Below are positions 1 to 64,000 of a DNA stretch of 64,000 nt, piece after piece (the stretch's first letter is position 1; the number at the start of each line of letters is the position of its first letter). The notes under the pieces were generated by a model, which saw nothing but the letters and a program-made list of their open reading frames with translations, searched no databases and was not told where the DNA came from. The translations under genes were made by a program, and so were the position numbers. The stretch comes from Aquisalimonas sp. 2447 (GTDB lineage Bacteria > Pseudomonadota > Gammaproteobacteria > Nitrococcales > Aquisalimonadaceae). Location: NCBI RefSeq assembly GCF_012044895.1, contig NZ_CP050695.1:3440501-3504500 (forward strand), written 5' to 3'.

Positions 1-2
1 AG

Positions 3-560
3 CCCGGCGAGCGGGTGCTGGACCTCGGCAGCGGCTCCGGGACCGATACTTTCCTGGCCGCCCTGTACACCGGCACGGAGGGTCACGTTCTGGGGCTGGA
101 CATGACCGACGCGCAGCGGGACAAGGCCCAGCGGCTGGCGGAGGAAGCCTGGTTCACGAACATCAGCTTCCATGCCGGCTACATCGAGGAGACACCGTTC
201 GAAGACGCCAGCGTGGACGTGGTGATCAGCAACGGCGTCATCAACCTGTCCGCGGAGAAGGACCGGGTGTTCGCCGAGATCGCCCGGGTGCTGCGGCCCG
301 GGGGGCGACTGGCACTGTCGGACATCGTCACCGAGAGCCAGCTCCCAGAGAAGGTGAAGTGCGACGCCACCCTGTGGGCGGCCTGCATCGGCGGCGCCAT
401 GCAGCAGAACGACTACCGGGGCGGAATGACCGCCGCCGGCCTGCGGGTGGCGACGATACAGGACAACCCGCAGTACCGCTTCCTCACCGAGGCCGCCCAG
501 GGCGCAAGCCGCGCCTATGGGGTGAAGAGCGTGAACGTGCTGGCGGTGAAGCCGGCGTAA
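3..560 (+). CDS. ArsM-like class I SAM methyltransferase (5' partial)
   Basis: The gene runs in from before the window; reading begins in frame at base 3 and ends at TAA 558-560. The visible part opens with the SAM-binding motif [10 protein letters not shown], then a GLDMT acidic loop, and later [15 protein letters not shown], all typical of the arsenite methyltransferase/UbiE group. The block [16 protein letters not shown] matches the ArsM segment usually written NCVINL, but the cysteine there is glycine (codon 234-236). The second conserved cysteine is kept in AACIGGA (codon 384-386). Arsenite methylation is therefore doubtful; the substrate could be another small molecule. The cupin gene follows 32 bases downstream on the same strand and may be cotranscribed. 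The family is clear, the substrate is not. Confidence 0.8.
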
Positions 561-592
561 CACGGTGCGAACCAACCAGTAGGAGATCAGCC

Positions 593-1075
593 ATGAACCG
601 TTTGACCATCATTACCACTGCATCCGCCCTGGCCCTTGGCCTGTCCACGGCCCTGGCGGGGGACAACCACTACGAGCCGGGCTCCGGCGGGCACCTGTTC
701 GTCATGGGCGACGAACTGGAGTGGGGCCCGGTGAGCTCCATGGGCGAAGGGGCCGAGATCGCCGTGATCGAAGGGGATCTCGGCAAGGAAGAGCCCTTCA
801 CCTTCCGCCTGCGGCTGGAGGACGGCTACGAGATCAAGCCGCACGTCCATCCGGCGTACGAACGCGGCACCATCCTCCAGGGCACCCTGCATTTCGCCCA
901 TGGCGAGGAGTTCGACCGCGATCAGACCAAGGCCCTGCCCGAAGGGAGCACCTTCATCATGGCACCGGGGGCGCCCATGTACGGCTACGCCGAGGGTGAG
1001 GTGATCTTCCAGCTTCACGGGGAAGGCCCCTGGGGCATCGAGTACCTCAACGAGGAGCACGATCCCCGGCAATAG
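593..1075 (+). CDS. Secreted cupin-domain protein
   Basis: 160 residues. The start at 593 is chosen because AGGAG lies about 7 bases upstream and the product then opens with a clean signal peptide (MNRLTIITTASALALG, probable cleavage near ALAG). An in-frame extension to 359 only overlaps the methyltransferase in another frame. The mature part is a single cupin barrel: the metal-binding motif is seen in IKPHVHPAYERGTILQG, followed by GSTFIMAPGAPMYGYA. It is probably periplasmic. Small cupins of this form are seen as anti-oxidant or metal-dependent proteins, but nothing here fixes a substrate. It follows the methyltransferase closely, suggesting one operon. Confidence 0.75.
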   Translation: MNRLTIITTASALALGLSTALAGDNHYEPGSGGHLFVMGDELEWGPVSSMGEGAEIAVIEGDLGKEEPFTFRLRLEDGYEIKPHVHPAYERGTILQGTLHFAHGEEFDRDQTKALPEGSTFIMAPGAPMYGYAEGEVIFQLHGEGPWGIEYLNEEHDPRQ

Positions 1076-1162
1076 GGCCGGGTCAACACCGGGCCGTGGG
1101 GTACGGCAATACCCTGCGGCCCGGCTCAGCGAGGCCCATGACAGGCGCGGAGGGGGTACACC

Positions 1163-1807
1163 ATGCAACCGGACGCGGTGGACAAAATCGGGGAATGCCG
1201 CTGGCAGCTCCTGTGCCTCCGGTGCCGCCAGTTGGTCCCGCGCATGAGGACAATCCTGGTGCTGGCGGCCGTGGTGCCGACGGTGGCAAAGGTTGCGGGG
1301 ACGTCTCCGGAGTGGCTGCTTCAGGGCACGGACAGCATGCTTGTGCTGATCGCTGCCTGCGTGATCTACGCGCTGCTTCTCGCCATTCCCTTCATTCCGT
1401 CGGTGGAGATCGGGCTGCTGATCATGGTGCTGTTCGGGGCACCGGGAGCCGCGGGGGCCTATCTGGCGACCTGTACCGGCCTTGCCGGAGCCTACCTGAT
1501 CGGCCGTCGACTGGGCGGTACCGGGCCGTTCCGGCGGATCAACCTGCCGCCCCGCTACAGCGCACGGCTGAGTGCCATCACCGCCCGACTGCCCGCCGGC
1601 CTGCTGCCGGTACTCTCGCTAGCCACGCTGCTGAACATGCCCGGTAACACCGCCTTGGGCGGTGGCGGCGGTATCGCCATGGCCTACGGCGCCGGCCGCC
1701 TTCTCTCCGCCCCCGCCTTCCTGACCACCGTGGCTCTGGCCACGGGCATTCTGCCTCTCGCCTTTGTCACCGGCCTGGTCGGGCTGGAGCGCTGGTTGGA
1801 TCCGTAA
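1163..1807 (+). CDS. Putative integral membrane protein, SNARE-associated/VTT-like
   Basis: 214 residues with a GGAGG ribosome site about 8 bases before ATG 1163; a second in-frame ATG at 1244 would remove the soluble-looking first 27 residues. Several hydrophobic segments are visible: about 28-47, 57-75 (LVLIAACVIYALLLAIPF), 80-112, 145-160 and 180-210. The glycine-rich stretch NMPGNTALGGGGGIAMA is a conserved feature of a family of bacterial membrane proteins related to the DedA/TVP38 group. I assign it only as that type of membrane protein; no function can be read. It stands 87 bases after the cupin gene on the same strand. Confidence 0.55.
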   Translation: MQPDAVDKIGECRWQLLCLRCRQLVPRMRTILVLAAVVPTVAKVAGTSPEWLLQGTDSMLVLIAACVIYALLLAIPFIPSVEIGLLIMVLFGAPGAAGAYLATCTGLAGAYLIGRRLGGTGPFRRINLPPRYSARLSAITARLPAGLLPVLSLATLLNMPGNTALGGGGGIAMAYGAGRLLSAPAFLTTVALATGILPLAFVTGLVGLERWLDP

Positions 1808-1974
1808 CGGGCACGTGGATTGACGGCTGCGACCCGGTATCCAGGCTCGCCTAACCAACGTCCTGCAGGTTCCATCAACTCACCCCCGACAATCAGATAA
1901 CCACCTGATCATTAAATTGTGAACTGCACCGCAGCACTCGACGGCGAAGAAGCGTAGATTGGAACCATAGACAG

Positions 1975-2099
1975 ATGCACTGCGAGGTCTCCTCCAGGCG
2001 ATTTCCGCCGATGGACCGGCAACCAGGGAATCGCCATTTTGACTCCACCTCCAAGGGGTCTGAGCGCGTTAAGGCAGGGATCCCCTGCCTTTTTTTTTG
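1975..2099 (+). ncRNA. Candidate structured small RNA ending in an intrinsic terminator
   Basis: GAGGT at about 1984 can pair with ACCTC near 2047, and inside this GGCGATT (from about 1998) pairs with AATCGCC (near 2030). An inner GCCG/CGGC stem encloses ATGGAC. The segment then ends at the perfect terminator 2071-2099. No coding frame uses this region, and the upstream gene ends 260 bases earlier, so the terminator is far from any stop codon. The 5' end is a guess because I see no clear -35/-10 pair. It could also be a decayed attenuator. I do not recognise an Rfam family. Confidence 0.35.
2071..2099 (+). terminator. Rho-independent terminator
   Basis: AAGGCAGGG (2071-2079), loop ATC, CCCTGCCTT (2083-2091), followed by a run of eight further T on the + strand. 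The stem is perfect over nine pairs. It points rightward, yet no gene ends just before it. Confidence 0.8.
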
Positions 2100-2419
2100 T
2101 CCGTCGCAAGCATCAGCCCTCGGCCACCCGCCCCAGCGTTGGCTCCCCTGTTCACGCGAGCGATGCTGAGCCATCACCGGGGCACCCTCTTCTGCTCCGA
2201 CTCCTCTGGGACCGCTCCGGGCTGAGGATTATCCCCCGCTCCGGGTAACCGCCCCGGCCGGCGAGTTCGTGGACTCGCAACGGTCAAGGCGTGGTCCGAC
2301 ACCACTCGGTAAAACGCCTCCGGCGATCGAACCCACGGCTGGTAGACCAGTACCGGACGAATAACTCCTCGAGTTTGCTAACCTAAAAATGCGTACATTA
2401 GCGGCCCAAGGTACGGTCC

Positions 2420-2608
2420 ATGAAGACGGCCAAACAGGAAGCCCAAAAGCTGCTCCGCAACCTTCCGGACGATAGCAGCTATGAGGATATCCAGTACCAC
2501 CTGTATGTCCTGGAGAAGGTCAGATGCGGCGAGGCCCGTACTGAGGCAGAGGGAACCATGTCTAACGAAGAGGCCCAGAGCCGTCTTTCGACGTTGGGCA
2601 TGCAGTAA
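2420..2608 (+). CDS. Small antitoxin-like protein of a broken ParE-type module
   Basis: 62 residues. The block LPDDSSYEDIQYHLYVLEKV is characteristic of small antitoxins that precede ParE/RelE toxins, which often read LP..ATLEDIQY.LYVLEKV. There is no obvious DNA-binding fold in so short a chain. Its stop (2606-2608) is one base before a GTG that opens a decayed toxin frame. The antitoxin frame itself looks intact. Any role as a solitary antitoxin is inference. Confidence 0.6.
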   Translation: MKTAKQEAQKLLRNLPDDSSYEDIQYHLYVLEKVRCGEARTEAEGTMSNEEAQSRLSTLGMQ

Positions 2609-2609
2609 G

Positions 2610-2690
2610 GTGGTCAGCGGGGAAGCGGTGGAGGACGTTCAAGCCATTGCGGAGTGGATCGGGCGCGATTCCCGGTACTCGGCCTTCCTC
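2610..2690 (+). pseudogene. ParE/RelE-type toxin remnant (N-terminal fragment)
   Basis: Starting at GTG 2610, one base after the antitoxin stop, the frame reads VEDVQAIAEWIGRDSRYSA. This resembles the ParE/RelE N-terminal helix pattern (A..DL..IAEYIARDSP..A). Resemblance stops near base 2690; beyond that the frame runs antisense through the 3' end of the MipA-like gene and shows no toxin C-terminus. The toxin has lost more than half its expected ~95 residues, probably by deletion at the junction with the neighbouring gene. Confidence 0.5.
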
Positions 2691-2703
2691 TTTATACGTC
2701 CGT

Positions 2704-3462
2704 CTATAGACGCCAGGAAAACCCGACAATGCCCGACCAGCGCCCGCCGCCCTCGACGATGGGGCTGTCCCGCAGGGTGCCGCCGAAGAACTCCCGGTTG
2801 ACCTGCACGATCACCCCGGCGCGCTCACCGCCCCGGTAGCGCAGACCCAGGCCCACCGTCCGGTTCAGGGATGCCCCGGGGGAGTAGGCAGGGCGTTCCC
2901 CCGTCGCCTCGCCATCGCGGACGCCGTAGTAGTAGGCCGTCATGTCGGCGCTCTGCCAGTCCACGCCCACCGAGGGAATGACGATCCACTGGCCTGCAGG
3001 GAACGGCAGCGACACCCGCGCCTCCAGCACCTGGCCGTCGTGGCGGCCAAGCAGTTCCTGGTAGACGCTGGCCTCCAGGCGCAGCCAGCGTGGGCCGGTA
3101 CTGAACCGCACACCGCCTTCCGCCGTGCGCCGGCGGGTGTCCATGCCCGCCAGCACGGGATCATCCGAGGCGCGGAAGCTCTGCATGCGCGCGCGGGCGA
3201 CCAGCTCGGTGCTCACCGGGCCCGCATCCGGCAGGCGCCAGCCCAGGCCCAGACCGCGAAAGAAGAACCGCTCGCCCTCATAGCCAATGAACGGGACCGG
3301 CATGACGTCATAGTCGGCATCCCCGTAGGGTTTGCCGGAGACGACGGTAGCGGCGCCCAGGGACCAGCCGGTGGGAGGTCCTTGGGCATGGGCGGTGGGG
3401 CCCAGTATCAGCAGAAACGTGGCGAACAGCAAGAAGAGGCGCCAGAGGGCATTCCGGGGCAT
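2704..3462 (-). CDS. MipA/OmpV-family outer-membrane protein
   Basis: 252 residues from ATG 3462, which gives a good signal peptide (LWRLFLLFATFLLILG, cleavage near AHAQ). Longer in-frame starts up to 3720 only translate REP repeats and are rejected. The mature protein has alternating aromatic/hydrophobic strands and motifs of the MipA/OmpV barrel family: SLGAATVVSGKPYGDADYD, VMPVPFIGYEGERFFFRGLG near the N-terminus, and GLGLRYRGGERAG near the end. Family members are outer-membrane barrels, some tied to murein hydrolase scaffolds, but the precise role is unknown. The gene is divergent from the porin at 3862 with REP elements between. Confidence 0.75.
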   Translation of the reverse strand: MPRNALWRLFLLFATFLLILGPTAHAQGPPTGWSLGAATVVSGKPYGDADYDVMPVPFIGYEGERFFFRGLGLGWRLPDAGPVSTELVARARMQSFRASDDPVLAGMDTRRRTAEGGVRFSTGPRWLRLEASVYQELLGRHDGQVLEARVSLPFPAGQWIVIPSVGVDWQSADMTAYYYGVRDGEATGERPAYSPGASLNRTVGLGLRYRGGERAGVIVQVNREFFGGTLRDSPIVEGGGRWSGIVGFSWRL

Positions 3463-3861
3463 ACGGCTCCCGGTAGCATCTGGAACATCCGTAGGGCGGA
3501 CCTTCAGGTCCGCCTTCTTCCGACCAGCAGGACGAATCGGCGCATTGGAGTCGGTCACGGCGGACCTGAAGGTCCGCCCTACGTCTCCTACGAACGGGGA
3601 ACCCGGGCACACGTAGGGTGCATCTTGATGCACCGGCCCCGGAGCATGGTCGGGCACTGTCCTGACGGGCACGGCGGCATTGACGGTCGGCATGGGCCCA
3701 TCCTGGCGCGAGTCGTCCATTTACGGGGAATCCATCCTGAAACAGGGCTGCGGCCGCTCAGTGTGCGGCATGCAGACCGATCGGGCTACCCCGTCCGCGC
3801 TTGCCGCCGCCGTCGAGCCTCGGCAACAATGCCTGCTTCATCATACGGGGGACATCCAGCC
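3463..3861. other. Divergent intergenic region with REP elements
   Basis: About 400 bases between the MipA-like gene (leftward) and the porin (rightward). It holds three REP elements at 3490-3635. The remaining part, 3636-3861, should contain the porin promoter, but I see no confident -35/-10 or operator. Confidence 0.6.
3490..3635. repeat. REP doublet (family A) plus one family-B REP
   Basis: Arm 1 is 3490-3514 (CGTAGGGCGGACCTTC then AGGTCCGCC). Arm 2 is its inverse at 3559-3583, ending GTCCGCCCTACG. A family-B unit (GTAGGGTGCATCTTGATGCA) lies at 3612-3635. The two A arms could pair as a long hairpin, the REPIN form. Translation of these repeats gives the recurrent peptides GRTFRSA and DLKVRPT in spurious frames. 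Confidence 0.85.
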
Positions 3862-4932
3862 ATGCCGCGCATCACCGCAATTCGCTGCCTCGCCGTGGCC
3901 TCGGCACTGGCGGCCGCTGGGACGGGGCACGCCGCCGACATCCGCATCGACGGCCGCCTGCAGGCGGCCTACACCTATTTCGACACTTCCGCCGGCGGCC
4001 ACGGCAGCACCGTGGGCGACGACAAGGGCCAGAGCCGGCTCGGCGTCCAGGCCCGACAGGCGGTGGGCGAAGGCTTTGCCGCTTTGGGCCGCGCCGAGGT
4101 GGGACTGGACCCGGACACCTTCGGCAGCGGCGAGGGTGATGGCGGCAATCCGTTCCGCGCCCGGGAGGCCTGGGTGGGCATGCAGTGGGGAGGCGGCCAG
4201 TTGCGCGGCGGTCGCCTACCCGGCGCCTACAAGCAGGTGGGCGGCATTCACTGGGATCTGATGAATGCCACCGAACTGCAGCAGCGCCGCGCCGGCGGGC
4301 TCGCCGGGGGCGATTACGCCAATACCGGGTTTCTCAACAGCCTGGCGGAGTACCGCACGCCGCCGCTGGGCGGCTTCGAGTTCATCGCCCAGTACGGCTT
4401 CGACGACCGCTCCGATGACAACGGCACCGACCGCAACGGCGATGACTTCCTGTTCGGGGCCATCTACCGCGAGGGGCCTTGGGAGCTGATCGGCGCCTAC
4501 AGCCGGGATGACAGCCGCTCATCCGGCGACAACCGCAACTGGAAGCTGGGCGCACGTTTCGACATGGGCGAGGCCAGCCTGGCGTACCACTACGAGAAGG
4601 TCCGCGTGCGGGACCAGATCGATGATGCGGTGGTGAACCGCAGCAGCGGGAACCTGACGATTGAACCCACCGGCGACGAGTTCGATTTCAATACCCGCCA
4701 CCACATGGTGGGCGTGAGCCAGATGTACGGTACCAGCATGCTCTGGCTTGCCTGGGGGTACATGGATGCCGATGAGAGCGATTTCGACATCCAGAACGCC
4801 ACGGCGGCATGGACCCAGTTCTTCGGCGAGGGATTCCGGTGGTACACCGGGGTGCAGTATCAGGACCGCGGCCGGGCGTACGACACGCGGCACATGACGG
4901 TGGTATCGACAGGGGTGCGGCTCGATTTCTGA
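3862..4932 (+). CDS. Outer-membrane porin (gram-negative general porin type)
   Basis: 356 residues from ATG 3862, preceded by GGGGGA about 9 bases upstream; the much longer open frame back to 3040 is antisense to the MipA-like gene. A signal peptide (ITAIRCLAVASALAAAG, cleavage GHA-AD) is followed by the porin opening DIRIDGRLQAAYTYFD. Further in are RLGVQARQAVGEGFAALGR, the typical WVGMQWGGGQLRGGR strand-turn motif, and a C-terminal phenylalanine (GVRLDF) expected for BAM insertion. It should form a 16-strand trimeric diffusion channel; solute preference cannot be read. Acidic turns (DDRSDDNGTDRNGDD) may suit a saline habitat. Confidence 0.85.
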   Translation: MPRITAIRCLAVASALAAAGTGHAADIRIDGRLQAAYTYFDTSAGGHGSTVGDDKGQSRLGVQARQAVGEGFAALGRAEVGLDPDTFGSGEGDGGNPFRAREAWVGMQWGGGQLRGGRLPGAYKQVGGIHWDLMNATELQQRRAGGLAGGDYANTGFLNSLAEYRTPPLGGFEFIAQYGFDDRSDDNGTDRNGDDFLFGAIYREGPWELIGAYSRDDSRSSGDNRNWKLGARFDMGEASLAYHYEKVRVRDQIDDAVVNRSSGNLTIEPTGDEFDFNTRHHMVGVSQMYGTSMLWLAWGYMDADESDFDIQNATAAWTQFFGEGFRWYTGVQYQDRGRAYDTRHMTVVSTGVRLDF

Positions 4933-4946
4933 GGCTCTGGAATGAA

Positions 4947-5156
4947 TCGCGGCTGAAGCCGCTCCCACAGCCTCATGTAGGGCGGACCTTCAGGTCCGCC
5001 GTTGCCCGACATGCAGGCCAAGCAGGCTGATTAAAGCCGGTAAAGGTGGACCTGAAGGTCCACCCTACGAACCTTTGGTCGCGGCTCACGCCGCTCCTAC
5101 AACTCCTGCATGGGGATACCGGCCCCGGTTTCGTAGGGTGCATCTTGATGCACCGC
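4947..5156. repeat. Cluster of REP elements (families C, A doublet, C, B)
   Basis: Units in order: family C at 4947-4969 (CGCGGCTGAAGCCGCTCCCA), family A at 4977-5000, an inverted A-like arm at 5044-5069, family C at 5079-5101, and family B at 5131-5156. The spacer between the A arms carries the inverse of the spacer core seen at 41.0, 51.6 and 55.5 kb. The array sits between the convergent porin and nodJ-like genes. Confidence 0.85.
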
Positions 5157-5206
5157 TGGTCATACCGTTACCGAGAGCACCCGGGCCGCGACCGGCGCCC
5201 CCTGGC

Positions 5207-5980
5207 TCAGCTCATCAACCGCCGCCGCAGGATCAGGGTCGCCACCCAGAAGGCACCGATTCCATAGACTGCCAGCACCGCCAGATGCAGCAGCACGTTA
5301 TCCGGATACCCGCCCAGCATCAGCGGCCGCACGATCTCCACGGCATGGGCCAGCGGCAGCAGGAAGGCGCCGGTGGCCACCAGGTCCGGCAACTGGTCCA
5401 GCGGGAAGAACACGCCGCTGAGCAGCAGCATGGGCGTCATCACCAGGGTGAAGTAGTAGAGGAAGAAGTCGTAGCTCCGCGACACGGCGGTGATCACCAT
5501 GGCGCAGGCGCCGAAGCAAAAACCAGTGAGCAGGATCACCGGCAGCACCAGGATCGCCTGCCAGCCGCCGACAAGCCCCAGCACGCTGGCCACCACCAGG
5601 ATGGCGGTGGAGCTGATCAGCGCCTTGGTGGCCGCCCAACTGATCTCGCCCAGGGCGACGTCGTCGACGTTCAGGGGGGCGTCCAGCATCGCGCCCCAGG
5701 TGCGCTGTACGGTCATCCGGGTATAGGCGGAGTACAAGGCCTCGAAGCTGGAGGTGTTCATGGCGCTGGAGCAGATGATGCCCGAGGCCAGGAACATGAT
5801 GTAGGGCAGCTCGCCGATATCCCCCACCAGGCGGCCGAAGCCGTAGCCCAGCGCCAGCAGATAGAGCAGCGGCTCGCCGAAGTTGCCCATGATCGACGGC
5901 AGCATCAGCTTGCGCCAGACCAGCAGGTTGCGCCGCCAGATGGCAAGGAAGCGCAGGGAAACAATGGGCAGGTGGTGCAT
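5207..5980 (-). CDS. ABC-2 type exporter permease, NodJ-like
   Basis: About 257 residues. ATG 5980 is preferred over a TTG at 5989 because GGGA lies 9 bases before it. Six hydrophobic segments are visible, with the ABC-2 membrane pattern FASGIICSSAMNTSSFEA-like (here LASGIICSSAMNTSSFEALY) and the LLSGVFFPLDQLP signature. Together these are typical of NodJ, the permease partner of NodI in lipo-oligosaccharide or related export. The ATPase gene ends within a few bases upstream on the same strand. In non-rhizobial genomes NodIJ homologues export unknown substrates, and that applies here. Confidence 0.85.
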   Translation of the reverse strand: MHHLPIVSLRFLAIWRRNLLVWRKLMLPSIMGNFGEPLLYLLALGYGFGRLVGDIGELPYIMFLASGIICSSAMNTSSFEALYSAYTRMTVQRTWGAMLDAPLNVDDVALGEISWAATKALISSTAILVVASVLGLVGGWQAILVLPVILLTGFCFGACAMVITAVSRSYDFFLYYFTLVMTPMLLLSGVFFPLDQLPDLVATGAFLLPLAHAVEIVRPLMLGGYPDNVLLHLAVLAVYGIGAFWVATLILRRRLMS

Positions 5981-5985
5981 GGAGA

Positions 5986-6939
5986 TCAATCCCGTAGCTC
6001 GTGGCCGGTGAGGCGAAGGAAGACATCTTCAAGGCCCGCCGGGCGGTGCCAGTAACGCTGCTCGGGATTGGCGCCAAGGGCGCCCAGCAGGGGCTCCGGA
6101 TCCCGTGTGTAGAACAGCAGCGTATCGCCGACCCGTTCGGCGCGGTCCGCCAGCGTCGCGCCCTCTTCCTGCCAGCGGCCGATGTCGTGGCCGCGCAGTT
6201 CGATCACGTGGGGCTCGATATGCTCGGCGATGAGCCGGCGCGGGGTGTCGCAGGCGATGATGGCGCCGTGGTCGATGATGGCCAGGCGGTCGCACAGGCG
6301 CTCGGCCTCTTCCATGTAGTGGGTGGTGAGAATCAGGGTGCGCCCCTGTTCCACCAGGGCATTGAGACGCTGCCAGATATGCTGGCGCGCCTGGGGGTCC
6401 AGTCCGGTGCTGGGCTCGTCCAGCACCACCAGGTCCGGTTCGTTGACCAGCGCCCGGGCCAGGCTGAGGCGCCGCTTCATGCCGCCGGACAGGGCCTGGA
6501 TCTGGGCCCGTGAGCGACCATCGAGCTGGGCGAACTCCAACAGCCGATCCACCCGCTGCTGCACCTCCGGACCGTCCAGACCGAAGTAGCGGGCGTAGGT
6601 GAACAGGTTTTCGCGGACGGTGAAGTCCGGGTCCAGGTTGTCCATCTGCGGAACAACGCCGATGCGGTTGCGCGCGCTACGCGCCTGCTCCGGTACCGGG
6701 TGGCCGAGCACCTGGAGTTCCCCGCTGCTGGGCGGTGTCTGCCCCAGCAGCATGCGCAGGGTGGTGGTCTTGCCGGCGCCGTTGGGACCCAGCAGGCCGA
6801 AGCATTCGCCGCGGCGGACGTCCAGATCCACGCCGCAGACGACTTCGGTGTCACCGTAGCGCTTGCGCAGGCCGCGGGCGCGGACCACGAGCTCGCCAGT
6901 ATCGGCGCGCGGGGCCTGTTCCTGCATGAGGTCTGCCAT
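5986..6939 (-). CDS. ABC transporter ATP-binding protein, NodI-like
   Basis: 317 residues. Walker A GPNGAGKTTTLRMLLG is near residue 53, the Q-loop region near VVPQMDNLDPDFTVRENL, and the ABC signature LSGGMKRRLSLARAL near 155. Walker B is LVVLDEPSTGLDPQAR and the switch histidine LTTHYMEEAERLCD. The C-terminal ~90 residues form the regulatory extension common to NodI/DRA-type ATPases. Its stop touches the start region of the permease gene, so the two form one operon encoding an exporter with unknown substrate. The LEA14-like lipoprotein gene is divergent upstream. Confidence 0.88.
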   Translation of the reverse strand: MADLMQEQAPRADTGELVVRARGLRKRYGDTEVVCGVDLDVRRGECFGLLGPNGAGKTTTLRMLLGQTPPSSGELQVLGHPVPEQARSARNRIGVVPQMDNLDPDFTVRENLFTYARYFGLDGPEVQQRVDRLLEFAQLDGRSRAQIQALSGGMKRRLSLARALVNEPDLVVLDEPSTGLDPQARQHIWQRLNALVEQGRTLILTTHYMEEAERLCDRLAIIDHGAIIACDTPRRLIAEHIEPHVIELRGHDIGRWQEEGATLADRAERVGDTLLFYTRDPEPLLGALGANPEQRYWHRPAGLEDVFLRLTGHELRD

Positions 6940-7020
6940 GCGTCTCCTTGGTCGCGACGGGCCTCGCCACGAAACCGCGCCTGCAGTAGGCTACGGCATC
7001 GGTTTCAGGGAGGCACTGCC

Positions 7021-7503
7021 ATGATGCACCCGCGTTTAAGGGTCCGCCTGTTGATCGGCCTGGTTGCTGCCGGCCTGTTCTCGCTGGCGGCGTGCAGTGT
7101 GTTTCAGCCGGAGCTGGAGGAACCGGAGTTCCGCCTGGAGCGCGTGACGGTGCTCGCGCTGGGCCTCAGCGAGCAGCGCTTCCGGCTCACCCTGGAGGTG
7201 GACAACCCGAACCGGCAGTCGTTGCAGGTCCGGGAGATCCGCTACGCCGTGACCCTGGGTGGGCTGGACTTCGCGGAGGGAGAGTCCACCGAGGGGTTCC
7301 GCCTTGCCGGGGAGGATACTACCACGGTGGATCTGGAGGCGCGCACCCAGCTCCTGGGCAGCCTGCCGGAGCTCAGCCGCATGGCGTACAGCGGGCAGAG
7401 GAGTTTCGACTACACCCTCGGTGGCGAGGTGAAGTACGGGCGTTTCTTCCGGGGAACGCGGGCGTTTGACCGAACCGGGTCGGTGCGGTTGTTGCTGGAT
7501 TGA
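7021..7503 (+). CDS. LEA14-like (LEA type 2) lipoprotein
   Basis: 160 residues; GGAGG lies 8 bases before ATG 7021. The N-terminal signal ends in the lipobox LAAC (Cys 25 or so), so it should be lipid-anchored in the cell envelope. The rest matches the water-stress/LEA-2 beta-sandwich: LTLEVDNPNRQSLQVREIRY carries the canonical N-P-N motif, followed by FAEGESTEGFRLAGEDTTTV. Bacterial members are linked to desiccation or osmotic stress, but a function here is inference. Transcribed away from the ABC exporter genes. Confidence 0.75.
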   Translation: MMHPRLRVRLLIGLVAAGLFSLAACSVFQPELEEPEFRLERVTVLALGLSEQRFRLTLEVDNPNRQSLQVREIRYAVTLGGLDFAEGESTEGFRLAGEDTTTVDLEARTQLLGSLPELSRMAYSGQRSFDYTLGGEVKYGRFFRGTRAFDRTGSVRLLLD

Positions 7504-7552
7504 GGGATGCGGGATCGGGAGCCGGACCTGTGCCGGGTTCAGCGGAAGGCGG

Positions 7553-7688
7553 CGTAGCGTGGGTCTTGATGCACCTGTGAGTGTTGGCCGGGGCCGTTGA
7601 CGGTACATCAAGATCACCCCACGCATCGTCGCGGCTTGCGCCGCTCCTCGGGTGGGGTGCGAACCGTAGGCGCGGCGCAAGCCGCGAC
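7553..7688. repeat. Degenerate family-B pair and family-C REP doublet
   Basis: A decayed family-B pair lies at about 7553-7576 and 7602-7624. A perfect 17-base inverted pair follows: GTCGCGGCTTGCGCCGC at 7628-7644 and its reverse complement at 7672-7688, with a 27-base loop. The second arm ends two bases before the cysH stop codon region (7691), so the hairpin could act on the cysH transcript end. Confidence 0.75.
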
Positions 7689-7690
7689 CG

Positions 7691-8422
7691 TCAAACGTGT
7701 TCGTGCAGACCGCACTCGCGCTTGAGGCCGAAGAAGCGCGTTTCTTCTTCGGTCATGCCGTCGTCCAGGCGGCGTGTGGTGTGAACGTCGCCGATGGAGA
7801 CGTAGCCTTGGTGCCACAGCGGGTGGTAGGGCAGATCGTGATCCACCAGGTAGCGATACACGTCGCGGTCGGTCCAGTCGATGAGGGGATGGACCTTGAA
7901 GCGCCCGTTCTGCTCTGCCACCACGTCGAGCCCTTCCCGGGAGCTGGCCTGCTGGCGACGCAGGCCAGCGAACCAGGCTTCCGCCCGAAGCTCGGCCAGG
8001 GCGCGCTGCATGGGCTCGACCTTGTTCATGCGGTTGTACTGATCGATGCCGTCGACACCCTGCTCCCAAAGCTTGCCGTACCGGGCTTCCTGCCAGGCGG
8101 GGCTGAGCGCGTTGCGGTAGACATGCAGGTTGAGCCCGAGCCGCTCGGTGAGGTCGTCCACGAAGCGGTAGGTCTCCGGGAACAGGTAGCCGGTATCCAC
8201 CAGGATCACGGGGATGTCCGGGCGCGCCCTGGTGACCATGTGCAGCGACACAGCCGCCTGCGCCCCAAAGCTCGAGGACAGCACGATGCGCTGACCGAAC
8301 TGCTCCAGCCCCCACTGAACGCGCTCCTGCGCAGTGGCCTGCTCAAGCTCGGTATTGATCGCCTCAAGGTCGAAATCGCGCCCTTCGGGCAGCGGTGCGA
8401 CTGTGGCTCGGCTGTTGGTCAT
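7691..8422 (-). CDS. cysH: Phosphoadenylylsulfate (PAPS) reductase
   Basis: 243 residues from ATG 8422, with GGAGAG immediately upstream; a longer frame to 8467 lacks a ribosome site. It reduces PAPS to sulfite using thioredoxin. Visible motifs: [15 protein letters not shown] (nucleotide loop), [30 protein letters not shown], and the C-terminal redox motif KRECGLHE with the single catalytic cysteine. The CC...CxxC cluster of APS reductases is absent, so PAPS is the substrate. This fits the APS-kinase domain of the fused enzyme at 42-43.8 kb. A REP hairpin abuts the 3' end. Confidence 0.93.
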
Positions 8423-8556
8423 CGCTCTCCTCACTGGGTGATCCCTGTGACTGCGATAACCATACATCGCGACTTTCAGGCAGAAAAAGAATGAAAATAC
8501 CTATCTTCATGCCCTGGGCGAATATACGCCACGTCGACCCTGTCCCGGCGTAACGC

Positions 8557-9600
8557 TCAAACCTGTTCGCCCGCGGGTTTGGCCATCAGGTAGTGGGACA
8601 CGAACCATTCGTCGCCGCCGCGATAGCCGAACAGCTCCGCGCAGGCCATGAAAAAGATGCGCCAGCGATTCCACCACAGGCCGACATGGTCGGCGCCGTA
8701 CGTGTCGGCGAACACCTTTTCTATGTGCCCGCGCGAGGCGTCCATGCGCTGGAGCCAGGCGTTGCAGGTGGTTTCATAGTGCCGGCCGTTGACTCGCCAG
8801 TGCCGGCGCATCTGCAGGTGCTCCTGGTAGTAAAGAGGCAGGCTGTCCGCAGGCATGAGCCCGTCGGTGAAGAAGTAGCGCCCCATCCAGTCGTGCTCGC
8901 CCTGGGTCTCGAACACGTAGGCGAGCTCCCGGTGACAGAAGACGTGGAAGAACAGTTGCCCGCCGGGCTCCAGCCAGCCGTGAATCCGCCTCAGCAGTTC
9001 CCGCCAGTTGCGCATGTGCTCGAACATCTCCAGCGACACGACCCGGTGAAAGCGCGCGTCCGTGGTGAAGTCGTTCATGTCCGCGGTGATCACGGTGAGG
9101 TTGTTCAGACCGCGGGCGTCCCGGCGGGCCTCGATGAAGGCACGCTGGGAGGACGAGTTGGAGACGGCAGTGATGCGGCTGCCGGGATAGTGCTCCGCCA
9201 TCCACAGGGACAGCGCGCCCCAGCCACAGCCCAATTCGAGGATCTCCTGGCCTTCGGCCAGCCCCGCCCGCTCGCAGGTCAGCGCCAGCATGGCCGCCTC
9301 GGCCTGCTCAAGATCGTCGACACTGTCCGGCCAGAGGCAGCAGGAGTACTTCAGGTGCGGACCCAGCACGGTCTCGAAGAACCCCGCCGGGAGTTCGTAG
9401 TGCTGCTCGTTGGCGGTATCGGTGGCCAGCGCCACGGGGCTGTCGTCCATGGCCGCAAGCAGGGTGTGCATGGCTTCGCGACGTGCCTCGCAGTCACCGC
9501 CCTCCTCCCGCAAGCGCTCACCCAGGAGCCGGCGGATACCCATGCGCACCAGTTGGTCGGGGACCCGTCCCTGCTCCACGAGCCCGATGAGTGTCTGCAT
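8557..9600 (-). CDS. Coclaurine-N-methyltransferase/CFA-like SAM methyltransferase
   Basis: 347 residues; AGGAG lies 8 bases before ATG 9600. The SAM site is ILELGCGWGALSLWMAE, followed by ITAVSNSSSQRAFIEARR, a cyclopropane-synthase-like pattern, and VSLEMFEHMRNW. The lead-in YELPAGFFETVLGPHLKYS and the C-terminal NGDEW-like end (GGDEWFVSHYLMAKP) resemble plant coclaurine N-methyltransferases more than E. coli Cfa. This sister group is annotated in bacteria as CFA-related. The substrate could be a fatty acyl chain, amine or thiol; the sequence does not decide. Confidence 0.8.
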   Translation of the reverse strand: MQTLIGLVEQGRVPDQLVRMGIRRLLGERLREEGGDCEARREAMHTLLAAMDDSPVALATDTANEQHYELPAGFFETVLGPHLKYSCCLWPDSVDDLEQAEAAMLALTCERAGLAEGQEILELGCGWGALSLWMAEHYPGSRITAVSNSSSQRAFIEARRDARGLNNLTVITADMNDFTTDARFHRVVSLEMFEHMRNWRELLRRIHGWLEPGGQLFFHVFCHRELAYVFETQGEHDWMGRYFFTDGLMPADSLPLYYQEHLQMRRHWRVNGRHYETTCNAWLQRMDASRGHIEKVFADTYGADHVGLWWNRWRIFFMACAELFGYRGGDEWFVSHYLMAKPAGEQV

Positions 9601-9796
9601 GTCAGTTGCTCCTGTCTGATGGGGTGATCGTCGAGCGCAATCATACGATATGTCTACAAGACAAGCGCACGCCTCAGCGGTCAGTCACGCGCCTCGTCGT
9701 GCGACAGGGTCTCATGTGTCATCAGCGCACAGAAGGTTGAGCCACGTGGAACAGCCAAAAAACCGTAAGCCACTGTTTTTAATAAGTCTAAATTGT

Positions 9797-9812
9797 TGGC
9801 ATGGGGCCTGCA
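9797..9812 (+). promoter_or_regulatory. Sigma-54 promoter of Asp/Trp-rich gene copy 1
   Basis: TGGCATG (9797-9803), four bases, CTGCA (9808-9812): the invariant GG and GC dinucleotides have correct -24/-12 spacing. It lies 56 bases before ATG 9868. The same element occurs before copy 2 although the surrounding bases have diverged. Confidence 0.7.
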
Positions 9813-9867
9813 TTGGTCTGGGTGAGCCGAAAGGCGTTTTGTCACGCAAGCAATGAAGGAGGTCCTT

Positions 9868-10119
9868 ATGACCGCTCTCATCAAGCTCCGTACCCTGATG
9901 CTCACCCTGCTGGCCGCTCTTGGTCTGACCCTCGGCGGCATGGCCACTGCCACCGCCGACGCCGATCACAGCGGCGGCTCCGTCAGCGACGCCCCGGAAA
10001 CCGTCCAGTGGGACGACGATGATGATGACGATGATTGGGGCGACGACGATGATGACTGGGGTGAATGGGACGACGACGAAGATGACGAGTGGGAGGATGA
10101 CGACGACGCCGACTGGTAA
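9868..10119 (+). CDS. Small secreted Asp/Trp-rich protein, copy 1
   Basis: 83 residues from ATG 9868, preceded by AAGGAGG at ideal distance; a second ATG at 9853 overlaps this ribosome site and is unlikely. A signal peptide (IKLRTLMLTLLAALGL) ends near TATADA. The mature part, about 50 residues, begins DHSGGSVSDAPETVQW and then is almost only Asp, Glu, Trp and Gly, with repeats of the type DDDDDWGEWDDDEDDEW. Such a chain is extremely acidic and probably disordered without metal; calcium or other cation binding is a guess. The protein is identical to that at 10468. Each copy has its own sigma-54 promoter and terminator. No family recognised. Confidence 0.8.
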   Translation: MTALIKLRTLMLTLLAALGLTLGGMATATADADHSGGSVSDAPETVQWDDDDDDDDWGDDDDDWGEWDDDEDDEWEDDDDADW

Positions 10120-10149
10120 TTCGTCAGGTCTCACCAGCATCTGAAACTG

Positions 10150-10177
10150 AAGCGCCACCGGAGACGGTGGCGCTTTT
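10150..10177 (+). terminator. Terminator after Asp/Trp-rich gene copy 1
   Basis: AGCGCCACCG (10151-10160), loop GAGA, CGGTGGCGCT (10165-10174), then TTTT. A perfect ten-pair stem. Confidence 0.8.
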
Positions 10178-10396
10178 GATTGTTTTCACTGCATGCCACT
10201 TCGGCTGTTGAATGCCTGACGCATCCTCCTTCCAGTCTGACCGGCAGTCCGGGTGACATGACTGACTCCGCCTGGCCTCGAGCAATTCCAGGAGGGTCGT
10301 GCGCAGGGTCACATGTGCCGTCAGCGCACAGAGCCTGGAACCGCAGAGCGAACAAGATCGTGCTATAAGTTATTGTTTTTAAAATGTCCCAAATGT

Positions 10397-10412
10397 TGGC
10401 ACGCAGCCTGCA
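10397..10412 (+). promoter_or_regulatory. Sigma-54 promoter of Asp/Trp-rich gene copy 2
   Basis: TGGCACG (10397-10403), four bases (CAGC), CTGCA (10408-10412), one base off the consensus TGGCACG-N4-TTGCA. It is 56 bases before ATG 10468, the same spacing as in copy 1. I do not see a convincing enhancer palindrome upstream. Confidence 0.8.
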
Positions 10413-10467
10413 ACGATCTGGTTGAGCCGAAAGGTGTTTTCTCACACAAGCAGTGAAGGAGGTCCTT

Positions 10468-10719
10468 ATGACCGCTCTCATCAAGCTCCGTACCCTGATG
10501 CTCACCCTGCTGGCCGCTCTTGGTCTGACCCTCGGCGGCATGGCCACCGCCACCGCCGACGCCGATCACAGCGGCGGCTCCGTCAGCGACGCCCCGGAAA
10601 CCGTCCAGTGGGACGATGATGACGATGATGATGATTGGGGCGACGACGATGATGACTGGGGTGAATGGGACGACGATGAAGATGACGAGTGGGAGGATGA
10701 CGACGACGCCGACTGGTAA
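10468..10719 (+). CDS. Small secreted Asp/Trp-rich protein, copy 2
   Basis: Exactly 600 bases after copy 1, encoding the same 83 residues. The few nucleotide differences I can see in the coding part are synonymous (for example GAC/GAT exchanges in the Asp runs), while the upstream 150 bases differ at many places. AAGGAGG precedes ATG 10468. Signal peptide, acidic Asp/Trp tail and lack of known domains are as in copy 1. Recent duplication with conversion or strong purifying selection would explain the pattern. Confidence 0.8.
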   Translation: MTALIKLRTLMLTLLAALGLTLGGMATATADADHSGGSVSDAPETVQWDDDDDDDDWGDDDDDWGEWDDDEDDEWEDDDDADW

Positions 10720-10749
10720 TTCGTCAGGTCTCACCAGCATCTGAAATTG

Positions 10750-10778
10750 AAGCGCCACCCTTTGCGGTGGCGCTTTTT
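10750..10778 (+). terminator. Terminator after Asp/Trp-rich gene copy 2
   Basis: AGCGCCACC (10751-10759) pairs with GGTGGCGCT (10766-10774), followed by TTTT. The stem is kept relative to copy 1 while the loop has changed, showing that the hairpin itself is maintained. Confidence 0.8.
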
Positions 10779-10813
10779 GTCTCCCTGAAGGCGGTGCCTG
10801 GAGAGTAACCCGC

Positions 10814-10932
10814 TGTGGGAGCGACGTCAGTCGCGACGGCCGAAGCCGCGTGCTCTGCAATGTCGCGACTCACGTCGCTCCCACGGGCTTTCCCGCTCGG
10901 CCGGTCACTGGAAACTCTAGATGCACCCTACG
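10814..10932. repeat. REP doublet (family C variant) plus partial family-B unit
   Basis: GTGGGAGCGACGTCAGTCGC within 10814-10837 and its near-inverse at 10862-10884 form a doublet with a short spacer. A half family-B unit (ATGCACCCTACG) is at 10921-10932. The array sits between the convergent Asp/Trp-rich gene and nadA. Confidence 0.75.
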
Positions 10933-10958
10933 CGAACAGGCGGACCTGAATGCGGGAT

Positions 10959-12038
10959 TCAGGCGTCGCCGGCGCCCTCCACCACCTTCTGCCGGTTTCG
11001 GCCGAACTCCAGCATCCGTCCCAGGGAGACGAGTGCCTGCTCGGCCACGGCCGGATCCACATGAATCTCGTTGGCGCCGGTCTCCAGGGTGTGCGCCAGG
11101 TTGCGCAAGCCATTCATGGCCATCCAGGGGCAGTGGGCACAACTGGTGCAGGTGGCGCTACGCCCGGCGGTGGGCGCTTTCAGCAGTGTCTTCCCCGGGG
11201 CAGCCTCGTGCATCTTGTGGAACAACCCGGCGTCAGTGGCGACGATGAAGGTATCGGCATCATCCGTCTGCACCGCCTTGAGGAGCTGCGAGGTGGAGCC
11301 CACCACGTCGGCCAGCGCCACCACCCCCTGGGGCGACTCCGGGTGCACCAACACCTTGGCGCCGGGGTGTTCGGCCCGCTGCTTCTCGAGTTCAATAGCC
11401 TTGAATTCCTCGTGGACAATGCAGGCGCCGTCCCACATGAGCATGTCGGCACCGGTCTGCTGCTGCACGTAGGCGCCCAGGTGTTTGTCCGGGGCCCAGA
11501 GGATCTTCTCGCCCTGCTCGTGCAGGTGGCGCACCACCTCCAGTGCGATACTGGAAGTGACCACCCAGTCAGCCCGCGCCTTCACCGCAGCACTGGTATT
11601 GGCATAGACCACCACCGTGCGGTCGGGGTGCTGATCGCAGAAAGCGGCGAACTCCTCCGGCGGGCAGCCTTCGTCCAGGGAGCAGGTGGCTTCCAGATCG
11701 GGCATCAGTACCCGCTTCTCGGGGCTGAGGATCTTGGCCGTCTCGCCCATGAAGCGCACGCCGGCCACCACCACCGTCTGCGCCGGATGCTCATAGCCGA
11801 AGCGGGCCATCTCCAGGGAATCGGAGACGATGCCACCAGTCTCGTCGGCCAGGATCTGCAGGTCCGGCGCGGTGTAGTAGTGCGCCACCAGAACGGCATT
11901 CTGCGCGCGCAGTTGCTCGCGAATGCGGTCCATCAACTGCTCGCGCTCACCGCTTCGCAGCGTCTCGTCGGCCGTAAACGGCTGCTCCCGGAAGAACTCC
12001 ACCGGGGCCTCGGCATGGACCGCTTGTACCTTGCTCAT
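10959..12038 (-). CDS. nadA: Quinolinate synthase A
   Basis: 359 residues. It condenses iminoaspartate with dihydroxyacetone phosphate to quinolinate in de novo NAD synthesis. The three 4Fe-4S cysteines are visible in [19 protein letters not shown] and [13 protein letters not shown]. The substrate-binding pieces [43 protein letters not shown] and [10 protein letters not shown] are all present. Length is normal. It lies 30 bases downstream of nrtR on the same strand and is therefore probably under the NrtR operator at 12764. nadB and nadC are not in the window. Confidence 0.95.
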
Positions 12039-12068
12039 GGCGTCAACCTCCGGCCCGCGGGCCGTTGC

Positions 12069-12758
12069 CTACTTGATGATATCCACCCGGTCCGGCCGGG
12101 TGACGCGGAACAGGCGGGCCGGCCGGTGCTTGCCGGCGCGGAACCGCTCCCCCGTGTCCTCGATGCACGGCAGGTTCCTGACCCGCTTGCGGAAGTTCCG
12201 CTTGTCCAGTTGTTCACCCAGGATGGTCTCGTAGACCGACTGCAGCTCGCTGAGGGTGAACCGCTCACCCATGAACTGCAGGGCGATGGTCGAATATTCC
12301 AGTTTTGCCGCCAGGCGCCGGTGCGCCATGGCGATGATATCGCTGTGGTCGAAAGCGAGCTCGGGCAGTTCGTCCACCGGCTTCCAGGCGAGCCGCTGGG
12401 ACTCCGAGGGCAGCGACGGCAGCCGTGCCGGCGGCACCAGGGCGTAGTACGACACCGACACCACCCTGCCCCGGGGATCGCGCTCCGGGCGCCCGAAGCT
12501 GTAGAGCTGCTCCAGGTACACCCCATGCACGCCGGTCTTCTCCCGCAGCATGCGGCTGGCGCAGTCATCCAGCGCCTCGTCGATGGGCACCATGCCGCCG
12601 GGGAGCGACCAGTAGCCGCTGAACGGCGCGCCGCTGCGCTGCACCAGGAGCACGCGCAGGCAGTGGTCAGTGATGGTGAACACCACCACGTCCGTTGCCA
12701 GGCCTGTCAGCGCGCGCTCCGTCATCTGGACGCTGTTCCCGTCGCCAAACTGAAACAT
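12069..12758 (-). CDS. nrtR: NrtR-type NUDIX-domain transcriptional regulator of NAD synthesis
   Basis: 229 residues. The N-terminal half is a NUDIX fold (VVVFTITDHCLRVLLVQRSG, SGYWSLPGGMVPIDEALDDCASRMLREKTG). The C-terminal part (from about residue 150, YSTIALQFMGERFTLSELQSVYETI) is the winged helix typical of NrtR. The NUDIX box keeps GG...E but departs from the catalytic REXXEE, as expected for an ADP-ribose sensor rather than a hydrolase. NrtR proteins repress NAD genes and release DNA on binding ADP-ribose. The operon with nadA and the palindrome next to the start support this. ATG 12758 lacks a clear Shine-Dalgarno; ATG 12725 is an alternative. Confidence 0.85.
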   Translation of the reverse strand: MFQFGDGNSVQMTERALTGLATDVVVFTITDHCLRVLLVQRSGAPFSGYWSLPGGMVPIDEALDDCASRMLREKTGVHGVYLEQLYSFGRPERDPRGRVVSVSYYALVPPARLPSLPSESQRLAWKPVDELPELAFDHSDIIAMAHRRLAAKLEYSTIALQFMGERFTLSELQSVYETILGEQLDKRNFRKRVRNLPCIEDTGERFRAGKHRPARLFRVTRPDRVDIIK

Positions 12759-12763
12759 AAAGT

Positions 12764-12782
12764 TAGTGTCGTTCGTACACTA
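12764..12782. promoter_or_regulatory. Probable NrtR operator
   Basis: TAGTGT (12764-12769), seven bases, ACACTA (12777-12782): a perfect palindrome five bases upstream of the nrtR start codon. This is the position expected for autoregulation of nrtR-nadA, and it resembles the TAGTGTA...TACACTA form described for NrtR sites. Confidence 0.65.
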
Positions 12783-12862
12783 TGTCAAATAGTGGACAAA
12801 GAGGCGCGCCGGAGGTTCCCGAAGTTTGCATCGCAGCACAGACCGGCGGCCCGTCCGCTTAC

Positions 12863-13732
12863 CTACAACTCCTGATGCAGAAAGCGGGTGGCCTCATCCA
12901 TGGCACCGCCACGCAGGACGAAGGCGAGAAGATGGCCGCGCAAGCGCTGGAGATACAACTCGCTGCTCACGCCCGCCTCCTTCAACGCAGCGTGGAAGTC
13001 GGTGGCATGATCCGTCGGCACCAGCCGGTCCATGGTGCCGTGGAACAGGAAGAACGGCGGCGCCTGTTGATGCACATGGACCACTGGCGACGCGGCAGCA
13101 TAAAGCTCTGGCACCTCGGCCCGGGAGCCACCGAGGAAATCTTCGAGCAGCTCGCCGTCCTCCCATTTGCGTAGATCGCTGGGCGTGCCACCGGCAACGA
13201 CGGCGGCGGGTCGGGTCTGTGGCCCGCCATCAAGCTCGCCGCCCTGGCCGGCGACCAGCGCCATCAGGCTCACAAGATGGGCACCCGAGGAGTAGCCCAG
13301 CGCACCGATCCGCTCGGCATCCACGTTGAGACGCTCGGCGTTGTCGAGCATCCAGTGCATGGCCTGCTGGATGTCATGGAGCTGGGCGGGAAACCAGTGT
13401 TCGGGGGCGAAGCGGTAGGCGACGTTGACCGTGACCAGGCCACGCGCTGCCAGCTGCTCGGCAATGCCTTCCATGTCATCCGGGCTCCGCCGTTGCCAGC
13501 CACCCCCGTGCACCACCAGCACCGCCGGGAACGGGCCCTCGCCAACGGGCTGCCGAATGCGGGCATCCAGGGGCTGCGGCCAGTCTTGTGGTGTGTATTG
13601 CTCGACCAGTACATCCTGCACGTCCGTGCGGGGTAACTCGGTGGACTGCTTGGGTTTGCCCTCATGGACGGCGCAGGCCGCCAGGGCCATGAGCAGGCCG
13701 GCGCCGGGGAGCAGCAGATAGCGGGAGGGCAT
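12863..13732 (-). CDS. Alpha/beta-hydrolase (esterase/lipase-like) lipoprotein
   Basis: 289 residues from ATG 13732, with AAGGA about 9 bases upstream. The signal ends in the lipobox LAAC, so the enzyme should be envelope-anchored. Hydrolase motifs are complete: oxyanion VVHGGGWQRR, nucleophile elbow GALGYSSGAHLVSLM, acid HGTMDRLVPTD, and histidine LRGHLLAF. The fold corresponds to the carboxylesterase/BD-FAE group (dienelactone or feruloyl-type esters), but the substrate is open. It is convergent with nothing and lies alone between nrtR and the Usp gene. Confidence 0.8.
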   Translation of the reverse strand: MPSRYLLLPGAGLLMALAACAVHEGKPKQSTELPRTDVQDVLVEQYTPQDWPQPLDARIRQPVGEGPFPAVLVVHGGGWQRRSPDDMEGIAEQLAARGLVTVNVAYRFAPEHWFPAQLHDIQQAMHWMLDNAERLNVDAERIGALGYSSGAHLVSLMALVAGQGGELDGGPQTRPAAVVAGGTPSDLRKWEDGELLEDFLGGSRAEVPELYAAASPVVHVHQQAPPFFLFHGTMDRLVPTDHATDFHAALKEAGVSSELYLQRLRGHLLAFVLRGGAMDEATRFLHQEL

Positions 13733-13883
13733 GGCGTTTCCTTTTGGCTGGCATTGGTCCAAGGCGGGCGCCGTCCGGGGTCGGGCTTAGCGCGGTACCT
13801 TATCATCGTCTTATACGATTGCTTCGCAAGACTGGATGCAAGCCGCTCCATCAGGAAATGGTGTCATTGTGAGCTCGGACGCA

Positions 13884-13920
13884 TTCCGGCCCTGCGGCAG
13901 TCGGGTCCGCGGGGCCGGAA
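13884..13920. other. Inverted repeat downstream of the Usp gene
   Basis: TTCCGGCCC (13884-13892) and GGGCCGGAA (13912-13920) can form a nine-pair stem just past the stop of the double-Usp gene. No T-run follows on either strand, so it is at most a transcript-stabilising hairpin. Confidence 0.4.
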
Positions 13921-13932
13921 TGGCGGGGGGAG

Positions 13933-14871
13933 TCAATGCAGGACGGTCACCGGGCAGAAGGCGCCGTGGACCACGCGGCGGCTGACACTGCCCATGACAA
14001 AAGCCTCGAGTCGTGACAGGCCGCGACGGCCCATGACGATCTCCGCCTCGCCGATCTCGCGGCTGTAGGCGTTGATGGTCGTGGCCGGGTCGCCGCCCCG
14101 ACGGACATCGAGGACCTCGATGCTCTCGTCATCGATTTCCCTGCGCGCCTGCTTGAAGGCACGCTCCGCCGACTCGCGCCCGAGTTCAGCGAAACTCTCA
14201 TCGGCAAACGGCCCGACACCGGCCAGCTCCGCCATGCTGCCACCGACTCCGGGAATCTCCCGCGGCGTATTCGGGAACACGTGGAGCAGGTGGATGGACG
14301 CGCCGGTGGCCGAGGCCAGACCGGCGGCGTGCCGCACGGCCACCAGCGCCGACTTGGACCCATCCACCGGTACGATGTAGGCGCTGGTGGCGACCACGTC
14401 ATCGTCGGAAATGACCGTCACCGGACACGTGGCGCGGAGGATGACACCCTCGCTGACACTCCCTACCAGGAACTCGCGCACGCGCCCGAGACCGCGACGC
14501 CCCATGATGATAATGGGCGAGTCGACATTCTTCGCATACTCGGCGAGAGCCTCGGCAGGCTCGCCATCGACAATGACCTCTTCCATGCTGACCGCGCCTT
14601 CCAGAAGCAGCGAGCGGGCGCTACTGAAGGCGCGGCTGGCGCTTTCCTTGCGGATGCCTTTGAAGGCGTCCGAGGACAGTGGACCCGCGAGGGCCTGCTC
14701 GGTGGTGTTACCCAACCGCTCCATCAGCGCCCGCGGCGACTCCGGGAAGGCGTGCAGGAGTTCTACCCGGGCGTCGATCCTGCGCGCGAGCGAATCGGCG
14801 TACCGCGCCGCCGCAGCGGCGTGCTTCGAGCCGTCCACGGGGACGAGGATTGTTTTGATGGTGCTGGCCAT
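13933..14871 (-). CDS. Tandem-domain universal stress protein (UspA family)
   Basis: 312 residues made of two Usp domains. Domain 1 (about 1-150) starts KTILVPVDGSKHAAAAARYA and contains the nucleotide-binding run GRRGLGRVREFLVGSVSEGV. Domain 2 (about 160-312) has YIVPVDGSKSALVAVRHAA and GRRGLSRLEAFVMGSVSRRV. Both keep the G-2x-G-9x-G(S/T) ATP-binding pattern, so this belongs to the ATP-binding type. A role in stress survival is inferred from the family. It stands alone, divergent from the pilin operon. Confidence 0.88.
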   Translation of the reverse strand: MASTIKTILVPVDGSKHAAAAARYADSLARRIDARVELLHAFPESPRALMERLGNTTEQALAGPLSSDAFKGIRKESASRAFSSARSLLLEGAVSMEEVIVDGEPAEALAEYAKNVDSPIIIMGRRGLGRVREFLVGSVSEGVILRATCPVTVISDDDVVATSAYIVPVDGSKSALVAVRHAAGLASATGASIHLLHVFPNTPREIPGVGGSMAELAGVGPFADESFAELGRESAERAFKQARREIDDESIEVLDVRRGGDPATTINAYSREIGEAEIVMGRRGLSRLEAFVMGSVSRRVVHGAFCPVTVLH

Positions 14872-15046
14872 TGCCGTGTCCTCCTTGCGGGTTTGCTTTC
14901 TCAGTATGTCGCGACGCTCGGCCCGATGGCTTGATGCAGGTTAAGAAAAGCGCAGCGGATGCGGGGATGTGCCACTCGTCGGCTGATGGGAGCAGCTCGT
15001 CGTCTGGGGCTGGGCGATGGCTCCGGCGTCTCGGTATATCAGAGTC

Positions 15047-15547
15047 ATGAGAAAACGAAACGGCTTCACGCTGATCGAGCTGATGGTGACGCTGGCGGTG
15101 GCAGCAATCCTGCTGACCCTCGGCGTACCCAGTTTTCAGTACATCCTGCAAAGCAATCGAGTGTCGACCCAGACCAACGAGCTGATCACTGGCATATCCG
15201 GGGCCCGTTCGGAAGCCGTGCGGCGGAACCAGGATGTGCTCTTGGTCCCCATCGACGGCGACTGGAACCGCGGATTCCAAATCGAGGTACCGGCTCTGGA
15301 GGACGAGGACGACGAAGATGACGAGTTCCACGTGGTACGTCGCTTCGATACCTTCGGCAATGGCATGGACGTGACCACCACCGATGCGAACCCGATTACT
15401 TTCGCTGGCAGAGGGTCGCTGACGTCAGGATCCGGAACACCAACGATCACCTTGCAACCGGAACGCGAGTGCCGCGGGGACATGCGTCGCGTGATCGAGA
15501 TCTCGGCCAGCGGAAGCGTACAAACCACACGGGAAGCTTGCCAATGA
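15047..15547 (+). CDS. fimT: Type IV pilus minor pilin, FimT/FimU (GspH) type
   Basis: 166 residues from ATG 15047, giving the short basic leader MRKRNG and prepilin peptidase site G-FTLIELMVTLAVAAILLTL. A GspH-like C-terminal domain follows. An acidic insertion, LEDEDDEDDEFH, around residue 85 is unusual. First gene of the minor-pilin operon; its stop overlaps the pilV start by ATGA. FimT/FimU-type pilins prime pilus assembly and sit at the tip complex with PilVWX, PilE and PilY1. Confidence 0.85.
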   Translation: MRKRNGFTLIELMVTLAVAAILLTLGVPSFQYILQSNRVSTQTNELITGISGARSEAVRRNQDVLLVPIDGDWNRGFQIEVPALEDEDDEDDEFHVVRRFDTFGNGMDVTTTDANPITFAGRGSLTSGSGTPTITLQPERECRGDMRRVIEISASGSVQTTREACQ

Positions 15548-16035
15548 ACACAGCAAAGCGGTGGGCCCCGAATACACAACGCCAGCGCGGCTACAGCCTG
15601 CTGGAGATTCTGATCGCCGTACTGGTTCTGTCGATCGGGCTACTCGGGCTGGCGGGTCTGCAGACCACCAGCCTGCAGAGTAATCAATCGGCGGCGCAGG
15701 TCTCTCAGGCAACATTCCTTGCGCAAGACATTCTCGACCGGATGCGCGCCAACCCAGGCGCGGCAAGGCAGGGCAACTACGATATCGGTTTCGGCACGTC
15801 GAGTTCCGACATGGGTAACAGCCCACTCGCCCGGGCAGACCTTCGCGAATGGCTTCAGCAAATGGAGGCCGCGCTGCCCGGCACCACGGGAGACGGGTGT
15901 AACGGCGACTGCGGCGCGGCGATCCAGGTGAACGGTGATGGCCGCGCCGAGATCACGCTCCGCTGGGTGGATGAGCGGCGCCCGGAGGACGACGATCAGC
16001 GGGTTACCAGCTTCAGGACGGTGTCACGGATATGA
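15544..16035 (+). CDS. pilV: Type IV pilus minor pilin PilV
   Basis: 163 residues; ATG 15544 overlaps the preceding stop (ATGA). After a leader ending RQRG the mature N-terminus is YSLLEILIAVLVLSIGLLGL, the PilV pattern with the conserved glutamate at +5. The block LAQDILDRMRANPGAARQGNY is typical of PilV. It is part of the tip priming complex with PilW, PilX and PilY1. Its stop overlaps the start of pilW at 16032. Confidence 0.9.
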   Translation: MNTAKRWAPNTQRQRGYSLLEILIAVLVLSIGLLGLAGLQTTSLQSNQSAAQVSQATFLAQDILDRMRANPGAARQGNYDIGFGTSSSDMGNSPLARADLREWLQQMEAALPGTTGDGCNGDCGAAIQVNGDGRAEITLRWVDERRPEDDDQRVTSFRTVSRI

Positions 16036-17123
16036 ATACAGGAATTCACAGCCGGCGATTGGCCGTGAGCGGGTTCTCCCTGATCGAGCTGATGATCGCA
16101 ATGGCGATCTCACTGATCCTGCTTTTGGGTGTCACCCAGATCTACCTCGGGACGTCAGCGACGAACCGCGCCCAGGAAGGCTTATCCCGGGTGCAGGAAA
16201 ACGCGCGTTTTGCCATTGACAGCCTGTCACGCGAGATCCGGATGGCCGGATACAACGGCTGTCCACGCTCAAAATCGCCCGAACTCAGCATCATGGCCAA
16301 CGATGCCGACGCGGATTTCATTTTCAGCGGCCGGAGCGTGATCGGAGTTGACAACGCCGCCAGCGCAGGCACTGATTTCTGGCTTAATGGTTTACCGGAC
16401 AACCTCGAAGACGAACAACCCGCAATCCGCGTGACGTTTTCCAGTGGCTCCGACATCGCGACCATTCCGGACAGTTTCGGCAACAGCGCTCAGCTCCAGA
16501 TTGGTTCTAACGAGGTCGGATTCCGGCAGAACGATTTCATCACCATCACGGATTGCGAGACGGCGCATATCGCAGAGATCACCCGAAATCCCCAGAATGA
16601 TGACGAGGACGCCGACAAGATCAATATTTCGCACGGAAACACCGGAAATAGCCCACATCGATGGTGTGACGAACCATCCGAGGAAGATTGCAACCAGAAC
16701 CAGGCCTTCCAGAACTACGACGACGGCGCGCAGGCCATGCAGTTCTACTCGTACACGTTTTACCTGGCCGAGAACGGGAGCGGTGCGCCGTCCCTGTATC
16801 GGCGTGATGACATGCGATCCGGGGGCGAGGCCGAAGTCCGCGAACTTGTGGAAAACGTAGAGGCCATGCGCATCCAGTATGGGGAGGACACCAGCGGGGA
16901 CTTCCAGGTCAACCGCTATCGCACGGCGAGCCAGCTCAGCGACAACGACTGGCAGAACGTCCTCAGTGTCCGCATCTCCGTCCTCTTCGCCAGCGACGAA
17001 GTGCTCTCGGAAGCACGTGCCACCGATTTCAGCCTGCTGGGCGAGACGATCCCTACGGATGCTGACCGACGTGTGCGCCAGGTGGCCACGACGACGATTT
17101 CCCTGAGAAACCGGCTGCAGTAA
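16032..17123 (+). CDS. pilW: Type IV pilus minor pilin PilW
   Basis: 363 residues; the start overlaps the pilV stop. The leader ends SRRLAVSG and the mature N-terminus reads FSLIELMIAMAISLILLLGV. The following RVQENARFAIDSLSREIRMAGYNGC is the standard PilW block. The long C-terminal domain carries acidic loops (NDDEDADKINI). Length is slightly above the ~275-350 usual for the family. It belongs to the tip minor pilin complex. Confidence 0.9.
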   Translation: MNTGIHSRRLAVSGFSLIELMIAMAISLILLLGVTQIYLGTSATNRAQEGLSRVQENARFAIDSLSREIRMAGYNGCPRSKSPELSIMANDADADFIFSGRSVIGVDNAASAGTDFWLNGLPDNLEDEQPAIRVTFSSGSDIATIPDSFGNSAQLQIGSNEVGFRQNDFITITDCETAHIAEITRNPQNDDEDADKINISHGNTGNSPHRWCDEPSEEDCNQNQAFQNYDDGAQAMQFYSYTFYLAENGSGAPSLYRRDDMRSGGEAEVRELVENVEAMRIQYGEDTSGDFQVNRYRTASQLSDNDWQNVLSVRISVLFASDEVLSEARATDFSLLGETIPTDADRRVRQVATTTISLRNRLQ

Positions 17124-17139
17124 TGGCGCGGGAGCCCAA

Positions 17140-17709
17140 ATGCCCATGCATGTAAACAACCGACTGACAGCAAGCACTGCCTTCTCTGCCCGACAGCGGG
17201 GCGCGGTATTAATCGTATCCCTGATTCTGCTGCTGGTCATGACCATCATTGGTGTGTTCGCCATGCGCGGCACCACCATGGAAGAACGGATGGCCGGCAA
17301 CATGCGTGACCGGAGCATGGCATTCGAAGCCGGCGAGTCGGCACTCCGGGACGCCGAACGGTGGCTCGACAACCAGGGAAGGGAGTTGAATTTCAGCACG
17401 GAAGACGGCGCCGACGCACATCTCTTCCATTACTCGGACTTCGGTGATGACAGACCGCAACGTCCATGGGAGTTAACCGGCAACCCCTGGGTGACGGCCG
17501 GATCACCCATCGAGGGCCTATCACGCCCGCCCGAGTACATCATCGAACAGCGGCCGTTCTCGCTGGATCGCGAAGTCGAGGATCTGTCCGCTGATGCGCC
17601 GCCGCCCCAGAACTCGGATCAGCTATTCCGCATCTGGGTGCAGGCGTGGGGTGGTTCCGCATCGGAACAGCCGTTCGTCTATCTGGAATCCCAGTATCGC
17701 CCGCAGTAA
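17140..17709 (+). CDS. pilX: Type IV pilus minor pilin PilX
   Basis: 189 residues. The N-terminus has RQRGAVLIVSLILLLVMTII and then MRGTTMEERMAGNMRDRSMA and FEAGESALRDAE, the PilX signature; as in other PilX proteins the +5 glutamate of normal pilins is absent. Sixteen bases after pilW, and 22 bases before pilY1. Confidence 0.9.
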   Translation: MPMHVNNRLTASTAFSARQRGAVLIVSLILLLVMTIIGVFAMRGTTMEERMAGNMRDRSMAFEAGESALRDAERWLDNQGRELNFSTEDGADAHLFHYSDFGDDRPQRPWELTGNPWVTAGSPIEGLSRPPEYIIEQRPFSLDREVEDLSADAPPPQNSDQLFRIWVQAWGGSASEQPFVYLESQYRPQ

Positions 17710-17731
17710 TCACCCGAGCAGGAGCACACCA

Positions 17732-20700
17732 ATGAAACGTAGTCACGGGTACAGACAGACATCGGTCCTGCTGGCATCGGGCTTTCTGACGGCAGGGGCG
17801 CTGATGTCATCCGCGCACGCCGGCCTGAACCTGACAACAAACCCCTTATTCCTCGCAAGCGGGATCGAGCCGAACGTCATGTTCACTATTGACGACTCAG
17901 GGTCGATGCGTTACGAGATCACTCCTGATGAACTACGCCCGTCTGCTGGATACCGCTATCTATACCCGGAAAGCGACGACGTATATGGGAGTGGCGGCTA
18001 CAACGTAAATAATCCTTACAATGAAGAAGGGGAACCATCGGATCCGCGGTTTTTGTCCGCTGATTTTAACTCTACATACTACGACCCAACGGTGAATTAT
18101 CGCCCTTGGATCCGGGCAGACGGTACGCGATTTCCGGATGCTGACGAAACAGCGGCCGTATATAACCCGGCAGCACCCTCACGGGGCGAGCCGATGGACC
18201 TCACTACGGATAACAACTGGGGTGATGCGACCTACTTCCCGGCCACTTATTATGTCTACGAAGGCGGGGCAAACGGCGATCCAGAAAATCATGATGACTA
18301 TCAGCTCATCGAGATCGTTGAAGGGAGCACCTACAAGGGCGGTCCCAACCGGAGTGACTGTGGACCCAACCCGGAGCAATGTTCTTACGAGCAGGAAATC
18401 CAGAACTTCGCGAACTGGTTTAGCTACTACCGCTCTCGTGGACTGGCCGCGCGCGGTGCGATCGGACGCGCATTCGCACCACAGGATAGCGGTATACGTG
18501 TGGGTTTTGGCTCCATCAACCAATCTGGCAACGATGTCGATGGTGTTAACACCAGCACTGTAAGCCAAGGCGTCCGTGTGTTCAGCGGAGATAACCGGCA
18601 GGAATTTTATGATGCCCTCTATGATCCGGATATCCCGGCCTCTGGAACACCACTGCGAAGGGCAGCCGTGGATGTCGGCGAGTACTTTTCTCGAGATGAT
18701 CAGCGTGGGCCGTGGAGCACGACTCCCGGTGAGTTGGGAGGCTCCGATCTTGAGTGTCGACGGAGTTCTCATGTCCTGATGACGGACGGCTACTGGAGCG
18801 GGCCCTCCCCAAATGTCGGTAACGTCGATGGCACCTCCGGGGAGGTCATACCAAGACCAGACGACGACGGAGACACTTACCAATACGTCCCCGGCGCACC
18901 ATTCGAGGATGATTACTCCAACACCCTCGCCGATGCAGCAATGGCATATTGGAAACGGGATCTGCGAGAGGATCTTCGTAACAGGGTTCCAACGACCGAG
19001 AATAATCCTGCGTACTGGCAACACCTCACCACCTACGGTGTGGGACTTGGGGTAAACGGAACCGTCGATCCGGATGATGCTTTTGCGGCAATACAAAGCG
19101 GCGACACGATTGATTGGCCGGATCCACAAAATAGCAATGAAGCAAAACTAGACGACCTACTTCATGCAGCCGTTAATACACGTGGCGGTTTCTTTAGCGC
19201 GCAGGATCCAGAAACATTCGCCGAGGAACTCAGTGATCTCCTAACCGGAATCGCGGCCGAGGCCAATCGCTCTACCGGCGGCGTCTCCGCAAATAGCACT
19301 GCACTGCAGGACGGCACTTTACTCTTTCAAGCCCGTTTCGAAAGCGGATCATGGACGGGTGATTTGGAGGCCTATGATGCCACTTCGAACGATATGGCAC
19401 CTGTATGGGTCGCCTCGGAACAAGTTCCCCATTACAGCAATCGCCGAATCATAGCGGGCGATGGGATTGATCTGGAACAGGATGCTTTCGGTGGAAACCG
19501 GGAACGCTGGGATTGGTTTCGTGGCAACCTTGACTTGGACGAAATGGCAGAATTCCGTGATCGGGGAGGCAATCCGATAGGGGACATCATCAACAGCGAG
19601 CCTGTTCTGGCCGGCACGTTCGATTTCCAGTATGAACGACTCCCGAGCAATGAGGGTGGTGACTCTTACAGAGACTTCTTTGACGACCACAAGACGCATG
19701 ACGTTGTCTTCATTGGCGCGAACGATGGGATGCTGCATGCCTTCGATGCTGAAGATGGCAGGGAACTCTTTGCGTTTGTTCCTGAAAGCGTTCTTCACAA
19801 ACTGGACGACCTACCGAATCCGGAATACGCAGACAACCACCAATTCTTCGTTGATGGTTCCGTAACCGTAAACGACGCGTATATCGGTGGCCGATGGCGC
19901 ACCGTACTCGTCGGCTCAACTGGGCTAGGCGGCCGGAGCGTCTTCGCCATCGATGTAACCGACCCGGAGAATCCCGAAGCGCTCTGGGAGTTCACTGACC
20001 CGGACCTAGGTTACACCGTGGGCAAACCCACGATCGCCCGTCTGGCGAACGGCGACTGGGTTGCCGCATTCGGTAACGGCTACAACAGCGAAGAGCATGA
20101 CGCGGTGTTCTTCACGATCGACTTGGAGAATGGCGAAATCCAGGATCGGATCCGCCTCTCCAATGGCGCCGCCAACGACCCGAATGGTCTCGCCTCGGTC
20201 GTGCCCGCAGATCTGACCGGTGACCGGATTACCGACCGCTTCTATGCGGGCGATCTGAACGGCAACATGCACCGCATCGATGCATCGGACGCTGACAACC
20301 TCGAGGCCAACGTGCTTTTCCAGGCCACTGACCGGGAGAGCGGCCAGCCGCAGCCCATTACTTCGCGTCCGGCGGTGAGCGGTCATCCGGACCCCGGTGT
20401 GGTGATGGTGTTCTTCGGGACGGGCCAGTTCCTGGAGAATGGCGACAACGTCATCGCTGACGACGAACAGATTCAAACTTTTTACGGGGTCCGGGACGAC
20501 GGCGACGTGACCGACGTGGACCGCGGCGATCTCCTGCCTCAGGAAATCGAGGAGCAATCGGAACAGGACGGCTTCCGTATCCGTCGGTCTTCCCGGAACT
20601 CCTTCAGCGAAGACGATCCCGAGGGCGGCTGGTTCATCGACCTGCTCTTTGACGGGGTGCGCGGCACGCCGCAACGCGGCGAACGGGTGCTCTTCGCACC

Positions 20701-21037
20701 GCAACTGGCAGCCGGGCGGGTGAGCTTCACCACATTCACACCCAACGACGAAGATCCGTGCGCCGGGGGTGGATTCAACTGGTTGATGGAACTCAATGCC
20801 ATCGACGGCTCCCAGAGCGACCGCCCAATCTTCGATCTGAGCGGGGATGGCGAAATGGACTTTGACGGATCCGGGGTAGCTTTCGGCGAAGGCCCCCCCA
20901 CACCGGAGGGGCAGACACTTGAAGTGGATGATGAAACGGGGGAGCTGGTCTACGACGTCGACGAGGACCGTCTTGGTCGGGACCGCTCCTACGATGCCGG
21001 CGTGCTCGGGCGGCAGTCCTGGCGGGAGTTCGACTAA
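17732..21037 (+). CDS. pilY1: Type IV pilus tip adhesin/assembly protein PilY1
   Basis: 1101 residues from ATG 17732, with AGGAG about 7 bases upstream; the frame extending back to 17594 lies inside pilX. A signal peptide ends SSAHAG. The N-terminal ~500 residues contain the von Willebrand-like MIDAS motif [12 protein letters not shown] and [10 protein letters not shown]. The C-terminal half is the PilY1 beta-propeller ([36 protein letters not shown]) with a calcium-loop-like stretch, [19 protein letters not shown]. The first ~2.2 kb look less GC-rich and use more AT-ending codons than the flanking genes, suggesting exchange of the adhesin part. Confidence 0.93.
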
Positions 21038-21038
21038 A

Positions 21039-21482
21039 ATGAATACAATAAGACGGCAGCAATCCCCGGGATCGGTCTACCCCCGTTCCTGGGGCCAGCA
21101 GGGCGGGATCACGCTTATCGAGCTCATGGTCGTGGTTGCCATCATCGGCATCCTCGCCGCGATCGGATACCCGTCCTATCAGAACCACGTTGAGAATACG
21201 CGCCGGGCCGACGGGCACAGCGCACTGATGCAGACCGCACAGCGGCTGGAGCGCTGTTATACGACGCAGCAGTCCTACACGGATAACAGCGGTGATCTCT
21301 GTGTCGACTTGAACGATTCCGACGATGGCTACTATGCATTGTCTGCATCGGACGTGAGCGCGAACACGTTCACTCTGAGGGCAACCCCTCAGGGCCCACA
21401 GACGAGTGATGACTGTGGCTGGCTGGAACTGGACCAGCGCGGCGACCAAGACGCTCAGGGAGATGCGGACGACTGTTGGTAA
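21039..21482 (+). CDS. pilE: Type IV pilus minor pilin PilE
   Basis: 147 residues from ATG 21039, one base after the pilY1 stop. The leader is long (ending SWGQQGG) and the mature N-terminus reads [20 protein letters not shown], followed by [20 protein letters not shown] and [17 protein letters not shown], the PilE pattern. A C-terminal cysteine pair (DDCGWLEL and DDCW) probably closes the D-loop. Last canonical member of the tip-pilin operon. Confidence 0.88.
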
Positions 21483-21566
21483 ACAAGCGCGCATGGAGCG
21501 GTTGAAAACCTTTCAACTCGAAACACACTTCCCGATTGAGAGACCGAAGGACAGGAGGAACTCGCC

Positions 21567-22118
21567 ATGGAACGGCGATCTCACTCAGGCTTCACGCTGG
21601 TGGAGCTACTCATAGCCATCGTTGTGGCGGCGATCCTTTTTGCGGTTGCCATTCCCTCGTTCAACGAACTCCTGGAGCGCCAGCGAAGCTGGTCCTCGCT
21701 AAATGAACTCCGTACCGGCCTGCACCAGGCTCGCGAATATGCGGCACGGCACGCCGTGCGGATAACGGTCTGCCGCAGCGCCGATGGCGACACCTGCCTC
21801 GCTGGCGACCGCTGGAGCGACGGCTGGATCGTGTTCGAGGACCCCTCGAACCTGCGGGACTGCAGCGTCACCTCCTCCGGCGTCTGTGACCACGGCGGTC
21901 GCGTACTCTCGGTGAGTCCGGGAACCGGCAACGGCATTTATATCACCGCCAATCATTTCGTGCGGAACACCGTGCGGTTCTACCCGGAAGGGTTTGCCAG
22001 AGCGTCCAATGGCACGTTCACGGCGTGCAGTGCGGATGGTGAGGTGTTGCGGGGCATGGTTCTGGCGTTTTCCGGGCGGGCGCGGGTGGCAGAGGCGGGG
22101 GATAATACGAGCTGTTGA
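21567..22118 (+). CDS. Second FimT/GspH-type pseudopilin
   Basis: 183 residues; AGGAGG precedes ATG 21567. Leader MERRSHSG, then FTLVELLIAIVVAAILFAVA and IPSFNELLERQRSWSSLNEL. The GspH domain has ITVCRSADGDTCLAGDRWSDGWIVF-like sequence (here split over residues 66-90) and a C-terminal cysteine. It lies 84 bases after pilE. With the FimT at 15047 the locus has two GspH-type pilins bracketing the operon, analogous to the fimT/fimU pair of Pseudomonas but at the opposite end. Confidence 0.85.
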   Translation: MERRSHSGFTLVELLIAIVVAAILFAVAIPSFNELLERQRSWSSLNELRTGLHQAREYAARHAVRITVCRSADGDTCLAGDRWSDGWIVFEDPSNLRDCSVTSSGVCDHGGRVLSVSPGTGNGIYITANHFVRNTVRFYPEGFARASNGTFTACSADGEVLRGMVLAFSGRARVAEAGDNTSC

Positions 22119-22151
22119 GGGGGCTTGCGGCAGAACCGGGGAGCCAAGTGC

Positions 22152-22334
22152 AGGAGCGGCTTTAGCCGCGATGCATTCCAGAGCCTCTCTCGTCATGGGC
22201 GGATCTGTCGGGGCTAAAGCCCCTCCCACAGAGGCCCAGTAGCCGTAGGGTGCATCTTGATGCACCGTGACAACCCTGGCTCGGGCCGCCATGGCCCGCT
22301 GGTCTTGGGAAGGTGCATCAAGATGCACCCTACG
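22152..22334. repeat. REP doublets (family C variant and family B)
   Basis: GGAGCGGCTTTAGCCGCGA (22153-22171) and the related inverse TCGGGGCTAAAGCCCCTCC (about 22209-22227) make one doublet. Family B at 22244-22268 and its inverse at 22310-22334 make a second. They fill the gap between the convergent pseudopilin gene and ispH; a further REP tail (CACCCTACG, 22368-22376) supplies the ispH stop codon. Confidence 0.8.
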
Positions 22335-22371
22335 TGGCGAAAGCCCTCCCACGGAGGCCCGCGCAGTCACC

Positions 22372-23340
22372 CTACGTGGCAGTGCGCTCCTTGCCGGCGC
22401 GGATGAGGTCGCGGGGCAGGGAGAAAACGACCTGCTCTTCGCGGCCGGCGAGTTCGCGGGGTTTTTCCACGCCCCATTGCTGGAGGCGGTCCAGGACTTC
22501 AGTGACCAGCTCCTCGGGTGCGGATGCGCCAGCCGTCAGGCCAATGCGTTCGTGACCCCGGATCCACTCTTCACGCAGATCCTCGGCGGAGTCGATCTGG
22601 TAGGCGGGGATGCCCATGCGTTCGCCGAGCTCGCGCAGGCGGGTGGAGTTGGAGGAATTGCGGGCGCCGACGACGATGAGCATGTCGGACTGCTCGGCGA
22701 GCTCCTTCACGGCATCCTGGCGGTTCTGGGTGGCGTAGCAGATGTCGTCCTTACGCGGACCCTGAATTGCGGGGAAGCGCGCCTGCAGGGCTTCGATGAT
22801 CTGGGCGGTGTCGTCGGTGGACAGTGTGGTCTGGCTGACGAAGGCCAGGTCGTCCGGATTCTTCACCTGCAGGGTGGCCACGTCCGCGGTTTTCTCCACA
22901 AGGTAGATGCCTCCGCTCTCGGTGCCTTCACCCACATACTGCCCCATGGTGCCTTCGACTTCCGGGTGACCGTCATGGCCGATGAGCACCACTTCCCGGC
23001 CCTCGCGGGCGTGTTTTTCCACTTCCAGGTGGACCTTGGTGACCAGCGGGCAGGTGGCGTCGAACACGCGCAGGCCGCGCTGGGCTGCCTCGTCACGCAC
23101 GGCCTGGGAGACACCGTGGGCGCTGAAGATCACGGTGGCGCCGTCGGGGATCTCGCGAACCTCTTCCACGAACACCGCACCCTTGTCCCGGAGGCCGTCC
23201 ACCACCCGTTTGTTGTGCACCACCTCGTGGCGCACGTAGATCGGCGCGCCGAAGTTCTCCAGGGCGCGCTCGACGATGATGATGGCGCGGTCCACGCCGG
23301 CGCAGAAGCCGCGTGGGTTGGCGAGGAGGATGCGGGGCAT
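22372..23340 (-). CDS. ispH: 4-hydroxy-3-methylbut-2-enyl diphosphate reductase
   Basis: 322 residues from ATG 23340. It makes IPP and DMAPP in the last step of the MEP isoprenoid route. The three iron-sulfur cysteines are seen in [26 protein letters not shown] and [12 protein letters not shown]. Further signatures are [36 protein letters not shown] and [11 protein letters not shown]. The stop codon lies inside a REP-like CACCCTACG, so the last few residues (KERTAT) may be altered from the ancestral end. It converges on the pilin operon, as in Pseudomonas. Confidence 0.95.
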
Positions 23341-23456
23341 AGTTGGTTCCAGTCGGTGGATATGATCAGGTATATATTGTATCCCCCAGGAACGTTTCGC
23401 CCAAACGCAAGGTTGCGGTTCATCAGGCCGTGGCGTGGGCGGGTGGGCCTTAGCGT

Positions 23457-23481
23457 CGTAGGACGGACCTTCAGGTCCGCC
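23457..23481. repeat. Single family-A REP
   Basis: CGTAGGACGGACCTTC followed by AGGTCCGCC. The partner arm is not recognisable, but the next bases (ACAAGCAAGCGAAGGCGG) look like a decayed REPIN spacer. Confidence 0.65.
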
Positions 23482-23572
23482 ATCTCCAGACAAGCAAGCG
23501 AAGGCGGTTTATCGCCTTGCTCACCGGAAAATCAGGAGCGGAGCGAGTAATTTTTCCGCGTGTAGTAACTTG

Positions 23573-23866
23573 TTAAAGCCTGCCAAGCCAATACTGGGGA
23601 CGACGACGGTCATGAGCGACGGCAAGAATCTGTATGATGTGCGTCTTTTCGAGATAAATCAGCGACAATGGAAATCGGTGGAGGGGCGCTCTGCGAATAT
23701 TGGGCTCAGCCTCAACCTGCCACGCCTTTGGCGTCTCACAAACCAGGTTTATCAGCGCTTCAAATTCCTCAATAAGGGCGTCACCCAAACCTGGAACACG
23801 GGATTCGTAATAGCCCACTGACTCCAGGAATTCGGCTTCCGCTGCCGGGTGAAAATCGTACTTCAT
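23573..23866 (-). CDS. ParE/RelE-family toxin
   Basis: 97 residues; its ATG overlaps the antitoxin stop by ATGA. Visible family features: FHPAAEAEFLESVGYYESRVPGLGDALIEE at the N-terminus, RRAPLHRFPLSLIYL in the middle, and a C-terminal IIQILAVAHDRRRPQYWLGR with the usual AVAH..R.P.YW ending. ParE toxins act on gyrase and RelE relatives on ribosome-bound mRNA; the ending here fits the ParE/RelE group with unknown target. The gene sits, with its antitoxin, between ispH and lspA. Confidence 0.85.
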   Translation of the reverse strand: MKYDFHPAAEAEFLESVGYYESRVPGLGDALIEEFEALINLVCETPKAWQVEAEPNIRRAPLHRFPLSLIYLEKTHIIQILAVAHDRRRPQYWLGRL

Positions 23867-24087
23867 CTAACCAGTGCTCGCGCCTTCCTCAATACTTCTT
23901 CCCCAGGGATCGCGTGCGCCGTTCCTTCATCCAGCTCTTTAGCCCTGCGCTGGGCTTCACTCAGCCACTCGGCCCTGACCTCCTCCGGAGACGGAGAGTC
24001 AAGGCTAAGCACCAGGCGCTGAATCAACTGGGCGCGGTCTTCCTTGGAGAGGTGCAGAGCTTCGTCTTCGATCTTCTGTCGATCCAT
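23863..24087 (-). CDS. Addiction-module antitoxin
   Basis: 74 residues from ATG 24087 (a longer start at 24126 is possible). The pattern EALHLSKEDRAQLIQRLVLSL followed by EVRAEWLSEAQRRAKELDEG and IPGEEVLRKARAL is that of the addiction-module component family that pairs with RelE/ParE toxins. It overlaps the toxin start by four bases, which makes them one transcript. Confidence 0.85.
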   Translation of the reverse strand: MDRQKIEDEALHLSKEDRAQLIQRLVLSLDSPSPEEVRAEWLSEAQRRAKELDEGTAHAIPGEEVLRKARALVR

Positions 24088-24181
24088 AGGAATAACCTTT
24101 CTTTTGTCTATGGAAAATTCTGACACGAAGGCCTGAACAGTGCCACGGCATCAGTACTGGTTGCTTTAAAGGAGCATCAAC

Positions 24182-24206
24182 GGCGGACCTTATGGTCCAC
24201 CCTACG
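24182..24206. repeat. Single family-A REP
   Basis: GGCGGACCTTATGGTCCACC then CTACG, between the toxin-antitoxin pair and lspA; a degenerate unit without visible partner. Confidence 0.6.
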
Positions 24207-24222
24207 CGGGGCTCGCGAGCGC

Positions 24223-24708
24223 TCAGGAGCCGCGGGTCTGGCGGCCTTCCAGGAAGAAGGCGTGGATGAGGATCAGGATCACGCCGATGGTGATGGCGGA
24301 GTCGGCGATGTTGAAGATGGGGTAGTGCCAGTCCTGCCAGTGGACGTGGATGAAGTCGATGACGTGACCATAGGCGAGCCGATCGATGACGTTGCCGATG
24401 GCGCCACCCAGGATCAGGGACAGGCCCCAGGTCTGCCAGCGGTCCCAGGGCGGCAGGCGCCGCAGCCAGATGATCAGGAACACGCTCACCGCCAGGGCGA
24501 AGCCGGTGAACAGCCAGCGCTGCCAGCCGCCGGCATCCCCCAGGAGACTGAAGGCGGCACCGGGGTTGTAGCCAAGGGTCAGGCTGAACACGGGCAGGAG
24601 TTGAACAGGCTCGTAGAGCTCCAGCCACGCCTCGGCGGCCAGCTTGGTGAGCTGATCGGCAACGATCACCGCCAGGGCGATCACGCTCCACAGGGGCACC
24701 CGCAGCAT
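24223..24708 (-). CDS. lspA: Lipoprotein signal peptidase (signal peptidase II)
   Basis: 161 residues with four membrane segments. It cleaves prolipoproteins before the lipidated cysteine in the inner membrane. Family motifs in order: VADQLTKL, LGYNPGAAFSLL, LSLILGGAIGNVIDRLAYG with the first catalytic aspartate, VIDFIHVHW, and FNIADSAITIG with the second. It starts 7 bases after the ileS stop on the same strand, so it is cotranscribed with ileS. Confidence 0.95.
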   Translation of the reverse strand: MLRVPLWSVIALAVIVADQLTKLAAEAWLELYEPVQLLPVFSLTLGYNPGAAFSLLGDAGGWQRWLFTGFALAVSVFLIIWLRRLPPWDRWQTWGLSLILGGAIGNVIDRLAYGHVIDFIHVHWQDWHYPIFNIADSAITIGVILILIHAFFLEGRQTRGS

Positions 24709-24714
24709 GCGCCG

Positions 24715-27552
24715 TCAGGCCACGCTGCGCTGTTCGCCGTCGGCGTCGATGTTGACCACGCAACGCCCGCACAGTGACGGATGGGCGGCATGGCTGCCGA
24801 CATCGGGGCGGCGGTGCCAGCAGCGAGCGCACTTCTCGTGGGCCGAGCGCACCGCGACAATGCCCAGCTCGCCGCCCTGCTCGAGGTGGGCCCGGGCGGC
24901 GGTCGCCGGCATGGCGTCGGCCGGATGCAGGCGTGCCTCGGAGGTGATCAGCAGGAAACGCAGCTCATCACCCAACCGCTGGAGCTGGGCGAGGAGCTCC
25001 GGCTGGCAGTAGAGATCCACCTCGGCGTCCAGGGACGCGCCGATGTGGTTGTCGTTGCGCAGGGTCTCCAGCTCCCGGGCCACCGCCTCGCGCACGCCCA
25101 CGATCTGCTCCCAGAACGCCCGACCGAAGCCATCCGCCCCATCCAGGGGCACGAGTTGGTCGTACCACTCGGCGGTGAACACGGTATCGCCACGCGTGCC
25201 GGGCAGGTGCTGCCAGAGCTCGTCGGCGGTGAAGCTGAGAACCGGGGTGATCCAGCGCACCAGGGCCTCGGCGATGTGGTACATGGCCGTCTGGCAGGAG
25301 CGCCGCGCCAGGCTGTTCTCCGGCGTGGTGTACTGCCGGTCCTTGGTGACATCCAGGTACAGGCTGCCCAGGTCCACGGTGCAGAAGTTGTGGATGCGGT
25401 GGTAGATGCGGTGGAACTCGTAGTGGTCGTAGCAGCGCACGATCTCGTCCTGGGCCTGCAGGGCGCGGTCCACCGCGAAGCGGTCGAAGGGCAGCATGCG
25501 TTCCGGCGGCACCATGTCGGTGGCCGGATCGAAGCCGTGCAGGTTCCCCAGCAGGAAGCGCGCGGTGTTGCGGATGCGCCGGTACGCGTCGGCGGTGCGC
25601 TTGAGAATGTCGTCGGAGACGGCCAGTTCGCCGCTGTAATCCGAGGAGGACACCCACAGCCGCAGCACGTCGGCGCCCAGCTTGTTCATGACTTCCTGGG
25701 GGGCGATGACGTTGCCCATGGACTTGGACATCTTGCGGCCGTCGGCGTCCACGGTGAAGCCGTGGGTGAGCACGCCGCGATACGGCGCGGCATCGCGCAT
25801 GGCCACCGACGTCAGCAGTGACGACTGGAACCAGCCGCGGTGCTGGTCAGAGCCTTCCAGGTAGAGATCCGCCGGCACATGGAAGCGCTCGTCAGTCTCC
25901 ATGACCGTGGCGTGGGTGACGCCGGAGTCGAACCACACGTCGAGAATGTCGCGGACCTTCTCGTACTGATCGGCCTCGTTACCGAGCAGGTCGGCGGGCT
26001 CGATGTCGTACCAGGCATCGATGCCATCTGCCTCCATGCGCTGGGCGACGGCTTCCATGAGCTGCGGCGTATCCGGGTGCGGCTCGCCGGTGCGCTTGTC
26101 CACGAACAGGGCAATGGGCACACCCCAGTTGCGCTGCCGGGAGATGCACCAGTCCGGGCGGTTGCGCACCATGCCGTCGATGCGCTGCTCGCCCCAGGCG
26201 GGCATCCACTTCACGCCACTGATGGCGCCCAGCGCCTTTTGCCTCAAGCCGGCCTGTTCCAGGTTGATGAACCACTGGGGCGTGGCGCGGAACAGGATGG
26301 GCGTCTTGTGGCGCCAGCAGCAGGGGTAGCTGTGGCGGTACTGCACGTGGGCCAGCAGGGCGCCCCGCTCCTGCAGCAGATCGACAATGGAGCGGTTGGC
26401 GTCGAAGGCGAACTCGCCGGCGAAGTGCGGGGTATCCGGCAGGAAACGGCCGTCGTCGCCCACCGGGTTGGCCACCTCCAGATCGTAGGCCTGCCCCACC
26501 ACGTAGTCCTCCTGACCGTGGCCGGGAGCGGTGTGCACGGCGCCGGTGCCGGCCTCGGTGGTGACGTGCTCGCCGAGGATCACCGGCACGTCCATGTCCA
26601 GGAACGGGTGGCGCAGCTGCGCGTGCTCCAGGGCAGCACCGCTGATCCGGGTCAGCTCATCCACCTCGACCATGCGATAGCGCGCCAGGGCGTCCTCGTC
26701 CAGGCCATCCACCAGCAGCAGGATCTCGCGCTCACCCTCGCGCTCCACCAGCAGCAGCCGGTAGTCCAGCTCCGGGTGCAGGGTGACGGCGCGGTTGGCC
26801 GGGATGGTCCAGGGGGTGGTGGTCCAGATGGGCACGGAGACGCGCAGCCCCGCCGTCCGGGCGGGATCGATGCCGGCCCGGGCGGCGAAATCGTCCTCGT
26901 CGACCACCATGAAACGCACGTCGATGGCCGGCGAGGTGTGATCGTGGTACTCCACCTCGGCCTCGGCCAGCGCAGAGCCGCAGTCGGCGCACCAGTGCAC
27001 GGGTTTGAAACCGCGATCCATGTGCCCGCGGGCCATGATGCGCCCCAGGGAGCGCAGGATGTTGGCCTCGGTGCGGTAGTCCATGGTCAGGTAGGGCCGC
27101 TCCCAGTCGCCCAGCACCCCCAGACGCTTGAAGTCCTTGCGCTGGCCATCCACCTGGCGCAGGGCGAAGGCGCGGCAGGCGTCACGGAACTCCCGCAGGG
27201 TCACGTCGTGCCCGGCCTTGCCGATGTCATGCTCCACCTTCAGCTCGATGGGCAGGCCGTGGCAGTCCCACCCGGGCACATAGGGGGCATCGAAACCGTC
27301 CAGGGTGCGGCTTTTGACGATGATGTCCTTGATGATCTTGTTGACCGCGTGACCGATGTGGATATCGCCGTTGGCGTAGGGCGGGCCGTCGTGGAGCACG
27401 AACTTGTCCCGGCCGGCCCGCGCCTGCCGGATGGTGCCGTAGAGGTCCATGGACTCCCAGCGCTGCAACATCTCCGGCTCGCGTTTGGCCAGGTTGCCGC
27501 GCATGGGAAAGTCGGTCTTCGGCAGGTTCAGGGTGTGTTTGTAGTCGCTCAC
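24715..27552 (-). CDS. ileS: Isoleucyl-tRNA synthetase
   Basis: 945 residues, the normal length of the bacterial class I enzyme. HIGH region: [20 protein letters not shown] near residue 58. KMSKS region: [19 protein letters not shown] near 605. An editing (CP1) domain lies between. The C-terminal zinc knuckle CARCWHRRP...CGRC is near 900-930. It starts at GTG 27552 with the standard [21 protein letters not shown]-terminus. No T-box or other leader is seen. Part of the ribF-ileS-lspA run. Confidence 0.96.
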
Positions 27553-27683
27553 CGGTGCACTCGCTTTTCTCGATCTTCAGGCGCGTGTAAACCGTCAAGT
27601 TTACCAGATCAAGGCTCCGGTCTCCGCACCGGGGTTTCCGGGGTCGGTGATGGGAATACGATGGGCGGATCTGCTCTGGGATG

Positions 27684-27708
27684 GTCGCGGCTGAAGCCGC
27701 TCCTACAG
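27684..27708. repeat. Single family-C REP between ileS and ribF
   Basis: GGTCGCGGCTGAAGCCGCTC followed by CTACA, lying inside the otherwise same-strand ribF-ileS run where it could form a stem in the transcript. Confidence 0.7.
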
Positions 27709-27715
27709 TCCGGGG

Positions 27716-28651
27716 TCAGCGCTTTCCAAGGCCGTACCAGGCGCGGGCGGCGTCCACGTCGCGGGCGATCTGCTCGCGCAGGGCGTCCAGGGAGTCATAG
27801 CGCTCCTGACCACGCAGCCACTCGCGGAAGGTCACCCGCAGGTGGCGCCCGTACAGGCTGCCGCTGTACTCCAGTAGATAGACTTCCAGTAGCGCGCGCT
27901 GGCCGTTCACGGTGGGCCGGGTGCCCATGCTGGCAATGCCTGGCCGTGGGCCGTGACCGTCACCGATATCCACGTCGGCCACCAGAATGCCATCCATGGT
28001 CGGGCGACGGCGCAGGCGGATGTTGGCGGTGGGGAACCCCAGTTCGCGGCCGATGCGGTCACCGTGAACCACGCGGCCGGAGAGGGTATACGGGTGACCC
28101 AGCAGGCGTTCGGCCGCCGCCAGGTCGCCGCTGGCCAGGGCCTCACGCACCCGGGTGCTGCTGGCCCGGGCGCCATCCACCTGATAGGTCGGGGTGCGCT
28201 CCAGCTCGAAACCGTGCTGCTCGCTGGCCTCGCGCAGGGTGTTGAAATCACCGGCCCGTTGATGGCCGAAGCGGAAGTCGTCACCGACAATCAGAAACTG
28301 CACCCCCAGGCGCTCCAGCAGCAGATCCTGGATGAATGCCTGGGGTGTCATGGCCGCCAGGGAGGGCCGGAACGGCAGGCAGAGAAACCGGTCGACACCG
28401 GCGGCGTCCAGCGACAACGCCTTGTCACGCAGGGGCGTAATGCGCGCCGGCGCCTCCTCCGGGCGGAACACCTCCAGCGGGTGCGGCTCGAAGCTCATGG
28501 CCAGGGTCGGCAGCCCGAGACGATCTCCCGCCTCCCGCAACCGCCGCAGGATGGTCTGGTGACCCAGGTGCACGCCGTCGAAGTTGCCGATGGTGGCAAC
28601 ACAGCCGCGGTGCCGGGGCTTGAGGTTGTACTGCCCGCGAATCAGTTCCAT
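27716..28651 (-). CDS. ribF: Bifunctional riboflavin kinase/FMN adenylyltransferase
   Basis: 311 residues. The N-terminal FAD synthetase domain has IGNFDGVHLGHQTILRRL and VGDDFRFGHQRAGDF. The C-terminal riboflavin kinase domain begins near residue 183 with SGRVVHGDRIGRELGFPTAN and continues VNGQRALLEVYLLEYSGSLYG. Both activities are complete by motif. It lies 10 bases after murJ and 163 bases before ileS, all on the minus strand. Confidence 0.95.
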   Translation of the reverse strand: MELIRGQYNLKPRHRGCVATIGNFDGVHLGHQTILRRLREAGDRLGLPTLAMSFEPHPLEVFRPEEAPARITPLRDKALSLDAAGVDRFLCLPFRPSLAAMTPQAFIQDLLLERLGVQFLIVGDDFRFGHQRAGDFNTLREASEQHGFELERTPTYQVDGARASSTRVREALASGDLAAAERLLGHPYTLSGRVVHGDRIGRELGFPTANIRLRRRPTMDGILVADVDIGDGHGPRPGIASMGTRPTVNGQRALLEVYLLEYSGSLYGRHLRVTFREWLRGQERYDSLDALREQIARDVDAARAWYGLGKR

Positions 28652-28660
28652 GCAGTGGTC

Positions 28661-30220
28661 TCAGTCGCTCGCCGGTGCCGGTTCCCGCAGCATGCGGGGC
28701 CGCAGCCCGAGTAATAACAGGGTGCCCGCGTAGAGCACCACCCCCAGCAGCAGCCAGCCGCTGAGAGCGAGAATCCGCTCGCCCACGCCGGCGGTCATCC
28801 ACGCCTGCAGTTCGCCCACGGCCAGCCACAGTACACCACCCATGACGGTGGTGGCCGCGGCAATCTGCCCGAACAGCCGCCCCCAGCCACGATCCGGGGC
28901 GTAGACGTTGCGCCGTCGCAGCCCGAGATAGAGCATGCCAGCGTTGAGCATGGCGGCGACACCCGTCGCCGTGGCGAGGGCAGCATGCCCCACCTCCGTG
29001 TCGATGAGCAGGTACACCGCGGTGGTGCTCATGAGCATGTTGGCCACCATGCTGGTGGCGGCGCATTTCACCGGCGTGCGCATGTCCTGCCGGGCAAAGT
29101 AACCCGGGGAGAGCACCTTGACCATGATGAAGCCGGTGAGCCCCACGGCGTAGGCGATGACACTGAGCTGCGCCGCCTGCACGTCCCGGGTTGTGAAGGC
29201 GCCGTGCTGGAACAGCGTCGAGAGAATGGGCCCCGCCATCACTGCCAGCCCAACTGTTGCCGGGATGGCGATGAGCATGGCCCAGCGCAGCGCCCAGTCC
29301 AGGGTGCGGGAGAAATGCGCCGGGGAACTGGCCGCATGCTCGCTGGACAACCGCGGCAGGATCACCGTGCCCAGCGCCACCCCGAACACGCCTAGCGGGA
29401 ACTCCATGAGCCGGTCGGAGTAATACAGCCAGCTCACGCTGCCGGTGATCAGGAACGACGCCAGGATGGTGTCCACCAGCAGGTTGATCTGCGCCACCGA
29501 GGAGCCGAAGATCGCCGGCAGCATCAGCCGCATGATCCGGCGCACGCCGGAATCCCGCCAGTTGGGCCGCGGCAGGGTGAGCATACCCACGGCACGCAGG
29601 AACGGCAGCATCAGCAGGAGCTGGGCAATGCCGGCGATGAACACGCCCCAGGCCAGCGCCCGGATGGGCTCGTCGAACCAGGCCGTCCACCACCAGGCGC
29701 TGGCGATCAGGATCACGTTCAGCAGCACCGGCGCGAAGGCCGGCGGGCCGAAGCGGCCGTAGGTGTTCAGCACGCCCTGGGCGCAGGCCACCATGGAGAT
29801 GAACAGGAGATACGGGAAGGTGATCCGCAGCATGTCCGCCGCCATGCCGAACTTCTCCGGCTCGTCCATGAACCCGGGGGCGAACACCATGACCAGGTAG
29901 TCCGCGCCCAGCACGGCGAGGACGGTCAACACCAGCAGGATCAGGAACAGCACCCCCGACGCCCGGCTCACCAGGGTACGCACGGCTGCGGCGTCATGGT
30001 GGGTGCGGTACTCCGAGAGCACGGGCACGAAGGCGTGGGAGAACGCCCCTTCGGCGAACAACCGGCGCATGAAGTTGGGGATCTTGAAGGCGACGAAGAA
30101 GGCGTCGGTGGCGGCGCTGGAGCCGAACACCGCGGCGATCACCACATCCCGCGCCAGACCCAGCACCCGGGAGACCATGGTCAGTGCGCCGAACACCGCC
30201 GTGGAGCGGATCAGGCTCAT
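28661..30220 (-). CDS. murJ: Lipid II flippase
   Basis: 519 residues with about 14 hydrophobic segments. MurJ family marks include STAVFGALTMVSRVLGLARD at the N-terminus, AFFVAFKIPNFMRRLFAEGA, and FSHAFVPVLSEYR. Later come DSGVRRIMRLMLPAIFGSSV, LYYSDRLMEFPLGVFGVALG, and FARQDMRTPVK. It exports lipid-linked peptidoglycan precursor across the inner membrane. It is first in the murJ-ribF-ileS-lspA run, divergent from the TPMT-type methyltransferase. Confidence 0.95.
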   Translation of the reverse strand: MSLIRSTAVFGALTMVSRVLGLARDVVIAAVFGSSAATDAFFVAFKIPNFMRRLFAEGAFSHAFVPVLSEYRTHHDAAAVRTLVSRASGVLFLILLVLTVLAVLGADYLVMVFAPGFMDEPEKFGMAADMLRITFPYLLFISMVACAQGVLNTYGRFGPPAFAPVLLNVILIASAWWWTAWFDEPIRALAWGVFIAGIAQLLLMLPFLRAVGMLTLPRPNWRDSGVRRIMRLMLPAIFGSSVAQINLLVDTILASFLITGSVSWLYYSDRLMEFPLGVFGVALGTVILPRLSSEHAASSPAHFSRTLDWALRWAMLIAIPATVGLAVMAGPILSTLFQHGAFTTRDVQAAQLSVIAYAVGLTGFIMVKVLSPGYFARQDMRTPVKCAATSMVANMLMSTTAVYLLIDTEVGHAALATATGVAAMLNAGMLYLGLRRRNVYAPDRGWGRLFGQIAAATTVMGGVLWLAVGELQAWMTAGVGERILALSGWLLLGVVLYAGTLLLLGLRPRMLREPAPASD

Positions 30221-30375
30221 GGTGTCGCGCCACCGTTGATGGGCATGTCGCTACCGTCCCCTTCTGTGCGAATGCGGGGCATCATATCGTATGCTCCGGG
30301 TTCGTCGGCAGCGTATGGGAAATCCCGACGGAAAACCGCATCATGCCGGGTGCGTCAAGACGTGGAGAAGGCAGC

Positions 30376-30963
30376 ATGAGCACGGAAACCCGTGAGTACT
30401 GGGAGGAGCGCTGGCAGGCGGGCCGAACGGCCTGGGACCGGGGGGCGCCGAGCCCGGCCCTGCGCCACTGGCTGGAGCGGGATCTGATCCCGCCTGGGCG
30501 GATTCTGGTCCCCGGCTGCGGCAACGGCTACGAGGTGGAGGCGCTGGCCGGGGCCGGCTTTCAGGTGACGGCCCTGGACATCGTTCCGGGGCCGCTGGAA
30601 TCGCTGCGTGCACGGCTTGCCGAGCGCGGGCTGGAGGCCGAACTCGTGCAGGACGACGTGTTCACCTATGGCCCCGCTGAACCCTTCGATGCCGTCTATG
30701 AGCAAACCTGCCTGTGTGCGTTCAATCCGGACGCACGGCCGGCGTACGTTCGACAACTCACCCGCTGGGTGCGCCCGGGCGGCACGCTGCTGGCGCTATT
30801 CGCCCAGACACCCTGGCGCAATGGGCCGCCGTTCCATTCACCGCCGGAGCAGATGCGTGCACTGTTCACCGATGATCAGTGGCAGTGGCCGGAGCAGGCG
30901 GACCTGACCGTGCCCCATGAGGCGGGGTTTCAGGAACTGGGGTATCGGTTGGTACGGCGGTGA
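30376..30963 (+). CDS. TPMT-family SAM methyltransferase
   Basis: 195 residues from ATG 30376 (GGAGAAGG upstream). The thiopurine/thiol methyltransferase pattern is plain: EYWEERWQAGRTAWDRG, then the SAM site ILVPGCGNGYEVEALAGAGF and TALDIVPGPL, and the acidic/aromatic block VYEQTCLCAFNP. Family members methylate thiols, halides, selenium or tellurium species; the substrate cannot be told from sequence. It is monocistronic, with a family-B REP doublet after its stop. Confidence 0.85.
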   Translation: MSTETREYWEERWQAGRTAWDRGAPSPALRHWLERDLIPPGRILVPGCGNGYEVEALAGAGFQVTALDIVPGPLESLRARLAERGLEAELVQDDVFTYGPAEPFDAVYEQTCLCAFNPDARPAYVRQLTRWVRPGGTLLALFAQTPWRNGPPFHSPPEQMRALFTDDQWQWPEQADLTVPHEAGFQELGYRLVRR

Positions 30964-30979
30964 TGGGTAATGACGGATT

Positions 30980-31069
30980 CGTAGGGTGCATCTTGATGCA
31001 CCGTGCAAGACCTGCCAACCAAAGAGGGTCGATCCGAGGGTGTCACGGTGCATCAAGATGCACCCTACG
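30980..31069. repeat. Family-B REP doublet (REPIN form)
   Basis: CGTAGGGTGCATCTTGATGC at 30980-31003 and its exact inverse at 31046-31069 (24 bases each), separated by 42 bases, between two convergent genes. Confidence 0.88.
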
Positions 31070-31098
31070 CGGGTTGAAGGCCACCGCGATCGCCACCT

Positions 31099-31554
31099 TC
31101 ACTCGCTGCCGGCGCGGCCGATGGACTCCACGCGGTCCCGCAGCGCCCGGTTCATGGCCTCGCAGCCGGCGCGGGTGGGCTTGCCCATGCGCCACCAGAG
31201 TAGCGGCAGGAGGATGCCGCTGAACTTCTCGCGGTGGCGCAGCAGCGTGTCACCGTCTTCCGTCGGCTCCAGCTCGAAACGGTGCTCGCCATCGAACAGC
31301 CCCGGCACGCCCAGACGACCGAGCCAGCTCAGCTCCTGCTCCGGAAGCACGCGCAGGACTTCCGGGCGAAAGCGCATGGGCCGGCGGTCCGGGAGCGCGA
31401 CGGTGATCTCCAGGCGCTCGCCGGTGTCCGCATGGCCCTCGATGGCGGTGATCAGGGGATTCCACAGAGGATAGGCCGGGAAGTCCAGCAGCACGCGCCA
31501 GACGGCAGCCGGAGCCGCCTGAATGTGCACTTCGGTGACGATCTCTTTGCGCAT
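31099..31554 (-). CDS. SRPBCC-fold (polyketide cyclase/START-like) protein
   Basis: 151 residues from ATG 31554; longer in-frame starts up to 31668 run through the promoter region of the GAPDH gene. The sequence IVTEVHIQAAPAAVWRVLLD followed by FPAYPLWNPLITAIEG is the hallmark start of the SRPBCC superfamily, and FRPEVLRVLPEQELSWLGRL is typical of its central sheet. These proteins bind a hydrophobic ligand in a cavity; the ligand is unknown. Divergent from the GAPDH gene. Confidence 0.8.
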   Translation of the reverse strand: MRKEIVTEVHIQAAPAAVWRVLLDFPAYPLWNPLITAIEGHADTGERLEITVALPDRRPMRFRPEVLRVLPEQELSWLGRLGVPGLFDGEHRFELEPTEDGDTLLRHREKFSGILLPLLWWRMGKPTRAGCEAMNRALRDRVESIGRAGSE

Positions 31555-31666
31555 CCAGTGTTCCCTAAACAACCTGATTTTTATAGAATCGCGCACCGCT
31601 GCCCTTCCCGGCAATGCGCCGAAACGCATTGTCCGCCATCGGCCTGACCGGCGACACGGAGTACTC

Positions 31667-33115
31667 ATGAACCACGAACAGCAGGATTCCTACCTCAACG
31701 ACTGGACCCAGCGCCAGGAACTCGCCGAAGAGATGCTGCCGCTGATTGGCAGGCTCTACCGGGATCGCGGTGTGGTGCTGCGCATCTACGGCCGGCCGCT
31801 GATCAATTGCACCCCCATCGACATCCTCAAGGCGCACCGGTTCGTCAAGCAGTACGACGCCGAGGGTCTGTCCATCCACAACACCCTGCCGGTGCTCCAG
31901 GAGATGGCCAAGCTGGACCTCTCCCCGGCGCGGGTGGACCTGGGCAAGCTCACCAGCGGCTACCTCAACGAGGCCGACAAGGACGAGAGCATCCGTGACT
32001 ACGTGACGCGCAAGCTCGAGAGCATCGCCGACGGTCGCGGCAGCCTGCAGTTGAAAGAGCCCCAGGATGTGGTGCTGTACGGCTTTGGCCGCATTGGCCG
32101 GCTGCTGGCGCGCCAGCTCATCGAGCGCACCGGCAGCGGTAACAAGCTGCGGCTGCGGGCCATTGTGGTGCGCAAGGGCAAGGGCCATGACATCGCCAAG
32201 CGCGCCAGCCTGCTGCGGCGCGACTCCGTGCACGGCCCCTTTGACGGCACCATCAACGTGGTGGAAGACGCCAACGCGCTGATCGCCAACGGCAATTTCA
32301 TCCAGATCATCTACGCCGACTCGCCGGAAGAGATCGATTACACCCAGTATGGCATCAATAACGCCCTGATCGTGGACAACACCGGCAAGTGGCGGGATCC
32401 GGAGGGCCTGGGTCTGCATCTGAAGGCCAAGGGCGCCGGCAAGGTCCTGCTCACGGCCCCGGGCAAGGGCGACATGCCGGACATTGTCCACGGCGTGAAC
32501 CACAACGTCCTCAAGGCGGACGATCGCATTGTCTCCGCGGCGAGTTGCACCACCAACGCCATCGTGCCGGTGCTCAAGGCCATCAACGACGAGTTCGGCA
32601 TCGAGCACGGCCACGTGGAGACGGTGCACTCCTACACCAACGACCAGAACCTCATCGACAACTACCACCCCGGCTCCCGCCGCGGGCGCAGCGCGCCGCT
32701 GAACCTGGTGCTCACGGAAACCGGCGCCGCCAAGGCGGTGGCCAAGGCACTGCCGGAACTCAAGGGCCTGCTCACGGGCAATGCCATCCGTGTGCCCACG
32801 CCCAACGTGTCCCTGGCGGTCATGAACCTGACGCTGAACCGGGACACCAACAAGGACGATCTCAACGGCCACCTGCGGGACACGGCACTGTATTCCGACA
32901 TGCAGGAGCAGATCGACTACACCGCCTCCACCGAGATCGTCTCCACCGACCTGGTGGGTTCGCGCCACGCCGGCGTGGTGGACTCCGCGTCGACGCTGGT
33001 CAACGGCAACAAGTGCGTGCTGTACGTGTGGTACGACAACGAGTTCGGTTACAGCTGCCAGGTCGTGCGGGTGATGCAGCAGATGGCGGGCCTGCATTTC
33101 CCGAGCGTGCCCTGA
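31667..33115 (+). CDS. Glyceraldehyde-3-phosphate dehydrogenase, long form
   Basis: 482 residues, about 150 longer than canonical GAPDH because of an N-terminal extension (QRQELAEEMLPLIGRLYRDR and so on) also known in the Pseudomonas/Halomonas ~480-residue enzymes. The NAD site is VVLYGFGRIGRLLARQL near residue 139. The catalytic cysteine is in SAASCTTNAIVPVLKAINDE, with the histidine in HVETVHSYTNDQNL. Substrate residues lie in SRRGRSAPLNLVLTETGAAK, and the C-terminus has VWYDNEFGYSCQVVRV. It may work in gluconeogenesis; that is by analogy. A hairpin terminator follows at 33127. Confidence 0.92.
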   Translation: MNHEQQDSYLNDWTQRQELAEEMLPLIGRLYRDRGVVLRIYGRPLINCTPIDILKAHRFVKQYDAEGLSIHNTLPVLQEMAKLDLSPARVDLGKLTSGYLNEADKDESIRDYVTRKLESIADGRGSLQLKEPQDVVLYGFGRIGRLLARQLIERTGSGNKLRLRAIVVRKGKGHDIAKRASLLRRDSVHGPFDGTINVVEDANALIANGNFIQIIYADSPEEIDYTQYGINNALIVDNTGKWRDPEGLGLHLKAKGAGKVLLTAPGKGDMPDIVHGVNHNVLKADDRIVSAASCTTNAIVPVLKAINDEFGIEHGHVETVHSYTNDQNLIDNYHPGSRRGRSAPLNLVLTETGAAKAVAKALPELKGLLTGNAIRVPTPNVSLAVMNLTLNRDTNKDDLNGHLRDTALYSDMQEQIDYTASTEIVSTDLVGSRHAGVVDSASTLVNGNKCVLYVWYDNEFGYSCQVVRVMQQMAGLHFPSVP

Positions 33116-33126
33116 TCAGCACAGGA

Positions 33127-33158
33127 CCGCGCCCGGGCACTGCCCCGGGCGCGGTTTC
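33127..33158 (+). terminator. Terminator after the GAPDH gene
   Basis: CCGCGCCCGGG (33127-33137) pairs with CCCGGGCGCGG (33144-33154), followed by a short TTT. The stem is very GC-rich but the T-run is weak; it also lies before the convergent PilZ gene. Confidence 0.6.
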
Positions 33159-33172
33159 CCCGGGATCGGGCG

Positions 33173-33538
33173 TCAGATGGTCTGAAGGCGGTAGTCTTCC
33201 ATCAGCGTCTCGACGCGTTGCCGATCGTCTTCGGGCAGCACGACGAATTCCAGACCGGTGTGATGGAACACCGAACTGCCTTCCTTGCGTGACCACACGG
33301 GCCGCGCTTCCACAACCATCTCTTCGGCACCGCCGATGGGGCGATCCAGCTCCAGACGAAGGGTGATCGTATCCTGCCCGTCGGCGAGCGCCAGAGGGCG
33401 CTGGCTCTGCAGCATCAAACCGTAAACGCTGACATCCGCGAGATAGCCAACAAGGTCTCCGGTGTCAGTGCGAAAGACACGCAGGTAATGATCCAGCACC
33501 TCGCGCTGTGTCCGCCGCCCATCATCCGCTATCGCCAT
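33173..33538 (-). CDS. PilZ-domain protein
   Basis: 121 residues forming one PilZ domain. The N-terminal basic stretch GRRTQREVLDHYLRVF corresponds to the RxxxR side of the c-di-GMP site, and LADVSVYGLMLQSQRPL gives the D/NxSxxG motif. Only arginine-rich positions near residues 8-12 can serve as RxxxR, so c-di-GMP binding is likely but not certain. A role with the type IV pilus is possible but there is no linkage here. Convergent with GAPDH. Confidence 0.75.
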   Translation of the reverse strand: MAIADDGRRTQREVLDHYLRVFRTDTGDLVGYLADVSVYGLMLQSQRPLALADGQDTITLRLELDRPIGGAEEMVVEARPVWSRKEGSSVFHHTGLEFVVLPEDDRQRVETLMEDYRLQTI

Positions 33539-33596
33539 TAGACTCCTCCCTCAGCACCCTTGACACGATCTCTTCTTATTCAGTGATAGCGTTCCA

Positions 33597-34100
33597 TTAC
33601 TGATGGTAACTCGAAAATGTCCCGACGCGCTCACCATCGGCAAACGTTACCACGTCGTACGGATCCTTGCGGTCCCCCATTTCCATGCCGGGCGAGCCCA
33701 CGGGCATGCCAGGCACGGCAATGCCATCCACGTCCGGGCGCTCCTCCAGCAGCCGGCGAATATCCGCGGCCGGGACATGCCCTTCCACCACGTAGCCGCC
33801 GACAAAGGCGGTATGACAGGAGGCCAGTTCCCGGGTCAGTCCTGCTTCCTGCTTGATGGAGTTGAGCTCGCGCTGGTCGACATCCTCCGCGTCCACATTG
33901 AAGCCCTCGTCACGCAGGTAGTCCTCCCAGGCCGTGCAGCAACCGCACTGCGGGGTCTTGTACACTTTCACGGTATCGCTGTCCGTCGCAGCCGGGGTGG
34001 CGTTGCCACCGCCGGCAATGGCCCAGGCGGCACCCGCCGCCACAACCACCAGCGCGGCCGCGCCCGCCAGCATCCAACCCTTGCGCCTGCTGTGTGCCAT
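33597..34100 (-). CDS. DUF411 family metal-binding protein
   Basis: 167 residues; ATG 34100 is preferred over 34112 because GAGGGG lies about 6 bases before it. An N-terminal signal/anchor (WMLAGAAALVVVAAGAAWAI) precedes a domain starting VKVYKTPQCGCCTAWEDYLR, with the CGCC metal motif, and later ELASCHTAFVGGYVVEGHVP. DUF411 proteins are often found near copper genes and are suggested to be periplasmic metal handlers. The cytochrome c gene lies 102 bases further along the same strand. Confidence 0.82.
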   Translation of the reverse strand: MAHSRRKGWMLAGAAALVVVAAGAAWAIAGGGNATPAATDSDTVKVYKTPQCGCCTAWEDYLRDEGFNVDAEDVDQRELNSIKQEAGLTRELASCHTAFVGGYVVEGHVPAADIRRLLEERPDVDGIAVPGMPVGSPGMEMGDRKDPYDVVTFADGERVGTFSSYHQ

Positions 34101-34202
34101 TACGCCCCTCATTCCAGTTGACCTCGCACGAACCGCTGCCTTGCTACCGACCGTTCCAGTATCCCCTTGGATTACGGGTGGTGCCCGGCGTTCCCCGGAT
34201 GC

Positions 34203-34703
34203 CTACCGGCTGTCGTCGGCATGGCCCTCCATACCTGCTTCATCATACTCTTCCCAGGCCGCGTACACCTCGTCAGACCACAAAGACTGGAACCACGCGA
34301 TCACCGCGTCAATCTCTTCGTCGCTCAACGCTTTACCGAATCCGGGCATGTTGTTCTGCCCGTGCGCGATGATCCCGCGTAATTCATCCAGCGGGTGGTG
34401 CCATGCATGCGCGCTGCCATCCAGCGGGGGCGGCGGCAGGTTGCCGTCCGGCTCACGGGTCCGCCAGTTCTCGTCACCGCGGGCGCCCTCGCCGTGACAC
34501 GCCATGCACTGGGCCTCGAAAACCGCCTCGCCGCGCTGGACCTGCTCTTCGGTGTACCAGCGTTCGCCGGCCGCGCCGTCGCAGCCGGCCAGGAGGGCGG
34601 CCAGTACGGCGACCAGGGCCGCACGCCACAGCCGGCGCGCGTTCCGTTCGTGTCCGTAATCCGGCAAAGTACCGGGAAGAGCGTCAGCACCCAGGGTGAC
34701 CAT
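34203..34703 (-). CDS. Lipoprotein c-type cytochrome
   Basis: Up to 166 residues. A signal with lipobox LLAGC is followed by one class I heme site, AVFEAQCMACHGEGARGDE, and the axial methionine in NNMPGFGKALSDEEIDAVI. It should be anchored in the periplasm and transfer electrons. ATG 34703 overlaps the start codon of the opposite-strand metallopeptidase gene inside the palindrome CATG. A TTG at 34667 would shorten the N-terminus, which otherwise has 25 hydrophilic residues before the signal. Confidence 0.8.
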   Translation of the reverse strand: MVTLGADALPGTLPDYGHERNARRLWRAALVAVLAALLAGCDGAAGERWYTEEQVQRGEAVFEAQCMACHGEGARGDENWRTREPDGNLPPPPLDGSAHAWHHPLDELRGIIAHGQNNMPGFGKALSDEEIDAVIAWFQSLWSDEVYAAWEEYDEAGMEGHADDSR

Positions 34704-35739
34704 GCAACACGCGACCTGTGTCTGCGGTAATCGACTGTTCTTCGAGAATACCGCCTGTCTGGCCTGCGGCAGAACCCTGGGGTTCGTCCCTGAAACCGTG
34801 CGGCTACACCCGCTCGAGCCGCACGGTGATCACTGGCAACCCGCGGAGAGTGACGGTCACACACCCCTGCGCCAGTGCGCGAATCGCCATACCGCAGCTA
34901 CATGCAACTGGATGCTGCCGGCGGATGCGGATGGGCGCCTCTGCCGGGCGTGCCGCCTGAGCCGCGTGATCCCGGACCAGGCGGTGCCGGGAAATCAGCG
35001 CCGCTGGCACACCATGGAGCGGGCCAAGCGACATCTGGTATACGGCCTGCTGCGGCTGCATCTGCCCGTGGAGGACCGTGACAGCGCCGAGACCCCGGGG
35101 CTGGCATTTGACTTCAAGGAGGACATGGCCGACGGCACACCAGTGCTCACGGGACACGCCGGCGGCGTGATCACCATCAACATTGCCGAGGCGGACGGTG
35201 ATCGACGCGAGAGCATGCGCCTGGCCATGGGCGAGCCGTACCGCACAGTCCTGGGACATCTGCGCCATGAAAGCGGCCATTACTACTGGGAGCGCCTGGT
35301 TCGCGGCACCGGTTGGCACCAGGGTTTTCGCGAGCGCTTCGGCGACGAAACCGCCGACTACGCCGCGGCACTCCGCCGCCATCACCACACACCCGACGAA
35401 CACTGGCGCGACCATTACATCAGCGCCTACGCCAGCGCTCACCCCTGGGAAGACTGGGCGGAAACCTGGGCGCATTACCTGCACCTGCGGGACACGCTGG
35501 AGACGGCCGCCGACCTGGGACTAATAGAGGCCGATGCGGAACAGTACCGTCGTTTCCGCGCCAGCAACACGGATTTCCGCCAGTTGCTGGGCGAATGGAT
35601 GCGGCTCACCGTGATCATGAATTCCCTGGCGCGCAGTGTCGGCGCACCGGACACCTACCCGTTCTCACTGAACCCGGCGGTGTGCAGCAAACTGGAGTTC
35701 GTCCACGGCGTGGTCCACGCGGCGGGCATGGAGGACTGA
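34702..35739 (+). CDS. Putative zinc-binding metallopeptidase with N-terminal zinc ribbon
   Basis: 345 residues from ATG 34702 (GTG 34696 also possible; AGGGTG just upstream). It starts with a zinc ribbon (CVCGNRLFFENTACLACGRT) and a second cysteine set (CANRH, CNWML, CRACRL). The large C-terminal domain has the zincin-like motif VLGHLRHESGHYYWERLV, that is HExxH, followed by HPWEDWAETWAHYLH. This is the bacterial zinc-ribbon metallopeptidase family (DUF2248-like). The gene converges on the Anbu-type proteasome gene, 12 bases apart; a joint proteolytic role is inference. Confidence 0.8.
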   Translation: MQHATCVCGNRLFFENTACLACGRTLGFVPETVRLHPLEPHGDHWQPAESDGHTPLRQCANRHTAATCNWMLPADADGRLCRACRLSRVIPDQAVPGNQRRWHTMERAKRHLVYGLLRLHLPVEDRDSAETPGLAFDFKEDMADGTPVLTGHAGGVITINIAEADGDRRESMRLAMGEPYRTVLGHLRHESGHYYWERLVRGTGWHQGFRERFGDETADYAAALRRHHHTPDEHWRDHYISAYASAHPWEDWAETWAHYLHLRDTLETAADLGLIEADAEQYRRFRASNTDFRQLLGEWMRLTVIMNSLARSVGAPDTYPFSLNPAVCSKLEFVHGVVHAAGMED

Positions 35740-35751
35740 CCGCCCCCGACC

Positions 35752-36483
35752 TCAGGATTTCTCCCAGTCAAACCGCGGCAGATCGTCGAAAATACGCCGC
35801 AGGCCGTCGCCCCACTGCTTACGGATGGAGGCGAAATAGGGGGAGTTCATCTTGTAGCGCAGCGCCTGGGGATGCTCCAGGGAATCCCGCCGGTAGAGCA
35901 TCAGATCCAGGGGCGGCCCCACGGAGAGGTTGCTGCGCATGGTGGAATCGATGGAGACCAGCGCACAGCGCGCGGCATCCTCCAGGGAGGTGGAGCGGGT
36001 AATGATCCGATCCAGGATAGGTTTGCCATACTTGGTCTCGCCGATCTGCAGGAACGGTTGTTCATCAGAGCAGGTGATGTAGTTGCCCTGGGGATAGACG
36101 AGAAACAGGCTCGGCGGTTCATCGCCGATCTGGCCACCGACAATGAAGGTGGCCTCCAGGGACACGCCCCCTGCGCTCTGGCCCTCGGGCCTGTGGCGCT
36201 GCTGGATCTGCTGGCTGATCTGGCCGACGTAGTCCGCCGCCTGGGCCAGATGGTCGACCTCCCGCAGTGGCCCACCCTGGTCGCTCTCCCGCTGCAAGCG
36301 GCTCACCACCGACTGGGTGGTGGCGAGATTGCCGGCACTCAGCAACACCAGTACGCGATCCCCCTCCCAGATGAACGGGTGCAGCTTGGGATAGGTGTTG
36401 ATGTGGTCGACGCCGGCGTTGGTGCGGGAGTCCGCCGCGAACACGAGCCCGGCATCCACGGCCGCGGCAAGGCAATAAGTCAT
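35752..36483 (-). CDS. Proteasome-type peptidase, Anbu family
   Basis: 243 residues from ATG 36483. The N-terminus MTYCLAAAVDAGLVFAADSR leaves Thr at position 2 as the expected N-terminal nucleophile, followed by TNAGVDHINTYPKLHPF and LVLLSAGNLATTQSV, the Anbu (ancestral beta subunit) signature. Anbu proteins form open helical assemblies and are usually linked to transglutaminase-like, alpha-E and ATP-grasp genes; none of those is adjacent here. The only close neighbour is the convergent zinc metallopeptidase. Confidence 0.88.
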   Translation of the reverse strand: MTYCLAAAVDAGLVFAADSRTNAGVDHINTYPKLHPFIWEGDRVLVLLSAGNLATTQSVVSRLQRESDQGGPLREVDHLAQAADYVGQISQQIQQRHRPEGQSAGGVSLEATFIVGGQIGDEPPSLFLVYPQGNYITCSDEQPFLQIGETKYGKPILDRIITRSTSLEDAARCALVSIDSTMRSNLSVGPPLDLMLYRRDSLEHPQALRYKMNSPYFASIRKQWGDGLRRIFDDLPRFDWEKS

Positions 36484-36608
36484 GGGAACCCCGTTACGAA
36501 GGCGATGGTGCCCAGTGTGCGGACAACCGTGGCGCCTGCACAAGCGAAACATTGAACAACTCCCGCGCAGCTCTGCACGAACTGTTCAGTGTTTCCCAAG
36601 TGGCAGAT

Positions 36609-37205
36609 TCAAAAGGAAACCGTGACAACACCACGCAGGTCGGCTGGCCGCCCGCCGGGTTCGCTGCTGGGCTCGGCCACCACGAGCTCCACCCCGGCAT
36701 CCAGCCAGGAGGTGATGCTCACCCCGGCCTGGAGACCCGGGACGAGCTCCAGACCACTGGCCTCATCCGGCCCCCGCACGCGGGCCATACCAATGCGCCC
36801 GCCCAGATAGAACCGCGAACCGAAATAGCGGCTAAAGCGGTAGAACAGGCCATTGCTGCGCACCCGCCGCGTTTCACCGGGTGCGATCTCCGGGCGCCGG
36901 CCGGACAGGGCGTGCTCGAACCCCAGCTCGAACAGCCAGTTGGCGCTGTCGGCTTCAGTGAGGCGGGCGCGGTAGGTGATCTGTACGGCGTTCACGGTAC
37001 CGGCATCGCCGAGGCCGTCGTCGTCATCCTCATACCACTGCACCCCGTGGGCGATCCCGACACCCCAGCGCACCTCGGCGTCCGACTCCGGCGGGTCCAG
37101 TTCCACGCGCGGCACCTGATCGGCAGCCAGCGGCGCGGCAAGAACCGCCGCAGTCAGCAGGGCGATCCGTCGGGACCATTTCAAGGCGGTGCAGCGCGTG
37201 TTCAT
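36609..37205 (-). CDS. Putative outer-membrane beta-barrel protein
   Basis: 198 residues from ATG 37205, which gives a signal peptide (WSRRIALLTAAVLAAPLAAD). The mature chain shows alternating strands such as VRWGVGIAHGVQWYEDDDDG, NAVQITYRARLTE, GLFYRFSRYFGSRFYLGGRI and GLQAGVSITSWLDAGVELVV. It ends in phenylalanine (GVVTVSF), as outer-membrane barrels do. It is a small barrel of about eight strands; no family is recognised. It lies 125 bases upstream of the Anbu gene on the same strand. Confidence 0.6.
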   Translation of the reverse strand: MNTRCTALKWSRRIALLTAAVLAAPLAADQVPRVELDPPESDAEVRWGVGIAHGVQWYEDDDDGLGDAGTVNAVQITYRARLTEADSANWLFELGFEHALSGRRPEIAPGETRRVRSNGLFYRFSRYFGSRFYLGGRIGMARVRGPDEASGLELVPGLQAGVSITSWLDAGVELVVAEPSSEPGGRPADLRGVVTVSF

Positions 37206-37316
37206 GCGGCCGGATTGTGTGCCAGCCCCGCGTCTGGGGCAAGCACCATCCGCAGTCGGATACGGACTCATCGTGTAGAATTCTGGCACTGGGCGATACA
37301 CGGATAAGGACTCCCC

Positions 37317-38984
37317 ATGGCGAACTCTTCGAGCCCGTCAGCCGGCCTGACCGCGCTGCCCGAGTGGCAGGCGTTGCGCGAGCACGGCGGGGAACTCCGC
37401 AACCAGCGCATCCGTGACCTCTTCCGCGATGATCCCGCGCGTTTCCAGCACTTCAGCCTGGAGCAGGGTCGGCTGCTGCTGGATTACTCCAAGAACCTGG
37501 TCACCACGGAGACCATGCAGCATCTGCGTGCACTGGCGGACCGGCAGGACCTCGCCGGCTGGATCGAGCGGCTGTTCGCGGGTGAACCGGTGAACAGCAC
37601 CGAGAACCGTGCGGCCATGCACATGGCCCTGCGCAACCGCGGCAACGGCGCCATGTACGTGGGTGGGCGCGATGTCATGCCGGACGTGCAGCGGGAACTC
37701 ACCCGCATGCGGCTGTTCGTCAACCGCCTGCACCGGGGCGAGTACCGGGGCTGTACCGGGCGGGTGATCACCGACGTGGTCAACATCGGTGTCGGTGGCT
37801 CGGACCTGGGCGCGGTGATGGCCACCGAGGCGCTGGCGCCTTACCGCACCAACGCCATTCGCCTGCACTTTGTCAGCAGCATCGACGGCGTCCACGTCAC
37901 CGACGTGCTGGAACGGGTGAACCCCAAGACCACACTGTTCATTATCTCGTCAAAATCGTTCACCACCCTGGACACCATGACCAATGCGCGCACGGCCCTG
38001 GAGTGGTTCCGGCGCCAGGTAGCCGACGAGACGGCGATTCAGCACCATTTCCTCGGGGTATCGGCCAATGACGCCGCCATGGCGGCCTACGGCATTGCAG
38101 AGGAAAACCGGTTCCGGGTCTGGGATTGGGTGGGTGGACGCTACTCACTGACATCGGCGGTAGGCCTGCCGCTGGCCATCGCCGTGGGCATGAAGCACTT
38201 CGAGGCCATGCTGGAGGGCTGCTATCGCATGGACCAGCACTTCCGCACGGCGCCGTGGGCAGAGAACCTGCCGGTGATCCTCGGGCTGCTGGGGGTGTGG
38301 TACACCAATTTCCTGGGGGCCTCGGGCCACGTGGTGCTGCCCTACGATCACCGGCTCAACCGCTTTCCCGCCTATCTCCAGCAACTGGAAATGGAGAGCA
38401 ACGGCAAGTGCGTCACCCGCGACGGCGAGCCGGTGGACTACGATACCGGCGCCCTCGTCTGGGGCGAGGTGGGGCCCAATGCCCAGCACTCGTTCTACCA
38501 GCTTCTGCACCAGGGCACGCGCCCGGTGATTGCGGATTTCCTCGCGCCGGCCCACGGCTCGGCGGAGTACCCGGAGCACCACGAACTGGCACTGGCCAAC
38601 TGCTTCGCCCAGACCCGGGCGCTCATGGAAGGGCAGAGCGCCGACCAGGCGCGGCAGGAGATGGCCGCCTCCGGCATGTCCGAGGCCCAGATCGAGCAGG
38701 CCGTGCCGCACAAGGTCCATCCCGGCAACAAGCCCAGCAACACCCTGCTGTTCCAGCGGCTGGACCCTGCCACCCTGGGTGAACTGGTGGCACTGTATGA
38801 GCACAAGGTGTTCGTACAGAGCGTCATCTGGGGTATCAACGCCTTCGACCAATGGGGCGTGGAACTTGGCAAAAAACTGGCCAAGGAGATGCTTCCGGCG
38901 GTCACCGGCGAGCGGGATGCAGCGGATGCAGACCCCTCCACCCGCGGCCTGCTGGACTATCTGCACCGGCAGACAAACCAGTGA
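37317..38984 (+). CDS. pgi: Glucose-6-phosphate isomerase
   Basis: 555 residues; AAGGA lies 7 bases before ATG 37317. Motifs in order: VNIGVGGSDLGAVMATEAL, TLFIISSKSFTTLDTMTNAR (phosphate loop), WVGGRYSLTSAVGLPLAIAV, and the C-terminal signature run with VHPGNKPSNTLLFQRL and QSVIWGINAFDQWGVELGKK. It interconverts glucose-6-P and fructose-6-P. It is followed 82 bases later by galU, so the pair may feed nucleotide-sugar synthesis. Confidence 0.96.
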   Translation: MANSSSPSAGLTALPEWQALREHGGELRNQRIRDLFRDDPARFQHFSLEQGRLLLDYSKNLVTTETMQHLRALADRQDLAGWIERLFAGEPVNSTENRAAMHMALRNRGNGAMYVGGRDVMPDVQRELTRMRLFVNRLHRGEYRGCTGRVITDVVNIGVGGSDLGAVMATEALAPYRTNAIRLHFVSSIDGVHVTDVLERVNPKTTLFIISSKSFTTLDTMTNARTALEWFRRQVADETAIQHHFLGVSANDAAMAAYGIAEENRFRVWDWVGGRYSLTSAVGLPLAIAVGMKHFEAMLEGCYRMDQHFRTAPWAENLPVILGLLGVWYTNFLGASGHVVLPYDHRLNRFPAYLQQLEMESNGKCVTRDGEPVDYDTGALVWGEVGPNAQHSFYQLLHQGTRPVIADFLAPAHGSAEYPEHHELALANCFAQTRALMEGQSADQARQEMAASGMSEAQIEQAVPHKVHPGNKPSNTLLFQRLDPATLGELVALYEHKVFVQSVIWGINAFDQWGVELGKKLAKEMLPAVTGERDAADADPSTRGLLDYLHRQTNQ

Positions 38985-39066
38985 ACCACCGTTGCGTCAG
39001 CAATCATGACGCCGTATGTTCCCGGTCATTCGGGCAATGGCAAACGAACCACGAAAGGACGCTTCC

Positions 39067-39942
39067 ATGACTCAACGCATCCGCAAGGTCGTCTTCCCCG
39101 TCGCCGGCCTCGGCACCCGTTTCCTGCCCGCCACCAAGGCGAGCCCCAAGGAGATGCTGCCGGTGGTGGACAAGCCTCTGATCCAGTACGCCGTGGAGGA
39201 AGCCGTCGCTGCCGGTGCGGACACCCTGATCTTCGTCACCGGTCGCACCAAGCGCGCCATCGAGGACCACTTCGACAAGGCCTACGAACTGGAAGTCGAG
39301 CTGCAGGCGAAGAACAAGCTGCGCATGCTGGAACTGGTGCGCAGCACCGTCCCGGAAGGCATCAACTGCATCTATATCCGCCAGGGCGAGGCGCTGGGCC
39401 TCGGCCATGCCGTGCTTTGCGCCCAGCCCATTGTCGGCAATGACCCGTTTGGCGTGATCCTGGCCGACGACCTGATCGACGGCCAGGGCGAGAAAGTGAT
39501 GTCGCAGATGGTGCGGGAGTTCGACGATCACCAGTGCTCGCTCCTGGGTGTCGAACGGGTGCCGAAGGAAGAGACCGGGAGCTACGGCGTGGTCAGCGCG
39601 CAGGAGTTTGCCGACGGCGTGTCCGCCGTGGACGCCATCGTCGAGAAGCCCGACCCTGCTGAAGCGCCATCCAATCTTGCCGTGGTGGGACGCTATGTGT
39701 TCACTGCCGGCATTTTCGACAAGCTGCGGGAGACGAAACCCGACCCCAAGGGAGAGATCCAGCTCACCGACGCCATCTCCAGCCTGCTGGCCGATGAACG
39801 CGTGCTTGCCCACGAATTCAAGGGCAAGCGCTACGACTGCGGCAGCAAGCTGGGCTACCTCAAGGCGACCGTGGAGTATGGACTCCAGCATCCCGAGCTG
39901 GGGGCGGCGTTCGCCGAATACCTCGAGTCACGCCAGGGCTGA
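39067..39942 (+). CDS. galU: UTP-glucose-1-phosphate uridylyltransferase
   Basis: 291 residues from ATG 39067 with AAAGGA upstream; the in-frame ATG at 39016 has no ribosome site. The nucleotide-binding N-terminus reads [20 protein letters not shown] then [20 protein letters not shown]. Further pieces are [15 protein letters not shown] and [15 protein letters not shown]. Product UDP-glucose is the substrate of Ugd encoded at 45.8-47.2 kb. Confidence 0.95.
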
Positions 39943-40107
39943 CGGCGTCGCCGCGCTGCGACGAATATCACAGACAACCGGAGACCACGGGCACCAGTCT
40001 GTGGTGGCAGCCAAACTAACTACAAAGCGATAGTTTTGATGTGCGGACGGTAGCGGAATTACCGGCACATCCAAGGACCACAATCCCGGCAACGGAGGCC
40101 ATACACC

Positions 40108-40854
40108 GTGTACACGAGTATCGACGAGTTCCATCTCGGGCTGGTTGCCCTGTCCTATCTCATCGCCACCTTTGGTTCCCTCACCGGGCTGCTGACCTCG
40201 CGCAACATCCCTCTGGGCGGCCGCCGAATCCACTACGGCTGGCTGCTGGTATCCGCCTTCATGCTGGGCACCTACGCCATCTGGTCCATGCACTTCGTGG
40301 GTATGCTGGCGTACGACCCGGGCACGCCCATTACCTACGACACGCAGCTCACGGCGCTGTCACTGGTATTCCCCATTGTCATGATGGCCGGCGGCCTCTG
40401 GGCGGCGTACCGCTGGCGGCGCTCGCTGATCGCACTGGCCGTGGCCGCGGTAATCATGGGCTGCGGCATTGCTGCCATGCACTACACCGGCATGGCAGCA
40501 ATGCGCGTGCAGGCGGACATGCACCATGCCCACGGCCCAGTGGTGGTCTCGGTAATCATCGGCGTCGTGGCGTCCTTCGCGGCGCTGTACATCGTGCGCG
40601 AATTCAAGGGTGTCCTGCGCTACGCCTGCGCACCGGTGATGGGGCTGGCGGTATGCGCCCTGCACTACACCGGCATGGCGGGGCTGGTGCTGGAGCCCCG
40701 GGAGATGGACATCAACTATTTCGAGGGGGCAGTGACCTCGCCGCAAATGCTGTTCCTGATTGCAGTGAGCATGACCTCTGCCGTGGTGCTCAGCGTCTAC
40801 CTGTACTGGTGGCAGGAGGACCGCTGGCAGCGCCAGGCCCGCCGGGCGCGCTGA
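40108..40854 (+). CDS. MHYT-domain integral membrane sensor protein
   Basis: 248 residues from GTG 40108, with GGAGG about 9 bases upstream. Seven membrane segments carry the three MHYT repeats: IWSMHFVGMLAY, IAAMHYTGMAAM and CALHYTGMAGL, whose Met/His residues are proposed to bind copper or sense O2/NO/CO. Most MHYT proteins are fused to GGDEF/EAL or kinase domains; this one ends after the seventh segment with a short basic tail, so it is a stand-alone sensor or metal-binding module. Confidence 0.85.
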   Translation: MYTSIDEFHLGLVALSYLIATFGSLTGLLTSRNIPLGGRRIHYGWLLVSAFMLGTYAIWSMHFVGMLAYDPGTPITYDTQLTALSLVFPIVMMAGGLWAAYRWRRSLIALAVAAVIMGCGIAAMHYTGMAAMRVQADMHHAHGPVVVSVIIGVVASFAALYIVREFKGVLRYACAPVMGLAVCALHYTGMAGLVLEPREMDINYFEGAVTSPQMLFLIAVSMTSAVVLSVYLYWWQEDRWQRQARRAR

Positions 40855-41158
40855 GCAGGCCCGGCGGACGTTGGAGAGGCCGCGGCTTTGCGGGGCCTTG
40901 CAACGGTGCATCAATATGCACCGTTGTGCGGCGGATGCCTAATAGGCCCTTCCCGGCCATAGAGCCGTAGGGTGAACCTTCAGGTCCACCGTTGCGGCCT
41001 CCGATGGGCCGCCTTGGCTTGCATGTCGGGGGAAGGCGGACCTTGAAGGTCCGCCCTACGTCCCTCTCCCGGCTTCCGGACGCTCCCGGCCGGCGTGGGC
41101 TGAAGCCGCTCCTGTGGCAGGGGGGATCCCCGGGCCACGATAGCGGAGCCGTCCCCGT
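40855..41158. other. Intergenic region filled by REP units
   Basis: About 300 bases between the convergent MHYT gene and cysQ. Apart from the repeats at 40902-41060 and a degenerate family-C unit near 41095-41118, I see nothing. Confidence 0.6.
40902..41060. repeat. Degenerate family-B REP and family-A REPIN
   Basis: ACGGTGCATCAATATGCACC at 40902-40925 is a degenerate B unit. The A doublet spans 40966-40990 and 41035-41060; its spacer contains the conserved core GCCGCCTTGGCTTGCATGTC. Confidence 0.8.
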
Positions 41159-41920
<762 letters not shown>

Positions 41921-41949
41921 GATTGTTCTCTTCTCTAGAACAGGGAGAA

Positions 41950-42003
41950 GGTGGACGTAAACGTCCACCCTACAGCATGGCAGAGACCGTCGGTCCGCCC
42001 TAC
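41950..42003. repeat. REP units between cysQ and sat-cysC
   Basis: GGTGGACGTAAACGTCCACC then CTAC at 41950-41973, and a half unit CGGTCCGCCCTACG at 41990-42003. They lie inside a same-strand gene run. Confidence 0.65.
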
Positions 42004-42029
42004 GAGGGTCTCCCTGCGGATCATCCCGT

Positions 42030-43760
42030 TCAATCCAGGTCGATGTAGCCCTGCTTCTCCAGGTGCAGGATCACCTGCTGGGCCAGTTCGTCGGCAGAGT
42101 AGCGGGAGGTGTCCACCACCACTTCGGCCTGCTCCGGCTCCTCGTAGGGGTCGTCGATGCCGGTGAACTGCTTGATCTGCCCGGCGCGCGCCTTGGCGTA
42201 CAGACCCTTGCGGTCACGCTCCTCGCACACCTCCAGCGGCGTGGCCACATAGACCTCGACGAAACCGCCACCCTGGCTGACCATCTCGCGGACCTCCCGG
42301 CGGGTGGCCCGATACGGCGCGATGGGGGCACAGATGGCAACGCCGCCGTTCTTGGTGATCTCGCTGGCAACGAAACCAATGCGGCGGATGTTGATCTCCC
42401 GGTGCTCCTTGGAGAAGCCCAGCTCACTGGACAGGTGCTTGCGCACCAGGTCGCCGTCGAGCAGGGTCACCGGCCGGGTGCCCTGCTCCATGAGCTTGGC
42501 CATGAGCACGTTGGCTATGGTGGACTTGCCGGAGCCGGACAGGCCGGTGAAAAAGACCGTAAAGCCCTGCTTCTTCTTCGGCGGGAAGGCCTGACGCAGG
42601 CGCGTGATCACTTCCGGGTAGGAGAACCAGTCCGGCAGGTCCAGGCCTTCCTTCAGACGCCGGCGCAGTTCGGTGCCGGAGATGTTCAGCACCCGGGAGC
42701 CTTCCGGCACCTCGGAGCGGGGCACGTACTGGGCCAGATCCTCCACGAACACCATTTCTTCGAAGGGCTGCATGACAATACCCAGTTCGTCCTGGTACGC
42801 GCGTACCAGTTCCTGGGCGTCATAGGGGCCGTAGAAGTCCTCGCCCTGGCTGTTCTTGCCCGGGCCGGCGTGATCGCGGCCGACGATGAAACGCGAGCAG
42901 CCGTGGTTCTTGCGGATGATGGCGTGCCACACCGCTTCTCGCGGCCCGCCCATGCGCATGGCCAGGGGCAGCAGGCTGAGCTGGGTGGTCTGCTCGGGAA
43001 AGTGCTTGATGACTTCCTGGTAGCAGCGCACGCGCACGAAGTAGTCCACGTCCCCGGGCTTGGTCATGCCCACCACCGGGTGGATCAGCAGGTTGGCCTC
43101 GCCCTTCTGGGAGGCGCGCTTGGCCAGTTCCACATGGGCACGATGCATGGGGTTGCGGGTCTGGAACGCCACCACGTTGGTCCAGCCCATCTTGGCGAAC
43201 CACTCGCGCAGCTCCCTGGGAGAGTGGCGCAGGTGCTTGAAGGTATGGTGCGGGGGCGCCTCGATGCCCTCCAGGGGCCCGCCCAGGTAGACGGGACTGG
43301 TCTGGTGGAACAGCCGGAAGACTTCCGGATGGGCCTCGTCTGCGGCGCCGTAGACCTGCTCCGCCTGTCGGCGGAAATCGGGCCGGTAGAGGTCGTCCAC
43401 GGTCATGATGGCCAGTACCATGCCCTCCGGGTGGCGCAGAGCGATGCGCGACCCCGGCTTGATGCTGCCGGCAAAGTCCTCGGTGACATCCAGGTTGATG
43501 GGGATGGGCCACAGGGTGCCGTCGGCCAGGCGCATGTCGGCGCAGACGCTGTCGTAATCCTTCTCCCGCAGGAAGCCGTCCAGGGGCGAGAAGCCGCCGT
43601 TGAGCAGCAATTCGATGTCACACACCTGCCGGTCGGTGAGATCCCAGGAGGGCAGATCCCGGGCCTCCTCGCGGAGCTTGGCGGCGCGGTCGGAATCCAC
43701 CAGCAGCTCCTTGAGGGTGCCGCCGTGGGGCGGGGTGAGGTCCTTGTGGGTGTCAGACAT
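42030..43760 (-). CDS. Bifunctional sulfate adenylyltransferase / APS kinase
   Basis: 576 residues from ATG 43760. The N-terminal ~385 residues are a Sat-type ATP sulfurylase with the HxxH region FQTRNPMHRAHVELAKRA and IVGRDHAGPGKNSQGEDFYG. The C-terminal ~185 residues are APS kinase with P-loop FFTGLSGSGKSTIANVLMAK, DGDLVRKHLSSELGF and ATRREVREM. It turns sulfate into PAPS in one polypeptide and replaces the separate CysD/CysN and CysC proteins of enteric bacteria. Neighbours: the SLC13 permease upstream, cysQ downstream, all minus strand. Confidence 0.93.
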   Translation of the reverse strand: MSDTHKDLTPPHGGTLKELLVDSDRAAKLREEARDLPSWDLTDRQVCDIELLLNGGFSPLDGFLREKDYDSVCADMRLADGTLWPIPINLDVTEDFAGSIKPGSRIALRHPEGMVLAIMTVDDLYRPDFRRQAEQVYGAADEAHPEVFRLFHQTSPVYLGGPLEGIEAPPHHTFKHLRHSPRELREWFAKMGWTNVVAFQTRNPMHRAHVELAKRASQKGEANLLIHPVVGMTKPGDVDYFVRVRCYQEVIKHFPEQTTQLSLLPLAMRMGGPREAVWHAIIRKNHGCSRFIVGRDHAGPGKNSQGEDFYGPYDAQELVRAYQDELGIVMQPFEEMVFVEDLAQYVPRSEVPEGSRVLNISGTELRRRLKEGLDLPDWFSYPEVITRLRQAFPPKKKQGFTVFFTGLSGSGKSTIANVLMAKLMEQGTRPVTLLDGDLVRKHLSSELGFSKEHREINIRRIGFVASEITKNGGVAICAPIAPYRATRREVREMVSQGGGFVEVYVATPLEVCEERDRKGLYAKARAGQIKQFTGIDDPYEEPEQAEVVVDTSRYSADELAQQVILHLEKQGYIDLD

Positions 43761-43837
43761 TGGCTTGTACCTCATTGCAGCATTTATGAAAACGGTTCGC
43801 CGCGCGTGGCGCGCAGGCGAAAGATCGGGCCCTGGTC

Positions 43838-45661
43838 TCAGAATCCCCAGACCAGCGGAATCACCAGCACCGCCACCAGCGCGGTCACCAGGTTCAACGG
43901 CAGTCCGATGCGCATGAAATCGGAGAAATGATAACCGCCCGGGCCGTACACCATCAGGTTGGTCTGATAGCCGATGGGCGTGGCAAAGCTCGCCGAAGCA
44001 GCCAGCATGATGGCCACGGCGAAGGGCATGATACTCACCCCCAGGTCCGATGACAGCGCCATGGCAATGGGGAACATCAGCAGCGCCGCCGCGTTGTTGG
44101 TGATCACCGCGGTAAACGCGGCGGTCAGCAGGTAAATGGCCACCAGGTTCACCAGCGGCGCATCACCCGCTGCCTGGATGACGCTGTGGGCCACCACCAG
44201 TGCCACGCCGGTCTGCTCCATGGCCGCCCCCAGACCGAAAGCCGCTGCGATGACCAGCAGCACCGACCAGTCGATGTTGCGCCGGGCATTCTCCACCGTG
44301 CAGCAGCCAGTGAGGAGCATCCCTGCGGCGGCCAGCAGTGCGGCCTCCAGCATGCTGAGCACGCCAATGCCGGCGGTGACCACCATCACGCCCAGCATGG
44401 CCAGGGCCACCGGGGCGCGCTCATGCCGGGGCGGCGAGGAATCCCGGATCTGACTGACCAGGAAGAAGTCGCGACTGTTCCGCTGCTGGTCAACGAAGGC
44501 CTGCTTGGCCTCCAGCAGCAGGGTATCCCCCGGCTGGATGACGATATCGCCGATCTTGCCGCCCAGCCGCACGCCGTTGCGGGCCACGGCGATGACCACC
44601 GCATCGTAGCGGGAGCGGAAGCGGCCGTCGCGAATGGTCTGCCCCACCACCGGGCAACTGCCGGAGACCACCGCCTCGATCATGATGCGCTCGGAGCGGT
44701 GGCCTTCCAGCTTGAACACCTGATCCGTCGCCGGCGTCAGCCCGCGGATCTTCTGCAGTTCCACCACGGATTCCACCACGCCGACGAACACCAGCCGGTC
44801 ACCGCCCTGGAGCTTTTCCTGGGGCGCCACGGCCGGCAGGATGTCGCCGTTGCGGTCGATCTCGGCCAGAAACATGCCCGAGAGATGACGCAGCCCGGCG
44901 CTCTCGATGCTCTTGCCCACCAGCGGACCTTCCGGGTCCACCAGCATTTCCACGCTGTACTCCCGCGGATCGGTGAGGCGCTGCATGGGTGGCTGACGAT
45001 CCGGCAGCAGCCAGCGGGTGGTGAGCATGATGAAGGCAATGCCCACCACTGCGACGGGCAACCCGACCCAGGCCAGGTCGAACATGCGCAGGCCGTGGTC
45101 GGTGCGGTCCACCAGCAGGCCGTTGACCACCAGGTTGGTGCTGGTGCCGATCACCGTGCAGGTGCCGCCCAGAATGGCCGCGTAGCTGAGGGGAATCATG
45201 AGTTTCGAGTTGGACAGACCGAACTTCTGTGCCCACTCGTTCACCGCCGGGATCAGCATGGCCACCACCGGCGTGTTGTTCATGAAGGCGCTCAACACCG
45301 CCACCGGGCTCATGAGCTTGAGCTGCGCATGCCCCAGCGAACGCGGCCGGCCCAGCACCCGTTGCACGATCCAGTGGATGCCACCGGTCTCCTGCAGGCC
45401 GGAGACGACCACGTAGAGGACAGCGACGGTGATCAGGCCCTGATTCGCCAGGCCACCAAAGGCGGCGCGGGCATCCAGCACACCGGTGAGGAGCAGGATG
45501 GTGACACCACCCAGGAACACCATGTCCGCCGCCAGCCGCGTGAACGTGAGTACACCCAGGACGCCCACCACCACGGCAACGGTCAGCCATGCTTCCCAGC
45601 CCAAGACCTGCCCCCCTGTGGTACACCAGGCGCACAACGCGAAAATGGTCGCGGCCACCAA
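43838..45661 (-). CDS. SLC13/DASS-family anion permease with two TrkA-C domains
   Basis: About 607 residues; the start is uncertain (TTG 45661 or GTG 45658, no good ribosome site). Membrane halves flank two RCK-C (TrkA-C) domains at roughly residues 210-300 and 310-395 (SVEMLVDPEGPLVGKSIESA, AVVIAVARNGVRLGGKIGDI). The paired substrate motifs are VLSAFMNNTPVVAMLIPAVN and AAFTAVITNNAAALLMFPIA. Such SLC13 proteins move sulfate or dicarboxylates with sodium. Its place 77 bases upstream of sat-cysC favours sulfate. Confidence 0.85.
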   Translation of the reverse strand: MVAATIFALCAWCTTGGQVLGWEAWLTVAVVVGVLGVLTFTRLAADMVFLGGVTILLLTGVLDARAAFGGLANQGLITVAVLYVVVSGLQETGGIHWIVQRVLGRPRSLGHAQLKLMSPVAVLSAFMNNTPVVAMLIPAVNEWAQKFGLSNSKLMIPLSYAAILGGTCTVIGTSTNLVVNGLLVDRTDHGLRMFDLAWVGLPVAVVGIAFIMLTTRWLLPDRQPPMQRLTDPREYSVEMLVDPEGPLVGKSIESAGLRHLSGMFLAEIDRNGDILPAVAPQEKLQGGDRLVFVGVVESVVELQKIRGLTPATDQVFKLEGHRSERIMIEAVVSGSCPVVGQTIRDGRFRSRYDAVVIAVARNGVRLGGKIGDIVIQPGDTLLLEAKQAFVDQQRNSRDFFLVSQIRDSSPPRHERAPVALAMLGVMVVTAGIGVLSMLEAALLAAAGMLLTGCCTVENARRNIDWSVLLVIAAAFGLGAAMEQTGVALVVAHSVIQAAGDAPLVNLVAIYLLTAAFTAVITNNAAALLMFPIAMALSSDLGVSIMPFAVAIMLAASASFATPIGYQTNLMVYGPGGYHFSDFMRIGLPLNLVTALVAVLVIPLVWGF

Positions 45662-45819
45662 TGCGATCGGTGGCCGCGGAAAGCTGCGACTGTACCCGCC
45701 GGCGCTTAGACGAAAAAGGAATCTTTTGTCATACGTTCAGGCGCAAACGGAATACCCGGCAACGCCTTGCAAACCCCGTGGACTGGCCACTGCGTCGCTA
45801 GGCCGGCAGCGACAGCGAA

Positions 45820-47169
45820 TCATTGAATCGGCATTTCCCGCACGCTGGCACCGCGGCCGATGGCGTAGTAGGTAAAGCCGCCATCCACCATCCGGCGCGG
45901 GTCGTAGACATTGCGGCCATCCACCAGCACGGGCTGCTTCAGGGTGTTGCGGATCCGGTCGAAATCCGGGCTGCGGAACTGTTGCCACTCGGTGCACAGG
46001 ACCAGGGCATCCGCCCCTTCCAACGCCTCGTAAGGACGTTCGCACAGAACCAGATCGGCGCGCTCGCCGTAGATGTGCCGGGTCTCGTCCATGGCCTCCG
46101 GGTCGTAGGCGCGCACCTGGGCGCCCGCCTGCCACAGCGCCTCCATCAGCGTGCGACTCGGGGCATCACGCATGTCGTCGGTATTGGGCTTGAACGCGAG
46201 CCCCCACAGGGCAATGGTGCGCCCGGCGAGATGGCCGTGAAAGTGTTCGTTCAGACGCTGGAAAAGCACCTGCTTCTGGCGGGCGTTCACCGCCTCCACC
46301 GCATCCAGGATCATGGGCTGGTAGTCCACGTCCCGGGCGGTGTGGGCCAGGGCCTTGACGTCCTTGGGGAAGCAGGAACCGCCGTAGCCGCAACCCGGAT
46401 AGATGAAATGGTAGCCGATACGCGGGTCGGAACCGATGCCGTGGCGCACGGATTCGATGTCGGCTCCAAGGCGCTCCGCGAGCCCGGCCAGCTCGTTCAT
46501 GAAGCTGATCTTGGTCGCCAGCATGGCGTTGGCGGCGTACTTGGTGAGCTCCGCCGAGCGCACATCCATGACCAGCACCTTCTCCTGCTTGCGCCCGAAG
46601 GGCGCGTAGAGGTCGCGCATGATTTCGGTGGCGCGACGGTCGTCACTGCCCACGATCACCCGGTCCGGCTTCATGAAATCGCTGATGGCTGCCCCTTCCT
46701 TGAGGAACTCGGGGTTGGACACCACCGCAAAGGGCACATCCATGCCGCGCTCGGCCAGGGCGGCAACCAGGGTCTCCCGGACCCGGTCAGCGGTGCCCAC
46801 CGGCACGGTGGACTTGTCCACGATCACCCGGTAGGCGCTCATGTGCTCGCCAATGCTCCGGGCCACCTGCAGCACGTACTTGAGATCGGCTGACCCGTCC
46901 TCGTCCGAGGGGGTGCCCACGGCAATGAACTGCAGAAGCCCATGATCCACGGCCTCAGCCACGTCGGTGGTAAAGCGCAGCCGACCGGCCTGACGGTTGG
47001 CGGCAATCATGTCCTCGAGGCCCGGCTCGTAGATGGGCACCTCGCCGCGGTTCAACTGCGCCACGCGCTCGGCGTTGATGTCGACGCAGAGGACGTCGTT
47101 GCCCGTCTCCGCCAGGCAGGTCCCGGTAACCAGGCCGACGTAGCCGCTGCCGTAGATGGTGACTTTCAT
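45820..47169 (-). CDS. ugd: UDP-glucose 6-dehydrogenase
   Basis: 449 residues. The Rossmann motif is [20 protein letters not shown], the middle domain has [20 protein letters not shown], and the catalytic cysteine lies in [16 protein letters not shown]. The C-terminal domain begins [20 protein letters not shown]. It oxidises UDP-glucose to UDP-glucuronate. It sits 24 bases downstream of the epimerase gene that uses its product. Confidence 0.95.
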
Positions 47170-47193
47170 GGTTCTGCAATCCCTTCAGAGTAT

Positions 47194-48201
47194 TCAGATA
47201 TTGTAATAATCGCGGTACCAGTCCACGAAACGACGCACGCCCTCTTCCACCGGCGTATCCGGGCGATAGCCCACCTCCCTCACCAGGTCCTCGGCGTCCG
47301 CCCAGGTATCGGGCACATCACCCTGTTGCATGGGCAGCATGCGCTTGTCCGCCTCGCGGCCCAGGCACTCTTCCAGCACATGGATGTAGTGCATGAGCTC
47401 GATGGGCCGGTTGTTGCCGATGTTGTAGAGCCGGTAAGGCGCCGCGCTGGTGGCCGGATCGGGCGCATCGCCGGACCATTCGGGATCCGGCGTGGCCACG
47501 TGATCCATGGAGCGCATCACGCCCTGGGCGATATCGTCCACGAAGGTGAAATCGCGGCGGTGGTTCCCGTAATTGAAGACGTCGATGGGCTCACCGTTGA
47601 GGATGGCCCGGGTGAACAGGAACAGGGCCATATCCGGGCGCCCCCAGGGGCCGTACACGGTGAAGAACCGCAGCCCCGTCACCGGCAGCCGGTAGAGGTG
47701 GGCATAGGTATGCGCCATGAGCTCGTTGGCCTTCTTGGTGGCCGCGTACATGGACAGCGGGTGGTCGACGTTCTGGTGCACCGAGAAGGGCATGGCGGTG
47801 TTGGCGCCGTACACGGAGCTGGTGGAGGCGTAGACCAGGTGCTCCACACCGGCGTGGCGGCAGCCCTCGAGGATGTTCATGAACCCCACCACGTTGCTGT
47901 CAACGTAGGCATGGGGATTCTCGATGGAGTAGCGCACGCCGGCCTGGGCCGCCAGGTGAATCACCCGGTGGAAACCGCTGTGCCGGAACAGCGCCATCAT
48001 GCCGGCCTGATCGGCCACATCCAGGCGCACGAAGCGGAACCGGTCCCAGTCGCGCAGGCGCGCCAGGCGTGCTTCCTTGAGGGTGACGTCGTAGTAATCG
48101 TTGAGATTATCCAGCCCGACGACGGTGTCTCCGCGCTGGAGCAGGAGTTGTGCGACGTGGGAGCCGATGAACCCGGCGGCGCCGGTGACCAGTACCTTCA
48201 T
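47194..48201 (-). CDS. NAD-dependent epimerase, probable UDP-glucuronate 4-epimerase
   Basis: 335 residues from ATG 48201, with AGGGA at 9 bases (ATG 48210 is also in frame). The extended SDR signature is complete: [39 protein letters not shown] and the catalytic [10 protein letters not shown]. The blocks [16 protein letters not shown] and [20 protein letters not shown] are those of the UDP-glucuronate epimerase (CapI/WbpP-like) group. Directly upstream of ugd, suggesting production of UDP-galacturonate for surface polysaccharide. Confidence 0.9.
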
Positions 48202-48313
48202 GGATGCCATTCCCTGCCCCGACCACGGAGAACCACCCGGCCATGAACACTTGGCCGGGTGGACTCTGCGTATGGTACCGGGACGGCCCTGATTCAGCTA
48301 CCGTTTCCGGGGC

Positions 48314-50050
48314 TCAGAACAGGCCCACCACCTGCTCGTTCTCGTCGATGTCAATGTGCGCCGCGGCGGGATCGCTGCCCAGCCCGGGCATGGTGCGAAC
48401 GTCCCCGCACAGGGCATAGACGAACCCGGCGCCGGCGGACAGCCGTACCTCCTTCACCGGCAGGGTCCAGCCGGTGGGTGCGCCCTGCAGGGACGGGTCC
48501 GCCGACAGGGACAGATGGGTCTTGGCGATGCACACGGGCAGTTCACCGTATCCCTGGTACTGGTAGGCGTCGATCTGACGCCGGGCCTCGTTACTGAACA
48601 CCACGCCGTCGGCGCCGTAGATGTGGGTGGCGATGCGCTTGATCTTGTCATCCAGGGCCATGTCGTCGGGGTAGAGGAAGCGGAACTCGCCCGGGTCCTC
48701 CGCCGCCTCGGCCACGGCCTCGGCCAGCTCGGCGGCGCCGGAGCCGCCATCGCGGACATGGGTGCACAGCGCCACCCGCGCCCCTGCCCCTTCGGCCACG
48801 TCACGAATGGCGGCATGCTCCGAGGCGAAATCCGACGGGAAGACATTGATCGCCACCACCGGGGAGATTCCGTGGGCACGGATATTGGCGATCTGGCGCC
48901 GCAGGTTGTCCGCCCCGGCGTAGACGTCGTCCGGATTCTCGGCGGTCATGGCCTCCGGCAGCGGTCGCCCCGGCACCACGTTGAAGCGCCCGGAGTGGAA
49001 CTTGAGCCCACGCACGGTGGCCACCAGCACGGCGGCATCCGGCTCCATGCCAGACGCCCGGCACTTGATGTTGAAGAACCGCTCGGCACCCATGTCGGCG
49101 CCGAAACCTGCCTCGGTGACCAGGAAATCGCTGGTGCGCAACGCGATCCGGTCGGCGACGATGGAGGAGTTGCCGTGGGCAATATTGCCGAACGGACCGG
49201 CGTGCATCAGCGCCGGGGTGTGTTCCAGGGTCTGCAGTAGATTGGGCTTGAGGGCATCGCGCAACAGCACCGTCATGGCACCGGCGGCACCGATATCCTC
49301 CGCCGTCACCGGCTGATTGCTACGGGTGTAGCCCACCACGATCCGCCCCAGGCGCTGGCGCAGATCACTGATGGAGTGCGCGAGCGCCAGGATCGCCATC
49401 ACCTCGGAGGCGGCACTGATCTCGAACCCTGTCTGCCTGGTGAAACCGTCCCCCTGGGCACCGAGACCGATGACCATGTTGCGCAGGGAGCGGTCGTTGA
49501 TGTCCATGGACCGCTTCCAGGTGATGCGCTGGGGATCCAGATCCACACCCCGGCGATGGTGCAGGTGGTTGTCGATCATGGCCGCCAGCAGGTTGTGCGC
49601 CGCCGCCACGGCGTGAATGTCCCCGGTGAGGTGGAGGTTGATGCGCTCCATGGGGATCACCTGACTGTAGCCGCCGCCAGCGGCGCCACCCTTGATGCCC
49701 AGAGTCGGGCCCATGGATGGCTGCCGCAATGCGACCGAGGCTGTGCGCCCCACGTGGTGGAACGCCTGGGCGAGCCCGATGGAGGTGGTGGTCTTGCCCT
49801 CGCCCAGCGGCGTGGGCGTAATCGCCGAAACCACCACGTACTTGCCGCGGGGCCGGTCCGCCAGGGCATGGATGGCGGCCAGATCGATCTTGGCCACATC
49901 GAAACCGTACGGCTCCACGTGATCCGGATCCAGCCCCATGCGGGCCGCGATCTCGGCGATGGGTCGGCGCGGCGTATGCCGTGCGATCTCCAGGTTGCTC
50001 GGCGGCACGTCCGCCACTGCCGCTTCCACCTCTTTCACGCTCGTTGCCAT
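48314..50050 (-). CDS. fhs: Formate-tetrahydrofolate ligase
   Basis: 578 residues from ATG 50050, with GGGGAGG upstream. The ATP site is SAITPTPLGEGKTTTSIGLA, and the folate region includes SMGPTLGIKGGAAGGGYSQV and INLHLTGDIHAVAAAHNLLA. The C-terminus reads LPVCIAKTHLSLSADPSLQG. It activates formate to 10-formyl-THF. It is divergent from a GlxA-type regulator; such regulators control glycine-betaine breakdown, which releases C1 units, so a link is conceivable but unproven. Confidence 0.95.
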   Translation of the reverse strand: MATSVKEVEAAVADVPPSNLEIARHTPRRPIAEIAARMGLDPDHVEPYGFDVAKIDLAAIHALADRPRGKYVVVSAITPTPLGEGKTTTSIGLAQAFHHVGRTASVALRQPSMGPTLGIKGGAAGGGYSQVIPMERINLHLTGDIHAVAAAHNLLAAMIDNHLHHRRGVDLDPQRITWKRSMDINDRSLRNMVIGLGAQGDGFTRQTGFEISAASEVMAILALAHSISDLRQRLGRIVVGYTRSNQPVTAEDIGAAGAMTVLLRDALKPNLLQTLEHTPALMHAGPFGNIAHGNSSIVADRIALRTSDFLVTEAGFGADMGAERFFNIKCRASGMEPDAAVLVATVRGLKFHSGRFNVVPGRPLPEAMTAENPDDVYAGADNLRRQIANIRAHGISPVVAINVFPSDFASEHAAIRDVAEGAGARVALCTHVRDGGSGAAELAEAVAEAAEDPGEFRFLYPDDMALDDKIKRIATHIYGADGVVFSNEARRQIDAYQYQGYGELPVCIAKTHLSLSADPSLQGAPTGWTLPVKEVRLSAGAGFVYALCGDVRTMPGLGSDPAAAHIDIDENEQVVGLF

Positions 50051-50126
50051 GTTTCCTCCCCCTCGGGCGTCGTCTGTCATGCCACTGAGGCTGAATTATT
50101 CCGCGGCTTCGGCCGTCACGATTGCC

Positions 50127-50151
50127 CGCAAACGCCTTACGTGGGTTTGCG
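50127..50151. promoter_or_regulatory. Inverted repeat between fhs and the GlxA-type regulator
   Basis: CGCAAAC (50127-50133) and GTTTGCG (50145-50151) form a perfect seven-base palindrome with an 11-base centre, about 77 bases upstream of fhs. It could be an operator in the divergent promoter region. Confidence 0.35.
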
Positions 50152-50355
50152 AGCGACAAACCGGCGCAATTACAGTGGTTTCCGCAACATCGAATCACCG
50201 GATTTTACGGCCGGGAGGCGCCGCGACGACAGGCAATGACGTAGATGGAACAGTGTTAACCAAGTCGCAAAGTGAAAAATAGCGAGCGTTACCAGAAAAC
50301 CAATTGGACCGGGCAAGTGTCCAACCAGTAAACGCATCGATCGGAGGAGAAGACG

Positions 50356-51459
50356 ATGCCGCAGCAAGGCGCGCCGAGCACCCGCCCCAGAAAAGTCGGC
50401 TTCCTGCTGGTCCCCGGCTTTTCCAACATGGCCTTCACCTCCGCACTGGAGCCATTGCGCATGGCCAACCAGCTGACGGAGCGAACGCTGTATGAATGGT
50501 CAATGGTGAGCCGGGATGGCGGCCCCGTGCGTGCCAGCAACGGGCTCTCGGTGAGCGCCGACTACGCAATGCAGACGGCACCGGAGCTGGACCTGGTCAT
50601 CGTCTGCAGCGGCATTGACGTTCAGACCCACCTGGACCGGGACGTGCTCACCTGGATCAACCGCCTGGCGAGTCGCCACGTGGCGCTGGGCTCGGTCTGT
50701 ACCGGCGGGTACATTCTCGCGCGGGCCGGTGTACTCAACGGCTACCGCTGCACCCTGCACTGGGAGCACATCTCCAGCATCCACGAGGCGTTACTGTTCC
50801 CCCAGGTGGAGTTTTCCTCCGAGCTGTTCGTGCTGGACCGGGATCGCTACACCTGCTCCGGCGGCGTCGCCCCCATGGACATGATGCTCACCCTGATCGC
50901 CCGCGAGCATGGCGCGGATCTCGCCGAGAACATCGCCGAGGAATACCTGCATGAGCGTATTCGCGATTTCAGCGAGCGCCAGCGCACGCCACTCAAGGTG
51001 CGGCTGGGCACCAGTCAGCCCAAGCTTGTGGAGGTGGTGACACTGATGGAGGCGAACCTGCACGAGCCGCTGACCCTGGACGAACTGGCGTCTCATGCCC
51101 GCCTCTCCCGGCGCCAGCTCGAGCGGTTGTTCCAGCGACACCTGGGCTGTGCACCCACGCGTTACTACATGGATTTGAGACTGGCGCGGGCCAGGCAATT
51201 GCTGCTGCAGACGGAAATGCCCATCACCGACATTGCGCTGGCCTGCGGCTTTGTATCGCCGCCGCACTTCACCAAGTGCTACCACGAGCGTCAGGGGCGC
51301 TCACCGTCCCAGGAGCGGCGGCTCCGGCGGCAGCGGCTGCTGGCGGGTGAGCCGGGACCAGCCCCGGCAACGTCGCAGGCTGCGCACATGGGGCAGGTGG
51401 GCCCGGCAGAGGGCGAGCCGGCGGATGGCGCCATCTGTCGCCTGGATCAGGTGGAGTAA
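50356..51459 (+). CDS. GlxA-family AraC-type transcriptional regulator
   Basis: 367 residues; GGAGG lies 9 bases before ATG 50356. The N-terminal ~190 residues are a DJ-1/PfpI (GATase1-like) domain: VGFLLVPGFSNMAFTSALEP, with a cysteine in LGSVCTGGYILARAG. The C-terminal AraC pair of helix-turn-helices covers about 225-325 (LTLDELASHARLSRRQLERL, ITDIALACGFVSPPHFTKCY). Length and layout match GbdR-type regulators of betaine and dimethylglycine catabolism, but the target genes are not visible. Divergent from fhs. Confidence 0.85.
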   Translation: MPQQGAPSTRPRKVGFLLVPGFSNMAFTSALEPLRMANQLTERTLYEWSMVSRDGGPVRASNGLSVSADYAMQTAPELDLVIVCSGIDVQTHLDRDVLTWINRLASRHVALGSVCTGGYILARAGVLNGYRCTLHWEHISSIHEALLFPQVEFSSELFVLDRDRYTCSGGVAPMDMMLTLIAREHGADLAENIAEEYLHERIRDFSERQRTPLKVRLGTSQPKLVEVVTLMEANLHEPLTLDELASHARLSRRQLERLFQRHLGCAPTRYYMDLRLARARQLLLQTEMPITDIALACGFVSPPHFTKCYHERQGRSPSQERRLRRQRLLAGEPGPAPATSQAAHMGQVGPAEGEPADGAICRLDQVE

Positions 51460-51507
51460 AAAAGGGCCCCTGACGGGGCCCTTTCTCTGTTGGCTGGGGG
51501 ACCAGGA
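51458..51507. repeat. Left copy of a 50-bp direct repeat (terminator plus tRNA-Gln 3' end)
   Basis: Fifty bases identical to 51751-51800: a terminator hairpin (AAAGGGCCCC TGAC GGGGCCCTTT) followed by TGGCTGGGGGACCAGGA, which is the last 17 bases of the tRNA-Gln gene read on the opposite strand. It overlaps the stop codon of the GlxA-type gene and can serve as its terminator. Confidence 0.85.
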
Positions 51508-51599
51508 GATGCGGGGTCCATCCGTGGACCCCGGCACAGCCTGCATCGAACAATCAAAATCACTCCCTGCCCAACCAGACGTCTCTGGCACAAGCCACT

Positions 51600-51691
51600 G
51601 TAGGGTGGACCTTCAGGTCCACCGTTCATGCCTTGATGAGCCGCCTTGGCTTGCATGTCGAGGGAAGGTGGACCTGAAGGTCCACCCTACG
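51600..51691. repeat. Family-A REPIN
   Basis: Arms at 51600-51624 (GTAGGGTGGACCTTCAGGTC) and its inverse at 51667-51691. The spacer has the conserved core GAGCCGCCTTGGCTTGCATG. Confidence 0.88.
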
Positions 51692-51750
51692 CGCGCATCC
51701 CGGCCAGACCTCTCTGGCATAAGCTGCGAATAAAGTCCCCCAGGGCAACA

Positions 51751-51779
51751 AAAAAAGGGCCCCTGACGGGGCCCTTTCT
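51751..51779 (-). terminator. Terminator of the tRNA-Gln (and rplM-rpsI) transcript
   Basis: On the minus strand AAAGGGCCCC, GTCA, GGGGCCCTTTTTTT: a ten-pair stem with a seven-T tail, five bases past the tRNA CCA end. Confidence 0.8.
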
Positions 51780-51800
51780 CTGTTGGCTGGGGGACCAGGA
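51751..51800. repeat. Right copy of the 50-bp direct repeat
   Basis: Identical to 51458-51507; its right 17 bases are the 3' end of the intact tRNA-Gln gene and the left part is that tRNA's terminator on the minus strand (stem GGGGCCC/GGGCCCC followed there by T residues). Confidence 0.85.
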
Positions 51801-51857
51801 TTCGAACCTGGGTTGACGGAGTCAGAGTCCGTAGTCCTACCGCTAGACGATCCCCCA
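51784..51857 (-). tRNA. tRNA-Gln (anticodon CTG)
   Basis: 74 bases on the minus strand. The acceptor arm starts TGGGGGA, the D-arm has CTAGCGGTAGGAC, the anticodon loop is CTCTGAC (anticodon CTG, reading CAG) with stem ACGGA/TCCGT, and the T-arm is CAGGTTCGAATCCTG. The gene ends with encoded CCA. It lies 15 bases after the rpsI stop on the same strand, so it may be processed from the ribosomal-protein transcript. Confidence 0.95.
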
Positions 51858-51872
51858 ATAACCGGGTGCGCG

Positions 51873-52265
51873 TTAGCGCTTGCTGTACTGGGTGGCGCGG
51901 CGGGCCTTGTGCAGGCCGATCTTCTTGCGCTCCACCATGCGGCTGTCACGCGTAACAAAGCCGGCACGGCGCAACGGCGTACGCCACTCTTCGTCGTACT
52001 GGATCAGCGCGCGGGTCAGACCGTGACGCACGGCGCCGGCCTGTCCACTGCCACCACCGCCCGCGACGGTAACATTGACGTCGAACCGATCCAAGGCGTC
52101 CACCAGCTCCAGGGGCTGGCGCACCACCATCTGGGCGGTCTCGCGGCCGAAGTACTCTTCCAGCGAACGCCCGTTGACGCGAATGTCACCGCTGCCCCGA
52201 CGCAGGAACACCCTTGCGCGGGAGGTCTTGCGGCGACCGGTTCCGTAATACTGCTCTTCTGCCAT
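51873..52265 (-). CDS. rpsI: 30S ribosomal protein S9
   Basis: 130 residues, normal length. It starts [19 protein letters not shown], contains [20 protein letters not shown], and ends with the basic tail [17 protein letters not shown] that reaches the P-site tRNA. It is cotranscribed with rplM 36 bases upstream, the universal rplM-rpsI pair. Confidence 0.97.
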
Positions 52266-52301
52266 TGCTGATTCCGTCCGAACGTTGTTTCGCGGGCTCG
52301 C

Positions 52302-52730
52302 TTAGAGCTCCAGCGGCTTGGGCTGCTGCGCGTGGTGCCGATGCTCGGCGCCGGCGTAGACCTTGAGCTTCCTGGCCATGGCGCGGCCAAGGCGGTTGCG
52401 CGGCAGCATGCCCTTCACCGCCAGCTCCACCACCGATTCCGGCTTCTCGGCATGCTGCTTTTCAAACGTCTTCGACCGCAGATGTCCCGGAAAACCGGTA
52501 TGACGGTAGTACATCTTGTCCGTCGACTTGTTGCCGGTGACGCGCACCTTGTCTGCGTTGACAACGACGACATAGTCGCCGGTGTCCACGTGCGGCGTAT
52601 ATTCCGGCTTGTGCTTGCCGCGCAGGCGCCGTGCCACTTCGGTGGCCAGGCGGCCGAGGGTCTTGCCATCGGCATCCACGACAAACCAGTCGCGTTCAAC
52701 TTCAGCCGGTTTCGCGCTAAAGGTCTTCAT
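52302..52730 (-). CDS. rplM: 50S ribosomal protein L13
   Basis: 142 residues from ATG 52730. It starts [20 protein letters not shown], contains [20 protein letters not shown] and [19 protein letters not shown]-type signature near residue 105, all standard for L13. First gene of rplM-rpsI; a possible S9/L13 autogenous leader is not evident. Confidence 0.97.
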
Positions 52731-52832
52731 GCACACTCACTCCGAGCGCCGTCGTCCTGATTAAGAAGGGCGCAGATAGTAACCAAATCCCCGGCGCGGT
52801 TCAAGCGACAGCGGGGGCTTTATTCCGGGCGA

Positions 52833-53147
52833 TCACCCGTCGATCAACAACCGCTGTACCGGCGTACCGGACTGCAGGTGCTGCTCGATGATGTCGTCCA
52901 GATCTTCGTTGTCCACCCAGGTGTACCAGGTGGCCTCGGGGTAAACCACCAGCACGGGCCCCTCGGCGCAGCGGCCGAGGCAGCCGGAGCTGCTCACACG
53001 CACCCGCCCGGGGCCGTTCTCGCCGAGCGCCTTGATCCTGTCCTTGAGATAGGCCCTGGCGTCATCCGCCACACCGTTGTTACAGCAGGCGATGTTGTCC
53101 TCGCGACGGTTTGTGCAGACGAACACATGGCGCTGGTAGTAACTCAT
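52833..53147 (-). CDS. Thioredoxin-like [2Fe-2S] ferredoxin
   Basis: 104 residues from ATG 53147 (a TTG at 53156 overlaps the speD stop). Four cysteines in the Shethna-type spacing hold the cluster: HVFVCTNRREDN, the CC pair in IACCNNGV, and SSGCLGRCAEGPVLVVYPEA. These small proteins are soluble electron carriers of unknown partner. It is adjacent to and probably cotranscribed with speD. Confidence 0.85.
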   Translation of the reverse strand: MSYYQRHVFVCTNRREDNIACCNNGVADDARAYLKDRIKALGENGPGRVRVSSSGCLGRCAEGPVLVVYPEATWYTWVDNEDLDDIIEQHLQSGTPVQRLLIDG

Positions 53148-53152
53148 GACGG

Positions 53153-53986
53153 TCAACGGAACTCCAGCCCAAGGGAGACTTCCTGCCCCGGCTGCAGATT
53201 GCGGCCGTAGAAGATCTCCGCCATCTCGCGGCGCAGCTGCATGCGAATCTGCTGCTTGTCCTCCTCGGAGAAGTCCGAGGCCGACTCGCCGAACAGATAG
53301 TTGGAGAGCTTGGGCTCCTTGAGCAGCATCTTGGTATGGAACATGTGTTCCTGATAGACGTTCACGTCGATCAGGTGGTACTGCTCCTTGGTGTCCTCGG
53401 ACAGGTAGTTCTGGATCGAGTTGATCTCGTGGTCGATGAAGTGCTTGCGCCCCTCCACATCCCGGGTAAACCCGCGCACCCGGTAGTCCATGGTGACGAT
53501 GTCGGAGTCAAAGGAGTGGATCAGGAAGTTCAGCGCCTTCAGCGGCGAGATCACGCCGCAGGTGGAGACATCGATGTCCGCCCGGAAGGTGCTGATGCCG
53601 TGATCCGGGTGCGTCTCCGGATACGTATGCACCGTGATGTGGCTCTTGTCCAGGTGCGCAAGCACGGTGTCCGGCAGCGGACCGGGGGCGGCACTGCCAA
53701 CTTCGGCGCCCTCGATCTCCTCTTCCTCGGAGATCAGCAGGGTAACGCTGGCACCCTGGGGCTCGTAGTCCTGCCGGGCGATATTGAGGATGTTGGCACC
53801 GATGATGTTCGCCACCTGCGTGAGGATCTGCGTCAGCCGCTCGGCGTTGTATACCTCGTCGATGTACTCGATATACCGCTGCCGCTGCTGCGCATCACGG
53901 GCGTAGCAGATATCGTAGATATTGAAACTCAGCGACTTCGTCAGGTTGTTGAACCCGTGAAGCCTCAGCCCCTCTGACTGGACCAA
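53153..53986 (-). CDS. speD: S-adenosylmethionine decarboxylase proenzyme
   Basis: 277 residues. TTG 53986 is the start because GGAGG (53995-53999) lies 8 bases before it and the product then begins [20 protein letters not shown], the usual N-terminus. The self-cleavage site is in [20 protein letters not shown], between K and S, generating the pyruvoyl group; the enteric-type length (~265) fits. It makes decarboxylated SAM for spermidine synthesis. The gene order crp-osmC-speD matches Pseudomonas. Confidence 0.95.
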
Positions 53987-54070
53987 TAGCCCGTCCTCCG
54001 ATGTCGACCCAGGGAGCGTTCCGCCAGGATGTGCTTTCGGGATCGCCGCCGTCCGGCATGTTGCCGCTCG

Positions 54071-54487
54071 TCAGGCGCTCACGACCTCGTAATCGTGGGT
54101 GAGTTCCGCCACCTGCGCGAGCATGATGGAAGCGGAGCAGTATTTTTCGGCGGACAGATTCACGGCGCGTTTGACCGCCGCGTCCCCGAGCCCCTCGCCG
54201 CTGACGCGGTAATGCATGTGGATGCGCGTGAACACCTTGGGGTCGCTCTCGGCGCGCTGCGCCTCCACGTCCACCACGCAGTCGCTCACCGGGTGGCGGC
54301 CGCGCTGCAGGATGTGCACCACGTCGAAGGCGGAACAACCGCCCAACCCCAGCAGCAGCATCTCCATGGGGCGCACGCCGCTGTCCTGACCACCGAAATC
54401 CGGCGGGCCATCCATACGCACGGTATGCCCGCTGCCCGGGGTGCCCTCAAAGGCGGCTCCACCGACCCATTTCACCGTCGCGTGCAT
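54071..54487 (-). CDS. OsmC/YhfA-family protein
   Basis: 138 residues from ATG 54487. It has VKWVGGAAFEGTPGSGHTVR, the catalytic-type cysteine region PMEMLLLGLGGCSAFDVVHI, and EKYCSASIMLAQVAELTHDY with the second cysteine. OsmC-fold proteins detoxify organic hydroperoxides; the YhfA subgroup commonly lies beside crp, as here. The gene is divergent from crp, 261 bases away. Confidence 0.88.
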   Translation of the reverse strand: MHATVKWVGGAAFEGTPGSGHTVRMDGPPDFGGQDSGVRPMEMLLLGLGGCSAFDVVHILQRGRHPVSDCVVDVEAQRAESDPKVFTRIHMHYRVSGEGLGDAAVKRAVNLSAEKYCSASIMLAQVAELTHDYEVVSA

Positions 54488-54748
54488 GGACTGCTCCAGC
54501 GTTCCGAGGATCCGTTCGCGCCTGGCGCGGGACCCCGCCCCGGGCGCGCGTAGCCGCGGCATTATAGACACATGACCTGCAAGGGTAAATCCATGCGCCC
54601 AAGGACGGACAACACCACACGTGCTTGGCCCAACCGCATGGTTCGTTATACTCGTCTACGATTGGAGGAGAAAACGGCGTATACGGACACGCTTCGCAGG
54701 GACATCAGGCTCCCGCGGCACACGGACGCAACCAACACGGGTGGATAC

Positions 54749-55387
54749 ATGACCGTCGCCGAACCTACGAGAAGAACAAACTGGTCCATCGACAATCTGC
54801 TGCGTCACTGCCACCGGCGGCGCTACCCCAGCAAGACGGGCATCATCTATGCGGGCGACCAGCCCGACGCGCTCTACTACATCACCGAGGGCTCGGTGAG
54901 CGTGATCATCGAGGACGAGAACGGCCACGAGATCGTGCTGGCTTACCTAAATGCCGGTGATTTCTTCGGCGAACTGGGGCTTTTCGGCCAGGAGACCGTG
55001 CGCAGCGCCTGGGTGCGGACCCGTACCTCCTGCGAAGTGGCCGAGATCAGCTACTCGCGCTTCCACCAGGTGGCGGCCGAGGATCCGGAGATCGTCTTCT
55101 ACCTGGCCGGACAGATGGCGGAGCGGCTACGCAAGACCAGCCGCAAGGTCGGCGACCTGGCGTTCCTGGACGTGACCGGGCGGGTGGCGCGCACGTTGCT
55201 GGATCTGTGCAAGGAGCCGGACGCCATGACCCACCCGGACGGCATGCAGATCCGCATCACCCGCCAGGAGCTGGGCCGCATCGTGGGCTGCTCCCGGGAG
55301 ATGGTAGGTCGGGTGCTGAAGGACCTGGAGGAGCGGGAGCTCATCTCGGTGTCCGGCAAGACCATGGTGATTTTCAACACGCGGTAA
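54749..55387 (+). CDS. crp: CRP/Vfr-type cAMP-dependent global regulator
   Basis: 212 residues from ATG 54749. The cyclic-nucleotide domain contains YYITEGSVSVIIEDENGHEI, the cAMP-contacting FFGELGLFGQETVRSAWVRT, and a C-helix LAGQMAERLRKTSRKVGDLA. The DNA-binding domain has ITRQELGRIVGCSREMVGRV, matching the Crp/Vfr recognition helix. In Pseudomonas the homologue Vfr sits in the same place beside trpC and controls pili and virulence. A REPIN follows before trpC. Confidence 0.95.
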   Translation: MTVAEPTRRTNWSIDNLLRHCHRRRYPSKTGIIYAGDQPDALYYITEGSVSVIIEDENGHEIVLAYLNAGDFFGELGLFGQETVRSAWVRTRTSCEVAEISYSRFHQVAAEDPEIVFYLAGQMAERLRKTSRKVGDLAFLDVTGRVARTLLDLCKEPDAMTHPDGMQIRITRQELGRIVGCSREMVGRVLKDLEERELISVSGKTMVIFNTR

Positions 55388-55407
55388 GATGTCGGGGACG
55401 GTACCCG

Positions 55408-55537
55408 TCGCGGCTGGCGCCGCTCCTACGCGGTGAGCGGACGTAGGGCGGACCTTCAGGTCCGCCGTTAAAGCCCCGATGAGCCGCCTTGGCTTGCTTG
55501 CATGTCTGTCGACGGCGGACCTGAAGGTCCGCCCTAC
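55408..55537. repeat. Family-C REP and family-A REPIN
   Basis: Family C at 55408-55430 (GTCGCGGCTGGCGCCGCTCC). A doublet arms 55442-55466 and 55514-55537 with the spacer core GAGCCGCCTTGGCTTGC, here with one extra TTGC. Between convergent crp and trpC. Confidence 0.85.
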
Positions 55538-55615
55538 AAGTCTACGGGTCCGCCCCACAGGTCCGCTTTACGCTTGAGGGGGCCACCGGTGGTATCCGCG
55601 GCTGGACCCGCCGGA

Positions 55616-56413
55616 TCAGCGAAACATGGCGCGGAGTTGCTCGCCGGGGTCCGGGGCGCGCATGAAGGACTCGCCCACGAGGAAGCCGGGCACGCCCTCT
55701 CGCCACATGGCCTCCACGTCGTCGCGGGTGTTGAAACCGCTTTCGGTGACCACGAAAGTGCCCGCGGGGATGCGCTCCAGCAGGCGCAGGGTGGTCTGCA
55801 GGTCGGTGTTGAAGGTGTGCAGGTCGCGGTTGTTGATGCCCAGCAGGGCCGGCTCCAGGACCAGGGCACGCTCCAGCTCTTCGTCGCTGTGGACTTCCAC
55901 CAGCACGTCCATGCCCAGGGTGACGGCCAGGCGGTAAAGCTCAGCCATGCGCGCATCATCCAGGGCGGCGGCGATGAGCAGGATGCAGTCGGCACCCAGC
56001 ACCCGCGCTTCCCAGACCTGGTACGCATCGATGATGAAATCCTTGCGCAGCACCGGCAGATCGCATGCACCACGGGCCGCACGGAGGTCGAGATCGTGGC
56101 CCTGGAAGAACTCCCGGTCGGTGAGCACCGACAGACAGGTGGCGCCGCCGGTAGCATAGCTGCGGGCGATCTCCTCCGGATTGAAATCCTCGCGGATCAG
56201 TCCCTTGCTGGGCGAGGCCTTCTTCACCTCGGCGATCACCGCGGGGCGGCCGGCCCCGGCGTCGGCCCGCAAGGCACGCAGGAACCCCCGGGGCGGGCTC
56301 GCCGACCCCGCCTCGTGCTGCAGGCTCTGCTCGGTGACGGCCTGGCTCATACGCGCCACATGGGCCGCCTTGTGCTCCAGGATCTTCTTGAGAATGTCCG
56401 GTGTCTCGTTCAC
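55616..56413 (-). CDS. trpC: Indole-3-glycerol phosphate synthase
   Basis: 265 residues from GTG 56413. The TIM-barrel motifs [50 protein letters not shown] and VTESGF are present in order; TrpF is not fused, as is usual outside enterics. It closes the indole ring in tryptophan synthesis. A REPIN lies between this gene and trpD in the same operon. Confidence 0.95.
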
Positions 56414-56489
56414 GCCTTGCTCCGTCAGTTGCCTCGTGTCCTGTCCCCGAAGTGCGTCGTATATTTAGCGCCTGTGCGGTGCCAGTAGA

Positions 56490-56582
56490 CGTAGGGCGGA
56501 CGTTCAGGTCCGCCGTCTCCGCTCCGCAGGCCAGGGCGGCTTGGGCGAGGCTGGAATGGTGGACCTGAAGGTCCACCTTACG
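56490..56582. repeat. Family-A REPIN inside the trp operon
   Basis: Arms at 56490-56514 and 56558-56582, between trpD (stop at 56589) and trpC (start 56413). The spacer is of the inverted type. On the transcript it would form a long stem six bases past the trpD stop. Confidence 0.82.
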
Positions 56583-56588
56583 GCTGCT

Positions 56589-57614
56589 TCAGTGTTTCCC
56601 TTGATGCCGGCTGAAGCGCACGAACTCGTCCAGCTTGTCCGCCGCGGCGCCGCTGGAGAGAACGGCGCGCGCCTGTTCCACGCCGGCGGCCACGGTATCG
56701 GCCAGACGCGCGGCGTAGATGGCGGCGCCGGCATTCAGCGCCACCAGATCCGACGCCGGCCCCTGCTGGCCCGCGAACACGGCGCGAATCAGCGCCAGAC
56801 TAGCGTCCACGCTGTCCACGCGCACGGCGTCCAGCGAGGCGCGCTCCATACCGAAATCTTCCGGGGTGATGGTGTACTCGGTGACTTCGTCCTCATCCAC
56901 CTCGGCCACGTGGGTGGCCGCGGCAATGCTGATTTCGTCCAGGCCGTCCTCGGCGTTGACCACCAGCACCCGGTCGCTGCCCAGGGTCAGCAACACTTCT
57001 GCCAGCGGGCGCACCCAATCCCGGGAATAGACGCCGAGCAGCTGGTGAGGGGCGCCCGCCGGGTTGGTGAGCGGGCCCAGCACGTTGAACAGCGTGCGCA
57101 CCCCCATCTCCTTGCGCGGCCCCACGGCGTGCTTCATGGCCGAGTGGTGGGCCGGGGCGAACAGGAAGCCCACACCCACCTGGTCGATGCACTGCCCCAC
57201 CTGCGCCGGCGTGAGTTCCAGGTTGGCACCGGCCAGTTCCAGAACGTCGGCACTGCCCGAGGAGCTGGAGACGGAGCGGTTGCCGTGCTTGGCCACGCGC
57301 CCGCCGGCGGCGGCCACGACGAAGGCCGTGGCGGTGGAGACGTTGAAGGTGCCGGCCGCATCACCACCGGTGCCGCAGGTATCCACCAGGTGCTCGGTGT
57401 CCACGTCCACTTCCGCAGCCAGCCCCCGCATGACCCCGGCGGCGGCGGCGATCTCGTCCACGGTCTCGCCCTTCATGCGCAGGCCGATGAGGAAGCCACC
57501 GATCTGCGCCTGGGTTGCCTGGCCGGTCATGATCAAGCGCATGACATCGGTCATTTCGTCGCGGCTGAGGTTGCGGTACTCGGTGACAGCACGAATGGCG
57601 TCCTGCATGTCCAT
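56589..57614 (-). CDS. trpD: Anthranilate phosphoribosyltransferase
   Basis: 341 residues from ATG 57614, with AGGAG 7 bases before it (ATG 57635 in frame is poorer). The PRPP/anthranilate site is [20 protein letters not shown] and [20 protein letters not shown], followed by [20 protein letters not shown]. It converts anthranilate to phosphoribosyl-anthranilate. It is 18 bases after the trpG stop, and not fused to TrpG. Confidence 0.95.
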
Positions 57615-57631
57615 TGACTGGTCTCCTGCGG

Positions 57632-58234
57632 TCATGCCGCCTTGCCGGTGGGCGAGGTGCGGTCAAGAAAGTTCTTCAGCAGTGCATGCCCGTGGTCGGT
57701 GAGGATGGACTCCGGATGGAATTGCACCCCCTCCACGTCGAGTTCACGGTGGCGCAGGCCCATGATCTCTTCCACGGCGCCGTCGTCCGCCTCGGTCCAG
57801 GCGGTGACCTCCAGGCAGTCCGGCAGACGCTGCTTGTCCACCACCAGGGAGTGGTAGCGGGTCGCCGTCATGGGGTTGGGCAGCCCGGTGAACACGCCGA
57901 TATCGTGGTGATGCACCTCGGAGGTCTTGCCGTGCATCACCTGACCGGCGTGCACCACGTGGCCACCGAAGGCCTGGCCGATGGCCTGGTGACCGAGGCA
58001 CACGCCCAACAGGGGAATCCGCCCGGCGAAGCGCTCCACCACCGCCAGGGAGATGCCCGCCTCGTTGGGCGTGCAAGGCCCCGGGGAGAGCACGATCTGC
58101 GCCGGTGCCAGGCGCGCGATGGTATCCAGGTCGACGGCGTCGTTGCGGTAGACCTGCACCTCCGCCCCCAACTCGCCCAGGTACTGCACCAGGTTGTAGG
58201 TGAAGGAGTCGTAGTTGTCGATCATCAGCAGCAT
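57632..58234 (-). CDS. trpG: Anthranilate synthase glutamine amidotransferase subunit
   Basis: 200 residues. Class I amidotransferase triad: the cysteine in [19 protein letters not shown], and the His-Glu pair in [20 protein letters not shown]. The N-terminus [20 protein letters not shown] is standard. It supplies ammonia to TrpE, encoded 10 bases upstream. Confidence 0.96.
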
Positions 58235-58244
58235 GGCGGCATCC

Positions 58245-59732
58245 TCACTCGTCCAGCCCGCGTTCGGCCATGGCCACGGCGCGGATCAGGGCCCGGCCCT
58301 TGTTCAGGGTTTCCTCCCACTCGGCGCTGGGCACCGAATCCGCCACCACGCCGGCGCCGGCCTGGACGTGCACCTGGCCGTCCTTGATCAGCGCCGTACG
58401 AATGGCGATGGCGGTATCCATGTTGCCGGACCAGGACCAGTAGCCCACCGCCCCGGAATACAGGCCCCGGCGCGACGGCTCCATTTCGTCGATGATCTCC
58501 ATGGCGCGGATCTTGGGCGCACCGCTGAGCGTGCCCGCCGGGAATGTGGCCCGAAGCACGTCCATGGGGCTCAGCTCCGGGCGCAGCCGGGCGCTGACGT
58601 TGGAGACGATATGCATGACGTGGGAGTATCGCTCGATGGTCATCTGGTCGGTGACCTCGACGGTGCCGGTCTCGGCGATGCGGCCCACGTCGTTGCGGCC
58701 CAGGTCAATGAGCATCAGGTGCTCGGCGCGCTCCTTGGGATCCGCCAGCAGTTCTTCTTCCAGCGCCTGGTCCTCGGCCTCGCTGGCACCGCGCTTGCGA
58801 GTGCCAGCCAGAGGGCGGACGGTGACCTCACCCTCTTCCACCCGCACCAGGATCTCCGGCGAGGAGCCCGCCACGTACATGTCCCCCAGATTCAGGAAAT
58901 ACATGTACGGCGACGGGTTGGTGCAGCGAAGCGCCCGGTACAGATCCAGCGGCGCGGCCTTATAGTCGGTGCTCATGCGCTGGGACGGCACCACCTGCAT
59001 GGCGTCACCGTCGACGATGTAGCGCTTGATCCGCTCCACGGCGCCTTCGAAGTCCTCCCGCGACGTCTCGAAGCGGAAATCGTCCTCGGTAACCTCGCGC
59101 CGCTGGTGGTCCGGGCGGTAGTCCGTGGCCGCTGAACGCAGGGTCCGGACCAGGCTTTCGAGACGCGCCTGGGCCTGCTCCCACGCGTCCGGGGCGTCGG
59201 CCTCGGCGTGGACGACGAGATACAAGCGACCGGCCAGATTGTCGAACACCAACACCTCGTCCGCCACCATGAGCATGATGTCCGGCATGTCCAGAGTGTC
59301 CGGATTGACGCAGTCGGCCAGGCGCGGCTCGATATAGCGGATGGTGTCGTAGCCGAAATAGCCCACCAGACCACCGGTGAAGCGCGGCATCTGCGGAAAC
59401 CCTGGAGGCGCCGGCACGGCGTGGCGCCCGTGGAACGCCTCCAGCCAGGCCAGCGGGTCCTCCGGGCGCGCCTCTTCGGTCAACTCACCGTCGCGCTCCA
59501 CGGTGATGTGGCCCTGGCGCACACGAAGCACGGTGCGGCACGGCAGCCCGATAATGGAGTAGCGCCCCCATTTCTCGCCGCCCTGGACGGACTCCAGCAG
59601 GAAGGAATACGGCCCGTCGGCGAGCTTGAGATAGGTGCTCAGGGGGGTGTCGAGGTCGGCGAGCACTTCGCGGATCACCGGGATGCGGTTGTAACCCCGG
59701 TCAACGAGTTCCTGGAATTGGTCCTTGTTCAT
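58245..59732 (-). CDS. trpE: Anthranilate synthase component I
   Basis: 495 residues. The chorismate-binding half carries [60 protein letters not shown] and [21 protein letters not shown]-terminal feedback residues are in [20 protein letters not shown], containing the LLES element for tryptophan inhibition. No leader peptide rich in Trp codons is evident in the 112 bases between gph and trpE. Confidence 0.96.
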
Positions 59733-59844
59733 GGATGATCACCATCGGCCAACGGTTGAACGAATCACGCAACAGTCACGGGCGCTGTTCAGCCCCGCCA
59801 TCGTGTGTCGCCCAGCCATGCCTGATGGAGCGATGGTGTCATGG

Positions 59845-60537
59845 TCATGATCCCGTTTCGCGGTCACCGACGGTCAGCAACCGGTGTAAGTCGTCCATGC
59901 TATCAACAATTGCGTCCGGCGCCATGGCCGCCACATCCTCGCCTTGACTGTAGCCATAGGGCACACAGACGACAAACGTGCCTGCGTTGCGGCCGGCGTC
60001 CACATCCGCCCGGGAATCCCCCACCATGATGGTGGAGGCAGGTGTGGCGCCCAGCGCGGCGATGGCGTGGTGCACCGGTGCCGGGTCCGGCTTGCGTACC
60101 GGCAGCGTGTCACCCCCGACGACCACCGGGAAATAGGCGCCCAGCCCCATTTCTTCCAGTAGCCGGCGCGCCAGGGCCTCGGGCTTGTTGGTGACACAGG
60201 CCAGACCATACCCGTCGGCCTGCAACCGGTCCAGCCCGGCCCGCGTGCCCGGGTAGAGCACGCTGTGATCGCTAAGGCGCTCGCCGTAGTAGTCCAGGAA
60301 CGCCGCCAGGGCGTGCTCGATTTCCGCCTCGGTGGGTTCGCCATCGCCCTGGCCGTCGAGCGCACGCATGACAAGTCGCCGGGCACCGTTGCCCACCCAT
60401 TGACGCACCCGGGCCTCGCCGGCGGGCCCACGGCCGGCAACGGCGAGCATGCGATCCACTGCCACCGCCATGTCCGGCGCGCTGTCCACCAGCGTGCCGT
60501 CCAGGTCGAACAGCAGGGCCCGGATTCCCTTGATCAC
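59845..60537 (-). CDS. gph: Phosphoglycolate phosphatase
   Basis: 230 residues from GTG 60537, which overlaps the rpe stop by four bases. HAD motifs: [46 protein letters not shown] and [41 protein letters not shown]. The cap domain is of the Gph type. The rpe-gph-trpE order is common in gammaproteobacteria. Confidence 0.93.
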
Positions 60538-61208
60538 TGCCCCACCTGCTCCAGTTCCCGGCGCATGGCACCGATCACCCGGGTGTAGTCATCCTTGCCG
60601 AAAATGGCCGACCCGGCGACAAAGGTATCGGCACCAGCCTCGGCAACAGTGCGGATGTTCTCCGTCTTGATGCCGCCGTCCACCTCCAGGCGGATATCAC
60701 GGCCGCTGGCATCGATCAGGGCCCGGGCCTCGCGCAGCTTGTCCAGGGTTCCCGGGATGAAGGACTGGCCGCCGAAACCGGGGTTCACGGACATGAGCAG
60801 CACCATATCCACTTTATCCATGACGTACTTGAGAACATCCAGCGGCGTGGCCGGGTTGAACACCAACCCGCTGCGGCAGCCCTGATCGCGCACGAGTTGC
60901 AGACTGCGATCCACGTGCTCCGTGGCTTCGGGATGGAAGGTGATCCAGTCGGCGCCGGCGGCGGCGAAGTCGGGGATGATGCGATCCACCGGTTTGATCA
61001 TCAGGTGCACGTCGATCTCCGCTGTGACGCCGTGGTTGCGCAACGCCTGACAGATCATGGGGCCGATGGTGAGATTGGGGACGTAGTGATTATCCATGAC
61101 GTCGAAGTGGACCATATCCGCGCCGGCGGCGAGCACGGCATCGACTTCCGCGCCCAGGCACGCGAAGTCGGCGGAGAGGATGGATGGTGCGATGCGGTAG
61201 TCAGTCAT
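60534..61208 (-). CDS. rpe: Ribulose-phosphate 3-epimerase
   Basis: 224 residues. Metal and substrate motifs: [75 protein letters not shown] and [13 protein letters not shown]. It interconverts ribulose-5-P and xylulose-5-P. First gene of the rpe-gph-trp run, divergent from the CopD-like gene. Confidence 0.96.
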
Positions 61209-61374
61209 GGACGCCCCTGCGTATTCGGCTCCGCAACTTTACCGAAAGCGGGCCGGTGGAGCCACCGCAAGGATGCCGGCCACGGTCCGGCACTGCTACA
61301 CTCCACACGCCTCAACGAAACACTGAACTCAGTGCTTCTTTACCCGAAACACTCGTTGCCAGAGGGATCGCCAA

Positions 61375-61842
61375 GTGATCAGCATTGCCAGCCTGCTGCA
61401 TGTCCTGTTCGCCGTCATCTGGGTCGGCGGCATGTTCTTCGCCTACGTCATCCTGCGCCCGGCGGCCGCCAACGTCCTCGAGGCGCCGGAACGCCTGATG
61501 CTGTGGCGGCGCGTGCTGGCGAAGTTCTTCGTCTGGGTCTGGAAGTCCGTGGTCATCGTGCTGCTCAGCGGCTACTGGCTTGGCTTCGCCGTGTTCAGCG
61601 GCATGGATGCCTGGCCCACCCACGTCCACGTGATGCACGGGCTCGGGCTGATCATGGCATTGCTGTTCCTCCTGGTGTTTTTCCTGCCCTTCCGGCAGTT
61701 GCGCAAGGCGGTGGACGCCCAGGACTGGGAACACGGCGCCCGGGCGCTGGCCAACGTCCGGCGCCTGGTCGCGCTGAACCTGGTCATTGGCGTGATCGTG
61801 GTGGTGGTGGCCAGCGGCGGCCGCTTCGGCATGCTGGGCTGA
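61375..61842 (+). CDS. CopD-like integral membrane protein
   Basis: 155 residues from GTG 61375, with AGAGGGA about 9 bases upstream. Four membrane segments; the N-terminal ISIASLLHVLFAVIWVGGMF and the central HVHVMHGLGLIMALLFLLVF carry histidines typical of the CopD/YkgB-like copper-associated membrane family. It ends GGRFGMLG. Whether it transports or binds copper is unknown; no CopC is adjacent. Confidence 0.75.
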   Translation: MISIASLLHVLFAVIWVGGMFFAYVILRPAAANVLEAPERLMLWRRVLAKFFVWVWKSVVIVLLSGYWLGFAVFSGMDAWPTHVHVMHGLGLIMALLFLLVFFLPFRQLRKAVDAQDWEHGARALANVRRLVALNLVIGVIVVVVASGGRFGMLG

Positions 61843-61864
61843 CGGGGAAGCGCTGACCGCTGCG

Positions 61865-62659
61865 TCAGAAGCCCTTCTGGCGGCGGATCTCGTCGTAGGC
61901 GCGCCGCGCCGCGTGGGTACGGTTGGCGCCGGCGCGTATCTCTTCCTCGGAGCAGCCCCGCGCCTGCAACCGATCCGGGTGATGGCGACTGATCAGCTTG
62001 CGGTAGGCCATGCGGATCTGCTCCGGCGTGGCACTCTCCGCCACGCCCAGCACCCGGAACGGGCTCCGGGGCATGGCACGCACCTCGGTGCTGCCCCGCT
62101 GGCCGCGGATGAGCCGTCGCAACTCGCTGTCGTTGAAGCCGAGGCGTCGGGCAATGCGCTGGAGCACGGCGTACTGATGGCCTGACGCCGGCCCGTCCGC
62201 CTGAGCCACGGCAACCTGATACTCGAGAAAGGCCTGCAACAGGTCGTCATCCCCCTCGCAGGCGCGGTGCAGTCGCTTCAACACCCAGGCCAGGGGAAAA
62301 TCCCGACGCTTGCCTCGCCCGAACAAGGCAATGGCATCGCCCCGCAACTCATCGTCGATCTCCAGAACGCGGAAGACCTCCCGCGCCACCCTGATCTCGG
62401 CCTCACTGACACGGCCATCCGCTTTCGCCACATGGCCCAATACCGCGCAGGCGGCGGTGAGATAGTGGCGCTGCTCCGGATCCGGCAATTCATCACGCCA
62501 CCGACGACCGGACACCAGCCAGCGGCGCGCGACAATGTCGCCCGCGTACCCGGCCAGCAGTCCCGCCACGGCGCCCGGAGCCCCGAACGCGACGGCGCCG
62601 GCGATGGCTCCGGCAAGGCGTCCCGCGGCCCCGGTCAGACGTTCCTGAATCTGTTGCAC
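61865..62659 (-). CDS. DjlA-like membrane J-domain co-chaperone
   Basis: 264 residues from GTG 62659 (AGGGAG just upstream); the open frame to 63094 is antisense-like sequence inside the luxR-type gene. A glycine-rich N-terminal segment (AGRLAGAIAGAVAFGAPGAV) precedes a TerB-like domain (HYLTAACAVLGHVAKADGRV, RVLEIDDELR). A C-terminal J-domain (SPFRVLGVAESATPEQIRMA, then KLISRHHPDRL with the HPD motif) completes it. This is the layout of DjlA, which stimulates DnaK from the inner membrane. Confidence 0.85.
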   Translation of the reverse strand: MQQIQERLTGAAGRLAGAIAGAVAFGAPGAVAGLLAGYAGDIVARRWLVSGRRWRDELPDPEQRHYLTAACAVLGHVAKADGRVSEAEIRVAREVFRVLEIDDELRGDAIALFGRGKRRDFPLAWVLKRLHRACEGDDDLLQAFLEYQVAVAQADGPASGHQYAVLQRIARRLGFNDSELRRLIRGQRGSTEVRAMPRSPFRVLGVAESATPEQIRMAYRKLISRHHPDRLQARGCSEEEIRAGANRTHAARRAYDEIRRQKGF

Positions 62660-62720
62660 GGGTCTCCCTGTGATGACAGCCAAAGGATCCTGACCCGAGA
62701 GCCCGTGGAAGCCAGCACGG

Positions 62721-63470
62721 TCAGTGCTCCGGCATGGACACGGCCCGGGGCTCCACGACGCCCAGCGCCACCGCGCGCGCCACGGCCTGCTGCCGGGTAC
62801 TGGCGCCAAGCTTGCCCACGGCGTTGCTGAGATGAAAGACCACGGTCCGCTCGGCAATACCGAGGCGCAATGCGATTGCCGGCGCACTGCACCCCTCGGC
62901 GCACCATAGCAGGCACTCTCGCTCACGGGGCGTGAGCCCTGCCGAGGGATCCGCGCAGACCATGCGTGAGGCGGCATCCTTGAGCCAGGCGCCAGCAAGC
63001 ATGGCTTGCGGCGCAATGCCTCGAAGCCGCGAATGGGTCTCACGGTCGTCGCGCCCGGTGCCCAACGACAGGATCGCAAACTCGCCCTGCACACCTCGAA
63101 AGCCGCAGCTCACACCGTTGCGCAGGCCGAGGGCACGAATCGCTTCCACGTAGCGCGCCGGGGCCGTACCACGCCTGGCCCGGGCGAACGCCTCGTGCCA
63201 GAACACCGGCGCCGCCTGCTCGTAGCACTGCAACAGCACCGGATCCGTGTGCAAGCCGTCCATGCGCTCATAGAGTGCCCGAAACCCCTGGGGATAGTCG
63301 TCCATCACGATCAGATCGGGATCCACGAACGAGGTGGGCAGGCGCAAGCCAAGGCAGTAGTAGTCCAGTGACAGGGCCTCCCGGACCCGCTTGCAGGCAG
63401 CCCCGAGCTCTCCCAGTGTCTCCATCCGGCCCGATTCCCTGCGCAGCGCTGCAAGCCACCCACTTTCCAT
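62721..63470 (-). CDS. LuxR-family regulator with autoinducer-binding domain
   Basis: 249 residues. The N-terminal ~165 residues resemble the autoinducer-binding domain: DYPQGFRALYERMDGLHTDP keeps Tyr67 and Asp76 of the acyl-HSL pocket, but the usual Trp is Phe63. The C-terminal GerE helix-turn-helix is LTPRERECLLWCAEGCSAPA then IALRLGIAERTVVFHLSNAV. No luxI homologue is in the window, so this is a LuxR solo as far as can be seen. It ends 62 bases before the DjlA-like gene on the same strand. Confidence 0.85.
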   Translation of the reverse strand: MESGWLAALRRESGRMETLGELGAACKRVREALSLDYYCLGLRLPTSFVDPDLIVMDDYPQGFRALYERMDGLHTDPVLLQCYEQAAPVFWHEAFARARRGTAPARYVEAIRALGLRNGVSCGFRGVQGEFAILSLGTGRDDRETHSRLRGIAPQAMLAGAWLKDAASRMVCADPSAGLTPRERECLLWCAEGCSAPAIALRLGIAERTVVFHLSNAVGKLGASTRQQAVARAVALGVVEPRAVSMPEH

Positions 63471-63490
63471 ACATGCTTCCCGCCAGTCCG

Positions 63491-64000
63491 TCAGGCACCC
63501 ATTGCTGCGACGGGTTTGCGGGCCACGCGCTCCCGGGGTAACCCGAGTTCGGAACGCAGCTGCTCCACCACACCCTGGAACGTCGTACTGCCACCGACAC
63601 GGGCGACCTGCAGGCCGCCCTGCAGTGCGGTAAGCACGGACAGCGCCTTGCCGGCAGCCGATCCGCTATAGGTCATCACCCCCTGCGCCGCGCCCTCCTC
63701 CAGGGTGCGTGTCATCCACGCCAGCAACTCGCCCAGGAAGACTTCCGTCTCCCGGCGCATGGCCTCCGGAATACCTGCGTGCTCGACACCCACCACACCC
63801 AATGGACACACCTTGCCCTCGCGGAGATAGCGCTCCTCGAGATCACAGAACGCCTCCAGCCGGGCCACCGGGTCCAGCCCCTGCGTGGCGAGCTGATCGG
63901 TCCACCAGGTGAAGTTCGCCCGGTAGCGGCGAATCAGGGCCACGCCCAGGTCCGTCTTGGATGGAAAGTGATAGTGGATAGCGGCATTCTTCACGCCCAG
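63491..64000 (-). CDS. TetR-family transcriptional regulator (5' partial)
   Basis: 170 codons are visible; the gene starts beyond the right end. The first visible residues, LGVKNAAIHYHFPSKTDLGV, are the second half of the TetR helix-turn-helix, with the hallmark YHFPSK. The ligand-binding part follows (FTWWTDQLATQG, KVCPLGVVGVEHAGIPEAMR). The CPLG motif near residue 65 is seen in the AcuR/YcdC-like TetR C-terminal families. It lies 20 bases upstream of the LuxR-type gene on the same strand; targets unknown. Confidence 0.85.
   Translation of the reverse strand: MGVKNAAIHYHFPSKTDLGVALIRRYRANFTWWTDQLATQGLDPVARLEAFCDLEERYLREGKVCPLGVVGVEHAGIPEAMRRETEVFLGELLAWMTRTLEEGAAQGVMTYSGSAAGKALSVLTALQGGLQVARVGGSTTFQGVVEQLRSELGLPRERVARKPVAAMGA

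Follow-up and report, generated by a model that had tools for sequence, protein, structure and literature searches.

What are two identical, very small and strongly acidic proteins doing side by side in a bacterial chromosome, and what would switch them on? The question arises from the window analysed here, a stretch of 64,000 nucleotides from Aquisalimonas sp. 2447, in which an original prediction made from the letters alone had pointed to a tandem pair of secreted Asp/Trp-rich proteins (DW proteins below) of no known family. We found that two plus-strand open reading frames, 9868-10119 and 10468-10719, do start 600 bp apart and encode the same 83-residue protein, and a Pfam search with that protein returned no family at E<=0.01. 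The two copies differ in five codons, all synonymously. The repeat reaches beyond the coding sequence (92% identity, 9766-10065 versus 10366-10665) and recurs further upstream (90% identity, 9705-9733 versus 10304-10332), and the promoter region is included in the duplication. Nothing about the neighbouring genes is unusual; they encode a cyclopropane-synthase-like methyltransferase and NadA.

Judged by eye, the protein begins with a Sec signal peptide of residues ~1-30, with Lys/Arg, a hydrophobic stretch and Ala-x-Ala. The mature chain had been described as nearly only Asp, Glu, Trp and Gly. This is true of the tail from residue 29, where these four account for 41 of 55 residues (26 Asp, 5 Glu, 6 Trp and 4 Gly, hence 31 acidic) and where a run of 8 Asp occurs, but the first ~20 mature residues are of ordinary composition. 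An AlphaFold model from the single sequence contains one helix only, at residues 2-25, with low confidence (mean pLDDT 65.2, pTM 0.25), and the tail is probably disordered. Both reading frames look like real genes, and a chance origin is very unlikely because homologues exist. The features of the locus are as follows.

9713-9731, +: enhancer (UAS) of copy 1, CATGTGTCATCAGCGCACA, resembling GTGNCA-N3-TGNCAC and conserved upstream of relatives
9766-9778, +: IHF-like site of copy 1, TAAGCCACTGTTT, 2 mismatches, between enhancer and promoter
9797-9812, +: sigma-54 -24/-12 motif of copy 1, TGGCATGGGGCCTGCA, a sequence motif
9868-10119, +: DW gene copy 1, 83 aa, signal peptide and acidic/Trp tail, from the reading frame and its homologues
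10149-10176, +: terminator-like hairpin after copy 1, weak evidence alone because the terminator scan found 1 where 0.9 were expected in shuffles
10312-10330, +: enhancer (UAS) of copy 2, CATGTGCCGTCAGCGCACA, a palindrome motif
10366-10378, +: IHF-like site of copy 2, TAAGTTATTGTTT, 1 mismatch, from the motif scan
10397-10412, +: sigma-54 -24/-12 motif of copy 2, TGGCACGCAGCCTGCA, a sequence motif
10468-10719, +: DW gene copy 2, an open reading frame whose protein is identical to that of copy 1
10750-10775, +: self-complementary hairpin after copy 2, the counterpart of the copy 1 hairpin, seen in self-comparison and missed by the terminator scan

A REP-like palindromic repeat, GTGGGAGCGACNNNAGTCGCGAC, lies at 10815-10884 and also at 4946, 5078, 27684 and 55407 of the window (6 matches at <=3 mismatches, against 0.03 expected).

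A search for relatives gave DW matches at E<=0.001 in 15 of 59 genomes, counting the genome of the window itself (G000, 3.97 Mb on one contig). They occur in 13 of the 14 genomes of its own family (the Aquisalimonas group) and elsewhere in the order in G020 (family f3) and G022 (family f5), weak and minus-strand cases having been read individually. When a 17-member profile was run against 369 genomes of the class, three genomes matched at E<=1e-6: that of the window itself and, from other families, G192 and G413. No DW gene was found in the congener G001, though it has kept the lipoprotein and DUF4168 sites described below, and no relative was found among plasmid records and viral contigs. Shared by the members are a signal-peptide core of the approximate form KLRxLLLTLLxALGL and a terminal Trp; the last residue of 24 distinct members is Trp in 22, Tyr in one and Lys in one (L035), a count that includes the window protein and L035 and takes the identical second window copy once. 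It leaves out a protein on contig G002:C346 (L039), a secreted, long His-Gly-Asp repeat protein that is cut by the contig end and matches the DW query weakly. Tail length and Trp spacing vary among members. A tiny secreted acidic/Trp pair outside Pfam, with homologues, stands as first described; of the tryptophan spacing that was expected to be kept, the terminal Trp is retained but the exact spacing is not. The DW effector family is new.

The main finding concerns control and goes beyond the original prediction; its evidence begins upstream of these genes. Both window copies and most relatives carry GG at -24 and GC at -12, 10 bases apart, in a TGGCAC-N5-TTGC context. An enhancer palindrome, GTGNCA-N3-TGNCAC, within CATGTG, lies ~75 bp upstream at the window copies; 20 sites fall into two groups by the distance from its centre to the -24 GG, 62.5-67.5 bp in 12 and 74.5-78.5 bp in 8, a difference of about one helical turn. 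The enhancer motif alone is not rare: chance would yield 0.89 matches across the window, and the own genome has 77 against 36 for a reversed control. Since it is too loose, we used a combined enhancer and promoter pattern for our claims, built from sites of the own family and allowing no mismatches. This pattern was observed in all 14 family genomes and in 15 of 54 genomes of the order, while the reversed control had no match in the same 54. IHF-like sites (<=1 mismatch) were present in 19 of 48 enhancer-promoter intervals, compared with 2.0 expected from shuffles that preserve base composition only; the 48 include class-wide matches, some of them probably accidental. Not every DW gene has the full arrangement. 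The G413 gene is without a recognisable enhancer or sigma-54 motif, those of G020 and G009 have sigma-54 motifs and no strict enhancer, the second copy in G004 has no motif of its own, and the -12 GC reads GA in the G192 promoter. Judged from these motifs, the DW genes very likely belong to a sigma-54 regulon.

Enhancer and sigma-54 motif were also seen together at sites of other kinds. At three loci of genus g2 (L079, G011:C50:31992-32300; L080, G005:C12 near 3837, minus strand; L078, G008:C162 near 3665, minus strand) a CU-rich stretch (CTCTCTCCTCCCTCC-like) comes next, together with a T-run hairpin, and no convincing reading frame was seen, which makes these sites a candidate sigma-54-dependent small RNA. 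At L063 (G003:C149:53595) they lie upstream of a gene that looks phasin-like, so in this one genome the regulon may reach to polyhydroxyalkanoate granules. In another family they precede a different small secreted protein (L265, G141:C9:6500), and a protein similar to it by eye is encoded divergently to the kinase in G192 (L296:5104-5577).

Which regulator would act at this enhancer? The own genome has 14 strong matches to sigma-54 activators. One of these, L050, is paired with a membrane histidine kinase at 3.547-3.550 Mb of G000, ~97 kb downstream of the DW genes, and an enhancer with a sigma-54 motif is located between the kinase gene and a divergent gene for a secreted protein whose sole Pfam match at E<=0.01 is PF13767 (DUF4168). 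The enhancer-promoter gap here is 110 bases, wider than at the DW genes, which is why the site fails the combined pattern. Relatives of the kinase were found in 24 of the 54 order genomes: 13 of the 15 that have the pattern (missed in 2) and 11 of the 39 that do not. Eighteen of the 24 loci could be parsed, and a looser enhancer-like motif occurred nearby in 14 of them, whereas simulated controls averaged 1.7 and never exceeded 5. A DUF4168-like reading frame was read as divergent from the kinase in 10 of the 18 (the Pfam test was made for the own genome only). The strongest independent support for the regulon, on sequence, is the arrangement in G192, where kinase, activator and DUF4168 genes form an operon with the enhancer before DUF4168, where a separate DW gene also has the enhancer, and where the activator is 59% identical to that of the own genome with a near-identical HTH. 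Close relatives of the activator locus, at 88-90% identity, are in A. lutea and two Aquisalimonas metagenome-assembled genomes.

Class-wide, the pattern with a wider gap matched in 11 of 369 genomes (own included) and the control in 6. There were 11 foreign sites: 4 before a DUF4168-like reading frame by eye (in G373, G192 and G388, and one of two in G179), 1 (G141) before the other small secreted protein, 2 before a PII-like gene and 4 without a plausible target. Outside the order the pattern is noisy; DUF4168 sites aside, stray matches are about as many as control matches.

Activators were compared between genomes over 9 of 10 matches in G010, 16 of 17 in G022, 11 of 12 in G008, 5 of 5 in G029, 10 of 10 in G019 and 4 of 4 in G018, with L046 and L056 of the own genome left out. 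L050 had counterparts in G010, G008 and G022 (64-72% identity), none close in G029 or G019, and one of 53% in G018, a genome without the pattern. Both L044 (CrbR-like, beside an acs-like gene, named by eye from its neighbours) and the NtrC-like L045 had counterparts in G010, G008 and G022 and also in the pattern-less G019, and either may still be the regulator. Among the curated activator models shown, none scored above its cut-off for the L050 activator. From the gene arrangement, we consider the L050 kinase and activator the likely regulator of the DW genes.

Two other candidates were set aside. In G007 an activator gene lies 1.4 kb from a DW gene, and its product has at most 42% identity to the own-genome activators compared (about half of the 14); by eye it adjoins pilus-like genes. 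The second was PrsR, which the own genome encodes (TIGR02915, 712.5 bits against a cut-off of 502.6). Excerpts of PMC9850573 describe sigma-54 control of exported proteins in the PrsK-PrsR/PEP-CTERM regulon, a likeness to the present case; the DW proteins differ in having, by inspection, no PEP-CTERM. PrsR was rejected because the genome-wide list of enhancer-pattern matches contains none from the 16-kb prs region (G000 3408000-3424000). That region (L104) contains the PrsR gene, presumably PrsK before it, and after it two proteins with PEP-CTERM-like ends by eye; one PEP-CTERM-type gene there has a sigma-54 motif only and no enhancer.

In layout the proposed circuit is like ZraPSR, a zinc-responsive envelope system in which a sigma-54 two-component pair is accompanied by a divergently encoded periplasmic accessory protein. 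As there, a kinase and a sigma-54 activator stand beside a divergent gene for a secreted, predicted-helical protein with its own sigma-54 motif. However, the activator scored 362.5 bits against a ZraR cut-off of 760 (NF007689), the accessory protein is DUF4168 (PF13767) rather than ZraP, and the further sites here belong to the DW genes and a lipoprotein. With two defining features absent on testing, the circuit appears to resemble ZraPSR in layout and is, by sequence, not ZraPSR. A model of the DUF4168 protein made from two sequences has four helices (mean pLDDT 81.8); its best Foldseek E was 2.0 and a second structural comparison gave Z <=5.5, with no ZraP-like entry among these weak matches. 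In the open-access library searched, DUF4168 was named in no paper, none mentioned both Aquisalimonas and rpoN, and none dealt with acidic secreted sigma-54-dependent proteins; PMC12239564 was the one paper found there that bears on the circuit, its domain or its genus.

In the own genome, the third pattern site stands before the gene of a 49-residue acidic lipoprotein ending in GGDDDW. In 10 of 10 genomes from genera g1-g3 such a lipoprotein gene lies upstream of a same-strand rloB, which an ATP-grasp gene follows; the lipoprotein-rloB gap is 163-330 bases as parsed in 9 genomes. These sites carry the enhancer (with one deviating base in G003) and the sigma-54 motif. In the own genome the rloB and ATP-grasp genes match PF14400, PF14402 and PF14397, RloB being an inactive transglutaminase fused to seven helices. 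Genus g4 has rloB and the ATP-grasp gene, with a lipoprotein or pattern site at rloB in 0 of 4 genomes, and in G022 the enhancer stands at the gene of a lipoprotein whose D/W tail ends in DY, on another contig than rloB. The rlo link, as read from these genomes, is not general and is limited to some genera. Across 11 lipoproteins the last residue is Trp in 6, Phe in 1, Tyr in 1, Gln in 2 and His in 1, and DDDW is a frequent ending. All 15 pattern genomes have PF14402, as do 11 of the 39 others, a tally that is not independent because the genomes are related.

The arrangement resembles RloABC of P. aeruginosa in that RloB (PF14400/PF14402) adjoins an ATP-grasp gene and a PF05618 protease with a signal peptide is encoded elsewhere in the genome, here at L189:6455-7054 with DTGA and a signal peptide by inspection. 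It departs from RloABC in g1-g3, where the lipoprotein gene with its sigma-54 motif and enhancer precedes rloB; in the pattern-less G020 and G025 an RloA-like reading frame, by eye, precedes it. The L189 homologue has an Asp/Glu-rich C-terminal tail and lies ~5 kb from the proposed activator. According to excerpts of PMC12239564, the Rlo pathway controls hypo-osmotic tolerance and biofilm formation in P. aeruginosa, and its physiological substrate is reported unknown. RloA is described there as a secreted retropepsin with a positively charged channel that cut reporters with 8 or 10 glutamates and not those with 6 or fewer, RloB as an inactive-transglutaminase membrane protein and RloC as an ATP-grasp protein predicted to be cytosolic. 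A triple mutant of RloA paralogues did not grow at low salt unless rloB or rloC was also deleted. No substrate encoded in the genome turned up in that study. The excerpts name no DW-like protein. In a Shewanella screen, as excerpted from PMC12096838, loss of an inactive transglutaminase and, separately, of RpoN was linked to vesicle overproduction.

Taking these observations together, we propose that the DW protein is a Sec-exported, probably disordered polyanion and one of the effectors that an envelope regulon under sigma-54 deploys. The membrane histidine kinase and its partner activator would act on the palindrome GTGNCA-N3-TGNCAC, probably aided by IHF bending, and the genes switched on would be those for the DW proteins, for the secreted DUF4168 protein and for the acidic lipoprotein that in ten genomes lies upstream of rloB-rloC. 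Under envelope or osmotic stress the tail would act by its charge, giving the periplasm a high density of fixed negative charge. Where the Rlo polyglutamate system shares the control, the tail would work beside it, and the terminal aromatic would be a docking element. We give this explanation as worded a probability of roughly 0.55. The genes, their homologues, the promoter motifs, the shared enhancer and its adjacency to kinase and activator genes are read directly from the sequences; what we infer from them is that this activator binds the enhancer, that the signal is stress, that the protein is exported and that it works by charge. The charge mechanism, taken as a specific claim, is tentative, and we hold it at somewhat worse than even odds.

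The alternative that fares best is that the DW proteins are ligands of the Rlo system, either as decoys in the positively charged channel of RloA or as acceptors or primers for a polyglutamate made by RloB/RloC. We consider this doubtful. It would account for the lipoprotein with the shared enhancer upstream of rloBC in all ten g1-g3 genomes, for PF14402 in every pattern genome (15/15, against 11/39 others, all related) and for the RloA homologue with an apparent signal peptide in the own genome. RloA needed at least 8 glutamates in its reporters (excerpts of PMC12239564), and the window tail has a run of 8 Asp. Some DW members, such as L022, are however without a run of 8 acidic residues, and genus g4 has no lipoprotein at rloB. 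The same excerpts also place RloC in the cytosol by prediction and state that a natural DDDDEEEDDD stretch was not cut.

Somewhat less probable again is a role apart from Rlo, in which the proteins would buffer cations or metals (Ca2+, Na+/H+ or a trivalent metal) in the periplasm of a haloalkaliphile. The original prediction had named a cation or metal buffer and a ligand for a cationic partner among its suggestions, and the observations are compatible with either. The 31 acidic residues among 55 in the tail and the occurrence of relatives of the regulator locus in Aquisalimonas would fit a buffering role. The genus is salt- and alkali-loving, and acidic wall polymers are a feature of alkaliphiles. 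Yet the members share no fixed spacing like that of a metal loop, buffering leaves the conserved terminal Trp unexplained, and an enhancer common to DUF4168 and the lipoprotein suggests an envelope response instead.

By analogy with the C-terminal tail of SSB, a precedent for an acidic docking peptide, the acidic run and terminal aromatic might together form a docking peptide for a basic partner, for example in feedback on the kinase or on DUF4168. Terminal aromatics in 23 of the 24 distinct DW members (22 Trp, one Tyr) and W, F or Y at the end of 8 of the 11 lipoproteins are in keeping with this, but L035 ends in Lys, three lipoproteins end in Gln or His, and there is no known partner. This reading seems quite improbable. 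Functionless drift of a low-complexity product, which the variable tail length and Trp spacing would allow, is the least credible account of all, given that the copies differ only synonymously (gene conversion could also explain this) and that several taxonomic families have kept the promoter motif, the enhancer and the signal peptide.

With the envelope-regulon explanation preferred, the finding links a strange low-complexity peptide with a control circuit that can be defined, which makes the function of the DW proteins testable. DUF4168 gains a candidate regulon defined by sequence, with an enhancer, an activator and targets, and candidate acidic proteins are offered for the Rlo pathway. In the boldest and still unlikely version, the DW proteins and the lipoproteins ending in DDDW would be genome-encoded partners of Rlo, polyanions that substitute for, prime or shield periplasmic polyglutamate under an undescribed sigma-54 envelope circuit of kinase, activator and DUF4168. 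If that partnership is true, the Rlo system, with its substrate reported unknown, would gain a natural partner among acidic proteins.
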